From: Krasilnikoviella flava
GTDB taxonomy: Bacteria > Actinomycetota > Actinomycetes > Actinomycetales > Cellulomonadaceae
Length of the DNA stretch: 64,000 nucleotides
Direction: 5' to 3'
Assembly (NCBI RefSeq): GCF_900167525.1
Contig: NZ_FUZQ01000001.1
Span: 124,001-188,000 of the forward strand
Shown: piece after piece, positions 1-64,000 of the stretch
How positions within the stretch are numbered: the stretch's first letter is position 1
Layout: each line of letters begins with the position of its first letter
Program-made: the position numbers and the translations under genes
The notes under the pieces: generated by a model
What the model saw: the letters and a program-made list of their open reading frames with translations, nothing else
What the model was told of the DNA's origin: nothing
The model's database searches: none

Positions 1-378
1 GCCGCCCGTGACCTCGCCGCCCTGGCCGCCGCGCCGGAGCCCGGGTCGGCGGCCGACTTCGTCGACATGCTGTGCGCCGGCTTCGCGCAGGCGACCGGCC
101 CCGACCGCGCCGCCACGACCGCCCGCCTCGCCCTCTTCCTCGAGGCGAGCCACGACGCCGACCTGCGAGGGCGCGTGAACCGAGGGCGCGACGCGCTCAT
201 CGACTGGGGCGAACGGATGGCGGGCCGGCTCGGCGCGGCCGACGCGCGGGCGGCGATGCTCGCCGTCGCCGGCACCTACGAGGGCCTGCTGCTGCACGCG
301 ATCGCGCGCCACGACCCCGCCGACCCGCGCCCGACGCTCGCGCTCGTCGTCGACGCGGCGCTGGGACCGCCGAGGTAG
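1..378 (+). CDS. TetR-family transcriptional regulator, C-terminal part (5' truncated)
   Basis: The reading frame is open from the first base and ends at TAG 376-378, so only the ligand-binding C-terminal portion is present (about 125 residues). The visible sequence is helical and Ala/Arg-rich, with the spacing of a TetR C-terminal domain (LCAGFAQAT, ALFLEASHDADLRGRV, MLAVAGTYEGLLLHAIAR). The DNA-binding helix-turn-helix lies upstream of the window. The stop codon sits inside a 20-bp tandem repeat (369-418), and a terminator follows. Family assignment rests on general resemblance, since the diagnostic N-terminus is missing. The ligand and target genes cannot be told. Confidence 0.6.
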   Translation, partial: AARDLAALAAAPEPGSAADFVDMLCAGFAQATGPDRAATTARLALFLEASHDADLRGRVNRGRDALIDWGERMAGRLGAADARAAMLAVAGTYEGLLLHAIARHDPADPRPTLALVVDAALGPPR

Positions 379-418
379 TTCCGGACGCGCCGAGGTAGTT
401 CCGGACGCGCCGAGGTAG
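369..418. repeat. 20-bp direct tandem repeat, 2.5 copies
   Basis: The unit GCCGAGGTAGTTCCGGACGC occurs at 369-388 and 389-408, followed by a partial third copy at 409-418. The first copy contains the stop codon of the TetR gene. Confidence 0.85.
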
Positions 419-421
419 CGC

Positions 422-459
422 GAAAGGGCGGCCCGCATTGATGCGGGCCGCCCCTTCGC
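422..459. terminator. Bidirectional intrinsic terminator between tetR and nrdF
   Basis: The perfect stem GGGCGGCCCGCA (426-437) pairs with 442-453 around a 4-nt loop, flanked by A-rich (423-425) and T-containing (455-456) edges. It lies between convergent genes, 47 bp after tetR and 36 bp after nrdF, so it can serve both. Confidence 0.75.
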
Positions 460-494
460 ACTACATCGGCGGATCTCGGACTATCTCAGCAGGG

Positions 495-4113
<3,619 letters not shown>

Positions 4114-4170
4114 GGTCCCCCTCCCCCGGATGCTGCTTGCCTGAGCGGCGGACGAGCCGCCGACGACGCG

Positions 4171-4206
4171 CGGCGCCCCGGGTCGAGATCGAAGCCCGGG
4201 GCGCCG
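4171..4206. other. 12-bp perfect hairpin in the nrdH-nrdI intergenic spacer
   Basis: CGGCGCCCCGGG (4171-4182) is complementary to 4195-4206 with a 12-nt loop. It lies in the mRNA between nrdH and nrdI and has no T-run after it, so it looks like an mRNA processing/stability element or partial attenuator rather than a full terminator. Confidence 0.55.
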
Positions 4207-4262
4207 GCCGTTCGTGGGGTGCCGGCCGCGACGCGCGCGGCCCGGCGGTGTCGGCCCTGGTG

Positions 4263-4505
4263 TCAGGCCGAGACGGACTGCTGCGCCGCGACCGCGGCGA
4301 TCTGGTCGGGCCGGAAGCCCGACCAGTGGGTGTCGCCGGCGACGACGACGGGAGCCTGCAGGTAGCCGAGCCCGCGCACCATCTCGAGCGCCTCGGCGTC
4401 CTGCGTGATGTCGACCACCGAGTACTCGACGCCCTTGCGATCGAGAGCGCGGTAGGTCGCGTCGCACTGCACACAGGCCGGCTTGCTGTAGACCGTGATG
4501 CTCAT
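4263..4505 (-). CDS. nrdH: Glutaredoxin-like redox protein NrdH
   Basis: 80 residues, typical NrdH length. The N-terminus [21 protein letters not shown] holds the redox-active CVQC pair, and the C-terminal WSGFRPDQI is the signature that separates NrdH (reduced by thioredoxin reductase) from true glutaredoxins. It donates electrons to the C-terminal Cys pair of NrdE. The ATG at 4505 is preceded by GGGAGAG. As first gene of the operon it lies about 170 bp downstream of the tandem NrdR boxes. Confidence 0.96.
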
Positions 4506-4672
4506 GTGTCTCTCCCTCTCTGCGCTCCCCGCCGGGGGGCTTCGTCCGACCCGTGCCGATGCCCTGCGAGCCGGTCCCCGGACGGGCCCCGAAGGGCCCG
4601 GACCTGGGATGACGCCCGTGGAACTACGCCGGTGTGCTTTGTTCGAAGGGCTGTGCGCCCCGCGTGCTCCAA

Positions 4673-4719
4673 ACACTACACCTAGTGGTCGGGGCGCGCG
4701 CGGGACCGACATCTAGTGG
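4673..4719 (-). promoter_or_regulatory. Two tandem NrdR boxes upstream of nrdH
   Basis: ACACTACACCTAGTGG (4673-4688) and GACCGACATCTAGTGG (4704-4719) both match the NrdR-box pattern (acaC-n-A-n6-T-n-Gtgt class); the shared core CTAGTGG begins at 4682 and 4713, exactly 31 bp apart, the three-helical-turn spacing known for paired NrdR boxes. The first is the better palindrome. They should overlap the minus-strand promoter of nrdHIEF and mediate dATP-dependent repression. The nrdR gene is not in the window. Confidence 0.85.
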
Positions 4720-4727
4720 TTGACATC

Positions 4728-5091
4728 CTTGTCATTCGTCGAACACCCCTCGCTCGTCGGCCCCAGGAACAGCGTCCCACGGGGGTCCGACAGCCCTCGT
4801 CCACAGGCGGGCCGGGGCTCCGTCCCCAGCGCCCGGGAGCACCCTTCCGCAGCACCGTGCGGCTCCTGCCCGGATGTCCACAGGCGGTGGGCGACGGGCG
4901 TCCACAGCATGTGCGTGACGGCGGGTCGACACCCACCCGGACTCAGGTCGTTCCGCCGCCCCGTCGCGAGCGCACGGCCGTCCCGGCAGAACGGACATTC
5001 CTGACGGCGAATCCCGTCGAAAACTCGTCGAGGTCGTCGGCGTGTCGCGCACGGTGGTGTGTCGCACAGCCCGGGCGACGCCCCTGCGTCG
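4728..5091. other. Intergenic region without a recognisable gene
   Basis: 364 bp between the nrd promoter and the end of the serine hydrolase gene. Several short frames are open on both strands, but none has a recognisable protein, consistent start site or codon bias. I see no strong hairpin or RNA motif. Confidence 0.5.
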
Positions 5092-6504
5092 TCAGCCGGC
5101 GGTGTCCTGCACGGCCGAGTCATGTCCCGCCGCACGACCCGCCGCGCTCCAGCCCGCCGGATCGACGCCGCCCGGCACCGGGGTCGCGGGGTCGTACGGC
5201 ACACGGGTGAGGTGGAACGTGCCGACGTCGAGGGCCTGGGCGGGCGTGCCGGTGGTGACCGGGCGCAGCCGCTCCCCCCACCAGTAGCCGCCCTGGACGC
5301 CGATCCAGCCGCCGTCGGCCGACCGGCCGAACACGGTGCCCCGCCCGCCCTCGGCGCTCAGGTCCAGGCGCCCGTCCGCGCGCAGCTCCAGCGTGTACGG
5401 CGTCGGGCCCCAGTACCACGTGCCGGTCAGGGCGAAGACCTCCGCGTCCACACCTCCCGCGGCCCCGCTCCCGCGGCCCGGCTCGTCCAGGAGGTCGAGC
5501 AGGAACGCGGCGTCCCCGAACCCGGCCGTCGAGCTGCCGCAGACGGCGACCACCTCCCCCGTGGCGGGGTCGGCGCGCAGGGTGGCGGTGAACCCGGGCA
5601 CCGAGCCGCCGTGGCCCACGGTGCGGCGCGCGGACGACCCGCCCGTGGCCGCCGCGTGGTGGACGGACACGCCCAGTCCCCACGCCGCCGCGAACGGCTC
5701 GCCGTCGTCGACCACCGCGCGCGGCGCCGCCATCCGGCGTCGCCATCCGAGCGGCAGGACGTCGTCTCCGCCGTCTGTCGCGCCGACCAGCCACGACCCG
5801 AACCGCACCAGGTCCGACGGCGTGGACCACACCTCCCCCGCGGGTCCCATCGCGCCGTAGGCGGCGACGGGCTCGGCGAGCACGGCGTCGGCGTGCGGGT
5901 GCACGGCGTATCCGGCGGCGGCCCCGCCCCGCGGCGTCCGGCCCGTGGCCGACATGCCCAGCGGCGCCCAGACCTCGTCGTGCAGGACGGCGTCCCACGA
6001 CCGCCCGTGCGCCTCCTCCAGCAGCCGGCCCAGCACGGCGTAGCCGACGTTGGAGTAGTGGTGCCGCTCGCCGGGCTGCCCCACCGGCGTGACGCCCGAG
6101 GCGACCAGCTCGTCCCAGGAGCCCGCGCCGTGCCGCTCCCACCACGGCCCGGGCGGCTCGGCGGGCAGGCCCGCGGTGTGGGTGAGCAGGTGGGCGAGGG
6201 TCGCGTCGGGAGCCGGGGCGTCCGGCAGGTGGCGCCCGACCGGGTCGTTCAGCCCGACCCGCCCCGCGGCCACCAGGCGCAGCACCGCGACCGCCGTCAT
6301 CGGCTTGGTGATCGACCCGATGCGGAACACCGTGCCCGCGTCCGCCGGGGACCATCCCGCGGTGCCGGCCCATGCCACCTCGCCGGCCCGGCCCACCGCG
6401 GCGGACAGCGCCGGGACGCGCCGGTCACGGCACCGGGCGCGCAGGGCGTCGCCGAGCCGGGAGGTGGTGTCGGGCGGGAACGGTGCGGGGTGCGCGTCGG
6501 CCAT
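5092..6504 (-). CDS. Beta-lactamase-fold serine hydrolase (class C/AmpH/esterase type)
   Basis: 470 residues from ATG 6504 (a GTG at 6513 is an alternative; neither has a convincing ribosome site). Serine beta-lactamase/penicillin-binding motifs are in order: SITK in GSITKPMTAV (nucleophile Ser and Lys), YSNVGY (the Tyr-x-Asn motif) and HGGSVPGF (the third motif). A C-terminal extension of about 130 residues, rich in beta strands, resembles the DUF3471-like tail of such hydrolases. No signal peptide is visible, so it is probably cytoplasmic. It sits 25 bp after the GH1 gene on the same strand and may be co-transcribed with it, which hints at de-esterification of a sugar or glycoside. The substrate is unknown. 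Confidence 0.8.
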   Translation of the reverse strand: MADAHPAPFPPDTTSRLGDALRARCRDRRVPALSAAVGRAGEVAWAGTAGWSPADAGTVFRIGSITKPMTAVAVLRLVAAGRVGLNDPVGRHLPDAPAPDATLAHLLTHTAGLPAEPPGPWWERHGAGSWDELVASGVTPVGQPGERHHYSNVGYAVLGRLLEEAHGRSWDAVLHDEVWAPLGMSATGRTPRGGAAAGYAVHPHADAVLAEPVAAYGAMGPAGEVWSTPSDLVRFGSWLVGATDGGDDVLPLGWRRRMAAPRAVVDDGEPFAAAWGLGVSVHHAAATGGSSARRTVGHGGSVPGFTATLRADPATGEVVAVCGSSTAGFGDAAFLLDLLDEPGRGSGAAGGVDAEVFALTGTWYWGPTPYTLELRADGRLDLSAEGGRGTVFGRSADGGWIGVQGGYWWGERLRPVTTGTPAQALDVGTFHLTRVPYDPATPVPGGVDPAGWSAAGRAAGHDSAVQDTAG

Positions 6505-6529
6505 GCCCCGCACCGTAGTGCCGGCGCCG

Positions 6530-7990
<1,461 letters not shown>

Positions 7991-8027
7991 TGGGGTTCGG
8001 TCCTCGATGCTCGGGGTCGCGGGTTGG

Positions 8028-8041
8028 TGGAAGCGCTCCCA
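8028..8041. promoter_or_regulatory. LacI/CebR-type operator upstream of GH1 gene
   Basis: TGGAAGCGCTCCCA differs by one base from the palindrome TGGGAGCGCTCCCA recognised by CebR-type cello-oligosaccharide repressors. It lies 38 bp before the GH1 start codon. It differs from the TCGAAGCGCTTCGA sites elsewhere in the locus, so it may be bound by a different LacI member. Confidence 0.75.
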
Positions 8042-8083
8042 CCTCTGATCGGCAGTGTAGCCAGGGGCGCCCGGCGCGGACGC

Positions 8084-8103
8084 GACGTCGGGCTCCCGAC
8101 GTC
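8084..8103. terminator. Short hairpin after the GH31 gene
   Basis: GACGTCGG (8084-8091) and CCGACGTC (8096-8103) form an 8-bp perfect stem with a 4-nt loop, 13 bp past the GH31 stop on the minus strand. It has no T-run, so it is a weak candidate terminator separating the importer/GH31 unit from GH1. Confidence 0.4.
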
Positions 8104-8115
8104 CGGCAGTCGACC

Positions 8116-10422
8116 TCATCGGCCCAGGGTGACGGTGCCGGGGCCCTCGCCGGCCGCCGTCCGCTCCCCCGCCCGGACGCTCCAGGAGCCGGGGGCGTCG
8201 TCGGTCGTGACGACGACGTCGTCGCCGGCGCGACGCACGCGGAACCGCGCCGCCTCGCCGTCCGGCCCGCCCGTCGGCACGACGGTGACGGCGTCGTACC
8301 CGTCCGGGAGCTCGATGCACCGCAGCTCGACGCCGTCGGCCCAGGCGTAGTCGGGCCGGTCCCTGCGGCTCCCGACCGGCAGCACCGTGCCCGGGCGGAC
8401 CAGCACGGGCAGGGAGTCGAAGTCGTGGGTCTCGGTGACCCAGCGCGGGCCCGTCACGGTGGCCGCGTGCGTGCCGCCCGCGCCGTCGAGCAGCCGGGTC
8501 CACGTGCCCTCCGGCACGTAGTACTCGACCGCGCCGTCGGCCGTGAGGACCGGGGCGACGAGCAGGGCGCCGCCCAGCATGTACTGCGTGTCCACGCCGT
8601 AGGTGCCGCGGTCGGCGGGGAACTCCAGCGCCATCGGTCGCATGACCGGCGTGCCCGCGGCGTGCGCCTCCTCCCCCGCCGCGGCGAGGTAGGGCATGAG
8701 CGACATCTTCAGGTGGGTGAAGCGGCGCGCGACGTCGACGGCCTCCTCGTCGAACGCCCACGGCACGCGGTACGACGACGAGCCGTGGAGGCGCGAGTGG
8801 CTGGACAGCAGCCCGAACGCGAGCCAGCGCTTGAACACCCCGGCGTCGGGCGTGCCCTCGAAGCCGCCGATGTCGTGGCTCCAGTACCCGAACCCGGACA
8901 TCGCGAGCGACAGCCCGCCGCGCAGCGACTCGCCCATCGACGCATACGTCGAGTCGCAGTCACCGCCCCAGTGCACCGGGAACTGCTGGCCGCCCGCCGT
9001 GGCTGCCCGTGCGAAGACGACGGCCTCCCCGTGCCCGCGACGCCGCTCCAGCAGCCGGAAGACCGCCTCGTTGTACAGCTCCGCGTAGTAGTTGTGCATC
9101 CGGCGCGGGTCGGAGCCGTCGTGCCAGACGACCCCCTCGGTGGGCACGCGCTCGCCGAAGTCGGTCTTGAAGCAGTCCACGCCCTGGTCGAGCAGGCGCT
9201 CCAGGTGGCCCAGGTACCAGTCCGTGGCCTCGGGGTTCGTGAAGTCGACCAGGGCCATGCCGGCCTGCCACAGGTCCCACTGCCACACCCCGCCGTCCGT
9301 GGTCCGCAGCAGGTAGCCCTTCTCGCGACCCTCCGCGAACAGCGGCGAACGCTGCCCGATGTACGGGTTGATCCAGACGCTCACCTTCAGCCCGCGCTCG
9401 TGCAGGCGCGCCAGCATGCCCTCCGGGTCCGGGAAGACGCGCGGGTCCCACTCGAAGTCGCACCACTGGTACTCACGCATCCAGAAGCAGTCGAAGTGGA
9501 AGACGCTGAGCGGCAGCCCGCGCTCGGCCATCCCGTCCACGAACCGGGTCACCGTGGCCTCGTCGTAGTCCGTGGTGAACGACGTCGACAGCCAGGTGCC
9601 GTACGACCAGGCGGGCACGCGCGCCGGACGTCCCGTGAGCCCGGTGTACCGGCGCAGCACGTCCTTCGGTGTCGGGCCGGCGATGACGTAGTACTCGAGC
9701 GCCTGCCCCTCCACCGAGAACTGGACGCGAGTGTTCACCTCGGAGGCGACCTCGAGCGACACCCGCTCCGGGTGCGCCACGAACACCCCGTAGCCCTTGC
9801 TCGTCAGGTACAGGGGGACGTTCTTGTACGCCTGCTCGCTGGACGTCCCGCCGTCCTCGTTCCAGACGTCGACCGACTGCCCGTTCTTGACGAACGGACC
9901 GAACCTCTCGCCGAGCCCGTACACGTGCTCGCCGGGGTCGATCGTGAGCTGCTCGTGCACCCAGGCGCCGCCCTCGAGCGGGCCCGACGTCGCGCTCATG
10001 GCACCCACCGACTTGGGCAGGCTGGAGGTGAGCACGCGGCCGTCGTGCTCGAAGTCCACGTGCCACCCGCCGCCCCGGTGCACGCGCACGCTGAGGCCGC
10101 CGGTCTCGAGCACGCCCTCCGTCTCGTCGACCTTCACGACCGGCCGGAACCCCGGCTCCGCCGTCACGGCGAACTCGGGGCCGCGGCGCGCGGCGCCCGC
10201 GAAGTGCTCCACCCGCACGCGGACCACGCCCGGCGCGGGCGAGGAGTACGTGACCGTGAGCATCGGCCGGTTGAGGGTGTCGCCGCGGCGTCGGATCCGT
10301 GCGGTCGGGGCGTAGACGGTCATCGTGCCGGCGGCCTCGTCGACACGGACGTCGTCGACCTCCACCGCGTACAGCGGCTCGATGCCGCGGCGGGTCTGCC
10401 AGTAGCCGTCGGTGAACTTCAT
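8116..10422 (-). CDS. yicI: GH31 alpha-xylosidase (YicI-type)
   Basis: 768 residues, matching the 772 of E. coli YicI, and starting with the characteristic MKFTDGYW at ATG 10422. Removes alpha-1,6-xylosyl groups from the non-reducing end of xyloglucan oligosaccharides. The catalytic nucleophile is in FKTDFGE (Asp about 421) and the acid/base in [10 protein letters not shown] (Asp about 488), 67 residues apart as in YicI. The xylosidase-specific loop [19 protein letters not shown] is intact, which favours alpha-xylosidase over alpha-glucosidase. No signal peptide. It follows the importer genes with a 78-bp gap, so it probably completes that operon. Confidence 0.92.
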
Positions 10423-10500
10423 CAGGTGCACCTACTCCGTGCTGTCGTGTCGATGATGACGCCGGGCCCGGGGGCTCGCCGCGCCAGGGGGTCGGGGGTG

Positions 10501-11370
10501 CTACTTCACCGCGCCGGCGGTGACGCCACGCGTGAGGGTGCGCTGGAAGATCAGGAAGAAGACGAGGGCCGGGACGAGGGAGACGAGGGCCCCGGCGTTG
10601 GTCGTGGGGGCGTCCATCATCCGGTCGCCCTGCAGCGACGCGAGCGCGATGGGGATCGTCTGGGTGTCACCGGTCGTGAGCATGACCAACGGGATGAAGA
10701 ACTCGTTCCAGGTCCAGATGAAGAAGAAGATCATCAGCACCATCAGGGTGGGGCGCACGATCGGGAACACCACGCGCCACAGGATCCGCCAGCGCCCCGC
10801 GCCGTCCAGCGCCGCGGCCTCGAGCAGCGCCGGCGGGAACGTGCCCAGCACGGATGCCAGCAGATAGGTGCCGAAGGCCGACTGGATGACCGTGAAGATG
10901 ATGATGACGGACCACTGCGAGTTCGACAGGCCCACCTGGCGGGCCATGTCGAACAGCGGGTAGATCAGCGCCTCCTGCGGCAGCATGTTCGCGAGCAGGA
11001 ACAACAGCACCACCCACATCCGGCCCTTGATCCGGCCGATCCCGATCGCGTAGGCGTTGAGGAGCGAGAGCACGCAGGCCGCCACCGCCACGACCGCGGA
11101 GATGAAGAACGAGTTCCACAGCTTCACGGGGAACTCGGTGCGCTGCCAGAAGTTCACGAGCCCGTCGAGGTAGAGCCCGGTCGGGAGGCTGAGCGGCCCG
11201 TTCTGCGTGTAGTCGTCGGGCGACTTGAACGCGTTGAGCAGCATGACCAGCAGCGGCGCGACGACGAGCAGCGCGACGACGACGGCGCCCGCGAGCACGA
11301 ACCAGCGCCCGGCGCCCCGGTGGTGACGGTCGCCGGTGCGGGCCCGCACGGTCGCCAGGGTCGCGGCCAT
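10501..11370 (-). CDS. Carbohydrate ABC transporter permease, MalG/CUT1 type
   Basis: 289 residues with about six membrane segments. The EAA loop of CUT1 permeases is visible (LLEAAALDGAGRWRILWRVVFP), which contacts the ATPase, and the C-terminus TLTRGVTAGAVK is typical of MalG-like subunits. The ATG at 11370 overlaps the stop of the partner permease (ATGA), indicating translational coupling. It acts as the inner-membrane channel half for the solute-binding protein encoded two genes upstream. No ATPase gene is nearby, so it presumably uses a shared MsmK/MsiK-type ATPase. Confidence 0.92.
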   Translation of the reverse strand: MAATLATVRARTGDRHHRGAGRWFVLAGAVVVALLVVAPLLVMLLNAFKSPDDYTQNGPLSLPTGLYLDGLVNFWQRTEFPVKLWNSFFISAVVAVAACVLSLLNAYAIGIGRIKGRMWVVLLFLLANMLPQEALIYPLFDMARQVGLSNSQWSVIIIFTVIQSAFGTYLLASVLGTFPPALLEAAALDGAGRWRILWRVVFPIVRPTLMVLMIFFFIWTWNEFFIPLVMLTTGDTQTIPIALASLQGDRMMDAPTTNAGALVSLVPALVFFLIFQRTLTRGVTAGAVK

Positions 11371-12332
11371 CAGCGCCCCACCTCCTCGGCCCGCTCGGCG
11401 CGCGACTGCAGCGCGAGGATGACGACGGCCACCACGACGATCACCACCGTGAGCACGGTCGCGACGGCGGCGCCGTAGCCGACGCGCGACTTGTCGAAGA
11501 AGTTGAGGTACGAGTAGTAGCTCGGCACGAGCGTGGAGCTCTCCGGGCCGCCGCGGGTCAGCACGTAGATCGGGCCGAAGACCTTGAGCGCCGCGACCGT
11601 GCACGTGAGCGTCACGACGAACGTCTCCGGCCGGATCTGCGGGATCGTGATGGCCCGGAACCGCCGCCACCAGCCGGCGCCGTCGAGCTCCGCCGCCTCG
11701 TACAGCTCGGGGTCGACCCGCTGCAGCGCCGCCATGAAGATCACCACGGGGTAGCCGATCTGCACCCAGATCAGCACGAGCATGACGCTCGGCAGCGCCG
11801 TGCTCGGGTCGCCGAGCCAGTTCGGCGGGCTCGCGACACCCAGGGCGCGCAGGAGCTCGTTGAGCGCGCCGGTCTGGGCGTTGAGGATCCAGTTCCACAG
11901 CACGCCCGCGACCGCGACGGGGAGGATCTGCGGCAGGTAGTACGTGGCCCGCAGGACGGACGCCACGCGGGTGCCGAAGCGCCGGCCCAGGTAGTCGAAC
12001 AGCACCGCCGCGAGCAGGAGGCCGACCACCGTCGGTACGAGCACCATCGCGACGATCATCGCGATCGAGTTCTGGAACGACGTCCAGAAGGCCGCGTCGT
12101 GCCAGAGCTCCGTGTAGTTGTCGAGACCCACCCACGTGAGGGGGGCCAGCCCGCCGCGCCAGGAGAAGAGGCTGATGTAGACGTTGGTCACCAGCGGGTA
12201 CCCGATGACGAGCACGAAGAGCACCGCGCCGGGCAGCAGGTACGCCAGGTAGGGCAGGGATCGGCCGCGGCGGCGGGGCGTCCGGACGCGGGCCCGGGAC
12301 GCCGCCGCGGGCGGGCTGAGGGTGGCGGTCAC
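11370..12332 (-). CDS. Carbohydrate ABC transporter permease, MalF/CUT1 type
   Basis: 320 residues with an N-terminal cytoplasmic Arg-rich stretch and six predicted membrane segments beginning at LPYLAYLLPGAVLFVLVIGYP. The EAA loop LYEAAELDGAGWWRRFRAITIP is conserved. The GTG start at 12332 lies 4 bp after the solute-binding protein stop, and the 3' end overlaps the second permease by 4 bp. The three genes form one importer operon (binding protein, permease, permease) that continues into the GH31 alpha-xylosidase. Confidence 0.92.
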   Translation of the reverse strand: MTATLSPPAAASRARVRTPRRRGRSLPYLAYLLPGAVLFVLVIGYPLVTNVYISLFSWRGGLAPLTWVGLDNYTELWHDAAFWTSFQNSIAMIVAMVLVPTVVGLLLAAVLFDYLGRRFGTRVASVLRATYYLPQILPVAVAGVLWNWILNAQTGALNELLRALGVASPPNWLGDPSTALPSVMLVLIWVQIGYPVVIFMAALQRVDPELYEAAELDGAGWWRRFRAITIPQIRPETFVVTLTCTVAALKVFGPIYVLTRGGPESSTLVPSYYSYLNFFDKSRVGYGAAVATVLTVVIVVVAVVILALQSRAERAEEVGR

Positions 12333-12336
12333 GTCG

Positions 12337-13662
12337 TCACTCGCCGAGCAGGTCGGCCTTGCCGTCCGTGTAGGCGGACTGCAGCCCGTCGAGCACCTGC
12401 TCGGGCGACTTCGACCGGTTCACCAAGGACTGCAGCTGGCTGACGACCGTGTCGTAGTAGCCGGGCACCGGCCAGTCGGGGTAGAACGCCAGGCCGTCGT
12501 CGTCGAGGATCGCCTGGAAGTTCTCGGTGAGCTCGCGCGTCTTGTCGTCCGTGATGGTCGACGCGTCGCCCGCGACCGGCAGGCCGCCGGTCTGCGCCAG
12601 GACGTCCTGCACCTCGGGCCGCAGCGTCGTGTCGATGAACTCGGTGGCCAGCGACGAGGAGTCCGCGTTGGTCGGGACCACCCACAGGTTGCCCGACGAG
12701 CCGGTGTGCAGCGCGTTGCCCGGGAAGTTGAACTGGCCCCAGTCGTCCTTCATCTCGGCCGTCACGCGGCCGAACCACCAGGAGCCGGAGATCATCATCG
12801 GGTAGTCGCCCTTCATGAAGGCGACGCCCATGTCCTCGGCCGTCAGGCCGGCGGAGTCAGGGGCGACGTACCCGTCCTCGATCCACCGGTCGAGCTGCTC
12901 GGTGGCCGCCGTCATCTCGGGACCGTGGAAGTCGACGTCGCCGTCGAAGAGCTGGTACTGGTCCACGAGCTCCCGGTCGGCGTTGGCCAGCACGAGCTCG
13001 TACCAGAGCTGCCCCATCGGATACTCGGCGCCGGCCTCGGCGAGCGGGGTGATGCCGTCGTCCTTGAACGCCTTCATGACCTGCTCGAGCTCGTCGAGGG
13101 TGGTGGGCACCTCGAGGCCCGCCTCGCTGAACATCGTCTTGTTGTAGTAGACGCCCACGAACTCGCCGTAGTTGGGCACCCCGTACCAGTCGCCGGAGCC
13201 CATGAGGCCGTTCTCGTCGTACCGCGCGGTGGTCTGCAGCGAGCCGGTCAGCATGTCGGCCCAGCCGTTCTGCTCGGCCGCGTCGGTCAGCGGGGCGATC
13301 AGCCCCTGCGCGGCGAGCTGCCCCGCGGTCGCGTTGCCCTTGTTGTACTCCATGACGTCGGGCACGTCGTCGCCGGTCAGCACGATCTTCGCGTTCTTCT
13401 GGATCTGCTCGAAGGTCTGCTTCTCGACCTCGACGGTGACGTCCGGGTGCTCGTCCTCGAAGATCTCGATCGCCTTGGCCCAGGCCTGGCCCATTGCCGA
13501 GTCGTCGTTCTCGTAGTGCCAGATCGTCAGGGTCTTGTCGTCGGTGTCGCCGGCCCCGGCGGTCGTTCCGCCCCCTCCGTCACCGCCCACGCAGGCGGTC
13601 AGCGTCAGGGCCGACGCGGCGATCAGGGCGGCCGCGGAGACGGTGCGCGCGCGGTGGAGCAT
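12337..13662 (-). CDS. Sugar-binding lipoprotein of CUT1 ABC importer
   Basis: 441 residues. The signal peptide ends in the lipobox LTAC (Cys about 24), so the mature protein is a membrane-anchored lipoprotein. After a Gly/Asp/Thr linker, the mature part starts LTIWHYEN, typical of family 1 solute-binding proteins, and contains conserved [31 protein letters not shown] and [15 protein letters not shown] segments. It should deliver an oligosaccharide to the two permeases downstream. Linkage with the alpha-xylosidase suggests a xylosylated glucan oligosaccharide. A TCGAAGCGCTTCGA operator lies 75 bp upstream of the ATG at 13662. Confidence 0.92.
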
Positions 13663-13736
13663 GGGGGTCCTCCTCGTCGAGTCCAGCGCCGCGGCGGCAG
13701 TGCTCGGGTCCGCCGCGACCGAGGCGCACCGACAAG

Positions 13737-13750
13737 TCGAAGCGCTTCGA
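13737..13750. promoter_or_regulatory. LacI-family operator, importer operon (minus strand)
   Basis: TCGAAGCGCTTCGA is a perfect 14-bp palindrome with the central AAGCGCTT typical of LacI-family sites. It lies in the promoter region of the solute-binding protein gene and is identical to the site at 17529-17542. Confidence 0.85.
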
Positions 13751-13834
13751 CGGCGAGTATCGACCCCGGCGCGATCGTCGTCAAGCAGCCCGCCCTCGAC
13801 CGGTCACCTCGTGGCGGCTCGTCCCCGCACCTCG

Positions 13835-13863
13835 TCGAAGCGATTCGTCCGCCCCACTACGCT
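13835..13863 (+). promoter_or_regulatory. Leaderless promoter and overlapping operator of the GH95 gene
   Basis: TCGAAGCGATTCGT (13835-13848) is an imperfect copy of the locus operator. The -10-like TACGCT at 13858-13863 ends 8 bp before the ATG at 13872, so the transcript is probably leaderless. The operator occupies the -35 position, so a bound repressor would block RNA polymerase directly. Confidence 0.65.
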
Positions 13864-13871
13864 CGTCGTCC

Positions 13872-16445
13872 ATGGGCGAACTCTCCGCGACGACGCACGT
13901 CCTGCACGCCGACCGCAGCGCGACACGGTGGGTCGAGGCCTACCCCGTGGGCAACGGGTTCCGGGGGGTGATGTGTGCGGGCCGCCCCGGGGTGGAGCAC
14001 CTGTGGCTCAACGACGGCACCGCCTGGTCGGGCCCCCCGCCCGCCGACCCGCTGGCCGGAGCCCGCGCCCGCGGGCCCGAGCACCTCGCCCGGGTGCGCG
14101 CCGACCTCGCGACGGGCGACGTGCGCGGCGCCGAGACCCTGCTCGCGGAGACCCAGACCCCGTGGGCGCAGGCGTACCTCCCGCTCGCCGAGGCCGACGT
14201 CGCCGTCGAGGCCGCCGGCCCCTCCCCGCGCCCCGGCGGGCCGGTGCCGCACCCCCGCCGCATCGAGCGCCGCGAGCTGGACCTGCGCACCGGCGTCGCC
14301 ATGCACACGTGGGAGGACCCTGTCGCCGGCCGCGTCGTGCAGGAGACCTGGGCGGACGCCCGGGGCGGCGCAGTGGTGCACACCGTGCGCGCCGCCCGAC
14401 CGGTCCGCCTGGTCGTGCGCGTCGAGAGCCTGCTGCGCGCGTCGGCCCGGCCGCCGGTCCACCTCGCCGCGGACGGTCCCGCCACGCTCGTGCGGACCGT
14501 CGACCTGCCCGTCGACGTCCCGCCGACGCACCATCCCGAGGGCGAGGTGCGCTACGACGCCGCACGCGGCCGCACCGGCACGGTCGCCGTGACCGCGCCC
14601 ACGGACCGCGCCGCGGTGGTGGCCGACGGCGCGCTGCGCACCGGCGCCGCGCGCACGCACGTGCTGCTGGTCGCCACCGCCACCACCGACCCTCCCGGCG
14701 GTTCCGGTGGTCCCGGCGGTTCCGGCGCGGCGACGGTGGGCGACCGTCTCGCGGAGCAGCTCGCGCCGGCCGCGGCGCCGGGCGACGACGACCGCGGGGA
14801 CGACGACGCAGACGACGACGGCGCTGCCGCCGCAGAGCTCCGCGAGCGCCTGCGGGCCGCGCACGTCGCGGAGCACACGCGGCACTACGGCCGGGTGGAC
14901 CTCGGGCTGCCGACGCCGGCCGGCGCGGCCGTGCTGCCCACGTCCCGGCGGATCGACGCGGCCACCGACCGCCCGGACCCGGGCCTCGCCGCGCTCGCCT
15001 TCCACTTCGGGCGCTACCTGCTGCTGTCGTCCTCGCGGCCGGGCGGCCTGCCCACCACCCTGCAGGGCCTGTGGAACCCGTGGCTTCCGGGCCCGTGGAG
15101 CAGTGGCTACACGCTGAACATCAACCTGCAGATGGCGTACTGGGCGGCCGGTACCACCGGCCTCGCCGCGTGCCAGGAGCCGCTGCTGCGCTACGTCGGG
15201 CGCCTCGCCGCGGGGCCGGGCGCCGCCGTCGCCCGCGACCTGTACGGCACGGCCGGATGGGTGGCGCACCACAACTCCGACGCGTGGGGACATGCCGCCC
15301 CGGTAGGGAACGGGCGCGGCGAGGCGAAGTGGTCCGCGTGGGCGCTCGGCGGCACGTGGCTGGCCCAGCACCTGGTGGAGCACCACCGGTTCACGGGGGA
15401 CGACGAGGAGCTGCGCGCTGCGTGGCCCGCGCTGCGGGGCGCGGCCGAGTTCGCGCTCGACTGGGCGCAGACGGCCCCGCCGCCGGCGGGGGACGGCGCG
15501 CCCGCGCACGCGTGGACCAGCCCGTCGACGTCGCCGGAGAACCAGTACGTCGCTCCCGACGGCGCGCCCGCCGCCGTGACGACCAGTGCCGCGATGGACG
15601 TCGCGCTGCTGCGCGCGCTGGCCACGGGCTGCCGGGAGGCCGCCGGCGCCCTCGAGCTCGACGACGCCGACGAACCGTGGCTCGCGCGCCTCGAGGCGGT
15701 CGTCGCGGCACTGCCCGACCCGAGCGTCGGGGCGCGCGGCGAGCTGCTGGAGTGGGGCCGCGAGGTCGCCGAGGCCGAGCCGGATCACCGGCACCTGTCG
15801 CACCTCGTGGGGCTCTACCCGCTCGGCGGCCTGGACCCGGTCACGACGCCCGACCTCGCCAGGGCCGCCGCGCGGAGCCTCGAGCTGCGGGGCCGCGAGT
15901 CCACCGGCTGGTCGCTCGCGTGGCGGATCTCCCTCTGGGCCCGCCTCGGCGAGGGCGAGCGGGCCCACGACCAGGTGCTGCTGTCCCTGCGCCCGGCGGA
16001 CGACTCGGACGGCCGGCAATCGGGCGGACAGAGGGGCGGCCTGTACCCCAACCTGTTCAGCGCGCACCCGCCGTTCCAGATCGACGGCAACCTCGGCCTC
16101 ACCGCGGGCGTGGCGGAGATGCTGCTGCAGTCGCACCGGCGGGCCGACGGCGTGGTCCGCCTCGACCTGCTGCCCGCCCTGCCGCACGCGTGGCCCGACG
16201 GCGAGGTGACGGGCCTGCGGGCCCGCGGCGGGGCCGAGGTCGACCTCGCCTGGCACGACGGCGTGCTCACCCGGGCGGTGCTGCGCGCCCCCGTGGGCCG
16301 GGCGCTGGACGTCGTGGTGCGCCACGGCGGCGTGGACGCCGCGGGGAGCGCGGTCACGGTCCCCGCGGGCGCTACCGTGATCCTCGACGTGCCCCGTGAC
16401 CTGCCGGTCGCGGGCACCGCCGTCCCTCTCGCACCCAGGAGCTAG
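13872..16445 (+). CDS. GH95 glycoside hydrolase (alpha-L-fucosidase or alpha-L-galactosidase)
   Basis: 857 residues from ATG 13872, with no signal peptide. The inverting GH95 catalytic set is visible: TLNINLQM (Asn about 416 and 418), SPENQY (Glu about 556) and FQIDGN (Asp about 738). Domain order is N-terminal beta domain, linker, alpha/alpha6 barrel and C-terminal beta domain. Residues about 273-320 form an unusual low-complexity linker, first Gly/Ser/Pro repeats and then an Asp-rich run. It should remove terminal alpha-1,2-fucose (or galactose) from imported side chains. The stop is followed after 2 bp by the lacI start, so the two are co-transcribed. Confidence 0.9.
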
Positions 16446-16447
16446 CC

Positions 16448-17446
16448 GTGGCCACCATCGAGGACGTCGCGAAGGCGGCGGGAGTCTCGGCGTCGACCGT
16501 CTCCTACGTGCTCTCGGGCAAGCGGTCCATCTCCGCGCCCACGCGCCGGCGGGTGGAGCAGGCGATCGCCACGCTGGGCTACCGGCCGCACGCCGGGGCG
16601 CGCGCGCTCGCCTCGGCGCGCACGGAGGTCATCGGGCTCACGATCCCGCTGCGCTCCGGCATCGACGTGCCCGTGATCATGCAGTTCGCGGGCGGCGTCG
16701 TGACCCGGGCCCGCGAGCACTCGCACGACGTCCTGCTGCTCACCCAGGACGACCTGGAGGGCCTCGAGCGCGCCACGAACGGCTCGATGGTCGACGCGCT
16801 CGTCGTCATGGACGTCGAGGCCGACGACGCCCGCATCCCGATCCTTACCCGGTCCCGGCAGCCGTCCGTCCTGGTCGGCCTGCCCCGGGACGCCTCGGGG
16901 CTGTCGTGCGTCGACCTGGACTTCGAGGCCGCCGGCCGCCTCGCGGCCCAGCACCTGTCGGAGCTCGGGCACCGCCAGGTGGCGATGCTCGGTGCGCCGC
17001 CGGAGGTCGTGGACCGGCACACCTCGTACGTGGACCGCGTGATGCGCGGGTTCGCGGAGGGAGCCCCGGACCACGGGCTCGACGCGAAGGTGGTCTCCTG
17101 CCCGGGCGCTCCCGCCGAGGTCGCCCGCGTGGTCGACGAGCTTCTCGCCGAGGCCCCTGGGACGAGCGGGCTGTTCGTGCACAACGAGCGCGCGCTGCCG
17201 CACGTGCTGTCCTCCCTGCGCGAGGCGGGCCGGTCGGTGCCCGGGGACGTGTCCGTGATCGCCCTGTGCCCGGAGGACGTCGCGCTGGCACAGCAGGTCC
17301 CGATGACCGCCATCGACCTCCCGGCGTCGACGATCGGCAGCCTCGCCGTGGACATGGTCATGGCCCGGCTGGACGGCGGCCAGCACGCCGAGACCCGGCT
17401 GCTGACGCCCGTGCTGACCACCCGCGGCAGCACCGCCCGCCACTGA
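16448..17446 (+). CDS. LacI-family transcriptional repressor
   Basis: 332 residues starting at GTG 16448, 2 bp after the GH95 stop. The N-terminal helix-turn-helix is intact (TIEDVAKAAGVSASTVSYVLSG), followed by the hinge ARALASAR that inserts Leu in the minor groove, and a periplasmic-binding-protein-like effector domain (VIGLTIPLRSGIDVPV, LVGLP, DFEAAGRLAAQHLSELGHR). It is the only regulator inside the glycan region and is flanked by three TCGAAGCGCTTCGA-type sites, so it is the best candidate for the repressor of that regulon. The effector sugar is unknown. Confidence 0.92.
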   Translation: MATIEDVAKAAGVSASTVSYVLSGKRSISAPTRRRVEQAIATLGYRPHAGARALASARTEVIGLTIPLRSGIDVPVIMQFAGGVVTRAREHSHDVLLLTQDDLEGLERATNGSMVDALVVMDVEADDARIPILTRSRQPSVLVGLPRDASGLSCVDLDFEAAGRLAAQHLSELGHRQVAMLGAPPEVVDRHTSYVDRVMRGFAEGAPDHGLDAKVVSCPGAPAEVARVVDELLAEAPGTSGLFVHNERALPHVLSSLREAGRSVPGDVSVIALCPEDVALAQQVPMTAIDLPASTIGSLAVDMVMARLDGGQHAETRLLTPVLTTRGSTARH

Positions 17447-17451
17447 CGGGC

Positions 17452-17471
17452 GGCCCGCGACGCCGCGGGCC
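17452..17471 (+). terminator. GC-rich hairpin after lacI
   Basis: GGCCCGCG (17452-17459) pairs with CGCGGGCC (17464-17471) around a 4-nt loop, starting 6 bp after the lacI stop. No clear T-run follows. Confidence 0.5.
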
Positions 17472-17528
17472 ACATCCTTCCGGATCGCCGCAGACCATTG
17501 CGGAACCCGTCGTGGGGGTGATATCAAT

Positions 17529-17542
17529 TCGAAGCGCTTCGA
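17529..17542. promoter_or_regulatory. LacI-family operator, second importer operon
   Basis: TCGAAGCGCTTCGA, a perfect palindrome identical to the site at 13737-13750, placed 60 bp before the GTG start of the LplB-type permease in a 155-bp intergenic region. Confidence 0.85.
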
Positions 17543-17601
17543 CGCGGCAGCCAGCGAGGGCGGCCGCCGAGCGCGCGAGACCCATCACGAGGGAGTGACA
17601 G

Positions 17602-18630
17602 GTGAGCCTCACCCAGGGAGCGCCGCCGCTCGACAGCGGCGCCACCGCACCACCGGTACGAGATCGGCGGCGAGGACGGGACGACGACCAGGAGGGGCGA
17701 CGGCACACGCGGGTCGCGCGCCGGACGGGCAAGAAGAAGGCGTCCCCGGCGATGTTCCTCGTCGTCCTCCCCTTCCTCGTCCTCGTCCTCGTGTTCTCCT
17801 ACCTGCCGCTCGCCGGCTGGGCGACGGCCTTCTTCGACTACAAGCCCGCCCTCGGGCTGTCCGGCAGCGAGTTCGTCGGGCTCCAGTGGTTCCGGATGCT
17901 CGTGTCCTCCCCCACGCAGCTGCAGCAGATCGGGCAGGTCATGGCGAACACGCTCGCCATGAGCTTCCTCGGCATCGCGACCTCGCTGCTCCCGGTGTTC
18001 TTCGCGATGCTCCTCAACGAGATCCGCGCCCCGTGGTTCAAGAACGCGGTGCAGACCCTCACGACGCTCCCGAACTTCATCTCGTGGGTGCTCGTCTACA
18101 TGATCGCGTTCTCGATGTTCTCCACGTCGGGTCTCGTGAACTCGGTGCTGAACGACTGGGGCCTGATCACCACGCCGATCAAGTTCCTCGACACCGGTGA
18201 GCACGTGTGGCTCACCATGCTGCTCTGGAGCCTGTGGAAGGGGCTCGGGTGGGGCGCGATCATGTATCTCGCCGCCATCACCTCGATCGACCCGGCGCTG
18301 TACGAGTCGGCGCGCATCGACGGCGCCGGCCGGTTCCAGCTCATGCGGTACATCACCTTCCCGCAGCTGATGCCCACCTATGTGGTCCTGCTCGTGCTCT
18401 CCATCGCGAACATGCTCAACAACGGGATGGAGCAGTACTACGTGTTCCAGAACGCCTTCAACAAGGAGCACATCCAGGTGCTGGACCTGTACGTCTACAA
18501 CATCGGCATCACCGGCAACAGCCTGTCGATGGCCACCGCGCTGGGCATGTTGAAGAGCGTCATCTCCGTCCTCCTGCTCGTCACGGCCAACGCGATCGCC
18601 AAGCGTGCCCGCGGCACGTCGATCATCTGA
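17602..18630 (+). CDS. ABC transporter permease, LplB/PTS-independent polysaccharide type
   Basis: 342 residues from GTG 17602, preceded by GAGGGAGTG. A charged cytoplasmic N-terminus of about 48 residues precedes six membrane segments, the first at MFLVVLPFLVLVLVFSYLP. The EAA loop LYESARIDGAGRFQLMRYITFPQL is conserved. Features such as NNGMEQYYVFQNAFN and the C-terminal AKRARGTSII place it in the LplB/YteP group of importers for complex plant oligosaccharides (uronate, xylan or pectin type). It is the first gene of a three-gene importer operon with no ATPase. Confidence 0.92.
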   Translation: MSLTQGAPPLDSGATAPPVRDRRRGRDDDQEGRRHTRVARRTGKKKASPAMFLVVLPFLVLVLVFSYLPLAGWATAFFDYKPALGLSGSEFVGLQWFRMLVSSPTQLQQIGQVMANTLAMSFLGIATSLLPVFFAMLLNEIRAPWFKNAVQTLTTLPNFISWVLVYMIAFSMFSTSGLVNSVLNDWGLITTPIKFLDTGEHVWLTMLLWSLWKGLGWGAIMYLAAITSIDPALYESARIDGAGRFQLMRYITFPQLMPTYVVLLVLSIANMLNNGMEQYYVFQNAFNKEHIQVLDLYVYNIGITGNSLSMATALGMLKSVISVLLLVTANAIAKRARGTSII

Positions 18631-18642
18631 GAGGGACGAATC

Positions 18643-19560
18643 GTGCCCAAGACCAGCGACGCGCTGAAGCGCACGCGCGGGGACGTCCCCTTCGCGCTCG
18701 TCAACTACGTCGGGTTCCTGCTCTTCGCGCTCCTGTGCGCGTACCCCTTCTACTTCCTGATCATCAACTCGGTCAGCGCCAACGACGTCAGCGCACTCGG
18801 GGACATCCGGCTGTGGCCCGAGGGGCTGCACCTGTCGAACTACTCCCAGATCCTCCAGCTGGACGGCCTCTCCGCCGCCGCCGTCGTCTCCGTCGCCCGC
18901 ACCGTGATCGGCACCGCGTGCACGGTCCTGGCGTCCGCGTTCCTGGGCTACATGTTCACTCAGGAACGAATGTGGAAGCGCTCCCTCTGGTATCGCCTCA
19001 TCATCTTCACGATGTACTTCAGCGCAGGGCTCATCCCGCTGTACATCACGATGAAGACGCTGGGGCTCACCAACTCGTTCTGGGTGTACATCCTCCCGGC
19101 GATCGTGCAGCCGTTCAACATCATCCTCGTCAAGACGTACGTGGAGTCGATGCCGCGCTCGCTGCAGGAGGCGGCCGAGATCGACGGGGCCGGCACGATC
19201 CGGACCTTCTTCCGGATCATCCTGCCGAACATGACGCCGATCCTCGCCACCGTGGCGATCTTCACGGCGGTGGCCCAGTGGAACTCGTTCCAGGACACGC
19301 TCCTGTACATCACCGACCAGAAGCTCTACTCCCTGCAGTACCTGCTCTACACGTACACGAACCAGGCGAACAGCCTGGCGCAGGCGGCGCAGAACGCCCA
19401 GGGAAACCTCGGCGCCATCGTCTCTGCGGCCACCACGCAGACACCGACGTCGATCCGCATGACGGTCGCCGTGCTCGTGGTGCTGCCGATCATCTTCATC
19501 TACCCGCTGTTCCAGCGGTATTTCGTCAAGGGAATCATGCTCGGCGCGGTCAAGGGCTGA
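18643..19560 (+). CDS. ABC transporter permease, YtcP/YesQ type
   Basis: 305 residues from GTG 18643, preceded by the ribosome site GAGAGGGACG. Six membrane segments and the EAA loop LQEAAEIDGAGTIRTFFRIILPN are visible. The end YFVKGIMLGAVKG is typical of YtcP-group permeases, which pair with LplB-type partners. It lies 12 bp after the first permease and 29 bp before the binding protein. An operator-like TGGAAGCGCTCCCT lies inside the gene at 18973-18986. Confidence 0.92.
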   Translation: MPKTSDALKRTRGDVPFALVNYVGFLLFALLCAYPFYFLIINSVSANDVSALGDIRLWPEGLHLSNYSQILQLDGLSAAAVVSVARTVIGTACTVLASAFLGYMFTQERMWKRSLWYRLIIFTMYFSAGLIPLYITMKTLGLTNSFWVYILPAIVQPFNIILVKTYVESMPRSLQEAAEIDGAGTIRTFFRIILPNMTPILATVAIFTAVAQWNSFQDTLLYITDQKLYSLQYLLYTYTNQANSLAQAAQNAQGNLGAIVSAATTQTPTSIRMTVAVLVVLPIIFIYPLFQRYFVKGIMLGAVKG

Positions 19561-19589
19561 CCGCGTCTCGTCGCGCACGAAGGGGTGTC

Positions 19590-21347
19590 ATGAAACTCAG
19601 GAGAACCGTCGCCATGGTGGTGGTCCCGCTGCTCGGGGCGCTGTCGCTGGCGGCCTGCACGGCCGCAGGGTCCGACGACGACCCGTCCGGCCCGGTCAGC
19701 ATCGACCAGGACTGGTCCGAGGCCGACCCGATCACCGTCGACGTCTACGACGGCCTGGCCAACTACATGGGGATCCAGGGCGGGTGGTTCGGCAAGATCG
19801 TCAAGGACAAGTTCAACATGGAGCTCAACATCATCGCTCCCAACGTCGCGGGCGGGGGCGACACCCTCTACAACACCCGCGTCTCCGGGGGTGAGCTGGG
19901 CGACCTCGTCGTCGTCGACAAGGGGCGGCAGATGGACGAGCTCGTCGAGGGCGGCCTGCTGCTGGACGCCTCCGACTACTACGGGTCCATGACGAACGTG
20001 TCGCCGTTCGACACGGCCGTCCAGCACCTCAACGAGGGCAAGGAGGGCGTCTACGGCTTCCCCACGTCGGTCTCCTCCCTCAAGCCGACCGAGTCGTCCG
20101 AGGGCATCGACCCCACGTTCGGCCCGTACCTGCGGTGGGACCTGTACGCCGACGCCGGCTACCCGGAGATCGGCACGCTCGAGGACCTCCTGCCGATCCT
20201 CAAGACGATGCAGGACGCCCATCCCCAGACCGACGACGGCAAGCCGGTCCACGCCATCTCCCTGTTCAAGGACTGGGACGGCAACATGATGGTCACCGCC
20301 AAGCAGCCCGCGACCCTCTACGGGTACGACGAGATGGGCTTCGTCCTCGCGAAGGCGGACGGGTCCGACTACCAGAGCATCGTCGACCCGGACTCCCAGT
20401 ACGTGCGTTCGCTGAAGTTCTACTTCGACGCCAACCAGCTGGGCCTGGTGGACCCGGAGTCCACCACCCAGAACTACGACACGATGTTCGCGAAGTACCA
20501 GGCCGGCCAGGTGCTGCTCTCGTGGTGGCCGTGGCTGGGTCAGTCCGCGTACAACACCGAGCAGAACATGGCGGACGGCAAGGGCTTCGAGCTGGCCCCG
20601 CTGCAGGACCAGAAGGTCTTCTCCTACGGCGCCGAGGTGTACGGCGGCAAGCAGATCATCGGCATCGGCTCGGGCGCCGAGGACCCGGCCCGCCTGGCCG
20701 CGTTCGTCGACTGGCTCTACTCCCCCGAGGGCATCCTCGCCAGTGCCTCGGAGACCCAGGGGGCGGCCGGCCCCGAGGGCCTCACCTGGGAGAAGGGCGA
20801 GGACGGTGCCCCCGTGTTCACCGACTTCGGCACGAAGGCGATCCTCGAGGGCGGCGCCGACGTGCCCGCCGAGTGGGGCGGCGGCGCGTACAAGGACGGT
20901 GTCTCGGCGCTCAACGTCTCCACGGTGCTGCCGATCGACGAGAACCCCGACACGGGCTACCCGTACAGCTACAAGTACTGGCCGAGCTACCAGGAGACGA
21001 CCAGCAACCCGCTGACCGACGACTGGACCTCCCACATGGGCGACCCCGCCTCGACGATGGACTACCTGCAGCAGAACGACCAGGTCGTCGTCGCCCCGGG
21101 CGCGAGCTTCACCACCCCGACGGACAGCTCCGAGATCGAGGCCATCCGCAGCCAGGTCAAGGCCACCATCATCGAGCACTCCTGGAAGATGGTCTTCGCC
21201 AAGGACGACGCGGAGTTCGACGCCCTGCTCGCACAGATGCAGTCGACGGTCGACGGCCTCGGCTACGCCACCGTGCTCGAGTTCGACATGGCGAACGCCA
21301 AGGCGCAGAACGACGCGCGCGTCGCGGTCGCCAAGGAGTTCGGGTGA
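19590..21347 (+). CDS. Sugar-binding lipoprotein, LipO/YtcQ type
   Basis: 585 residues from ATG 19590 with ribosome site GAAGGGG. The signal peptide ends at the lipobox LAAC (Cys about 23). The length well above 440 and the pattern GGWFGKIVKDKFNMELNII, VVDKGRQMDELVEGG and EVYGGKQIIGIGSGAEDPARLAAFVDWLYSPEG are characteristic of the large LipO/YtcQ binding proteins for oligosaccharides of plant polysaccharides. It is the last gene of the importer operon, closed by a 19-bp hairpin. Confidence 0.92.
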   Translation: MKLRRTVAMVVVPLLGALSLAACTAAGSDDDPSGPVSIDQDWSEADPITVDVYDGLANYMGIQGGWFGKIVKDKFNMELNIIAPNVAGGGDTLYNTRVSGGELGDLVVVDKGRQMDELVEGGLLLDASDYYGSMTNVSPFDTAVQHLNEGKEGVYGFPTSVSSLKPTESSEGIDPTFGPYLRWDLYADAGYPEIGTLEDLLPILKTMQDAHPQTDDGKPVHAISLFKDWDGNMMVTAKQPATLYGYDEMGFVLAKADGSDYQSIVDPDSQYVRSLKFYFDANQLGLVDPESTTQNYDTMFAKYQAGQVLLSWWPWLGQSAYNTEQNMADGKGFELAPLQDQKVFSYGAEVYGGKQIIGIGSGAEDPARLAAFVDWLYSPEGILASASETQGAAGPEGLTWEKGEDGAPVFTDFGTKAILEGGADVPAEWGGGAYKDGVSALNVSTVLPIDENPDTGYPYSYKYWPSYQETTSNPLTDDWTSHMGDPASTMDYLQQNDQVVVAPGASFTTPTDSSEIEAIRSQVKATIIEHSWKMVFAKDDAEFDALLAQMQSTVDGLGYATVLEFDMANAKAQNDARVAVAKEFG

Positions 21348-21393
21348 AGGTTCAGGTGACGGCCACGGCCCGCTGACGGGTCGCCGGTCACCG

Positions 21394-21438
21394 CACGACG
21401 AAGGGCTCGGGCACACGGCGCCCGAGCCCTTCGTCGTG
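21394..21438. terminator. 19-bp perfect hairpin between convergent operons
   Basis: Positions 21394-21412 and 21420-21438 are perfectly complementary (19 bp) with a 7-nt loop. It sits 46 bp past the binding-protein stop and 8 bp from the DUF624 gene stop, so it can end transcription from both sides. There is no T-run on the plus side. Confidence 0.75.
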
Positions 21439-21446
21439 CTCGCGCG

Positions 21447-22094
21447 TCACTGCCCGGAGTGCGGGCTCACCGGCTCGAGCGCCGACGGGTGGGCCTGTCG
21501 GCGGCGGAAGACGCCGTGCAGCAGGAAGGCGCACACGTACGCGCCGAACGAGAGCCCGATCGTCGCGCCCAGGAAGAGCGTCTGCGGGGCGACGAGGGAC
21601 AGGCAGACCGCGCCCACCGGGATCAGCACCAGCAGCAGCGTGCGCGCCGGCTCGATCAGCGGCAGGAGCAGCGCGTTGCGCAGCGTCCGGCGCAGCGGAG
21701 CGTCGAACCACGCCGCCAGGGCGAGGGCGTAAAGCAGCGACGCCAGGAGGAAGCACGCGCCCAGCAGCGCGAGCACCCCCGCCACGGCGCTCGGCACGCC
21801 GGTCAGCGAGAGCCAGAAGACGCCGCTGAACACGAGCATCGCCGCCGGCAGCCCGAGCGCCGCGAACGCCGCGGTGCCCCGCCAGGCGTTGCGCCCGAGA
21901 GCGACGACGAACCCGCGCACCAGGTGCCCGCGCTCGTCGTCGGCATAGCGCAGCGTCACCTCGAACAGCGCGCTGGTGGCGGCGCCGATCGTGACGACGG
22001 GCAGGCAGGCCACGAGGTACAGGACGTTGAGGACCACGAACAGGACGAACGTGGTCATGCCCTGGGCTCCTCGGCCCTCGGGGTCGATCCTCAT
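21447..22094 (-). CDS. YesL-like DUF624 membrane protein
   Basis: 215 residues with about four to five membrane segments (FVLFVVLNVLYLVACLP, AAFAALGLPAAMLVFSG, AVAGVLALLGACFLLASLL, ARTLLLVLIPVGAVCLSL, LGATIGLSFGAYVCAFLL). It fits the DUF624/YesL family, which recurs next to LplB/YtcP/LipO importers and glycosidases but has no established biochemical role. The ATG at 22094 overlaps the stop of the GH3 gene by 4 bp (ATGA), so the two are translationally coupled. A role in oligosaccharide uptake is inferred from context only. Confidence 0.8.
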   Translation of the reverse strand: MRIDPEGRGAQGMTTFVLFVVLNVLYLVACLPVVTIGAATSALFEVTLRYADDERGHLVRGFVVALGRNAWRGTAAFAALGLPAAMLVFSGVFWLSLTGVPSAVAGVLALLGACFLLASLLYALALAAWFDAPLRRTLRNALLLPLIEPARTLLLVLIPVGAVCLSLVAPQTLFLGATIGLSFGAYVCAFLLHGVFRRRQAHPSALEPVSPHSGQ

Positions 22095-24601
22095 CGTGTC
22101 GCGACCTCCACCGTGAGCCGCTGCCGCGCCGGCAGGTCGACGCTGGACGGCCCGGCCGCGAGCAGGTACTCCCCCGGCTGGACGCGGAGGGCGCCGTCGA
22201 GCGCGCCGCCCCCGGGCGCGTCCTCCCAGACGGCCAGGCGAGCCACGTCGACCGGGACGTCCACGACAGCCTCCTGACCGGGCGCGAGGCGCACGCGCCG
22301 GTAGCCCAGCAGCAGGCGCACGGGGGTGCCGGTCTCCGCCGCCGGGCAGCCGAGCGAGTAGACCTGCACGAGCTCCTCGGCCGGGCGGTCGCCGGAGTTC
22401 CGCACCGTCACGCGCGCCGTGAGCACACCGGGCGCGGACGGGTCGGTCGGGTGCAGCGGCGGGTGGTCGCGGGTCGGCGCCGGGGCGGCGACGGCGGCCG
22501 GTGAGAGGTCGAGCCCGCCGTAGACGACGTCGCCGTACGTGAGGCCGTGGCCGAAGGCGAACGCCGGGACCCCGAGGTCGCCGGCGGGCAGGTGCCGGTA
22601 GGTGACCTGCTGGCGGCGGGTGTCGTAGTCGAACAGGTCGCCGGCCTGCTCCGGCCGCGCCGGCCACGTCTGGGCGAGGCGGCCGGTGGGCTCGACGGCC
22701 CCGGTCAGCACGTCGGCGAGGCCGTGCCCGAGCTCCTGCCCGCCGTGACTGCTCCACACGACGGCCGCCGCGTGCTCGGCGCCCGGCCCGAGCACGTAGG
22801 GGTAGCTCGACACGATCGCCAGGACGGCGCGAGGGTTGGCGTCGGAGGCCGCCCGCCACACCTCGACCGCGGCGTCCGGGAGCATCAGGTGCGGGCGGTC
22901 CTGCGTCTCGCGCCCGCCCAGGTGCGGGTCGTTGCCGACCACCACGACGACCGCGTCGCAGAGCGCGGCGACCTCGGCCACCCGCGCCGCCCCGGACTCC
23001 AGGACGCGGGGCACGAACCGCGCGGCGTCGCCGAGCGTCCGGCCCTCGGCGCACAGCACGCCGGTGCCCCGCTGCACCCGCACCCAGCGCCCCGAGCCCA
23101 GGTGCAGCAGCGACCACGAGCCGTCGGCGTGCACGTGGCGGCGGAAGCTCTCCTGCACCTCCCAGCCGCCCACCCGGTCCGCGTCGGCACGCAGCGGCCA
23201 GGACGCGCCGGTCAGCAGCCGCCCGGACGCCGCCGCGCGCAGGGTCAGCACGCCGTCGCCCCAGTCGGTCACCTGGAGGTGCGTGCTCTTGTCCGCGCCG
23301 GCGGCGTCGGCGACGACGCTCGCCCCGTCCGCGGAGACCGCGACGTAGCGGTCGGAGCCCGCCACGCGCAGCGCGACGACGTCGGCCCCGGTCGCGACCT
23401 CCACGCGGTCGGGACCGAAGACGTCGCGCAGCCCGTCCGCGGGCGTGACCGCGTAGGGCGGCGTGCCCGAGTACCAGTCGGTGAGCACGACGTCGGCGAG
23501 CGGGCCGACGACGGCCACCGAGCCGGCGGCCAGCGGCAGCGTCCGGTCGTCGTCGCGCAGGACGACGACGGACCGGGCGGCGGCCTCCCGGGCGAGCCGG
23601 CGGTGCTCCGGGGGGTCGATCGTGCCGTGCTGCGCGTACGGGTCCTGGTCGCCGTCCAGCTCGCCAGTGCGGATCCGCAGCTCCAGGAGCCGCAGCACCG
23701 CCCGGTCGATCTCCTCCCGCGTGAGCAGGCCACGCTCCAGCGCCTCCTCGATCCGCCGGACGGTGGGACCGCGGTCCGCGTCGTCGTCCGTGAACGAGTC
23801 GACGCCCGCCCGCACCATCGCGGCGTTCCCGGCGGCGCGGTCGGGAGCCGCACCCTGCAGCGTCACGAGGAAGGCCGGCGCCGCGGCGTCCGACACGAGC
23901 GCGACCGAGCCCGGGGCCCACGACCGCAGCTCGTCGAACAGCTCGCCCTGCAGGTGCGCCGGCACGCCGTTCACCTGGTTGTACGACGGCATCACCGCGC
24001 CGGCCACCCCCGCCTCGACGGGTCCGCGGAAGGCGGGCAGCTCCTCCTCGTGCAGGGTGCGGGGGTCGAGGTTCGAGCTCGTCGAGGACCGGTCGGTCTC
24101 GTTGTTGTACGCGAGGAAGTGCTTGAGGGTCGGCACCGTCGTCCACACCCGCTCGTGCTCGCCGCGCAGACCCCGGCTGTACGCGGTCGCGAGGTGCGCG
24201 GTGAGGTGCGGGTCCTCCGCGTACCCCTCCTCGTTGCGGCCCCAGCCCGGGTGTCGCAGCGTGTTGACGACCGGCGCCCAGACGTTGAGGCTCACCGACG
24301 GGTCGGCGCGGTGCTTGGCCCGCACCTCGCCCGCGACCGCAGCGCCGACGCGGCGCAGCAGGTCGGTGTCCCAGGTCGCCGCGAGCCCCACCGGCTGCGG
24401 GAAGACGGTGGCCTCGCCGAGCCACGCCACCCCGTGCAGCGCCTCGCAGCCGGTGTGGAACGGCGCGAGCCCGAGCCGCTGGACGGCGGGCGCGTGCTGG
24501 TGCAGCATCGCGACCCGCTCGTCGTGGGAGAGGCGGGACAGCAGGTCCCGGGCGCGCTCGGGCACGGGCAGGCGGTGGTCACGGAAGGCAGGCACGTCCA
24601 C
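22091..24601 (-). CDS. GH3 beta-glucosidase with inserted beta-trefoil-like domain
   Basis: 836 residues from GTG 24601; no signal peptide. The (beta/alpha)8 domain carries VPTLKHFLAYNNETD (substrate Lys-His) and the nucleophile in ALVSDAAAP (Asp about 237, usually followed by Trp, here by Ala). The second alpha/beta domain is split: residues about 405-535 (DRYVAVSADG, LTLRAAASGRLLTG, WSLLHLGSGRWVRV) read as a fascin/beta-trefoil-like insert where many GH3 enzymes carry PA14. A C-terminal fibronectin-III-like domain follows. It should act on imported beta-glucosides. A TCGAAGCGCTTCAA operator lies 54 bp upstream. The insert assignment is by pattern only. Confidence 0.88.
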   Translation of the reverse strand: MDVPAFRDHRLPVPERARDLLSRLSHDERVAMLHQHAPAVQRLGLAPFHTGCEALHGVAWLGEATVFPQPVGLAATWDTDLLRRVGAAVAGEVRAKHRADPSVSLNVWAPVVNTLRHPGWGRNEEGYAEDPHLTAHLATAYSRGLRGEHERVWTTVPTLKHFLAYNNETDRSSTSSNLDPRTLHEEELPAFRGPVEAGVAGAVMPSYNQVNGVPAHLQGELFDELRSWAPGSVALVSDAAAPAFLVTLQGAAPDRAAGNAAMVRAGVDSFTDDDADRGPTVRRIEEALERGLLTREEIDRAVLRLLELRIRTGELDGDQDPYAQHGTIDPPEHRRLAREAAARSVVVLRDDDRTLPLAAGSVAVVGPLADVVLTDWYSGTPPYAVTPADGLRDVFGPDRVEVATGADVVALRVAGSDRYVAVSADGASVVADAAGADKSTHLQVTDWGDGVLTLRAAASGRLLTGASWPLRADADRVGGWEVQESFRRHVHADGSWSLLHLGSGRWVRVQRGTGVLCAEGRTLGDAARFVPRVLESGAARVAEVAALCDAVVVVVGNDPHLGGRETQDRPHLMLPDAAVEVWRAASDANPRAVLAIVSSYPYVLGPGAEHAAAVVWSSHGGQELGHGLADVLTGAVEPTGRLAQTWPARPEQAGDLFDYDTRRQQVTYRHLPAGDLGVPAFAFGHGLTYGDVVYGGLDLSPAAVAAPAPTRDHPPLHPTDPSAPGVLTARVTVRNSGDRPAEELVQVYSLGCPAAETGTPVRLLLGYRRVRLAPGQEAVVDVPVDVARLAVWEDAPGGGALDGALRVQPGEYLLAAGPSSVDLPARQRLTVEVATR

Positions 24602-24654
24602 GGGTCCTCCTCGGGGCGCCGCGGCGGTGCGGCACGACGGGTCGCACTCCTGCG

Positions 24655-24668
24655 TCGAAGCGCTTCAA
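24655..24668. promoter_or_regulatory. LacI-family operator, GH3-DUF624 operon
   Basis: TCGAAGCGCTTCAA differs by one base from the perfect palindrome found at 13737 and 17529. It lies 54 bp upstream of the GH3 start codon on the minus strand. Confidence 0.8.
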
Positions 24669-24745
24669 CAACGCTACCGACTCCCCGCCTCCGAGAGCAA
24701 AGGGCCTCCGAGCACCGTGGCGGGCACACCCTCGGGGCTCGCGCG

Positions 24746-26029
24746 TCAGGCGACGGGCACGCCCGCCCGCAGCACGCGGCGTACGCGCAGGTCGCCGTCC
24801 GTCACCACGACGTCGGCGCGACGGCCGACCACGAGGCCGCCGACGTCGGCGAGCCCGAGCACGCGGGCCGGCACCCAGGACGCGGAGCGGACGGCGTCGA
24901 CGAGCGGGACGCCCGCGGCGACGGTCGCGCGAACGACGTCGAGCAGGTGGGCCGTGCCGCCCGCGATCGCGCCGCCGTCGGGATCGGCCGGGTCGGCGAG
25001 GCGGGCGACGCCGTCGCGCACCGTCACCGCCATGGGCCCCAGCTCGTAGGAGCCGTCGGCCATTCCGACCGCAGCCATCGCGTCCGTGACGAGGGCGACC
25101 TGGTCGGCCCCGACCGTCTCGACGACGGTGCGCACGGTGGCCGGGGCGAGATGCACGCCGTCCGCGACGAGCTCCACGACCAGCTCGCCGCGGGCGGCAG
25201 CGGCCAGGCACGCGGCGATCGGGCCGGGCGCGCGGTGGTGCAGCGGGCGCATCCCGTTGAACAGGTGGGTGGCGGTCATCTCGCGCGCGGGCGCGGCCCC
25301 GGCGGCGGCCTGCGCGACCAGGCCCGCGGCGACCTGCGCGAGCAGCGCCTCGGCCTGCTCCGTCGTCGCGTCGGTGTGCCCGAGCGAGGGCACCACGCCT
25401 GCGGCCACGAGGGCCTCGGCCGCCCCGCCGGGCCCGGCGACGCCGTCGACCTCGGGGGCCACGGTCATGGTGCGCAGCTGCCCGCGCGATGCCTCGACGA
25501 GGTCGCGGACCAGGCGGGTGTCGCCGGGCACGAGGTCGTCGGGGCTCTGCGCACCGCGGCGCGCGTGCGAGAGGAACGGGCCCTCGGCGTGGATGCCCGC
25601 GATCTCGCCGGCCTCCGCGAGGTCGGCGAGCATCGCCGCACGGGCCAGCAGCGTCTCGCGGCCCGCCGTGACCAGCGACGCGAGCATCGTCGTCGTGCCG
25701 TGCCGGCGGTGCTCGAGCACCGCGACCATCGCCTCGTCGGCGGACGTCGCGTCCGGGAAACCGACACCGCCGCCGCCGTGGTCGTGCAGGTCCACGAGGC
25801 CGGGCAACAGCACCGTCCCCGGCTCGGGGGCCTGGGCGCGGGCCACTGCCGCGGCCACGTCCCGGTCGGCGTGCTCGGCCGCGGCGATCGGGCCCACCCA
25901 CCGCACGAGGCTGTCGGCCAGGACGACCACGCCGTCCTCGACGTCGTCGTGCGGCGTCACGACACGCCCGCGCAGAGCGACGAGCTCGCCGTGCTCAGGG
26001 GTGGTGGCCGTGGGGGTGGCAGCGCTCAT
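24746..26029 (-). CDS. nagA: N-acetylglucosamine-6-phosphate deacetylase
   Basis: 427 residues, somewhat longer than typical NagA. Removes the acetyl group from GlcNAc-6-phosphate in amino-sugar catabolism. Amidohydrolase motifs: LLPGLVDLHDHGGGGVGF (metal-binding HxH variant), GIHAEGPFLS (metal Glu), SLGHTDAT and ATHLFNGM (His ligands), and LVTDAMAAVG (catalytic Asp). The ATG at 26029 has AGGATG upstream; an in-frame ATG at 26038 is less likely. It is adjacent to the glycan region but has no copy of its operator and no nagB or PTS gene nearby, so it may be regulated separately. Confidence 0.93.
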   Translation of the reverse strand: MSAATPTATTPEHGELVALRGRVVTPHDDVEDGVVVLADSLVRWVGPIAAAEHADRDVAAAVARAQAPEPGTVLLPGLVDLHDHGGGGVGFPDATSADEAMVAVLEHRRHGTTTMLASLVTAGRETLLARAAMLADLAEAGEIAGIHAEGPFLSHARRGAQSPDDLVPGDTRLVRDLVEASRGQLRTMTVAPEVDGVAGPGGAAEALVAAGVVPSLGHTDATTEQAEALLAQVAAGLVAQAAAGAAPAREMTATHLFNGMRPLHHRAPGPIAACLAAAARGELVVELVADGVHLAPATVRTVVETVGADQVALVTDAMAAVGMADGSYELGPMAVTVRDGVARLADPADPDGGAIAGGTAHLLDVVRATVAAGVPLVDAVRSASWVPARVLGLADVGGLVVGRRADVVVTDGDLRVRRVLRAGVPVA

Positions 26030-26090
26030 GCGCCACATCCTGCCGCACGGCGCCGGCATTGCGAAACCATCCTGACAAACCCTTGGGTGG

Positions 26091-26786
26091 TCAGAAGAGA
26101 CGCGAATCCACGTCGTCGACCCCGCGCATCGCGTCGTAGTCGAGGACCAGGCACTCGATCCCGCGGTCCGTCGCGAGCACGCGCGCCTGGGGCTTGATCT
26201 CCTGGGCGGCGAAGACGCCGCGCACCGGGGCGAGCAGGGGGTCCCGGTTGAGGAGCTCGAGGTACCGGGTCAGCTGCTCGACGCCGTCGATGTCGCCACG
26301 GCGCTTGAGCTCCACCGCGACCGTCGCGCCGGAGGCGTCGCGGGCGAGGATGTCCACCGGCCCGATCGCCGTCATGTACTCGCGGCGCACCAGCGTGTGC
26401 CCTGCGCCGAGGTGGTGGATCTGTGCGGCCAGCAGCTCCTGCAGGTGGGCCTCGACACCGTCCTTGACCAGGCCGGGATCGATGCCCAGGTCGTGGGCGG
26501 AGTCGTGCTCGACCTCGTGCAGCTCGATCTCCAGGCGGTCGTCCGACTTCTGGTGCTGCACCGTCCACACCTGGGTGACGCCGCGCTCGCGGGCCTCGTC
26601 GTCGGGCTCCCCGACCGCCGTCGAGCAGGGCGGGCTCATCCAGTTCAGCGGCTTGTACGAGCCGCCGTCGGAGTGCAGCAGCACGCTGCCGTCCGCCTTG
26701 ACGACGATGAGCCGCGTGGCGAGCGGCAGGTGCGCGGTGAGCCGGCCGGTGTACCGGGCCGAGCAGCGGGCGACGACGAGACGCAC
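26091..26786 (-). CDS. nucS: Endonuclease NucS (non-canonical mismatch repair)
   Basis: 231 residues from GTG 26786. NucS/EndoMS cuts both strands at mismatches and replaces MutS/MutL in actinobacteria and some archaea. The N-terminal dimerisation domain ([16 protein letters not shown]) is followed by the restriction-like nuclease domain with [12 protein letters not shown] and [13 protein letters not shown], giving the catalytic D-ExK residues. It sits downstream of the atp cluster and DUF2550 gene, an arrangement common in actinobacterial genomes. Assignment is secure. Confidence 0.95.
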
Positions 26787-26844
26787 GGTCCCCCTCGTGG
26801 TGTGGTGTCGGGCGGTCGGTGCGGTGCCGTTCGTCCGGACCGGC

Positions 26845-27270
26845 CTACAGGACCAGGTCGCGGCGCCCCGGGGGCGCGGACTCGAGCCAGGACGCCAGCC
26901 CGGCGTACGCGCCGGAGGACATCAGCAGCTCGAAGTCGGTGCCGTCGTAGCGACAGCGCACCAGCACCTGGTCGGGCTGGCCGGCCTGGTCGAGCGGGGC
27001 CCGGCCGGTGATCGAGAGCCCGTCGCGCAACCAGACACGCGCCGGACGAGGCGCGAGCGACCACCCGCGCCACCAGTCGATGCGGCCCACGGCGTAGTGG
27101 GCGATCCCCACCATCCACGCGGCCTGCGGGTCGTCCGCGGGCCGGGCGTGGCAGGGGAAGGAGCCGACCCTCCGGGAGAGGGTCCGCAGGCGGGAGGCGC
27201 CGGCGGCGAGCACCAGTCCGAGCGCGACGACGAGAGCCACCGCGGTCCAGACGACGTACGCCACCGACAC
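26845..27270 (-). CDS. DUF2550 family membrane protein
   Basis: 141 residues from GTG 27270. A single N-terminal membrane segment ([19 protein letters not shown]) precedes a cytoplasmic domain with [26 protein letters not shown] and [18 protein letters not shown], the pattern of the DUF2550 family found next to atpC in actinobacteria. It starts only 5 bp after atpC ends, so it is probably part of the atp transcript. No function is established. Confidence 0.85.
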
Positions 27271-27275
27271 CTACC

Positions 27276-27560
27276 TCAGCGCAGCGCCGGCTCGCGGCCG
27301 GACAGCTCCGTGACCTCGTCCACGACGATCGTGACGAGGTTGCCGTCGACGGAGACGAACCCGCCGGTCACGTGCGCCTCGACCGCGGTCTCGTGGGCCG
27401 TCGACACCTTGACCGTGCCCGGGCGCAGCACCGCGAGGAGCGGGGCGTGGCCGGCCAGGATGCCGACCTGCCCGTCGACGGACGGTGCGCTGACCTCGCG
27501 CGCCGCGCCGGACCAGACCTTGCGGTCGGCCGCGACGAGGTCCACGTTCAGCTCTGCCAT
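27276..27560 (-). CDS. atpC: F1F0 ATP synthase epsilon subunit
   Basis: 94 residues from ATG 27560 (MAELNVDLVAADRKVWSG), preceded by AGAGGAC and GGAG. The N-terminal beta-sandwich is complete (GQVGILAGHAPLLAVLRPGTV, VTGGFVSVDGNLVTIVVDEVTE), but the C-terminal helical hairpin that regulates ATP hydrolysis in longer homologues is absent or vestigial. The protein links the gamma shaft to the c-ring. An upstream in-frame ATG at 27599 would add 13 poorly conserved residues. It is separated from atpD by a 100-bp spacer with a strong hairpin. Confidence 0.95.
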   Translation of the reverse strand: MAELNVDLVAADRKVWSGAAREVSAPSVDGQVGILAGHAPLLAVLRPGTVKVSTAHETAVEAHVTGGFVSVDGNLVTIVVDEVTELSGREPALR

Positions 27561-27605
27561 CTCCAAGTCCTCTTTCCCATCGTGCGAGGGGTCGTGCATC
27601 GGTCA

Positions 27606-27646
27606 CGTCGTCCCGCCGGGAGGGTGGTCCTCCCGGCGGGACGACG
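27606..27646. other. 18-bp perfect hairpin between atpD and atpC
   Basis: Positions 27606-27623 and 27629-27646 are perfectly complementary with a 5-nt loop (GTGGT). It lies inside the atp operon, after the atpD stop and before the atpC start. No T-run follows on the minus strand, so it may be an attenuator, processing site or 3' stabiliser that lowers epsilon expression. Confidence 0.65.
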
Positions 27647-27660
27647 CGGGGACGAGACCG

Positions 27661-30115
<2,455 letters not shown>

Positions 30116-30117
30116 GC

Positions 30118-31746
30118 TCAGGCCTTCTTCTGCACGACGAGCTGCTCCTGCTCGACGTCCGCGGCCTCGTCCTCGGCGTCACCGCCGACGAGCGGGGTGC
30201 CGTCGGCCTTGAGGAAGCCGTTGCGCACGTCCTCGACCGCCGCGGTGAGCGCGTCCTCGGTCTCCTGCTCGAGCTTGCCCGTCTCCGCGATCGTGGAGAG
30301 CACGGAGGTGTGGCGGCGCAGGTGGTCGAGCATCTCGGACTCGAACCGCTTGACGTCCTCGACGGGGACGTCGTCGAGCTTGCCCTTGGTACCGGCCCAC
30401 ACGGACGCGACCTGGTCCTCGACCGGGTACGGCGTGTACTGCGGCTGCTTGAGCAGCTCCATGAGCACCGCGCCGCGGGCGAGCTGGCCACGCGAGGCGG
30501 CGTCGAGGTCGGACGCGAACATCGCGAACGCCTCGAGCGACCGGTACTGCGCCAGCTCGAGCTTCAGCGTGCCGGAGACCTTCTTCATCGCCTTGATCTG
30601 CGCGTCACCGCCGACTCGGGAGACGGAGATGCCGACGTCGACCGCCGGGCGCTGGTCGGCGTTGAAGAGGTCCGACTGCAGGAAGATCTGGCCGTCGGTG
30701 ATGGAGATGACGTTGGTCGGGATGTACGCCGAGACGTCGTTCGCCTTCGTCTCGATGATCGGCAGGCCGGTCATCGAGCCCGCGCCCAGCTCGTCCGAGA
30801 GCTTGGCGCAACGCTCGAGCAGGCGGGAGTGCAGGTAGAAGACGTCGCCGGGGTACGCCTCGCGGCCCGGCGGGCGGCGCAGCAGCAGCGACACGGCGCG
30901 GTAGGCCTCGGCCTGCTTCGACAGGTCGTCGAAGATGACCAGCACGTGCTTGCCCTGGTACATCCAGTGCTGGCCGATGGCCGAGCCGGTGTACGGGGCG
31001 ATGTACTTGAAGCCCGCCGGGTCGGACGCCGGGGCCGCGACGATCGTCGTGTACTCGAGCGCGCCGGCCTCCTCGAGGGCGCCGCGCACGGAGGCGATCG
31101 TCGAGCCCTTCTGACCGATGGCCACGTAGATGCAGCGCACCTGCTTGGCCGGGTCGCCCGACTCCCAGTTGGCCTTCTGGTTGATGATCGTGTCGATCGC
31201 GATCGCCGTCTTGCCGGTCTGCCGGTCGCCGATGATCAGCTGGCGCTGACCGCGCCCGATCGGGATCATCGAGTCGATCGCCTTCATGCCGGTCTGCAGC
31301 GGCTCGTGCACCGACTTGCGCTGCATGACGCCGGGCGCCTGGAGCTCGAGGGCGCGGCGGCCCTCGCTCTCGACGTCGCCCAGACCGTCGATCGGGTTGC
31401 CCAGCGGGTCGACGACGCGCCCGAGGTAGCCCTCGCCGACGGGGACGGACAGGACCTCGCCGGTACGGCGGACCTCCTGCCCCTCCTCGATGCCGGCGAA
31501 CTCGCCGAGGACGACGACGCCGATCTCCCGGACGTCCAGGTTCAGCGCGAGGCCGAGCGTGCCGTCCTCGAAGCGCAGCAGCTCGTTCGCCATCGCGCCC
31601 GGGAGGCCCTCGACCTGCGCGATGCCGTCGGCGGCGGAGGTGACGCGGCCGACCTCCTCGCTGACCGCGCCCTCGGGCTCGTACGACTTCACGAAGCTGT
31701 CCAGTGCGGCGCGGATCTCCTCCGGCCTGATCGTCAGCTCAGCCAT
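30118..31746 (-). CDS. atpA: F1F0 ATP synthase alpha subunit
   Basis: 542 residues, with the non-catalytic nucleotide site Walker [11 protein letters not shown] and the conserved arginine-finger segment in [15 protein letters not shown]. The start is ATG 31746 ([11 protein letters not shown]). The C-terminal 30 residues form an acidic tail ([15 protein letters not shown]) longer than in enteric homologues, as often seen in actinobacteria. It is 83 bp downstream of atpH. Confidence 0.98.
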
Positions 31747-31829
31747 TGCTCTCTCCTGTCGTGGCCGCGTATCGCGCGGCCTCACGTTCTGCGTAGCCGA
31801 CCGGAGCCGGCGCTGGGCCTGGGAAGGGT

Positions 31830-32644
31830 TCAGCCGGCCAGCCGGCGACGGGCGTCGGCCAGGCGGGACAGCACGGTGGAGTCGACGACGTCCGCGCCGA
31901 CCTGGATGCGCAGGCCACCGATCACGGCCGGGTCGACCGTGACGTTGAGCTGCACCGCGCGCCCGTAGGCGCGCTCGAGCAGCCCGGCGAGCCGGTCCTG
32001 CTGGGACTGGCTGAGGACGGAACCGCTGGTGACCGTGGCCACGAGGCGACGGCGCCGCTCGGCGGCGATCTCCCCGTACCACAGCAGCGTCGCCACGAAG
32101 CGGCGGCCGCGGAGGTGCGTCGTGGCCCGGCGGGCGAGCGTCAGCGTGACACCGTCCACCTTGCCGGTGAGCAGGGCGTCGACGAGCTGGGCCCGGCGCT
32201 CGGGGTCGGTCGCACCGCCCGAGAGCACCTGCCGCGCCTCGCGCTGGCCGACGAGCGCCCGGGTCAGCCGGAACAGCTCGTCCTCGACGGTCTCGAGGGC
32301 GCCCCGCGACTCGGCGGACGCCAGCACGGCGTCCAGCCCGAGGCGCTCGACGGCGTCGGCGAGGTCCGCGTCCCCGGACCAGCGCGACCGCGCCAGCCCC
32401 GTGACCAGGTCCACGACACGCTCGTCGAAGCCGCCGGCGAGGACGCGGCCGGCCAGCGCCGCCCGGTCCTCCGGGTCACGCGACGGGTCGGCCAGCGACC
32501 GGCGCAGCGGCCCGGAGGAGTCCAGGGCCGCGACGACGGCGAAAAGCTGTTCGCCGAGCGTCTGCCCGTCCGCCCCGGCCGACCTCAGGACCGGCTCGAA
32601 CCGCTCCTGTGCCGCCGCGAGGGAGGCTCCGCTGGTGCCCCGCA

Positions 32645-32645
<1 letters not shown>
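31830..32645 (-). CDS. atpH: F1F0 ATP synthase delta subunit
   Basis: 271 residues, long for a delta subunit (about 180 in E. coli) but common in high-GC actinobacteria. The conserved C-terminal delta/OSCP signature is present ([50 protein letters not shown]). It joins the peripheral stalk to F1. The ATG overlaps the atpF stop by 1 bp (TGATG-type junction), giving translational coupling. Confidence 0.96.
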
Positions 32646-34445
<1,800 letters not shown>

Positions 34446-34615
34446 CGGACCTGGCCGTCATGGATTCGCGGACAGCCTACCGGATGTTCACAGGTGCTCC
34501 GACATCCCGGAGCAGAATTTCCGGCCAGATCCCGCGGCTTGTGAAGAAGCGCACGATGTTGCCCCTGGCGACGAATGGTCGCCCTGCGCAAGCACCCTGG
34601 TCAGAAGGGGCCGCG

Positions 34616-35101
34616 TCAGGGCTGCACGTAGGGCACACGACCGCTGTTCACGGCCCGGTAGTCGAGCAGGGCCGACCCGATCGCGCCCACCCCGAGCACC
34701 ACGATCAGCACCCACGGGGCGTAGAACGTGGCGCCCTGCAGCAGCGCGAGCACGACGATGAGCACGACGATCTTGGCCACCCACGCGCCCATCACGAACG
34801 CGGCCATGCGCGCCGGGCTCGAGCCGACCGTCCGCATCATCGACCAGATCGTCGTCGCGCAGAAGAAGGCCGCGATCGCCGCGCCCACCAGGGCGCCCCA
34901 CAGCCCGGGCATTCCGGCGACCAGGAGGCCGATGCCGCCGCCCAGCACCACCAGGGCACCGACCAGCAGCAGGGTGTCCCGCAGCGCCGTCCGCAGCACG
35001 GCGCGCTCCGCGACGGTCGCGGCGTCCGCACCGGGAGCTGCGTCGGGGGCGGTGGCGGCGTCGCGGTCGGGCGTCGGGCCGGGGGTGTCGGGCGTCGTCA
35101 T
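34616..35101 (-). CDS. AtpI-like membrane protein, hypothetical
   Basis: 161 residues from ATG 35101. A Pro/Ala/Asp-rich N-terminus of about 35 residues precedes four membrane segments in two pairs (TLLLVGALVVLGGGIGLLV, WGALVGAAIAAFFCATTIW, MGAWVAKIVVLIVVLALL, WVLIVVLGVGAIGSALL). Position immediately before atpB and the topology match the AtpI/ATP synthase protein I group of actinobacteria, which may assist c-ring assembly. The start overlaps the end of the WecA-type gene (ATGA-like, 4 bp). The function is inferred from position. Confidence 0.75.
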   Translation of the reverse strand: MTTPDTPGPTPDRDAATAPDAAPGADAATVAERAVLRTALRDTLLLVGALVVLGGGIGLLVAGMPGLWGALVGAAIAAFFCATTIWSMMRTVGSSPARMAAFVMGAWVAKIVVLIVVLALLQGATFYAPWVLIVVLGVGAIGSALLDYRAVNSGRVPYVQP

Positions 35102-36363
35102 CGGGGGCGTCCTTCGTGCGTCGTCAGGGTGGGCGCGGCCGGGGCCGCCGGGGGCGGGGTGGCGGCGTGCGGACCGGGGGTGTGCGGGCCGAGCGGCCCC
35201 CCGGGGTGCGCGGGCGCCACCGTGGGGTGGCTGCCCGTCGCGACGTCGTCGTCGAGGAAGCGGCCGCGGGTCCGCAGCGGGCCGAGCGTGAGCAGGAGCG
35301 CCACCACCACTGCGGCACCGAGCCCCGCGAGCACGGCCTTCCAGTCCCACAGCACGAGCGCGGCCGCGCCGAACGCCAGGACGGCGGCCCACACGTAGAG
35401 GATGAGCACGGCGCGGCGGTGGGAGTGGCCCAGCGCCAGCATCCGGTGGTGCAGGTGCATGCGGTCGGGATGGAACGGCGACTTGCCGGCGGCGAGCCGG
35501 CGCACCACGGCCAGCGCCATGTCGAGCAGCGGCAGCAGCACCACCGCGACCGGCAGCAGGAGGGGGATGAACAGCGGGACGCGCTGCGCCCCGGAGAGCG
35601 TGGCGCCCATCGAGACGGGGTCGACGTTCCCGGTGATGGTGATCGCCGCGCCGGCGAAGACGAGGCCGAGCACCATCGAGCCCGAGTCGCCCATGAAGAT
35701 GTGTGCCGGGAAGAAGTTGTGCGGCAGGAAGCCCAGACACGCCCCGACCAGCACGGCCATCATGAGGGTCGCGAGGTTGGCGTAGTTCTCCGGGGTGGCC
35801 TGCTGGGTGAGCCCGTAGGTGTAGAGCAGGAACGCGGTACCGCCGATCGCGATCAGCCCCGCGGCCAGACCGTCCAGGCCGTCGACGAAGTTCACCGCGT
35901 TCATCGCCACCACGACGACCAGGATCGTCACGAACAGCGAGATCCTCGACGAGGTGATGAACAGCCAGTCCGGGGTGGGCAACGACGTGAGCTGCACCTG
36001 CTGCCAGGCCATGAACCCCGCCGCGAGCACCTGTCCCGCGAGCTTGGTCATCCAGTCCAGGTCCCACACGTCGTCGGCCCATCCCAGCAGGCAGACGATG
36101 GCGGCGCCGCCGACGATGCCCCACACCTGCGGCCCGCTCTCGAACACCCCCGCGAGGAACGGCATCTGGGAGGCCAGCACGACGGCGACGACGATGCCGA
36201 GCAGCATCGCCAGGCCGCCCAGCCGTGGTGTCGGCTGCAGGTGCACGTCGCGGGCCCGCACCGCGGTGATCGCGTTGGTGCGTCGCGCGACCCACCGCGC
36301 GCCCGGCGTGGCGAGGTACGTGACCGCCGCCGAGACGAGCATCAGGAGCAGATAGGCCCTCAC
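35098..36363 (-). CDS. wecA: Undecaprenyl-phosphate GlcNAc-1-phosphate transferase (WecA/TagO/MraY family)
   Basis: 421 residues from GTG 36363 with about ten to eleven membrane segments. It should transfer a sugar-1-phosphate from a UDP-sugar to decaprenyl/undecaprenyl phosphate, the first step in cell-wall glycopolymer assembly. Family motifs: LGWADDVWDLDW (Mg2+ Asp pair), AVNFVDGLDGLAAG, HIFMGDSGSMVLG and HPDRMHLHHRML. The last 55 residues are a Pro/His/Thr-rich tail unrelated to catalysis. The start overlaps the sua5 stop by 4 bp, so the two are co-translated. Confidence 0.9.
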   Translation of the reverse strand: MRAYLLLMLVSAAVTYLATPGARWVARRTNAITAVRARDVHLQPTPRLGGLAMLLGIVVAVVLASQMPFLAGVFESGPQVWGIVGGAAIVCLLGWADDVWDLDWMTKLAGQVLAAGFMAWQQVQLTSLPTPDWLFITSSRISLFVTILVVVVAMNAVNFVDGLDGLAAGLIAIGGTAFLLYTYGLTQQATPENYANLATLMMAVLVGACLGFLPHNFFPAHIFMGDSGSMVLGLVFAGAAITITGNVDPVSMGATLSGAQRVPLFIPLLLPVAVVLLPLLDMALAVVRRLAAGKSPFHPDRMHLHHRMLALGHSHRRAVLILYVWAAVLAFGAAALVLWDWKAVLAGLGAAVVVALLLTLGPLRTRGRFLDDDVATGSHPTVAPAHPGGPLGPHTPGPHAATPPPAAPAAPTLTTHEGRPR

Positions 36364-37100
36364 CCGGCGGACTCCTCCGCGGGTGCGGCGCCCGGCTCCT
36401 CGGCCGGCGCGTCCGCGGGCTCGGGCGACGCCTCGTCGGCGGGCTCGTCGGCGGGCTCGTCCACCCCGCGCACGGGCGCGACGTCGTTGAGGGCCTCGAG
36501 CGTGATCGCGCCCTGGCGCACGACGCGCAGCCGCTCGCCGGTCGCGTCCACGATGGTCGAGGCCACGCCGCCGGGGGCGTCGCCGCCGTCCAGGTAGACG
36601 GTCACGGCGTCACCGAGCTGCGCCTGCGCGTCGGCGACCTCGAGGGCCGCCGGGTTGCCGGTGGCGTTGGCGCTCGAGACCGCGAGCGGGCCCGTGCGGC
36701 GCAGCAGCGCCAGCGCGGCGGGGTGGTCGGGCATGCGGAGCGCGACGGTGCCGTGGGTCTCCCCCAGGTCCCACTGCAGCGAGGGCTGCGCCTGCAGGAT
36801 GATCGTCAGGCCGCCCGGCCAGAACGCCTCGGCCAGCTTGCGCGCGTCGTCCGGGACCTCGGTGGCCAGCCCGTCGAGGGTGCGGACGTCGGGGATCAGG
36901 ACGGGCGGGGGCATCTGGCGCCCGCGGCCCTTGGCGGCGAGCAGGGCCGCGACGGCCTCCGCGTCGAAGGCGTCGGCGCCGATGCCGTAGACGGTGTCGG
37001 TCGGCAGCACCAGCAGGCCGCCGCGCGAGACCGTGTTCACCGCCTCGTCGATCGCAGGGCCCCAGGTGTTCGGGTCGGTGACGTCGTGCACGCTGCTCAC
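36360..37100 (-). CDS. tsaC: L-threonylcarbamoyladenylate synthase (Sua5/TsaC family)
   Basis: 246 residues from GTG 37100. Makes threonylcarbamoyl-AMP for t6A37 tRNA modification. Motifs: VLPTDTVYGIGADAFD, RGRQMPPPVLIPD, FWPGGLTIIL and PLAVSSANATGNPA, all Sua5/YciO signatures. The C-terminal 40 residues are a disordered acidic Pro/Ala/Glu tail. The GTG overlaps the prmC stop by 4 bp. Gene order prfA-prmC-sua5-wecA-atp is common in actinobacteria. Confidence 0.94.
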   Translation of the reverse strand: MSSVHDVTDPNTWGPAIDEAVNTVSRGGLLVLPTDTVYGIGADAFDAEAVAALLAAKGRGRQMPPPVLIPDVRTLDGLATEVPDDARKLAEAFWPGGLTIILQAQPSLQWDLGETHGTVALRMPDHPAALALLRRTGPLAVSSANATGNPAALEVADAQAQLGDAVTVYLDGGDAPGGVASTIVDATGERLRVVRQGAITLEALNDVAPVRGVDEPADEPADEASPEPADAPAEEPGAAPAEESAG

Positions 37101-38062
37101 GGGCTCAGTCTGTCACGGTTCGCCCGGCCGCCGGCCGGTGCGTCCGGGCTCGCGCCCGCGTCGCCGCAGCGGCGTGCCACCACCATCCGGGGCCTCCCGG
37201 TGAGGTCGTCGCCCGTGCTCGCCGGGCCGAAACCGCCGGAGTGCGCCACCATCGCCCGCGCCGCCGCGGCCTGGACCTCCGCGTGCTCCATGACGTACAG
37301 CCCGCCGGGCCGCAGCAGCCGGGCCGCCGCCGCGGTGACGCCGCGCGGCACCTCCAGCCCGTCGTCGCCCAGCCCGTAGAGCGCCACGGCCGGATCGTGC
37401 TCGGCCACCTCGGGGTCGCGCGGCACCGCGCCCGGCGGCACGTACGGCGGGTTCGAGACCACCACGTCCACCGTGCCCGCCAGCTCGCGCAGCGCGGTGC
37501 GCGCGTCGCCGCGGACCAGGTGGACGACGACGGCCGGCACCCCGGCCTGCGTCGCCGCCACGTTGCGCGCCGCCCAGCCGTGGGCGGCGGCGTCCAGCTC
37601 CACGGCGTGCACGCGCGCGCCCGGCACCTCCGTGGCCACGGCCAGCGCGATGGCGCCCGAGCCGGTGCACAGGTCGACCACCACCGCCGACCCCTGGCGG
37701 GTCACCACGCGCGCGGCCTCGTCGATCGCCACCTGCGCCACCTGCTCCGTCTCCGGCCGCGGCACGAAGACGCCGGGGCCGACCGAGAGCTCGAGGTGTC
37801 GGAACGGGGCCACGCCGGTGAGGTGCTGCAGCGGTTCGCGGGCCGCCCGGCGCTCGACGGCGGCGGCGAACCGGGCGGCGGCGGCGCCCGGCAGGTCCCG
37901 GTCCAGCACCGCGAGCCGCCGCACCTCGGCCCGGTCGACGCCGAGGGCGTGCGCGAGCAGCGTCTCGGCGTCGACGCGCGGGCTGGGCACGTCCGCCGCC
38001 GCGAGCCGCGACACCGCCCACCGGGTCGCGCCGCCGATCGAGGTGAGCGCGACGTCAGGCAC
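37097..38062 (-). CDS. prmC: Peptide chain release factor N5-glutamine methyltransferase
   Basis: 321 residues from GTG 38062, overlapping the prfA stop by 8 bp. Methylates the Gln of the GGQ motif in release factors. The SAM-binding motif [16 protein letters not shown] and the catalytic/substrate motif [11 protein letters not shown] are intact; the N-terminal helical domain carries PLQHLTG and FVPRPETE, both PrmC signatures. Its substrate RF1 is encoded directly upstream, consistent with the function. Confidence 0.95.
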
Positions 38063-39152
38063 CGGTGCCGCCCGCGGCCGCGAGCCGCGCCGCCTCGTCG
38101 GCGTCGACCGCGGAGCGCACCACCGGGTCGAGGTCACCGGTGAGCACGTGGTCGAGGTTGTACGCCTTGTACCCGGTGCGGTGGTCCGCGATGCGGTTCT
38201 CCGGGAAGTTGTAGGTGCGGATCCGCTCGCTGCGGTCCACGGTGCGCACCTGGGAGCGCCGCACGTCGGCGGCGGCCGCAGCGGCCGCCTCCTGCTGCGC
38301 GGCGAGCAGCCGGGCGCGCAGCACGCGCATGGCCTGCTCCTTGTTCTGCAGCTGCGACTTCTCGTTCTGCATCGAGACCACGATCCCGGTGGGCACGTGC
38401 GTGATGCGCACGGCGGAGTCGGTGGTGTTGACGGACTGGCCGCCCGGCCCCGACGAGCGGTACACGTCGATGCGCAGGTCGCCCGGGTCGATCTCGACCT
38501 CGCCCGGGTCGTCCACCTCGGGCAGCACCAGCACCCCGGCGGCCGACGTGTGGATGCGGCCCTGCGACTCCGTGACCGGCACCCGCTGCACGCGGTGCAC
38601 GCCGCCCTCGTACTTGAGGCTGGCCCACACGCCCTCGGCGGGGTCGGAGATGCTGCGCGCCTTGATCGCGACCTGCACGTCTTTGTAGCCGCCCAGCTCG
38701 GTCTCGGTCGCGTCCAGCACCTGGGTGGCCCAGCCGCGCCGCTCCGCGTAGCGCAGGTACATCCGCAGCAGGTCGCCGGCGAAGAGCGCGGACTCGTCGC
38801 CGCCCTCCCCCGCCTTGATCTCGAGGATGACGTCGCGCGCGTCGTCGGGGTCGCGCGGGACCAGCACGCGCCGGAGCCGCTCGGCGGCGGCGTCGGCCGC
38901 GGTGCGCAGGCCCGGCAGCTCGGCGGCGAACGCCTCGTCCTCGTCAGCGAGCTCTGCGGCGGCCTCCGCATCGTCGCGGGCCAGCTCCCACGCCCGGTAG
39001 GCAGCGGCGACCTGGTTCAGCTCGGCGTAGCGGCGGCCGAGCGACCTCGCCCGGCCGGCGTCGGCGTGCACGGCCGGGTCGGCCAGCGCCCGCTCGATCT
39101 CGGCGTGCTCGTCGAGCAGCGGCCGCGCGGCGGCGAAGGTTTCCGTGGTCAC
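38055..39152 (-). CDS. prfA: Peptide chain release factor 1
   Basis: 365 residues from GTG 39152. Recognises UAA and UAG: the tripeptide anticodon is PVT (about 192-194) and the catalytic GGQ is at about 237-239 ([16 protein letters not shown]). The C-terminal [14 protein letters not shown] is a RF1 signature. GTG is preferred because upstream in-frame residues are encoded by a dispersed repeat region and are not conserved. Confidence 0.96.
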
Positions 39153-39174
39153 GACGCGTCCCCGACTTTCCGAT

Positions 39175-39230
39175 GGTTGAGCTTGTCGCAACCACCCGGT
39201 CGCTCCGAGGTGGTCTCGACGAGCTCAACC
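39175..39230. repeat. Imperfect inverted repeat of a dispersed family (GGTTGAGC...GCTCAACC)
   Basis: Left arm 39175-39196 and right arm 39209-39230 are complementary at 19 of 22 positions with a 12-nt loop. The arm core (CTCGACGAGCTCAACC) resembles the copies at 55376-55395 and, more distantly, 46381-46397. It lies in the prfA upstream spacer. Confidence 0.75.
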
Positions 39231-39240
39231 ACCGGTAGGC

Positions 39241-39310
39241 AAAGCAACAGCGCCGGCGGTCCGTCGTCCGACTGCCCCTGGAGAGGTTGTCGGGCGGACC
39301 GCCGGCGCTG
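39241..39310 (-). terminator. Intrinsic terminator of rpmE
   Basis: CAGCGCCGGCGGTCCG (39248-39263) is perfectly complementary to 39295-39310, with further pairing inside the loop. It begins 8 bp after the rpmE stop, and the minus-strand sequence continues TTGCTTTGCC, a T-rich run. Confidence 0.8.
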
Positions 39311-39318
39311 AGAAGCAG

Positions 39319-39528
39319 CTACTTCTTCTTGCCGTAGCGAGCCTCGAAGCGGGCGACGCGGCCGCCGGTGTCGAGGATCTTCTGCTTGCCCGTGTAGAAC
39401 GGGTGGCACGCGCTGCAGACCTCGACGCTGATCTTGCCGGAGGTCGCGGTGCTGTGGGTGGTGAACGTGTTGCCACAGGTGCAGCTCACCTGGGTGACGA
39501 CGTACTCGGGGTGGATACCGGACTTCAT
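39319..39528 (-). CDS. rpmE: 50S ribosomal protein L31 (zinc-binding form)
   Basis: 69 residues. The Cys residues in SCTCGNTF and [15 protein letters not shown] are the zinc-binding CxC...CxxC type of L31, as opposed to the zinc-free YkgM type induced on Zn starvation. The ATG at 39528 has an AGGAG-like site (CCAAGGAGCATC upstream). It has its own terminator downstream. Confidence 0.97.
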
Positions 39529-39634
39529 GATGCTCCTTGGTGTGATGCCACCGGGTCGCCCCGCAGGACAGCGGGCCGTGAACCGGAAGGCCGACGAGCC
39601 ATTGTGCCAGAACGCAGAGCGCCTGAGGAAATTC

Positions 39635-39665
39635 CCGGCCCGGACCCGCGCGGGGTCCGGGCCGG
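39635..39665 (-). terminator. Intrinsic terminator of rho
   Basis: A 13-bp perfect stem (39635-39647 with 39653-39665) and 5-nt loop starts 4 bp after the rho stop. The minus strand continues GAATTTCCTC, a short T-run. Confidence 0.8.
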
Positions 39666-39669
39666 ACGA

Positions 39670-41706
39670 TCAGATCGTCTCGCCCGGGTTGTCGTCCGAG
39701 AGACCGGCCGGCGTCGTCTTCTGCACGTGCAGCAGGAACTCGACGTTCGACTTGGTCTTCTTGAGCTGGCCGAGCAGCAGCTCGATCGCCTGCTGCTGGT
39801 CCAGGGCGCCCATGACGCGACGCAGCTTGTAGACGATGCCGAGCTCGTCCTTCGCCATGAGGATCTCCTCGCGGCGGGTGCCGGACGCGTTGACGTCCAC
39901 CGCCGGGAAGATCCGCTTGTCCGCCAGGTTCCGGGACAGACGCAGCTCCATGTTGCCCGTGCCCTTGAACTCCTCGAAGATCACCTCGTCCATCTTCGAG
40001 CCCGTCTCCACGAGCGCCGAGGCGAGGATGGTCAGCGAGCCGCCGTTCTCGATGTTGCGCGCCGCGCCGAAGAACCTCTTCGGCGGGTAGAGCGCCGCGG
40101 CGTCCACACCACCGGAGAGGATGCGGCCCGACGCCGGCGCAGCCAGGTTGTAGGCACGCGACAGGCGGGTGAGCGAGTCGAGCAGCACGACGACGTCCTG
40201 GCCGAGCTCGACCAGGCGCTTGGCGCGCTCGATCGCGAGCTCCGCGACGATCGTGTGGTCCGACGCGGGGCGGTCGAACGTCGAGGCGATGACCTCGCCC
40301 TTGACCGTCCGCTCCATGTCGGTGACCTCTTCGGGCCGCTCGTCCACGAGCACCACCATGAGGTGGACCTCGGGGTTGTTCGCGGTGATCGCGTTGGCGA
40401 TCTGCTGCATGATGATCGTCTTGCCGGCCTTGGGCGGCGCGACGATGAGGCCGCGCTGGCCCTTCCCGACCGGGGCGACGATGTCGATCACGCGCGGCGT
40501 GAGGCGGGTGGCCTCAGGGTTCTCCAGGCGCAGCCGCTCCTGCGGGTACAGCGGCGTCAGCTTGGTGAACTCGGGCCGCTGCCGCGCCTCCTCCGGCGTC
40601 ATGCCGTTGACCGAGTCCAGGCGCACCAGGGCGTTGAACTTGCTGCGGACGTTCTTGCCCGACGGCGGCTCCTCGCCCTCGCTGGGCTGGCGGATGGCGC
40701 CGACGATCGCGTCGCCGCGACGCAGACCGGACTTCTTGACCTGGTTGAGGGAGACGTAGACGTCGCCCGCCCCCGGCAGGTAGCCGCTCGTGCGCACGAA
40801 CCCGTAGTTGTCGAGGATGTCCAGCACGCCGGCGACGGGCAGCAGGACGTCGTCCTCGCGCACCTCGACGTCGTCGAGGCCGGCGACGTCGGGGCCGCCC
40901 ACCCGGCCGCCGCGGTTGCGCTTGCGGTCGCGGCCGCGGTCGCGACCCCGGCGACGGCGCGAGCCGCGGTCGTCCTCCTCGTCACGACGCTGGCGCTCGT
41001 CGCGCTGACCGCCCTGTGCCCCCTGACCGCTCTGCGCGCCGGAGCGCTGCTGGCCGGAGCCGTCGTTCCCGCGGCCCTGGCCGGAGCCGTCGTTCCCGCG
41101 GCCCTGGCCGGAGCCGTCGCTCCCACGGCTCTGGGCGGAGCGCTGGCCGTCCCCCTCGCCCTGGTTGCCGTTCTGGCCGCCCTGGTTCCCGGACCGCCGG
41201 CCCCCGCGCTCGCGCGGGGCCGCAACGGCCTCCGCGAGCTGGGCGAGCCGCGCCTCGCGGTCGACGTCGGAGCGCTGGTCGCCACGCTCGCCCCCACGGG
41301 CGGGCTGGGCCTCGGTCGTGGGCTCCGCCGCGGCCTGCTGCGGCGCGGCGTCGCCATCGCCCGAGGAACCCGCGGTGCGGGTGGCGCGGCGCGAGCGGCG
41401 CGGGGCCTCGGCACCGTCGGCGCGCGGAGCGCGCACGTCGCCGGAGGCCTGCTCGGCCGGCGCCTGGGCCGGGGCGTCGCTGCGGACCGTGGACGCCACG
41501 GCGGTCGCCGCGGCGACCGGGGCACCGGCGGTGCGCGCGCCCTGGCCGCCTGCCGACCGGATCGCGTCCTGCAGGTCGCTCTTGCGCATCCGGGACGTGC
41601 CCTTGACGCCCATGCCGGAGGCCAGCGCCTGGAGCTCGGCCAGACGCATCGAGCTCAGGTTTCCGGATGCGGCGGAGCCGTTCCGGCTGTCGGTGGTGTT
41701 CGTCAC
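39670..41706 (-). CDS. rho: Transcription termination factor Rho, long actinobacterial form
   Basis: 678 residues from GTG 41706; E. coli Rho has 419. The N-terminal Rho domain ([17 protein letters not shown]) is separated from the RNA-binding domain ([19 protein letters not shown]) by an insert of about 220 residues, rich in Arg, Gly, Gln and Asp, including 9-residue repeats of the NDGSGQGRG type and the basic run [18 protein letters not shown]. The ATPase has Walker [21 protein letters not shown] and [15 protein letters not shown]. The insert is the class known to bind RNA and alter primary-site selection in actinobacteria. Confidence 0.96.
41056..41135. repeat. 27-bp tandem repeat inside rho
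   Basis: Two near-perfect copies (41056-41082 and 41083-41109) and a diverged third, encoding a 9-residue repeat in the Rho insert. The length is a multiple of three, so copy-number change would preserve the frame. Confidence 0.8.
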
Positions 41707-41985
41707 GAAGGACCCTTCCCCCTCGTATGCGGCCCTCAGAAGTCGGGGCCGGGGTGGCTGCCGTCCTGGCGCGGGGAGCGCCGAGACGCGTGGAACCTCG
41801 CATCAGTGGTACGACGACGTCGGCTGGCGGGGTTGGTATTCGCCTTCTCGCGGGACTGCCGCGGCGGATCGTGCACCGCATCGCAACCACCGGGCACCAG
41901 GCTCTGACCGGGCACGCGAGCGCGCCGTGCGGTGAAGAGGGAGTGCCTCGCGGTCGATCCCGAAGGCTTACCGCATCATATCACC
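41707..41985 (-). promoter_or_regulatory. rho leader with extended -10 promoter
   Basis: 279 bp without a gene between rho and thrB. On the minus strand TGATATGAT (41975-41983) is an extended -10 element, the only strongly AT-rich stretch here, placing the start near 41968. The leader would then be about 260 nt, long enough for the Rho-dependent autoregulation known for rho genes. No -35 is obvious. Confidence 0.55.
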
Positions 41986-42948
41986 TCACACCGTGCCGGG
42001 GACCGACGCGCCGGGCCTCCCGCCACTCGTCACCCGGCGCGCCACCGCGCCGCCGTGGTCCACTCCCGGCCGCAGCGCCCGCCAGCCCGCCACGTCGTCC
42101 ACGAGATCGGCGAGCACGGCGTCGAGCCGGCCCGTCCCCTCCCCCGCAGTGAGCACGAGGACCGTCGGGCCGGCGCCGGAGATCGTGGCCGCGAGCCCCT
42201 CGGTCCGGAGCGCGCGCAGGAGCTCGGCCGATCCCGCCATCACGCCCGCCCGGTAGTCCTGGTGCAGCCGGTCCTCCGTGGCGTCGAGCAGCAGCTCGGG
42301 GCGCCGTGCCAGCGCCTCGACCAGGAGCCCCGCCCGGCCCGCGGTGAACGCCGCGTCGCCGTGCGGCACCTCCGCCGGCAGCACGCCCCGCGCCCGGCTC
42401 GTGGCCAGGCGGACGTCGGGCACCAGCACGGTGGCCTCGATGCGCTCGTCGACGTCGAGGTCCACGGCGCGCGCCCCGTCGGCGGACTGCCAGGCGAGCG
42501 TCGCGCCGCCCCGGATCGCGGGGGCCGCGTTGTCCGGGTGCCCCTCGAACTCCGTGGCGATCCTCAGCACCGCGGTCGCGTCCAGCACGTGCGGGTCCGC
42601 GAGCAGCGCGCGGGCCGCGACCACGCCCGCGACCACGGCCGCCGCCGACGACCCCAGACCGCGGCCGTGCGGGATGCGGTTGAGGCAGCGCAGCCGCAGG
42701 CCGGTCCGCGGGGCGCCGGCGAGGTCGAGCGTGTGCCGCAGCGCACGCACCACGAGGTGGTCCTCGCCGACGGGCACCTCCCCCGCCCCCTGCCCCTCGA
42801 CCTCCACGACGACGTCGTCGCTCGCGAGGAGCTCGACCTCGAGGTCGTCATACAGGGCGAGGGCCAGGCCCATCGCGTCGAACCCCGGGCCGAGGTTCGC
42901 GCTCGTGGCAGGAACCCGGACCAGGACGTGGTCGGCGCCGAGCTGCAT
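41986..42948 (-). CDS. thrB: Homoserine kinase
   Basis: 320 residues from ATG 42948. Phosphorylates homoserine in threonine biosynthesis. GHMP-kinase motifs: VPATSANLGPGFDAMG, the phosphate-binding loop PHGRGLGSSAAAV, and AATISGAGPTVLVL. It is the last gene of argS-lysA-hom-thrC-thrB, 49 bp after thrC. Confidence 0.96.
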   Translation of the reverse strand: MQLGADHVLVRVPATSANLGPGFDAMGLALALYDDLEVELLASDDVVVEVEGQGAGEVPVGEDHLVVRALRHTLDLAGAPRTGLRLRCLNRIPHGRGLGSSAAAVVAGVVAARALLADPHVLDATAVLRIATEFEGHPDNAAPAIRGGATLAWQSADGARAVDLDVDERIEATVLVPDVRLATSRARGVLPAEVPHGDAAFTAGRAGLLVEALARRPELLLDATEDRLHQDYRAGVMAGSAELLRALRTEGLAATISGAGPTVLVLTAGEGTGRLDAVLADLVDDVAGWRALRPGVDHGGAVARRVTSGGRPGASVPGTV

Positions 42949-42997
42949 CGTGCTCCCCTCCCGGGGGATCGGTCGGAGTGGTCTCAGCGGTGCGGGC

Positions 42998-44107
42998 TCA
43001 GTCGAGGCCGAGCGCGTCGGCGATCGAGACGACGTCGGCGCTCACGCGGGTGGGCGCGACCTCGCCACCGTCGGGCGTGCGCAACGCCCACTGCGGGTCC
43101 TTGAGGCCGTGCCCGGTGACGGTCACGACGACGCGGGCGCCGGCGGGGACCAGGCCCCGCTCGGCGCGGGCGAGCAGCCCGGCGACGCCGGCCGCGGAGG
43201 CGGGCTCGACGAACACGCCGACCTCCGCCGACAGGATGCGGTGCGCGGCGAGGATCTGCTCGTCCGTGACGGACTCGATGACGCCGCCCGACGTGTCGCG
43301 CGCCGCCTCCGCCTGCTCCCACGACGCCGGGTTGCCGATCCGGATCGCGGTGGCGATCGTCTCCGGCTGGTCGACCGGGTGCCCCAGCACGATCGGCGCG
43401 GCACCCGCGGCCTGGAAGCCCCACATCTGCGGCGTGCGGGTCGCGACCGCGCCCTGCGCCGCACCGTCGTCCAGGCCCGCGTACTCGCGATAGCCCTTCC
43501 AGTACGCGGTGATGTTGCCGGCGTTGCCGACCGGGAGGCAGTGGATGTCGGGGGCGTCGCCGAGCGCGTCGACCACCTCGAACGCCGCCGTCTTCTGGCC
43601 CTGGATGCGGTCGGGGTTGACGGAGTTGACGAGCTCGACCGGGTACACCTCGGCGAGCTTGCGCGCCGCGACGAGGCAGTCGTCGAAGTTGCCGTCCACC
43701 TGGAGCAGGCGGGCGCCGTGCGCCACCGCCTGGCTGAGCTTGCCCATCGCGATCTTGCCGTCCGGCACGAGCACCGCGCAGGTCATGCCCGCGCGGGTCG
43801 CGTACGCCGCCGCCGACGCCGACGTGTTGCCTGTCGACGCGCACACCACGGCGCGCGCCCCTCGGCCGGCGGCCGCCGAGATGGCTGCCGTCATGCCGCG
43901 GTCCTTGAACGACCCGGTCGGGTTCATGCCCTCGACCTTGACGTGGACGTCGGCCCCGGTGCGGTCCGACAGGGCCGGGGCGGGCACCAGCGGCGTGCCG
44001 CCCTCACCGAGCGTCACGACCTTCTCGCGCAGGTGGGCGGGCAGCCGGTCGGCGTACTCGGTGATGACACCGCGCCACTGGTGGGCACGCATCGACGTGG
44101 TCGACAT
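42998..44107 (-). CDS. thrC: Threonine synthase
   Basis: 369 residues from ATG 44107, PLP-dependent, converting O-phosphohomoserine to threonine. The PLP lysine is in [11 protein letters not shown] and the phosphate-binding turn is [12 protein letters not shown]. The compact length is the short actinobacterial/archaeal class. It begins 1 bp after the hom stop, so it is co-translated with hom. Confidence 0.96.
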
Positions 44108-44108
44108 G

Positions 44109-45500
44109 TCAGGCTCCCTCGACTCGCAGGACGGACGTGATCTCGTGCACCGGTTCGAGGTCGCGCACGGCCGCGACCGTCGCGGCGAGCGACGCCTCGC
44201 GGGCGGAGTGCGTGGTGATCAGCAGGGCGGCGGTGCCCGCGGCGACGTCGACGGCGTACGGCTCGTCGGGCGCCTGGCGGACGGTGTCGATCGAGACGCC
44301 GTGGTCCGCGAGCACCTGCGCCACGTGGGCGAGCACGCCGGGGCGGTCGGCCACGACGAGGCGGACCTGGTAGCGCGTCACCGCGGCGTCGTGCGGCAGC
44401 ACCGGCAGGGACGCGTAGGCCGACTCGCGCGGGCCGCGGCCCCCGACCATCCGGTCGCGGGCGGCCGAGACCAGGTCGCCGAGCACCGCGGACGACGTCG
44501 GCCGCCCACCCGCGCCCTGGCCGTAGAACATCAGCGGGCCGGCGTCGTCGGCCTCGACGAACACCGCGTTGAAGGCGCCCCGCACCGCGGCGAGGGGGTG
44601 GGCCACCGGCACGAGCGCGGGATGCACGCGCACGGAGACGCCCTCCGCGGTCTGCTCGGCGATCGCGAGCAGCTTGACGACGTGGCCCGTCTGCTGTGCG
44701 GCGGCGACGTCCGCGGCCGTGATGCCGGTAATGCCCTCGCAGGCCACCTGGCTCAGCGACACCCGCGTGTGGAAGGCGAGCGACGCGAGGATCGCCGCCT
44801 TGGCCGCGGCGTCGTGCCCCTCGACGTCCGCGGTCGGGTCCGCCTCCGCGTAGCCGAGGCCCTGCGCCTCCTTGAGCGCCTCCTCCAGCTCCAGCCCGTG
44901 CGTCGTCATCTGGTCGAGCACGTAGTTGGTGGTGCCGTTGACGATCCCGAGCACGCGGCGCACGTGATCGCCCGCGAGCGACTCGCGCACCGGCCGGACG
45001 ATCGGGATCGCACCCGCGACGGCCGCCTCGAACGACAGGTCGACGCCGGCCGCGTCGGCGGCCTCGAAGAGCTCCGGGCCGTGCGCGGCCAGCAGCGCCT
45101 TGTTGGCGGTGACGACGCTCGCGCCGCCCGCGATGGCGCGGTGGATCAGCCCGCGGGCCGGCTCGATGCCGCCCATGAGCTCGATGACGAGGTCGGCGCC
45201 GTCGACGAGCGACCCCGCGTCCTCGGTGAGCAGGTCCGCCGGCACGACGGCGGGGACGCCCTCGCGCGGACGTCTCGCGTCGCGCACCGCGATGCCCGTC
45301 AGCTCGAGGCGGGCCCCGGCGCGGGCGGCGAGGTCGTCCGCGCGCTGGAGCAGGGTCCGCGCGACCTGCGAGCCGACGACGCCGTAGCCGAGCAGCGCGA
45401 CGCGCAGCACGCCCGGCGCGGGGCTCGGATCGGTCGCGGGGCCGGGTCGGGCCGCGGGGACGACCCCGGGGTGGGGCCCGGAGGTGGGGGCTGCAGGCAC
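44109..45500 (-). CDS. hom: Homoserine dehydrogenase
   Basis: 463 residues from GTG 45500 (AAGG 10 bp upstream); the upstream open frame is unlikely to be translated. NAD(P)-binding [14 protein letters not shown], catalytic [14 protein letters not shown] and [19 protein letters not shown] are intact. A C-terminal ACT domain ([22 protein letters not shown]) indicates allosteric inhibition by threonine, as in Corynebacterium-type Hom. The first 25 residues are Pro-rich and variable. Confidence 0.95.
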
Positions 45501-45592
45501 GGGAGAACCTTCGAACGAGATGCCGGGACGAACGTCAGGATAGCCGCGGCATGGCGTGCGGCGGGCCGCTTGTCCACGCCCGCCGGGGGCGC

Positions 45593-47008
45593 TCAACCCA
45601 GGTCGAGCGCGAGCAGGTCGTCGACCGTCTCGCGCCGCACCAGGACGCGCGACGTGCCGCCCGCGACCGCCACCACGGGCGGCCGCGTCAGCAGGTTGTA
45701 GTTCGAGGCCATGGACCGCCCGTAGGCGCCCGTGACGGGGACGGCGAGCAGGTCGCCCGCGCGCACGTCGCCCGGCAGCTGCACCTCGTGCACGACGATG
45801 TCGCCGCTCTCGCAGTGCTTGCCCACGACGCGCGCGAGCACCGGCTCCGCGTCCGAGACCCGGCCCACGAGCTCCGCGTGGTACTGCGCCTCGTACAGGG
45901 CCGGCCGGATGTTGTCGCTCATCCCGCCGTCGACCGACACGTACGTGCGGACCCGGCCGTCGTCGAGCGCGACGGGCTTCACCGTGCCGACCGTGTAGAG
46001 CGTGAGCCCGGCCGGTCCGACGACGGCGCGACCCGGCTCGATCGAGATCCGCGGCAGGGGCGTGCCGAGCTCGCCGCAGACCGCGGCCACCGCGCCCGCG
46101 ACGTCCTTGGCGATGCGGTCCGGGTCCAGCGGCACCTCCCCCGGCAGGTACGCGATGCCGTAGCCGCCGCCGAGGTCGACATCGTCGACGAGCACGCCGG
46201 TGCGCTCCGCCAGCTCCGCGCGCAGCCGCAGCACGACCTGCGCCGCCGCCTCGAAGCCCGCCGGGTCGAGGATCTGCGAGCCGATGTGCGAGTGGATGCC
46301 GAGCAGGCGCAGCCCGGGCCGCTCGACGACGGCGAGCAGCGCCCGCATCGCGGGGCTGTCCGTCGTCCCGACCGGCGCGTCCTGAGCCTGTCGAAGGGCG
46401 ACCGACGGGGCGGCGTTCACCGAGAGCCCGAACTTCTGGTCCTCGTGCGCGGTGGAGATGTACTCGTGGCCGCCGGCGTGCACCCCGGTGGTGACGCGCA
46501 CCATGACGGGCGCGACGACGCCGCGGGAGGCCGCGAGCGCCGCGACGCGGTCGATCTCGACGAGCGAGTCGACGATGATCCGCCCCACGCCGGCGTCGAG
46601 CGCGGCCAGGATCTCGGCGTCCGACTTGTTGTTGCCGTGCAGGCCGATCTCCGCGCCGGGCACCCCGGCGCGCAGTGCGACGGCGAGCTCGCCGCCCGAG
46701 GCCGTGTCGACGCGCAGCCCTTCCTCGCGGGCCCAGCGCGCCACCGCGACCGTGAGCAGCGCCTTGCCCGCGTAGTAGACGTCGACGCCGGTGCCGACCT
46801 CGGCGAACGCCGTCGCGAACGCCGTCCGGTAGCCCCGGGCGCGGGCGCGGAAGTCCGCCTCGTCCAGGACGTACGCGGGGGTGCCGTGCCGGGCCGCGAG
46901 CGCGTCCACGCCGACCCCGGCCACCGCGACGACGCCGTCGTCACGGCGGCGCACGCCGGTCGACCAGGGCACGCCGAGCATGCCCGTCGCGGCCTCGGAC
47001 CGGGTCAC
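45593..47008 (-). CDS. lysA: Diaminopimelate decarboxylase
   Basis: 471 residues from GTG 47008, overlapping the argS stop by 4 bp. Final step of lysine synthesis, PLP-dependent. The PLP lysine is in YYAGKALLTVA (about 82); HSHIGSQI, DLGGGYGI, EPGRAVVG and KHCESGD are conserved. Residues about 203-210 (VALRQAQD), between HEDQKFGLS and the next helix, are encoded by a dispersed repeat (46381-46397) inserted in frame. This is a surface region in the family, so activity is probably kept. Confidence 0.95.
   Translation of the reverse strand: MTRSEAATGMLGVPWSTGVRRRDDGVVAVAGVGVDALAARHGTPAYVLDEADFRARARGYRTAFATAFAEVGTGVDVYYAGKALLTVAVARWAREEGLRVDTASGGELAVALRAGVPGAEIGLHGNNKSDAEILAALDAGVGRIIVDSLVEIDRVAALAASRGVVAPVMVRVTTGVHAGGHEYISTAHEDQKFGLSVNAAPSVALRQAQDAPVGTTDSPAMRALLAVVERPGLRLLGIHSHIGSQILDPAGFEAAAQVVLRLRAELAERTGVLVDDVDLGGGYGIAYLPGEVPLDPDRIAKDVAGAVAAVCGELGTPLPRISIEPGRAVVGPAGLTLYTVGTVKPVALDDGRVRTYVSVDGGMSDNIRPALYEAQYHAELVGRVSDAEPVLARVVGKHCESGDIVVHEVQLPGDVRAGDLLAVPVTGAYGRSMASNYNLLTRPPVVAVAGGTSRVLVRRETVDDLLALDLG
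46381..46397. repeat. Dispersed repeat core CCTGAGCCTGTCGAAGG inside lysA
   Basis: The sequence CCTGAGCCTGTCGAAGG is a palindrome-like half of a repeat widespread in high-GC Micrococcales genomes; here it sits within lysA without breaking the frame (it reads ALRQAQ on the coding strand). Confidence 0.7.
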
Positions 47009-48672
47009 ATCCGCTCCGGGGCCGAGACGCCGAGCAGCTCGAGGCCGTTGGCCAGCACCTGACGGACGGCGTCGTTCAGCCACAGGCGGGTGCGGTGCGT
47101 GTCCGTGACCTCCTCGTCCGGGTACGGCGTCACGCGGCACTCCTGGTACCACTTGTGGTAGTCCGCGGCCAGGGACTCGAGGTACCGCGCGACGCGGTGC
47201 GGCTCGCGCAGCTCGGCGGCCTGGGACACGATCCGCGGGAACTCGGTGAGCGCGCCGACCAGCGCGGCCTCGGTCTCGTGGGTGAGGAGAGCCGGGTCGA
47301 AGGCGTCGGAACCGTCGGGGGCGACGCGCACGACGGCGCGGTCGGCCGCGTTGCGGTCGACGGCGCAGGTGCGCGAGTGCGCGTACTGCACGTAGTAGAC
47401 GGGGTTGTCGTTGCTCTGCTTGAGCATCTCCTCGCCCGACAGGGACAGCGGCGAGTCCGCCGGGTAGCGGGCGAGTGAGTAGCGCAGCGGGTCCGAGCCC
47501 AGCCACTCGATGAGGTCGTCCATGTACAGGGCGTTGCCGCGGCGCTTGCCCATGCGCTCGCCGCCGATGTTGACGAGCTGGCCGATGAGCACCTCGATGT
47601 TCGCCTCCGGGTCGTCGCCCGCGCACGCGGCGATGGCCTTGAGGCGGTTGATGTACCCGTGGTGGTCGGCGCCGAGCAGGTAGATCTTGCCCGGGAAGCC
47701 GCGGTCCTTCTTGGACAGGTAGTAGGCGGCGTCGGCGGCGAAGTACGTGGGCTCGCCGTTCGCGCGGATCATCACGCGGTCCTTGTCGTCGCCGAAGTCG
47801 GTCGTGCGCAGCCACACCGCGCCGTCGACGTCGAAGACGTGGCCCTGCTCGCGCAGGCGGGCGACGGCCTGCTCCACGGCGCCCGACTCGTGCAGGGTGC
47901 GCTCGGAGAACCACACGTCGAAGTGCACCCCGAAGGCGTCGAGGGTGCGGCGGATCGCCTCGAGCTGCGCCTGGTAGCCGAGCTCGCGCGCCGTCGTGAG
48001 TGCCTCGTCGGCGGGCAGGGAGAGGAGGTCGGGCTCCTGCTCGAGCACCTCGGCGGCCCGCTCGACGACGTACTCGCCCGGGTACCCGCCCTCGGGCACG
48101 GCCTCGCCCTTCGCGCGGGCGATGATCGACGCACCGAACTTGTCCATCTGCGCGCCGGCGTCGTTGATGTAGTACTCGGCCGTCACGTCTGCGCCGGCGG
48201 CGCGCATGATCCGCGCCAGGGCGTCACCCAGGGCGGCCCAGCGGGTGTGGCCGATGTGCAGCGGGCCCGTCGGGTTGGCCGAGATGTACTCGAGGTTGTG
48301 CACCTGGCCCGCGAGGGCGTCCGTGCGGCCGTACGCGTCGCCGGCCGTGACGATCGTGCGCGCGAGCTCGCCCGCGGCGCCCGCCTCGAGCGTGATGTTG
48401 AGGAAGCCCGGCCCGGCGACGTCGGCCGCCTTGATCCCCGGCGTCGCCGCGAGACGCGCCGCCAGGTCCTCCGCGAGGGCCCGCGGCGTGGTGCCCGCCT
48501 TCTTCGCGAGCTGCAGCGCCACGTTCGTGGCCCAGTCGCCGTGCTCGCGCTGCCGGGGTCGCTCCACGTGCACCGAGGCCGGGACGGCGTCGGCGGGCAG
48601 GGCGAGGGTGCCGTCGGCCACGGCCGAGGCGAGGGCAGCGCTGAGTGCTCCGGAGAGCTCGTCGGGGGTCAC
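47005..48672 (-). CDS. argS: Arginyl-tRNA synthetase
   Basis: 555 residues from GTG 48672. Class I synthetase: the HIGH motif is in ISANPTGPLHIGHTRWAALGD, followed by YYINDAGAQMDKF and LGADHHGYINRLKA. The KMSKS loop is replaced by ERMGKRRGN, as is normal for many ArgRS. The anticodon-binding C-terminal domain ends with VLANGLELLGVSAPERM. A tRNA-Arg gene lies divergently 119 bp upstream. Confidence 0.97.
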   Translation of the reverse strand: MTPDELSGALSAALASAVADGTLALPADAVPASVHVERPRQREHGDWATNVALQLAKKAGTTPRALAEDLAARLAATPGIKAADVAGPGFLNITLEAGAAGELARTIVTAGDAYGRTDALAGQVHNLEYISANPTGPLHIGHTRWAALGDALARIMRAAGADVTAEYYINDAGAQMDKFGASIIARAKGEAVPEGGYPGEYVVERAAEVLEQEPDLLSLPADEALTTARELGYQAQLEAIRRTLDAFGVHFDVWFSERTLHESGAVEQAVARLREQGHVFDVDGAVWLRTTDFGDDKDRVMIRANGEPTYFAADAAYYLSKKDRGFPGKIYLLGADHHGYINRLKAIAACAGDDPEANIEVLIGQLVNIGGERMGKRRGNALYMDDLIEWLGSDPLRYSLARYPADSPLSLSGEEMLKQSNDNPVYYVQYAHSRTCAVDRNAADRAVVRVAPDGSDAFDPALLTHETEAALVGALTEFPRIVSQAAELREPHRVARYLESLAADYHKWYQECRVTPYPDEEVTDTHRTRLWLNDAVRQVLANGLELLGVSAPERM

Positions 48673-48791
48673 CGGGCGATTCTACAAAGGCGACGGGCCG
48701 CCGGGTGCTCGCCGTCCGCTCGTGTGTGCCACCCGGAGCCCAGGTGCTGGTAGTCTCGTGCACCGTGCCGAGCGGTTCCGCGTCGGCGCCC

Positions 48792-48864
48792 GCGCCTGTA
48801 GCTCAGTGGATAGAGCGTCTGCCTCCGGAGCAGAAGGTCGGGGGTTCGAATCCCTTCAGGCGCA
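48792..48864 (+). tRNA. tRNA-Arg (anticodon CCG)
   Basis: 73 nt folding as a cloverleaf: acceptor GCGCCTG/CAGGCGC, anticodon stem TCTGC/GCAGA with loop CTCCGGA, anticodon CCG at 48825-48827, T-loop GGTTCGAATCC. The discriminator is A and the full CCA end is not encoded. It reads CGG codons, abundant in this GC-rich genome. Confidence 0.97.
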
Positions 48865-48877
48865 CCGAGAACGACGA

Positions 48878-48908
48878 GAACGGCCCTGGTCATCGACCAG
48901 GGCCGTTC
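48878..48908 (+). terminator. Terminator of tRNA-Arg
   Basis: A 14-bp perfect stem GAACGGCCCTGGTC/GACCAGGGCCGTTC with 3-nt loop starts 13 bp after the tRNA, followed by TTCGTGT. Confidence 0.8.
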
Positions 48909-48926
48909 TTCGTGTCCGACGGCGAT

Positions 48927-48979
48927 GACGTAGCGATTCCTGCTCGTCCCGCCGTGGGACGAGCAGGAATCGCTACGTC
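48927..48979. repeat. 24-bp perfect inverted repeat, probably terminator of the MHS transporter gene
   Basis: 48927-48950 and 48956-48979 are exactly complementary with a 5-nt loop (GCCGT). It ends 6 bp from the transporter stop codon. The stem is longer and less GC-rich than ordinary terminators in the window, so it may also be a mobile or dispersed repeat unit. Confidence 0.75.
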
Positions 48980-48985
48980 GGCCGG

Positions 48986-50494
48986 TCAGCGCGCGCCGAC
49001 GAGGCCACCCAGCGGCAGGGCGTCGAGGTCGAGGTCCGGGTTCTTCTCCTGCGTCTTCACGAGCGCCTTCGCCTCGGCGTCGGTGTCCACCGACGGCATC
49101 GAGCCCGGCAGCGGCTTGCCGGCGCTCTCCTTGACGAAGCCGACGGCGACCGCGCCGACGAGGGCGAAGCCGATGAGGTAGTAGGCCGGAGCCATGCTCG
49201 AGCCGGTGGCCTGCGTCAGCGCCTCCACGATGAGCGGCGTCGTGCCGCCGAACACCGCGAGCGCGACGTTGTACGCCAGCCCCATCGACCGGTAGCGCAC
49301 CGCGGTCGGGAACATCGCGGGGAGAGTCGCGGCCTGCACGCCGACCATGCACGCGACCGGCACGGCCATGAGGCACAGTCCCAGCAGCGTGGACCACACG
49401 TGGCCCATCGCCAGGAGCAGGAAGGCAGGCGCGGCGACGACCGCCAGCGCGCCGGCACCGAACCACAGCAGCGGGCGGCGCCCGACGCGGTCGCTGACCG
49501 GGCCGGCGACGAGGATCAGCACCGCGAGCAGCACCAGCACGGGCACGGTCAGCAGGGTGCCCGACGTCGCCGCGTAGCCGAGGGTGTCCGTCAGGTAGGT
49601 CGGCATGTAGCTGGTGAGGGCGTAGCCGGCGGTGTTCGCCACGGCCACGAGCACCATCGCGACGGCGAGCGGACGCCACTGCGAGCGCAGCGTGACCTCG
49701 CTGGGCGCCGGGACCTCGGCGCCCTGCTCCTTGGCCGCCTCGGCCGCCACCTGCTGCGCCTGGAACGCCGGCGACTCCTCGATCTTCAGGCGGAACCACA
49801 CGGCGAACGCGCCGATCGGACCGGCGATCAGGAACGGGATGCGCCACCCGCCGTCGAGCATGGCCTGCTCGCCGAGCGTCACCTGCAGCAGGGTCACCAC
49901 GACGGCGCCCAGCGCGAAGCCGAGGTAGCTGCCGAAGTCGAGGAACGACGCCGCCCAGCCACGACGGCGGTCGGGGGCGTGCTCGGCGACGAAGGTCGTG
50001 ACGCCGGCGTACTCGCCGCCGGTGGAGAAGCCCTGCACCAGCTTGAGGAGCACGAGCAGCAGAGGCGCGGCGACGCCGAGCACCCCGTACGTCGGCAGCA
50101 GGCCGATGAGGAACGTGGAGGCCGCCATCATCACGAGGGTGAAGGCGAGCACCTTCTGGCGGCCGACACGGTCGCCGATGCGGCCGCAGACGATGCCGCC
50201 CAGCGGGCGTGCCACGTAGGTGGCGGCGAAGACGCCGAGGGAGAAGAGGATCTGCACGCCGGACGACGCCTGCGGCAGGAACACGGCACCCATGGTCACG
50301 GCGAGGTAGCCGTAGACGCCCACGTCGTACCACTCCATGAGGTTGCCGACGGCGGTGCCGCCGATCGTCTTCTTGAGCATGGAGTTGTCGACGACGGTGA
50401 CGTCGGAGACGCGCAACCTGCGGCGTGCGGCCCGGGTGGCCGGGGATGCTGCGCGGCTGGTGCCGGTCGGTTCCTGCGGGAGTACGGCGGTCAT
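48986..50494 (-). CDS. MFS transporter, metabolite:H+ symporter (MHS/ProP) family
   Basis: 502 residues from ATG 50494, with a strong ribosome site GGAAGGAAAC. Twelve membrane segments. The MHS signatures are present: [20 protein letters not shown] at the first helix, [22 protein letters not shown] loop and [19 protein letters not shown]. It should import a small organic acid, dicarboxylate/tricarboxylate or betaine with protons. It is divergent from prpDBC across a 389-bp region, so a propionate-, methylcitrate- or citrate-type substrate is a reasonable guess but not shown. Confidence 0.9.
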
Positions 50495-50883
50495 GTTTCC
50501 TTCCGTGGCCGGCGCGGCGACACGCGGTGTGTCGCAGCAGCCCGACCCGTGACAGGGAGCCGGCGCCCGCCACAAGAGCAGACGCCGAGCCCGAACATGG
50601 GCGGCTACGTTACTCAGTCTTGACTCAGATTCAAGTTCGCCGGGGCAACCGAGGACCTCGGGACCACCGGTGGCCGACGCCCTCACCTGCGACGACACCG
50701 ATCCTTGACACGCCGTTCGTGAAGCCCACCACAGGGCTCTCGACGCCCGCCTCCGCGCCCCCCGCCCCGTGCCGCTCGCTGGACCGTGCGGGCGTCGAGG
50801 GTTACGTTCTCGGGGCAGCCCGGGACCACGGGCGGCGACGGCGCCTGCGCACGATGCCTGCACCTACCGGAGGACTCCCCCGC
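50495..50883. promoter_or_regulatory. Divergent promoter region between transporter and prpD
   Basis: 389 bp without a convincing gene. On the minus strand TTGAAT, a 16-bp spacer and TAACGT (50632 down to 50605) form a plausible sigma-70 promoter for the transporter. The stretch 50610-50634 contains the repeated element ACTCAG (TTACTCAGTCTTGACTCAGA), which could be a regulator site. Upstream of prpD no clear -10 was found. Confidence 0.45.
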
Positions 50884-52401
50884 ATGATCGACCACGAGGT
50901 CCGCGTCCATCGTTCCGACGAGCAGCTCCCCCGCGAGCAGCAGCTCGCATGGAAGATCGCGGAGGTCGCGGCCGAGCGGATCGAGCCGACGCCCGAGGTC
51001 ACGGACATGGTGATCAACCGTGTCATCGACAACGCTGCCGTGGCGACGGCGTCACTCGGGCGCGCCCCGATCCTCGCGGCGCGCTCCCAGGCGGAGGCCC
51101 ACCCGGTCTCCCTCGGCGGCGCGGGCTCCACGGTGTTCGGCTCGCCCGCACGCACCAGCCCCGAGTGGGCGGCGTGGGCGAACGGCGTCGCCGTCCGCGA
51201 GCTCGACTACCACGACACGTTCCTCGCCGCCGAGTACTCGCACCCGGGCGACAACGTGCCGCCCCTGCTCGCCGTCGCGCAGCACCTGGGCCGCAGCGGG
51301 GCGGACCTGCTGCGCGGGATCGTCACCGGTTACGAGATCCAGGTGGACCTCGTCAAGGGCATCAGCCTGCACGCGCACAAGATCGACCACGTGGCCCACC
51401 TCGGGCCGTCGGCGGCGGCGGGCCTCGGGACGCTGCTCGGACTCCCTGCCGACACCGTCTACCAGGCGGTGGGCCAGGCCCTGCACACCACCACCGCGAC
51501 GCGGCAGTCGCGCAAGGGTGAGATCTCCACCTGGAAGGCCCACGCACCCGCGTTCGCGGGCAAGATGGCGGTGGAGGCCGTGGACCGCGCCATGCGCGGC
51601 CAGACCTCGCCCAGCCCCGTCTACGAGGGCGAGGACGGCGTGATCGCCTGGCTGCTCGACGGGCCCGAAGCCCGCTACACCGTGCCGCTGCCGGCCGCGG
51701 GCGAGGCCCGGCGCGCCATCCTCGACACGTACACCAAGGAGCACTCGGCCGAGTACCAGGCGCAGGCCTGGATCGACCTCGCCCGCCGCCTCGGCACCGA
51801 GCGTCCCGACCTGCGCGACCCGGCTCGCGTGACGTCGGTCGTGCTGCACACCAGCCACCACACGCACTACGTCATCGGCTCCGGCTCCGGCGACCCGCAG
51901 AAGTACGACCCGGCCGCGAGCCGCGAGACGCTCGACCACTCGATCCCGTACATCTTCACGGTCGCCCTGCAGGACGGCGCCTGGGACCACGTGGCGTCCT
52001 ACGCACCCGAGCGCGCGGGCCGCCCGGACACGGTGGAGCTGTGGCGCAAGGTCACGACCGCGGAGGACGCGGAGTGGACGCGCCGGTACCACTCCCCCGA
52101 CCCCGCCGAGAAGGCGTTCGGCGGCCGGGTGGAGATCGAGCTGGCCGACGGCTCGCGGGTCGTGGAGGAGATCGCGGTCGCCGACGCGCACCCCCTGGGC
52201 GCGCGCCCGTTCGCCCGGGAGCAGTACGTGGCGAAGTTCCGCGCGCTGGCCGCCGGGGTGCTGGCCGACGAGGAGACCGAGCGGTTCCTCGACGTCGCGC
52301 AGCGCTTGCCCGAGCTCTCGGCCGACGAGCTGTCCGGCCTCACCGTCACGCCGCTCACCGACGCGCTGGCCGCGCACCCCGTCGCGCCCGGCATCTTCTG
52401 A
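50884..52401 (+). CDS. prpD: 2-methylcitrate dehydratase, MmgE/PrpD family
   Basis: 505 residues from ATG 50884, preceded by GGAGGACT. Dehydrates 2-methylcitrate to 2-methyl-cis-aconitate in propionyl-CoA catabolism. The long MmgE/PrpD form is seen ([78 protein letters not shown]). Neighbouring prpB and prpC support this over the itaconate-pathway homologues of the family. Confidence 0.94.
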
Positions 52402-52412
52402 GGAGCCAGCCC

Positions 52413-53324
52413 GTGCTCTACTCGACCACCACCCCCGCCGCCAAGCGCGCGGCGTTCCGCGAGCGCCTGCGGTCGGGCGAGCTGCTGCAGCTGCCCGGGG
52501 CGTTCAACCCGCTCGCGGCGCGGTTGATCCAGGAGAAGGGGTTCGACGGCGTCTACGTCTCGGGCGCGGTGGTCGCGGCCGACCTGGGTCTGCCCGACGT
52601 CGGGCTGACGACGCTCACCGAGGTCGCGACCCGCGCCGGACAGATCGCGCGCATGACGGACCTGCCCACCCTCGTGGACGCCGACACCGGGTTCGGCGAG
52701 GCGATGAACATGGCGCGCACGGTGCAGACCCTGGAGGACGCGGGCGTCGCCGGCCTGCACGTCGAGGACCAGGTGAACCCCAAGCGCTGCGGGCACCTGG
52801 ACGGCAAGCAGGTGGTGGACGAGCCGACGGCGCTGCAGCGGGTACGTGCCGCCGTCGCCGCCCGCCGGGACGGGAACCTGCTGGTCATGGCCCGCACGGA
52901 CGTGCGTGCGGTCGCCGGCCTCCCCGTGGCGGTCGACCGCGCCAAGGCCCTCGTCGACGCCGGCGCGGACGCCATCTTCCCCGAGGCCATGCGCGACCTC
53001 GCGGAGTTCGAGGCCGTCGCGAGCGCCGTCGACGTGCCCGTGCTGGCCAACATGACCGAGTTCGGCAAGTCCGAGCTGTTCACGACGACCCAGCTCGCCG
53101 ACGCCGGCGTGAGCCTCGTCATCTACCCGGTGTCGCTGCTGCGGCTCGCGATGGGTGCCGCCGAGCGCGGTCTGGACGCCCTGCGCGCCGAGGGTTCCCT
53201 GGCCGGGCAGGTGGGGAACATGCAGACCCGGGCCCGGTTGTACGAGCTCGTGGACTACGCGGGCTACTCGACTTTCGACACGGGAGTCTTCGACTTCACC
53301 CTGGACGACAACGACCACAGCTGA
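52413..53324 (+). CDS. prpB: 2-methylisocitrate lyase
   Basis: 303 residues from GTG 52413, with AGGAGCC upstream. Cleaves 2-methylisocitrate to pyruvate and succinate. The catalytic Cys motif NPKRCGHLDGK, the metal-binding VDADTGFGEAMN and VARTDVR-like MARTDVRAVAG are intact. It is 11 bp after prpD and 62 bp before prpC. Confidence 0.95.
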   Translation: MLYSTTTPAAKRAAFRERLRSGELLQLPGAFNPLAARLIQEKGFDGVYVSGAVVAADLGLPDVGLTTLTEVATRAGQIARMTDLPTLVDADTGFGEAMNMARTVQTLEDAGVAGLHVEDQVNPKRCGHLDGKQVVDEPTALQRVRAAVAARRDGNLLVMARTDVRAVAGLPVAVDRAKALVDAGADAIFPEAMRDLAEFEAVASAVDVPVLANMTEFGKSELFTTTQLADAGVSLVIYPVSLLRLAMGAAERGLDALRAEGSLAGQVGNMQTRARLYELVDYAGYSTFDTGVFDFTLDDNDHS

Positions 53325-53386
53325 CGACCCGGGGCGCCCCGGCGCCGCAGGGCCACCGCACGCCGCATCGCAGCGAAGGAGCACCG

Positions 53387-54565
53387 ATGACCGAGCACAG
53401 CGAGCAGATCCCCGGACAGGCCGACGGACCCGAGGTGCGCCGCGGGCTGGCGGGGGTGGTCGCCGACGTCACGGCCATCTCCAAGGTGGACCCCGAGACC
53501 AACTCCCTGCTGTACCGCGGCTACCCCGTGCAGGACCTCGCCGCGACCCAGCCCTTCGAGGCGGTGGCATGGCTGCTGTGGCACGGCGAGCTCCCGACGG
53601 CCGACGAGCTGGACGCCTTCCGCGCCACCGAGCGGGAGCACCGCCCGTTGGCCGACGACGTGCGCGCGGCGATCGACCTGCTGCCCGTCACCGCCCACCC
53701 GATGGACGAGGTACGCACCGCCGTCAGCGTGATCGGCGCCCGTGAGGCCGCCGGGCTGACCGCCCTGGAGGCCGCCGCCGACCGCGCCGTCAATCTCGAG
53801 CGCAGCGTGCGCCTCTTCGCGGCCCTCCCGGCCGTCGTCGCGTACGGGCAGCGCCGTCGCCAGGGTCTCCGGCCGGTGGCGCCGCGCGACGACCTGGGCT
53901 TCTCCGCGAACTTCCTGTGGACGACGTTCGAGGTCGAGCCCGACCCGGTCGTCGTCGACGCGTTCAACCGGTCGATGATCCTGTACGCCGAGCACTCCTT
54001 CAACGCCTCCACGTTCACGGCGCGCGTCATCACCTCCACCCTCAGCGACCTGCACTCCGCCGTCGTGGGCGCGATCGCGGCCCTCAAGGGCCCGCTGCAC
54101 GGCGGCGCCAACGAGGCCGTCATGGAGACCCTCGCCGAGATCGGCTCGGCCGACCGGGCCGCGGCCTGGCTCGACGACGCGCTCGCCGCGAAGCGCAAGA
54201 TCATGGGCTTCGGGCACCGCGTCTACAAGCACGGCGACTCGCGCGTGCCCACCATGAAGGCCGCGCTCGACACCCTGGTCGAGCACTACGACCGCCCGGA
54301 CCTGGGCGCGCTCTACGACGCGCTCGAGTCGGGGTTCGTGAGCCGCAAGGGCATCTACCCCAACCTCGACTACCCGTCGGGCCCGGCCTACCACCTCATG
54401 GGCTTCGACACGCCGACGTTCACGCCGCTGTTCGTCGCCGCCCGCGTCACCGGCTGGACCGCGCACATCATGGAGCAGCAGGCCACCAACTCTCTCATCC
54501 GCCCGCTGTCGGCGTACGTCGGCCCTGAGCGACGCGAGGTGCCCCGGACGTCGGCCTCGGCCTGA
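53387..54565 (+). CDS. prpC: 2-methylcitrate synthase (citrate synthase family)
   Basis: 392 residues from ATG 53387 with GAAGGAG upstream. Condenses propionyl-CoA and oxaloacetate. Catalytic residues: His in GPLHGGANEAV, His in MGFGHRVYKHGD and Asp in NLDYPSGPAYH. The small length and gene context with prpD and prpB favour 2-methylcitrate synthase over the TCA citrate synthase, although such enzymes often have both activities. Confidence 0.94.
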   Translation: MTEHSEQIPGQADGPEVRRGLAGVVADVTAISKVDPETNSLLYRGYPVQDLAATQPFEAVAWLLWHGELPTADELDAFRATEREHRPLADDVRAAIDLLPVTAHPMDEVRTAVSVIGAREAAGLTALEAAADRAVNLERSVRLFAALPAVVAYGQRRRQGLRPVAPRDDLGFSANFLWTTFEVEPDPVVVDAFNRSMILYAEHSFNASTFTARVITSTLSDLHSAVVGAIAALKGPLHGGANEAVMETLAEIGSADRAAAWLDDALAAKRKIMGFGHRVYKHGDSRVPTMKAALDTLVEHYDRPDLGALYDALESGFVSRKGIYPNLDYPSGPAYHLMGFDTPTFTPLFVAARVTGWTAHIMEQQATNSLIRPLSAYVGPERREVPRTSASA

Positions 54566-54636
54566 CCGTCCGTGGACGGGCGCGCGCCGGTCCGGCACGC
54601 CAGGTCGTTCGGCGCGGCGGCCCGCCGCGGCCCACT

Positions 54637-54642
54637 AGGCTC
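54637..54642 (+). promoter_or_regulatory. Leaderless -10 element of the CYTH gene
   Basis: TAGGCT at 54637-54642 ends 6 bp before the ATG at 54649. Such -10-to-ATG spacing indicates a leaderless transcript, common in actinobacteria. Confidence 0.5.
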
Positions 54643-54648
54643 GTCGTC

Positions 54649-55275
54649 ATGTCCGCCGACTACTCCGACTTCGAGTTCGAGCGCCGGTTCTTCGTCCGCG
54701 AGCTGCCCGACGCGCTGCGCGACGCGCCCGCCCTCATCGTCCAGTCGTACTTTCTGTCCGACGGCGGCTACGCGCTGCGCGTGCGCGTGCAGGCCACCGG
54801 CGTGGAGGCACGCCTGGGCCCGGACAGCGACGCGCGCGACGTCCTCGAGCTCTACCGCTCGCGGGTGGACTTCGCCGCCGTGACGGTCAAGGGTCCCTCG
54901 GTGGGCGGCACCCGGTACGAGGCCGAGCGCCAGCTCGACCCGCAGGTCGGCGTGGAGCTGGTCCGCCGCGGCGGCGCCCAGGTGATCAAGACGCGCTATG
55001 CCGCCTGGCTCGGCGCGGACGGCTGGTCACTCGACGTCTTCGGCGGCGCCAACGCGCCCCTCGTCGTCGCCGAGTGCGAGCGCTCGGGCCCGGTGACCGA
55101 CCTGCAGATCCCCGACTTCTGCGTCACCGAGCTCACCGACGACCGGCGCTTCTCCAACGAGTCACTCGCCGTCGACCCCTTCCGCGGCTGGTCCGCGGCC
55201 TACGCGCAGGAGCTCGCCACCCAGGGGCCCCGGTTCCGCGACGACTTCGGCGGCAACACCACCATCACCACCTGA
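54649..55275 (+). CDS. CYTH-domain protein
   Basis: 208 residues. The N-terminal DFEFERRFFVRELP is a form of the CYTH motif EIERKFLV (ExE with Arg in place of Lys), and later charged strands (YALRVRVQ, AVTVKGPSVGGTRYEAER, VVAECERSG) supply the tunnel residues that bind triphosphate/Mg2+. Family members include adenylate cyclase CyaB, thiamine triphosphatase and inorganic triphosphatase, so the substrate is likely an anionic triphosphate but undetermined. It stands alone, 83 bp after prpC. Confidence 0.85.
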   Translation: MSADYSDFEFERRFFVRELPDALRDAPALIVQSYFLSDGGYALRVRVQATGVEARLGPDSDARDVLELYRSRVDFAAVTVKGPSVGGTRYEAERQLDPQVGVELVRRGGAQVIKTRYAAWLGADGWSLDVFGGANAPLVVAECERSGPVTDLQIPDFCVTELTDDRRFSNESLAVDPFRGWSAAYAQELATQGPRFRDDFGGNTTITT

Positions 55276-55332
55276 CGGCGCCCCCGGGGCAGGCGAAAGT
55301 CGAGGCGACGCCAAGGGTGAAGGCTCAGGAGA

Positions 55333-55362
55333 GCGGGAGGTGCAGGATCCTGCACGTCCCGC
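55333..55362. terminator. 30-nt palindromic hairpin between CYTH and VanY-like genes
   Basis: The core GTGCAGGATCCTGCAC (55340-55355) is a perfect 16-bp palindrome extended by GCGGGA/TCCCGC with one mismatch. It lies between convergent genes. Confidence 0.55.
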
Positions 55363-55375
55363 GGCGGTGAGCCAA

Positions 55376-55395
55376 GGTTTTCGACGGGCTCAACC
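55376..55395. repeat. Single arm of the dispersed GCTCAACC repeat
   Basis: GGTTTTCGACGGGCTCAACC matches the right arm of the element at 39209-39230 with minor changes. Only one arm is present, just before the VanY-like gene stop. Confidence 0.6.
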
Positions 55396-55400
55396 AGCGC

Positions 55401-56255
55401 TCAGTGCCAGGGCGTGATCTCCACGACGCCCGGCTTGTACTCGAAGTGCCACGGCTCGTAGTTGCCCATGCCCCCGCGCTGCGCCCACGGCGGGTTCTCC
55501 CACCCGTACGCGGGCCCGTTCTCCCACAGCCACCCGTAGACCTCGCTGGAGCGGTACTCGTCGCCGCACAGGTCGATGGCGAGCCCCCACCCGTGCATGG
55601 AGGTGCCGGGGGTGGCGGCGAGGTAGCCGCGGCTGGCCTTGACGGCGTACTGCGAGGAGATGGAGCGGTAGCTGTCGACGAGGCAGAGGTCGCGGCCGAA
55701 GCGGGCCCGGAACGCCTCGTTGAGGCCGCTGAGCGCGACGGCGGCGTCGGCGCGCAGCTTCTCGCCGGGCTGCCAGATGTCGCAGAGCGAGTGGTCGGCC
55801 AGCGTGCCGTTGCCGCCGTCGATCGGGGCGTCGGCGTCGCAGCCGGGCAGGGGGCTGCGCTCGGTGGACCGGCTGGCGGCGGACGCCTCGACACGCACGT
55901 CGCGCGGGGCGGCGGCGATGCCCTGGGAGGTGCGGGGGGTGTCGACGCCCTGCTCGAGGAGGGCGAGGGTGGACGGGCCCGTGGGCTGGGTGTCGAGGTC
56001 GAACGGGGTGCTGCCGTGGGCCTGGTCGTCGGCGACGAGGGGGGCGGCGATGGTGGCGGCGGCGAGCGAGCCGAGCACGGTCAGCCGGGTGACCCATGCG
56101 TGGCCGGCGGGGGCGGCGTGTCGGCCGGACGTACGGTCGCCCCGCGCGGAAGACGGACGTTTGCGGGGCTTCTTGCCGGCCCTTGCCAGCTCGGCCTCTC
56201 GGATCTCCCGGCGGGAGCGCGGCGCGGCTGCGTCACTCTGCGACGTCGCCTCCAC
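55401..56255 (-). CDS. D-alanyl-D-alanine carboxypeptidase, VanY/M15B family
   Basis: 284 residues from GTG 56255. A basic cytoplasmic N-terminus of about 50 residues precedes one membrane segment (VTRLTVLGSLAAATIAAPLV), so the catalytic domain is extracytoplasmic. The zinc ligands are visible in TSMHGWGLAIDLCG (His and Asp) and EPWHFEY (His), the SxHxxGxAxD...H pattern of M15B peptidases. It should trim the terminal D-Ala of peptidoglycan stem peptides. No vanA/H/X or VanRS genes are nearby, so vancomycin resistance is not implied. Confidence 0.9.
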   Translation of the reverse strand: MEATSQSDAAAPRSRREIREAELARAGKKPRKRPSSARGDRTSGRHAAPAGHAWVTRLTVLGSLAAATIAAPLVADDQAHGSTPFDLDTQPTGPSTLALLEQGVDTPRTSQGIAAAPRDVRVEASAASRSTERSPLPGCDADAPIDGGNGTLADHSLCDIWQPGEKLRADAAVALSGLNEAFRARFGRDLCLVDSYRSISSQYAVKASRGYLAATPGTSMHGWGLAIDLCGDEYRSSEVYGWLWENGPAYGWENPPWAQRGGMGNYEPWHFEYKPGVVEITPWH

Positions 56256-56469
56256 GGCACCTCCGCGCTCGTGCCCGGGGCAGCCGCCTTGGCCGCCCGG
56301 ACTCTACCGACCCGAACACGGACCGCCCGGCGCCGCGTGCCCTGCACGCGGCCGCGAGAGGCGATCCGTCACGGAACCATAACGGTGTCGGGCTCCCCCG
56401 CCAAGTCCCCGTCCACAGGCCGCCCTGACGTCCCCGGGCGGCGTCACCGTGGAAGGGTGTCCACCCTGC

Positions 56470-57507
56470 TCACCGGCGGCGCTGCATGGCGTCCCGGACC
56501 TCCCCGACGAGCTCCTCGAGGATGTCCTCGAGGAAGACGACGCCGAGCACGCCGTCCGGCCCCTCGACGCGGGCCAGGTGCGTCCCGGAGCGCTGCATGG
56601 CGCGTAGGGCGTCCTCCACCTCGTCGTCCGGGCGCACCGACGCGAGCGCCCGCACGCGCCACGCGGGGACGGGCAGGAAACGGTCGCCGTCGGAGGCGTA
56701 CAGCACGTCCTTGAGGTGCAGGTAGCCGCGCAGGACGCCGGCGTCGTCGCGCACCGGGAACCGGCTGTAACCGGTGCGCGCCACGAGGTGCTCGACGTCG
56801 TCCGGCGCACTCTCGGGGCCCACGGTGACCAGTGCGTCCACGGCCACCATGACGTCGCCCGCCGTGCGCGACGAGAACTCGATCGCGCCGGCGAGCAGCC
56901 CCTGCTCGTCGCGGAGCACGCCCTCGGCCTGCGAGTGCTCGACGATCGACTGCACCTCCTGCGCCGTGAACGCGGAGGCGACCTCGTCCTTGGGCTCCAC
57001 GCCCGCGAGCCGCACGGCGTGGTTGGCCACCCAGTTGAGCGCCGCGATCACCGGGCGCACCGCCCGGCCCAGCAGCACGAGCGGCGGCGCGAACCAGAGG
57101 GCCGCCGTCTCGGGCCCGGCCACGGCGAGGTTCTTGGGCACCATCTCTCCGAGCACCACGTGCAGGTACACGACGATCGCGAGCGCGAGGACGAGCGCCA
57201 CGGGGTGCACGAGCGACTCGGGGACGCCGAGCGCGTGGAACGGGACCTCGAGCAGGTGCGCGAGCGCGGGCTCCGCGACGATGCCCAGGCCGGTCGAGCA
57301 GACCGTCACGCCGAGCTGCGCGCACGCGAGCATGAGGGAGACGTGCTCCATGGCCCAGAGGGCGGTGCGGGCGCGCCGGTCGCCGGCCTCGGCCCGCGGC
57401 TCGATGGCGCTGCGGCGCGCGGAGATGACGGCGAACTCGGCGCCGACGAAGAAGGCGTTGCCCGCGAGCAGCAGCACGCCGACCAGCAGGGCGGTCCCGG
57501 TGCTCAT
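56470..57507 (-). CDS. DUF21/CBS-domain membrane protein (CorC/HlyC-like), C-terminal partner
   Basis: 345 residues. An N-terminal DUF21 transmembrane domain (ALLVGVLLLAGNAFFVGAEFAVISARR, with VHVVLGEMVPKNLAVA) is followed by a pair of CBS domains (DVMVAVDALVTVGP, YSRFPVRDDAGVLRGYLHLKD, LEDILEELVGEVRD). The C-terminal CorC_HlyC domain found in longer relatives is missing. Members of this CNNM/CorC group are linked to Mg2+/Co2+ efflux. The start overlaps the upstream gene stop by 4 bp (ATGA). Confidence 0.88.
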   Translation of the reverse strand: MSTGTALLVGVLLLAGNAFFVGAEFAVISARRSAIEPRAEAGDRRARTALWAMEHVSLMLACAQLGVTVCSTGLGIVAEPALAHLLEVPFHALGVPESLVHPVALVLALAIVVYLHVVLGEMVPKNLAVAGPETAALWFAPPLVLLGRAVRPVIAALNWVANHAVRLAGVEPKDEVASAFTAQEVQSIVEHSQAEGVLRDEQGLLAGAIEFSSRTAGDVMVAVDALVTVGPESAPDDVEHLVARTGYSRFPVRDDAGVLRGYLHLKDVLYASDGDRFLPVPAWRVRALASVRPDDEVEDALRAMQRSGTHLARVEGPDGVLGVVFLEDILEELVGEVRDAMQRRR

Positions 57508-58844
57508 CGCGCGTCCTCCTCGCCGAGGACGCGCAGCCGCTCGACGCGCCGGGCGTCCATCGCCTCCACGCGCAGCCGCACCCCGTCGGTCTCGATCTCG
57601 TCGCCCACGTCGGGCACCCTCCCCAGCTCCGCCATGACCAGCCCGCCGAGCGTCTCGTACGCCGGCCCCTCGGGGACCACCAGGCCGGTACGCTCCTCGA
57701 GCTCGTCGGGCCGCAGCACACCGGGCACGACCCACGACCCGTCGGTGCCGCGCACGACCCCGGCCCGCCGCGGGTCGTGCTCGTCCGCGACGTCGCCCAC
57801 GAGCTCCTCCACGACGTCCTCGAGCGTGACGATGCCCGAGGTGCCGCCGTACTCGTCCACGACCACTGCCATCTGCAGCCCGAGGCCGCGCAGCTCCACG
57901 AGCAGCGGCCCCAGGCGCACCGTCTCCGGCACGCGGGGCGCGTCGACCATGAGGGCGGCGGACGGCACCTCGCCGCGCCGGTCGTGCGGCACCCCGACCG
58001 CCCGGCGCAGGTGGACCAGCCCGACGACGTCGTCCCGGTCCTCGCCGATCACCGGGAACCGCGAGTGGCCGGTGCGCCGCGCGAGGGCCACGACCTCGGC
58101 CGCCGTGGTCTCCCGCTCGACGACGGCCATGCGCATGCGGTCGGTCATGACGTCGCGCGCGGACAGCTCGTCGAGCTCGAGGGAGTTGGCCAGCAGCGTG
58201 GCGACGGACTGGTCGAGCGTGCCCTCCTGCGCGGACCGCCGTACGAGCGACAGCAGCTCCGACGACGACCGCGCACCCGACAGCTCCTCCCGGGGCTCCA
58301 CCCCGACGCGGCGCAGGAGCGCGTTGGCGGAGCCGTTGAGCACGGCGATCAGGGGCCGGAACAGCATGGTGAACACCCGCTGCACCGGGACCACGACGCG
58401 TGCCGTCGCGTGCGGGGCGGAGAGCGCGAAGTTCTTCGGGATCAGCTCCCCGAACAGCATCGAGAACGCGTTGACCACGACGAGCGCGAGGACGCCCGCG
58501 AGGACGCCGGCGACGCCGCGGCCCATCGCCGTGGACGCGAACGCCTCGGAGAACAGGGACAGCAGCGCCGGCTGGGCCGTGTAGCCGAGCAGGATGGTCG
58601 TGATGGTGATGCCCACCTGGGCGGAGCTCAGCTCCGTCGACAGGTGCTTGAGCCCGGCGCGGACGGCGCGGTCCCGTCGGTCCGACGGGCGCCTCCGGCC
58701 GGGCGGAGGACTGTCGCCCTCCTCGTCGTCGGCCGCGAGGACGGCCGGGTCGAGGGTCACGAGGGAGAACTCGCTCGCGACGAACACCGCGGTCCCTGCG
58801 GTGAGCACGACGCCGAGCACGATCATGAGGACGTCGCCTAGCAC
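57504..58844 (-). CDS. DUF21/CBS/CorC_HlyC membrane protein (CNNM/CorC-like)
   Basis: 446 residues from GTG 58844 with GGGAG upstream; an ATG at 58826 is an alternative. DUF21 transmembrane domain (MIVLGVVLTAGTAVFVASEFSLVTLDPA, LFGELIPKNFALSA), two CBS domains (MTDRMRMAVVERETTAAEV, VIGEDRDDVVGLVH) and a C-terminal transporter-associated CorC_HlyC domain (VVPEGPAYETLGGLVMAELGRVP). It is co-translated with the shorter relative downstream. Probably a divalent-cation exporter/regulator; that role is inferred from family knowledge. Confidence 0.9.
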   Translation of the reverse strand: MLGDVLMIVLGVVLTAGTAVFVASEFSLVTLDPAVLAADDEEGDSPPPGRRRPSDRRDRAVRAGLKHLSTELSSAQVGITITTILLGYTAQPALLSLFSEAFASTAMGRGVAGVLAGVLALVVVNAFSMLFGELIPKNFALSAPHATARVVVPVQRVFTMLFRPLIAVLNGSANALLRRVGVEPREELSGARSSSELLSLVRRSAQEGTLDQSVATLLANSLELDELSARDVMTDRMRMAVVERETTAAEVVALARRTGHSRFPVIGEDRDDVVGLVHLRRAVGVPHDRRGEVPSAALMVDAPRVPETVRLGPLLVELRGLGLQMAVVVDEYGGTSGIVTLEDVVEELVGDVADEHDPRRAGVVRGTDGSWVVPGVLRPDELEERTGLVVPEGPAYETLGGLVMAELGRVPDVGDEIETDGVRLRVEAMDARRVERLRVLGEEDAR

Positions 58845-59068
58845 AGGCGGCTCCCGGCGGTGCGGCCGCGTGGCGTGGGGCGGGGCGGCGTGGCGGCCAG
58901 GCGGGACGGCGCGGGCGACCCCGCGCGATATCGGCTCTCGTCCATCGTGCTCCGATGCTATCGGCAGGAGGCGCGGCGGCGAGTCCACATTCACCGGCCC
59001 GCCGTCCGGCGTGGGCCCGGACAGCGTGTGCTCAGCGCGCCCCCAGGGAGCCGGTGCAAGATGGCACC

Positions 59069-59815
59069 ATGACCACCGCGACCCCTCCGGGCACCCCGGG
59101 CACCTCGGGCACGTCCGGCCAGCAGAACGCCACCGTGCTCGTCGTCGAGGACGAGCCCGCGATCGCGGCCGCCATCGCGCAGCGCCTGTCCGCCGAGGGC
59201 TGGCGGGTCGAGGTGGCGCGCGACGGCCTCGCCGGCGTCGACGCCGCCTCCCGCCTGAGCCCGGACGCCATCGTGCTGGACGTCATGCTGCCGGGCATCG
59301 ACGGCCTCGAGGTCACTCGCCGCATCCAGGCGGACCACCCGATCCCGATCCTCATGCTCACGGCCCGCGACGACGAGACCGACATGCTGGTCGGGCTCGG
59401 CGTCGGCGCCGACGACTACATGACCAAGCCGTTCTCCATGCGCGAGCTCGTCGCGCGCGTCAAGGCGCTGCTGCGGCGCGTCGAGCGGGCACAGCAGGCG
59501 GCCGTGACCACGCCCGCCGACCCGCCGATGGTCATGGGCGACGTGACGATCGACCGCGCCCAGCGCCGCGTGCACCGCGCCGGCGACGAGGTGCACCTGA
59601 CGCCGACGGAGTTCGAGCTGCTCGTCATGCTCGCGAGCTCGCCCAAGACCGTGCAGACGCGCGAGCGGCTGCTCGCCGAGGTGTGGGACTGGGCCGACGC
59701 GAGCGGCACCCGCACCGTGGACTCGCACATCAAGGCGCTGCGCCGCAAGCTCGGGCCGGACCTCATCCGCACCGTGCACGGCGTCGGGTACGCCTTCGAG
59801 CCGCCGGAGGCCTGA
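59069..59815 (+). CDS. OmpR/PhoB-family response regulator
   Basis: 248 residues from ATG 59069. The receiver domain has the phosphorylation site in AIVLDVMLPG (Asp about 71), acidic pair VEDEPA and YMTKPFSMREL (Lys). The winged-helix output domain is at LTPTEFELLVMLASSP through HGVGYAFEPPEA. The partner kinase overlaps the stop codon (TGATG). Neither gene shows what signal or operon it controls; the Mg2+-transporter-like genes lie divergently 225 bp upstream. Confidence 0.95.
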   Translation: MTTATPPGTPGTSGTSGQQNATVLVVEDEPAIAAAIAQRLSAEGWRVEVARDGLAGVDAASRLSPDAIVLDVMLPGIDGLEVTRRIQADHPIPILMLTARDDETDMLVGLGVGADDYMTKPFSMRELVARVKALLRRVERAQQAAVTTPADPPMVMGDVTIDRAQRRVHRAGDEVHLTPTEFELLVMLASSPKTVQTRERLLAEVWDWADASGTRTVDSHIKALRRKLGPDLIRTVHGVGYAFEPPEA

Positions 59816-60951
59816 TGGACCTCGCCCCCGGCGACGACGGCGCCGGGCCGGCCGCACCGCGCCGCAAGGAGCACCACCGGCTGCCCGACGTGCGCCCGCT
59901 CGACCCGCTGAGGTCGCTGAAGACGAAACTGGGCGTGCTGGTGGTGGCGACGGTGACGTTCGCCGTCCTCATCACCTGGATCGGCCTGCAGAACGAGCTG
60001 GGCCCCACCCGCACGTTGCCCCTGGCGATCTTCCTGTCGCTGGTCATCGTGCAGCTCCTCGCGCGCGGGATGACGTCCCCGCTGCGCGACATGACGGCGG
60101 CCGTGCAGACGATGGCGGCCGGGGACTACTCCATCCGCGTGCGGGCCACGAGCCGGGACGAGGTGGGCCAGCTCGCCGAGGCGTTCAACGTCATGGCGGC
60201 GGACCTCGACTCCTCCGACCGCGTGCGGCGCGAGCTCATCGCCAACGTGTCGCACGAGCTGCGCACGCCGGTCGCGGCGCTGCAGGCGCAGCTCGAGAAC
60301 ATGGTCGACGGCGTCACCGAGCCGACGCCGTCAGCCCTCGAGCTGTCGCTCGAGCAGACGGAGCGGCTCACCCGGCTGGTCACCTACCTGCTCGACCTGT
60401 CGCGCGTGGAGGCGGGGGCGTCCGCGCTGGTGCTCAGCGAGTTCTCGGTGGGCGACTTCCTGGAGGAGTCGGCCCAGGCGATGTCGATGGTCGACGCCGC
60501 GAAGGGCCTCAGCTACGTCGTCGACGTCACCCCGCCGGACCTGGTGCTCGAGGCCGACGTGGAGCGGCTGCGCCAGGTGGTCACCAACCTGCTGCAGAAC
60601 GCGATCCGGCACTCGCCGCACGGCGGCACGGTGCGGCTCGACGCCTACCCTGTGGACGACGACGTCGTGCTCGAGGTGAGCGACGAGGGCCCCGGCATCG
60701 CACCCGAGGACCGGGGCCGCATCTTCGAGCGCTTCGCGAGCGGCTCGGCGTCCACCCGACCGCACGCCGCCCCGCCGAGCGGCATGGCCAGCGGCGGCAC
60801 GGGCATCGGGCTCGCGATCGTCCGGTGGGCGGTCGACCTGCACGGCGGGCACGTGGAGGTCGCCGACACCGATCGCGGCGCGACGATGCGCGTGACCCTC
60901 CCCGCCCAGGCCCGGCCGGCCCCCGGCGTCACGACCGAGGCCGACGACTGA
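59815..60951 (+). CDS. Sensor histidine kinase
   Basis: 378 residues from ATG 59815, overlapping the response regulator stop by 1 bp (TGATG). Two membrane segments (LGVLVVATVTFAVLITWIGL and LPLAIFLSLVIVQLLARGM) with almost no extracytoplasmic loop, then HAMP (PLRDMTAAVQTMAAGDYSIRV), the phospho-acceptor His in ANVSHELRTPVAALQ (about 147) and ATP-binding motifs NLLQNAIRHSPHGG, DEGPGIAPEDRG, and GTGIGLAIVRWAV. The tiny sensor loop suggests intramembrane or partner-mediated sensing. Confidence 0.94.
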   Translation: MDLAPGDDGAGPAAPRRKEHHRLPDVRPLDPLRSLKTKLGVLVVATVTFAVLITWIGLQNELGPTRTLPLAIFLSLVIVQLLARGMTSPLRDMTAAVQTMAAGDYSIRVRATSRDEVGQLAEAFNVMAADLDSSDRVRRELIANVSHELRTPVAALQAQLENMVDGVTEPTPSALELSLEQTERLTRLVTYLLDLSRVEAGASALVLSEFSVGDFLEESAQAMSMVDAAKGLSYVVDVTPPDLVLEADVERLRQVVTNLLQNAIRHSPHGGTVRLDAYPVDDDVVLEVSDEGPGIAPEDRGRIFERFASGSASTRPHAAPPSGMASGGTGIGLAIVRWAVDLHGGHVEVADTDRGATMRVTLPAQARPAPGVTTEADD

Positions 60952-61252
60952 GCCCGCCCCGCCGGGCGGCCCGGGTGACGTTGGTCACACTCGCCCGTCA
61001 CACGGCCACGCGCGTGGTCCGGACATGACGCCGGACAACGGACTCATCGGGTCGACCCGAGGAGTCGTTGCCCACCGCATTACCGGACGGTCACGATGCC
61101 GCGCTGAGCGGCCCGGAACGGCCCGCTGACGCCGCTCGCCCTCCCCGGTCGGAGCCCGTGAAGGACGTAGGCTGGACCTGCGCACCGGCTCCGCCGGGCG
61201 CATTTCCGGTCGAACGAGTTGCAACTGTGTGAAAGTGGGCGATCCGCGCGTG
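60952..61252 (+). promoter_or_regulatory. kgd upstream region
   Basis: 301 bp without a gene. TAGGCT at 61168-61173 is a possible -10 with no clear -35. No hairpin strong enough to call a terminator of the kinase gene was found. Confidence 0.35.
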
Positions 61253-64000
61253 GTGTCCCCGAAGGACGGGTCAGAGTCGATCAGCGTGGCGAGCGCGTTC
61301 GGAGCCAACGAATGGTTGGTGGACGAGCTCTACGAGCAGTACCTGAAGGACAAGAACGCGGTGGACCCCGCGTGGTGGGACTTCTTCGCCGACTACGAGC
61401 CGAGCGAGTCGCACAACGGCACGACGGAGGACGCCGCTCCCGCGCAGCCCGCGGCACCGGCGCAGCCCTCAGCACCGGCGCAGCCCGCCGCAGCTCCGGC
61501 CGCCCCGGCGCAGCCCCAGGCCCCCGCGGCCCAGGCCACCGGGTCGGGCACCGCCGCCGCCGAGACAGCGAAGTCCGAGCGGAAGGCCTCGAAGCCCGCC
61601 CCGCTCCCCGCTGACCCCGAGGTGAGTGCCGTCCGCCCGGTCGCCGAGGCGCTGCCCTCGACCGCGCCGTACGCCGAGGTCGCGAAGGCCTCGCCGAAGG
61701 CCGCCGAGGACGAGGCCACGGACGACGTCCAGAAGCTGCGCGGCCCCGCCGCGCGCGTCGTCACCAACATGGAGGCCTCGATCGAGGTCCCGACGGCGAC
61801 GTCGGTGCGCGCCGTGCCCGCCAAGCTCATGGTGGACAACCGCATCGTCATCAATAACCATCTGGCGCGCGGCCGCGGCGGCAAGATCTCGTTCACGCAC
61901 CTCATCGGTTTCGCGCTCGTCGAGGCGCTGTCCGACATGCCGGTGATGAACGCGCACTACGAGAGCATCGACGGCAAGCCGCACATCGTGCAGCCGGCGC
62001 ACGTGGGCTTCGGCCTCGCGATCGACCTCGCCAAGCCGGACGGCTCGCGCCAGCTGCTGGTGCCGAGCGTCAAGAATGCCGAGGAGCTCGACTTCGCCGG
62101 CTTCTGGGCGGCGTACGAGGACCTCGTCCGCAAGGCTCGCGGCGGCAAGCTCGGCATGGACGACTTCGCCGGCACCACGATCTCGCTGACCAACCCCGGC
62201 GGCATCGGCACCGTGCACTCGGTCCCCCGCCTCATGTCGGGCCAGGGCACGATCATCGGCGTCGGCGCCATGGACTACCCCGCCGAGTTCGCGGGGGCGT
62301 CCGAGGAGCAGCTCGCCCGCATGGGCATCTCGAAGGTCATGACGATCACGTCGACCTACGACCACCGCATCATCCAGGGCGCGCAGTCCGGTGAGTTCCT
62401 CAAGGTGCTCGCCGGCAAGCTGCTCGGCCTGGACGGCTTCTACGACCGGGTCTTCGCCGCCCTCCGCGTGCCGTACGAGCCCGTGCGCTGGGTCCGGGAC
62501 AACACGGTGGACGCCGACGTCGAGGCCGCGAAGCCGGCCCGCATCGCCGAGCTCGTGCACTCCTACCGCTCGCGCGGGCACCTCATGGCGGAGACCGACC
62601 CGCTGGCCTACCGCCAGCGCAAGCACCCCGACCTGGACATCCAGAACCACGGCCTCACGCTGTGGGACCTGGACCGCGCCTTCCCCACGGGCGGCTTCGG
62701 CGGCAAGACCAAGGACACGCTGCGCGACGTCCTCGGCCTGCTGCGCGACTCGTACTGCCGCACCATCGGCGTCGAGTACATGCACATCGCCGACCCGGCC
62801 CAGCGCAAGTGGCTCCAGGAGCGGCTCGAGTCGGGCTACGCCCGCACCCCGCGCGAGGACCAGCTGCGGATCCTGCGCCGCCTGAACTCCGCCGAGGCGT
62901 TCGAGACCTTCCTGCAGACCAAGTACGTCGGCCAGAAGCGTTTCTCCCTCGAGGGCGGGGAGTCCGTCATCCCGCTGCTGGACGCCATCCTGTCGAGGGC
63001 CGCCGAGGGCGGGCTCGACGAGGTCGGCATCGGCCTGGCGCACCGCGGGCGCCTCAACGTGCTGGCGAACATCGCGGGCAAGAGCTACGGCCAGATCTTC
63101 AAGGAGTTCGAGGGCCAGCTCGACCCGAAGAGCGTGCAGGGCTCGGGCGACGTCAAGTACCACCTCGGAACCGAGGGCGTCTTCACCGCCGAGACCGGCG
63201 CCACCACCAAGGTGTACTTGGCCGCGAACCCGTCGCACCTCGAGGCCGTCGACCCGGTGCTCGAGGGCATCGTGCGCGCCAAGCAGGACCGCATCGACCT
63301 GGGCGGCGACGGCTTCTCCGTGCTGCCGATCCTCATCCACGGCGACGCTGCGTTCGCCGGCCAGGGCGTGGTGCCCGAGGTGCTCAACCTCGCGCAGCTG
63401 CGCGGGTACCGCACCGGCGGCACGATCCACGTGATCATCAACAACCAGGTGGGCTTCACCACCGGGCCGTCGTCGTCGCGCTCCACGACCTATGCGACCG
63501 ACGTGGCCAAGGGCTACCAGATCCCCGTCTTCCACGTGAACGGCGACGACCCCGAAGCCTGCGTGCGCGTGGCCGAGCTCGCCTTCGCCTACCGCGAGCA
63601 GTTCGACCGCGACGTCATCATCGACATGGTCTGCTACCGCCGCCGCGGCCACAACGAGGGCGACGACCCCTCGATGACGCAGCCGCTGATGTACAACCTC
63701 ATCGAGGCCAAGCAGTCGGTGCGCAAGCTCTACACGAAGAACCTCGTGGCGCGCGGCGACATCACGGTCGAGGAGGCCGAGCAGGCGCTGCAGGACTACC
63801 AGTCGCAGCTCGAGCGGGTCTTCACCGAGACCAAGACCGCCGGCAAGGCCAGCACGCCCGACGGCGAGGACGAGATCCTCGGCCTGGAGCGCCCCGAGTC
63901 CCAGCGCGAGGGCGCCGGCGACATGGTGGGCTGGCAGACGGCCGTGCCGCACGCCGTGCTCGAGCGCGTGGGCACCGTCCAGGTGGCGGCGCCCGAGGGC
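61253..64000 (+). CDS. kgd: Multifunctional 2-oxoglutarate metabolism enzyme Kgd/OdhA (3' truncated by window end)
   Basis: At least 916 codons, open to the last base. GTG 61253 gives a start like actinobacterial homologues (VSPKDG then [16 protein letters not shown]); GTG 61286 is an alternative. Order: N-terminal segment, long Pro/Ala linker (about 60-100), E2-like acyltransferase domain with [16 protein letters not shown] (the usual HxxxD is HxxxQ-G, typical of this fused class), then the ThDP-dependent E1 domain ([47 protein letters not shown]). No lipoyl domain is present, so lipoyl groups come from the pyruvate dehydrogenase E2. It converts 2-oxoglutarate to succinyl-CoA in the TCA cycle. 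Confidence 0.95.

Follow-up and report, generated by a model that had tools for sequence, protein, structure and literature searches.

A predicted beta-trefoil within the alpha/beta domain of a GH3 exo-glycosidase from Krasilnikoviella flava

The GH3 exo-glycosidase encoded on the minus strand at 22091–24601 of the 64,000-nucleotide stretch of DNA from the soil bacterium Krasilnikoviella flava analyzed here (the window) carries, as judged from structural models, a fascin/lectin-like beta-trefoil (residues 404–535) within its alpha/beta domain. GH3 is among the largest glycosidase families, and most of what is understood about the roles of domains inserted in its members concerns PA14. Linked to xyloglucan breakdown by gene context, a conserved trefoil at a position comparable to that of PA14 offers a testable specificity determinant, and the signature of the trefoil-bearing GH3 can assist the annotation of xyloglucan clusters in actinobacteria and Bacillota. 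The trefoil GH3 is well conserved but is not a radically new enzyme architecture.

The open reading frame runs from 24601 to 22091 and encodes 836 residues, starting at a GTG codon preceded by the ribosome-binding site GAGGAGG. No signal peptide is visible, and the in-frame stretch upstream of the GTG leaves no room for one before a stop codon, so the enzyme is probably cytoplasmic. Plus-strand coding of the same interval was rejected, the frame being interrupted by a stop and representing a shadow ORF only. Pfam matched the protein to Glyco_hydro_3 at residues 45–307 (23681–24469; PF00933, E 6.4e-33), Glyco_hydro_3_C at residues 345–689 (PF01915) and a fibronectin III-like domain at residues 743–820 (22142–22375; PF14310, E 3e-11). 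The first of these is the N-terminal (beta/alpha)8 domain. GH3 membership is supported by scores of 115 bits for PF00933 (cut-off 27) and 135 bits for PF01915 (cut-off 31), both above the cut-off. The Glyco_hydro_3_C profile has 200 positions yet spans 345 residues, which indicates an insertion inside this domain. Pfam and the model divide the minus-strand coding sequence of the alpha/beta domain into a first part, residues 345–403 (23393–23569), ending in the strand 400–403, then the insert, residues 404–535 (22997–23392), and a second part, residues 536–689 (22535–22996).

AF2 modelling of the insert by itself, with 37 relatives aligned, predicted twelve beta-strands in three sub-repeats (pLDDT 93.3, pTM 0.86). 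The full-protein model (pLDDT 92, pTM 0.93) showed the same trefoil strands inside a confident GH3. There, the GH3-C strand VEVA (residues 400–403) is followed by the trefoil (404/407–535), and GH3-C resumes with a helix at residues 537–547. The preliminary description of this gene had proposed a fascin-like trefoil insert in the second domain, at about residues 405–535, and had pointed to the repeats RYVAVSADG, RLLTGASW and RWVRVQRG. All three repeats are present and correspond to beta-strands of the predicted trefoil; the fold is supported by the model, Foldseek, VIA-align and profile searches, and the gene was confirmed at the stated coordinates, on the minus strand.

A Foldseek search of the insert against the PDB returned CBM92 as the top match (E 1.6e-7); after it came fascin as well as designed trefoils and growth factors. 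In VIA-align the trefoil matches of the insert model had overall Z scores of 16–19, and fascin (Z 18.8) and CBM92 (Z 18.3) are tied as the closest fold to the model. The insert profile matched the PDB sequences of fascin (E 1.1e-12) and CBM92 (E 1.8e-10), and no GH3 chain among the PDB sequences was matched. Use of the family profile was required, as a single-sequence search of the PDB with the window insert gave weak matches only, the best at E 0.012. Against the Pfam Fascin model the window insert scored 21.4 bits, under the gathering cut-off of 23.1, while the relative from Bacillus paralicheniformis scored 38.4 bits, above the cut-off. Judged by the profile E-values and the confident separate fold, the match of the insert to trefoils exceeds chance.

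The insert had also been described as unlike the PA14 domain, and structure prediction and Pfam bear this out. PA14 (PF07691) found no match in the 836-residue protein or anywhere in the whole genome, which rules out a PA14 insert. An ordinary portion of GH3 is ruled out by the model and by alignment with six other GH3s of the genome, which have only a short loop at the trefoil position. Local alignment with the PA14-bearing yeast BglI stops at window residue 403 and yeast residue 382, next to the start of PA14 in the yeast enzyme.

An alignment with GH3 sequences had been suggested as a means of finding where the insert starts and how widespread it is. It starts after VEVA and was carried by the GH3 relatives of the trefoil family at all 92 loci examined, from Actinomycetota to Bacillota. 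In the family to which K. flava belongs, the insert profile was detected in 51 of 121 genomes (42%) and 15 of 25 genera, a few weak matches being unrelated trefoils. Phylum-wide it was found in 14 of 396 genomes, two of them weak matches, and in the phylum of B. paralicheniformis in 9 of 398, two of which match proteins without a full GH3. This distribution over the family, the phylum and a second phylum points to an old, patchy subfamily. One Bacillota genome has insert-profile trefoils in very long ORFs without GH3 (loci L116 and L119, 2238 and 2454 residues).

Among the papers searched, none was found that describes GH3 enzymes with a trefoil insert. A conserved-domain name for bacterial GH3, beta-trefoil FSCN BglX-like, likewise returned nothing in a literature search, and earlier cataloguing of trefoil-bearing GH3 in CDD is likely. 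The architecture is real and conserved and apparently undescribed in the literature searched, though domain databases may list it already.

A candidate sugar-binding site, WEVQESF (residues 480–486; 23144–23164, minus strand), is found in the second sub-repeat, in the loop that precedes its last strand. W480 is present in 38 of 38 aligned sequences and E484 in 36 of 38, and the W-xxx-E-x-F motif occurs in 87 of the 92 loci. In the same 38-sequence alignment DWG at residues 446–448 is, like W480 and E484, conserved between phyla. CBM92 binds glucose via the Trp and Glu of the equivalent loop and repeats WExF at three sites (PMC11039641). In the window insert W-xxx-E-x-F was detected in one sub-repeat only, and the repeated WExF of CBM92 was not found. 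As the window family keeps at most one CBM92-like site, and with a different spacing, it falls outside the definition of CBM92.

These observations bear on two other readings of the trefoil. It is distinctly improbable that it is a true CBM92-like module anchoring the enzyme on glucan that is insoluble or part of the cell wall. Such a role would suit the top Foldseek match and the one conserved Trp/Glu loop, but CBM92 has its motif at three sites where a single related sub-repeat is seen here, and an enzyme that lacks a signal peptide would not meet the polymer. A structural or oligomerization insert, making no contact with substrate, is rather unlikely. Trefoils often act as scaffolds, and the closest fold by Z belongs to a protein that bundles actin, fascin. 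Nevertheless, W480, E484 and DWG 446–448 are kept between phyla, which is more than a spacer needs, and PA14 at a comparable site affects the substrate specificity of yeast BglI, according to work cited in PMC6887791. The earlier suggestion that the insert could contact side chains of the substrate is a plausible one, in keeping with the xyloglucan gene context described below.

Asp238 in SDAAAP (23888–23890) and Glu565 in GRETQDR (22907–22909), both encoded on the minus strand, are predicted to be the catalytic nucleophile and the general acid/base. D238 and A239 are invariant in the 38 aligned relatives, as is E565, which lines up with EGYDR in an ordinary GH3 encoded elsewhere in the genome. 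Both D238 and E565 align with the usual GH3 nucleophile and acid/base, in the 38-sequence alignment and against other GH3s of K. flava. Distant Bacillota members have GKEEIDR in place of GRETxDR. The dipeptide DA at the nucleophile is present in nearly all of the 92 loci, and D-A-x-A-P, with Ala at +1, is at the level of sequence a signature of the subfamily. The earlier remark that AAAP takes the place of the common W-G after the nucleophile was correct as to the motif present; a Trp here is not a general GH3 rule, the residue being Y, W, W, G, G and A in six other GH3s of the genome and C or Y in solved GH3 xylosidases. The residue next to the nucleophile in barley ExoI is a Trp that lines the +1 site. 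By analogy, the small Ala239 may leave space for a branched sugar at +1.

Gene context was counted in 80 loci of relatives from related genomes, covering up to 8 kb on each side and taking strong matches for GH31. A GH31 alpha-xylosidase was found in 37 of these loci, immediately upstream on the same strand in 20 of 80; the other 43 had no strong match within the distance covered. GH42 was present in 58 of 80 and GH95 in 20 of 80, and Pfam confirmed two GH42 proteins and one GH95 protein among the neighbors. The GH31 proteins tested with NCBIfam were alpha-xylosidase equivalogs, far above the cut-off. In 12 further loci from other genomes GH31 was near the GH3 in six, including Bacillota and distant actinobacteria with less than 50% identity. 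Alpha-xylosidase, beta-galactosidase and alpha-fucosidase are xyloglucan side-chain enzymes.

In the window the GH31 alpha-xylosidase (8116–10431, minus strand; NCBIfam alpha-xylosidase PRK10658, 1204 bits against a cut-off of 606) is about 11.7 kb from the GH3 gene, in a different cluster. The interval 8116–13662, all on the minus strand, contains this gene and a separate ABC transporter (permease 10501–12135, substrate-binding lipoprotein 12337–13662). It is likely to be a second part of the xyloglucan system that is split from the GH3 locus here.

Nearer to the GH3 gene is a LacI-type regulator (16448–17446, plus strand), with homologues near GH3 in 53 of 80 loci; the homologue in locus L009 matches the Pfam LacI model. 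An ABC sugar transporter (17602–21347, plus strand) comprises permeases at 17602–18630 and 18643–19560 and a lipoprotein substrate-binding protein from 19590. It is convergent with the GH3 gene and is kept near GH3 in close relatives. Directly downstream of GH3 is a DUF624 (YesL-like) membrane protein (21447–22055, minus strand; PF04854, E 4.3e-11). Since its homologue is near GH3 in 18 of 80 loci, including loci with another gene order, this protein may belong to the transporter. Taken with the absent signal peptide, the adjacent ABC transporter speaks for a cytoplasmic enzyme acting on imported oligosaccharides.

Upstream of GH3, the interval 24746–26786 holds an N-acetylglucosamine-6-phosphate deacetylase-like (NagA) gene (203.5 bits, under the cut-off of 225.65) and a NucS-like gene. 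NagA is near GH3 in 15 of 80 loci and NucS in 17 of 80, and since the loci are few and the two co-occur in actinobacteria they are probably chromosomal background. A beta-N-acetylglucosaminidase, as the adjacent NagA might suggest, was set aside on these counts. A C-terminal CBM6 was seen in several relatives (among them L061:7920-10823 and L048:7977-10853, the L048 match being under the Pfam cut-off); the window protein has none. The CBM6-bearing relatives and a Bacillus copy with a possible signal peptide indicate that cellular location may vary in the subfamily.

With regard to substrate, the balance of evidence tips modestly toward a cytoplasmic retaining exo-beta-glucosidase (or isoprimeverose-releasing enzyme) acting on imported xyloglucan oligosaccharides, with the trefoil on the acceptor side. 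A beta-xylosidase or alpha-L-arabinofuranosidase of xylan use seems quite unlikely: although the best curated GH3 matches are Xyl3A and a xylosidase/arabinosidase, and the top PDB sequence match is a beta-xylosidase, all curated matches are far under the cut-off (324 against 1250 bits) and the recurrent neighbors, alpha-xylosidase and beta-galactosidase, are xyloglucan rather than xylan enzymes.

The main rival concerning substrate is an isoprimeverose-producing enzyme, which would release Xyl-Glc straight from XXXG, leaving GH31 to split the isoprimeverose, while the trefoil reads the branch. It ranks as the main one because the sole bacterial example, which comes from the actinomycete Oerskovia, is a CBM6-bearing GH3 (PMC6325624), and several relatives of the window protein also have a C-terminal CBM6. 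Fungal isoprimeverose enzymes match the whole model with Z of 35–36, but ordinary beta-glucosidases and xylosidases rank at least as high, and the window protein is without CBM6. This reading is doubtful overall.

For the preferred xyloglucan oligosaccharide enzyme, D238 and E565 would carry out the retaining two-step mechanism of the GH3 family. Gene context suggests that glucose, or the Xyl-Glc unit isoprimeverose, would be cut from the non-reducing ends of imported xyloglucan oligosaccharides, in partnership with the GH31 alpha-xylosidase, the GH42 beta-galactosidase and, in some relatives, the GH95 alpha-fucosidase. From its position, the W480/E484 site and the PA14 precedent, we infer that the trefoil most likely contributes to the wall and platform on the acceptor side (+1 and beyond). 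There, the W480/E484 site would stack on the xylosylated glucan, and Ala239 in place of Trp would widen the +1 site for a branched sugar. A broader proposal can be offered only tentatively: that the GH3 subfamily of two phyla, defined by D-A-x-A-P and GRETxDR, employs its embedded single-site trefoil as an integral subsite for xyloglucan oligosaccharides with branches. This would be a second answer, arrived at independently, at the position where other GH3s rely on PA14.

A biochemically characterized precedent for the gene set is the Xyl31A–Glu3A–Gal42A system of Ruminiclostridium cellulolyticum, in which a cytoplasmic GH3 is encoded with GH31 and GH42 and is supplied by ABC import. Imported XXXG is trimmed alternately by the alpha-xylosidase and Glu3A, and Glu3A acts on GXXG but does not cleave XXXG, while its activity on cellobiose is poor (PMC4780118). 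A Glu3A-type context, with GH31 and GH42 co-encoded, is found in many relatives of the window GH3, with the distance to GH31 given above in the window itself. The Oerskovia sp. Y1 isoprimeverose GH3, compared by description (PMC6325624), is likewise an actinomycete enzyme for xyloglucan oligosaccharides, and differs from the window protein in its CBM6, a module shared with several relatives. Kluyveromyces marxianus BglI (PDB 3abz/3ac0) resembles the whole model with Z 43.9 and has a beta-rich insert in the GH3 alpha/beta domain, which is PA14 in the yeast enzyme and a beta-trefoil here. CBM92 of Chitinophaga pinensis (PDB 7zoh) shares the beta-trefoil fold and the Trp/Glu from the loop before the fourth sub-repeat strand, but possesses WExF at three sites and is attached to its enzyme as an appendage, whereas the window trefoil has one W-xxx-E-x-F and is inserted within the catalytic protein. 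Human fascin (PDB 1dfc/3llp) is alike in fold, by both profile and Z, but consists of four tandem trefoils that bundle actin and is no enzyme, in contrast to the single trefoil of the window, set in a GH3.

Follow-up and report, generated by a model that had tools for sequence, protein, structure and literature searches.

A conserved U-less hairpin between atpD and atpC in the ATP synthase operon of Krasilnikoviella flava and related Actinomycetes

Transcript ends of Streptomyces mapped by Term-seq include U-poor, stable hairpins at which read-through is greater than at U-rich ones, as described in the accessible parts of two studies (PMC8269248, PMC12207403), and for the terminator hairpins of this genus covariation and possible RNA processing are reported in the available text of one of them (PMC12207403). 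For Clostridia, internal stem-loops are described as setting the ratios of neighbouring genes, and the operons predicted to contain them include ATP synthases (PMC9045158, PMC8219983). In Escherichia coli, excerpts of a further study describe differential decay guided by RNA structure, the protective structures lying mostly within coding regions (PMC5927463). For the ATP synthase itself, the accessible portion of a study on S. coelicolor states a 3:1 ratio of beta to epsilon and reports that ribosome footprints on the atp genes track subunit stoichiometry (PMC4895711).

Here we analyse a hairpin between atpD, encoding the F1 beta subunit, and atpC, encoding epsilon, in Krasilnikoviella flava. 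It lies in a stretch of 64,000 nucleotides that is called the window throughout. The kind of element is known, whereas no description was found of its instance at atpD-atpC or of the near all-or-none pattern that it forms in the family; the literature, judged largely from titles and abstracts, yielded no account of a hairpin at the actinobacterial atpD-atpC junction.

The hairpin and its operon

Pfam matches and gene calls give the minus-strand order atpB, atpE, atpF, atpH, atpA, atpG, atpD, hairpin, atpC, followed by the genes for a DUF2550 protein, the endonuclease NucS and an amidohydrolase (Table 1). The spacer between atpD and atpC measures 100 nt, and in all other gaps between atp genes the hairpin scan returned nothing scoring 12 or more. 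The DUF2550 and nucS genes stand close behind atpC on the same strand, and an atp transcript reading through would include both.

Table 1. Features of the atp region, in positions of the window
Feature	Position	Strand	Evidence and remarks
nucS-like endonuclease gene	26091..26786	-	PF01939 E 6.9e-42, PF21003 E 1.6e-27; downstream, co-directional
DUF2550 protein gene	26845..27270	-	PF10739 E 6.7e-34; directly after atpC
atpC, F1 epsilon subunit, 94 aa	27276..27560	-	ATP-synt_DE_N PF02823 E 1.1e-24
Purine-rich stretch ahead of atpC, outside the stem	27561..27576	-	Shine-Dalgarno-like AGAGG/GGAG; read by eye, aligned in the genus alignment
RNA hairpin	27604..27648	-	18 perfect pairs, 20 with flanks; loop 27624-27628; no U tract after
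Arms of the perfect inverted repeat	27606-27623 / 27629-27646		Inverted-repeat search of the window
atpD, F1 beta subunit	27661..29187	-	ATP-synt_ab PF00006 E 4.6e-72; start codon uncertain (29187, or 29142 by gene call)
atpG	29216-30115	-	Pfam match, gene call
atpA	30118-31746	-	Pfam match, gene call
atpH	31830-32645	-	Pfam match, gene call
atpF	32645-33244	-	Pfam match, gene call
atpE	33244-33474	-	Pfam match, gene call
atpB	33576-34445	-	Pfam match, gene call; upstream atp block 29216..34445

A preliminary description, made from the sequence, had reported a perfect 18-bp hairpin with a 5-nt loop at 27606-27646, and the inverted-repeat search returned it at exactly these coordinates. When the minus strand, which is the atp coding strand, is folded, the stem extends to 20 bp with a dG of -46.2 kcal/mol, and the 111-nt junction reaches a minimum free energy (MFE) of -62.8 kcal/mol as compared to -43.4 +/- 4.0 in 200 shuffled versions (z -4.9). 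No hairpin scoring above 14 arose in six sequences of 464 kb that were simulated with a first-order Markov model to match the dinucleotide make-up of 464 kb of the same genome. The atpD-atpC hairpin scores 18, and the real 464 kb holds 43 hairpins scoring at least 14, of which 18 score at least 18. The atpD-atpC hairpin is real and beyond chance.

The stem starts 12-14 nt past the stop codon of atpD and ends 43-45 nt ahead of the atpC start, by which it covers neither this stop codon nor the ribosome-binding region of atpC. The 8 nt following the 20-bp stem contain a single T and those following the 18-bp core contain two, and at none of 63 hairpin-bearing junctions do the 8 nt downstream of the stem include as many as five T. 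Because this U-rich tract is missing, a canonical intrinsic terminator was rejected as an assignment for the window hairpin. What is found is the form of a U-less gene-end hairpin, namely a very stable GC-rich stem-loop soon after a stop codon with fewer than three U in the next 8 nt, and equally that of a decay-stop element, a stable stem-loop separating two genes of an operon whose subunits are present in unequal numbers. A search for known RNA families gave no match at the gathering threshold at this locus; a relaxed search returned sub-gathering matches only (the best being mir-4672, 31.5 bits vs 98), which were attributed to the chance resemblance of any long hairpin. Elsewhere in the window, an L31-Actinobacteria ribosomal protein leader (RF03158) is matched at 39546-39594 on the minus strand, just over its gathering score (35.8 vs 35).

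The 94 residues of the atpC product, which the preliminary description had called short, are ordinary: epsilon measures 86-101 aa in the family loci with a placed atpC, most of the remaining placed loci from the same taxonomic order have 85-97 aa, and a short epsilon was therefore dismissed as a special feature of this locus. At class level, 124-135 aa are found in 11 of 13 placed loci; the other two, of 81-82 aa, perhaps have a misplaced start. In the K. flava product, Pfam matched the beta-sandwich domain only, and the C-terminal domain is without a match.

Conservation in genus, family and class

The genus set consists of 18 genomes (Isoptericola-type), that of the window included, of which 16 have an atpD match; the two without are G006 (74% complete) and G015 (86% complete). 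RNA folding found the hairpin in 16 of 16 testable junctions, and its absence from close relatives, named in the preliminary description as grounds for giving it up, is not what the spacer comparison returned. In the alignment of these junctions (A1) the stem comprises 19 pairs, 92.7% of the cells are paired, and 11 of the 19 pairs have changed on both sides. The covariation score amounts to 0.353, compared with 0.163 +/- 0.018 in shuffles that take no account of relatedness (0 of 500 reach the observed value) and with 0.073-0.119 if the partner is slid by 1-3 columns. RNAalifold recovers the same stem unaided. Compensatory changes, a shared core and the location of all 16 hairpins within 45 nt of the stop codon point to selection on pairing at atpD-atpC.

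In the family, 155 of 160 searched genomes have atpD, and 134 junctions were examined, 21 matching genomes not being included. Of these junctions 132 are usable; L075 was excluded for its Ns and L120 (G065) for a contig end with atpC not found, and the atpD-atpC region of the latter shows long G and C runs, perhaps an assembly fault. Spacers of at least 64 nt were found at 73 of the 132 junctions, and every one of these 73 folds with an MFE no higher than -30 kcal/mol. Since long spacers fold more strongly through length alone, the z-scores are the weighty measure, and these lie below -2 in 68 of the 73, the remaining five being weaker, up to -0.7. Spacers of 20-63 nt (44 of 132) never have a z below -2, and four of them reach an MFE of -15 kcal/mol or below; the last 15 junctions have spacers under 20 nt. 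The family junction is close to all-or-none, being either about 44 nt or overlapping without a hairpin, or about 65-170 nt with one. All usable junctions are long in genera g1, g3, g4, g7, g8, g12, g15, g19, g44 and g45, a part of them in g42 (6/18), g10 (2/7) and g9 (1/10), and none in the other family genera sampled. The statement of the preliminary description that short, tight junctions are usual here does not hold for the genus and the nearer genera, where a long junction with a hairpin is the norm, although 59 of the 132 usable family junctions are under 64 nt.

In 67 family junctions passing a single-hairpin test, which admitted starts up to 45 nt and missed some stems with branches or bulges (six g7 junctions and L013), the stem starts 0-27 nt past the atpD stop codon. 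A finder restricted to Watson-Crick pairs missed L016, L025 and all 13 junctions of g7. The sequence of the stem differs between genera while its pairing persists, and pairs changed on both sides are also seen in other genera, more weakly than in the genus (g1 9/17, g7 0/23, g8 4/18, g44 2/28, g15 2/22).

At class level, atpD was found in 64 of 69 searched genomes, 20 junctions were taken and the start of atpC could be located in 13 of them, the seven without placement being L198-L200, L203 and L211-L213. Of the 13 placed junctions, L201, L204, L205, L206 and L210 have clear spacer hairpins, those of L194-L196, L202 and L207-L209 are short or overlapping as placed, and in L197 the spacer as placed is long, with no single dominant hairpin. 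Strong hairpins also follow the atpD stop codon in L198, L199, L200 and L203, where atpC is unplaced. A tally of 15 hairpins in 20 class-level junctions counts folds within the atpC coding sequence and is unusable. The arrangement atpD-hairpin-atpC is wider than the family and far from universal.

Hairpins at other gene ends and alternative explanations

For a comparison within the genome, hairpins scoring at least 12 were collected from the 464 kb, in which 388 protein genes were called. Convergent gaps contain U-less hairpins in 19 of 67 cases, co-directional gaps in 22 of 254 and divergent gaps in 2 of 66; 23 more lie inside gene calls, and none of the listed co-directional or convergent hairpins of the 464 kb is followed by at least five T in 8 nt. 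Those in co-directional gaps sit 2-83 nt past the upstream stop codon; besides the one at atpD-atpC, a hairpin separates the gene of a substrate-binding protein from the permease gene that follows it, and another separates rplY from the following pth. Between species the rplY hairpin is swapped for unrelated hairpins (L214-L231, 18 genus genomes), and L221 has a short tandem repeat instead. In the window itself, a 20-bp perfect hairpin with a 7-nt loop and no flanking U tract is located at 21393-21439, where two genes converge with their ends at 21347 (+) and 21447 (-). Tandem strong hairpins of 15 and 24 bp, both perfect, are located at 48877-48909 and 48927-48979 just downstream of a tRNA gene (48792-48864, +), of which they are probably the transcript end.

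Such hairpins might simply build up behind stop codons wherever the GC content of a genome is high, in which case the one at atpD-atpC would be a tolerated by-product with no role in dosage. This would agree with the co-directional gaps of 60-129 nt, 10 of 59 of which carry a hairpin, atpD-atpC among the ten, and with three control junctions that were followed through the 18 genus genomes. Under the criterion of a strong hairpin no more than 45 nt from the stop codon, 16/16 is obtained for atpD-atpC, 15/18 for rplY-pth, 9/18 for substrate-binding protein-permease and 9/18 for DUF501-ppx. The three misses at rplY-pth and the nine at the permease junction are strong hairpins (at least 14 pairs) situated 46-67 nt past the stop codon, and with the position limit lifted both junctions have a hairpin in 18 of 18 genomes, kept while the sequence changes. 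The 45-nt criterion flatters atp, and the distinction of the atp hairpin is its constant place and its core, not its mere presence. These two properties, together with the compensatory substitutions, argue against a by-product, which we consider unlikely.

A full terminator, followed by an own promoter for atpC-DUF2550-nucS adjoining or inside the stem, appears quite unlikely. Inspection by eye of L203-L205 (7.9-9.7 Mb, class level) showed a first hairpin, then TAGAAT or TAGACT, a second hairpin and atpC, which is possibly a terminator and then a promoter. Against an own promoter stand the distance between stem and atpC, merely 30-50 nt in the genus, and a simple scan of 26800-29300, weak for actinobacterial promoters, that found no sigma-70-like site. 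Moreover, TANNNT is not enriched after the stem across the family (5 of 67 vs 8.5 expected), for which reason a promoter between stem and atpC was rejected and atpC is probably dependent on read-through.

The hairpin might also act in translation, by altering ribosome entry at atpC or by blocking its coupling to atpD, as proposed for the uncDC structure of E. coli at the same junction; Dallmann and Dunn reportedly found in 1994 that this structure governs uncC expression. Since the entire stem is situated past the stop codon and ahead of the ribosome-binding region, which it leaves free, a uncDC-like role is less likely, and we hold translational control to be decidedly improbable.

A perfect inverted repeat with the partly conserved core CGTCSYCCYGCCG could also be a repeat of the mobile or dispersed kind, or a palindrome in the DNA to which a protein binds, but both are highly improbable, as one strong locus per genome is found in place of the several similar copies of a REP- or MITE-like element and, between genera, the sequence is replaced with the pairing retained. 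A covariance model has its best match at the atp locus in 11 of the 12 genus genomes searched, the exception being G006, which lacks an atpD match, and at E <0.01 only opposite-strand matches on the same hairpins and one extra match remain (G000:C8:80026-80121, E 0.008, in the window's own genome). A similarity search with the stem returned, at E up to 0.001, its own sequence and its own opposite strand only. With at most one mismatch, the core exceeds its reversed control in genomic occurrences by a modest margin only (661+644 vs 561+552), and the repeat insertion suggested in the preliminary description was abandoned. Concerning a palindrome, G-U cells outnumber A-C cells by 31 to 8 (25 to 5 by genus and position), as expected for an RNA on the atp strand, in a test that is weak, T exceeding A on the sense strand anyway and genus g8 giving 11 vs 9.

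Proposed role and comparison with known systems

In its position, predicted structure, conservation with compensatory change, lack of a U tract and likeness to hairpins after other genes, the element resembles the gene-end hairpins of the genome. We think it somewhat probable that it is an ordinary U-less, GC-rich actinobacterial gene-end hairpin placed inside an operon, which would give an mRNA ending after atpD with read-through to atpC-DUF2550-nucS. Among the options of the preliminary description, an mRNA end fits best, the stem standing just after the stop codon and having the same form as the hairpins in convergent gaps; a regulated level of epsilon would follow from this reading.

On the atp transcript, the hairpin would create a stable 3' end after atpD. 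RNA polymerase would partly terminate at the stem, perhaps with NusG or Rho, or else, alternatively or additionally, 3'-to-5' exonucleases would halt there. The abundant mRNA would end past beta, and atpC, DUF2550 and nucS would be carried on read-through transcripts only, keeping epsilon (one per enzyme) below beta (three per enzyme) and partly uncoupling the downstream genes from the ATP synthase. By analogy with other systems, the hairpin may lower the expression of the last subunit, epsilon. Czyz is said to have found in 2014 that mycobacterial RNA polymerase needs a U tract, which would disfavour intrinsic termination and leave the decay-stop form; the location of protective structures mostly within coding regions in E. 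coli likewise counts against the proposed role.

Several observations speak against a gene-end hairpin that adjusts subunit dosage. No hairpin follows the gene of alpha, also present three times per enzyme, where the gamma gene begins 2 nt downstream, and two of the three control junctions likewise always have a strong hairpin when position is left free, presence alone not being special to atp. Since 59 of the 132 usable family junctions lack the long spacer, assembly of the enzyme does not require the hairpin. It could help to reach the atp stoichiometry, for which translation alone would also be sufficient. The wider claim, that the hairpin splits the ATP synthase operon between beta and epsilon across a large part of the Actinomycetes, with read-through setting the epsilon dosage and tying NucS (and DUF2550) to ATP synthase transcription, seems doubtful to us.

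The family offers a natural comparison between genomes with the hairpin and genomes with a junction of about 44 nt or an overlapping one, all with the same short epsilon. This contrast bears on whether U-less hairpins halt transcription, block decay or have no effect, a choice that the Streptomyces Term-seq work leaves open in its accessible parts, and on whether epsilon dosage depends on the hairpin.

Among the known systems, the E. coli uncDC mRNA shares with our locus an RNA structure at the very same junction. That structure is said to cover the uncC ribosome site and to be opened by translation of uncD, whereas the stem described here lies outside atpD and is separated from the atpC start by 43-45 nt, so that the ribosome site is not occluded. 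An intercistronic hairpin of the Rhodobacter puf operon was reportedly described by Chen in 1988. The decay-stop hairpins of puf and of E. coli malEFG (for the latter, as far as excerpts of PMC5927463 describe it) resemble the predicted atp hairpin as structures separating genes whose products join one complex in unequal numbers; the atp hairpin concerns different genes in a different phylum. The internal terminators and SRPS stem-loops of Clostridia, found in operons of ABC importers and ATP synthases, are alike in that a stem-loop after one gene sets its ratio to the next, and unlike in that the available text describes them with 3' U-rich tracts. The U-less ends of Streptomyces and other GC-rich bacteria (HS-U-lack, 'I-shaped') differ from the atp hairpin, a predicted structure, which is located inside a conserved operon about 45 nt ahead of the next start codon. 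In the accessible parts of the two studies, these ends have the long GC-rich stem, the short loop, the location near a stop codon, the lack of a U tract and the covariation that are also seen between atpD and atpC (PMC8269248, PMC12207403).
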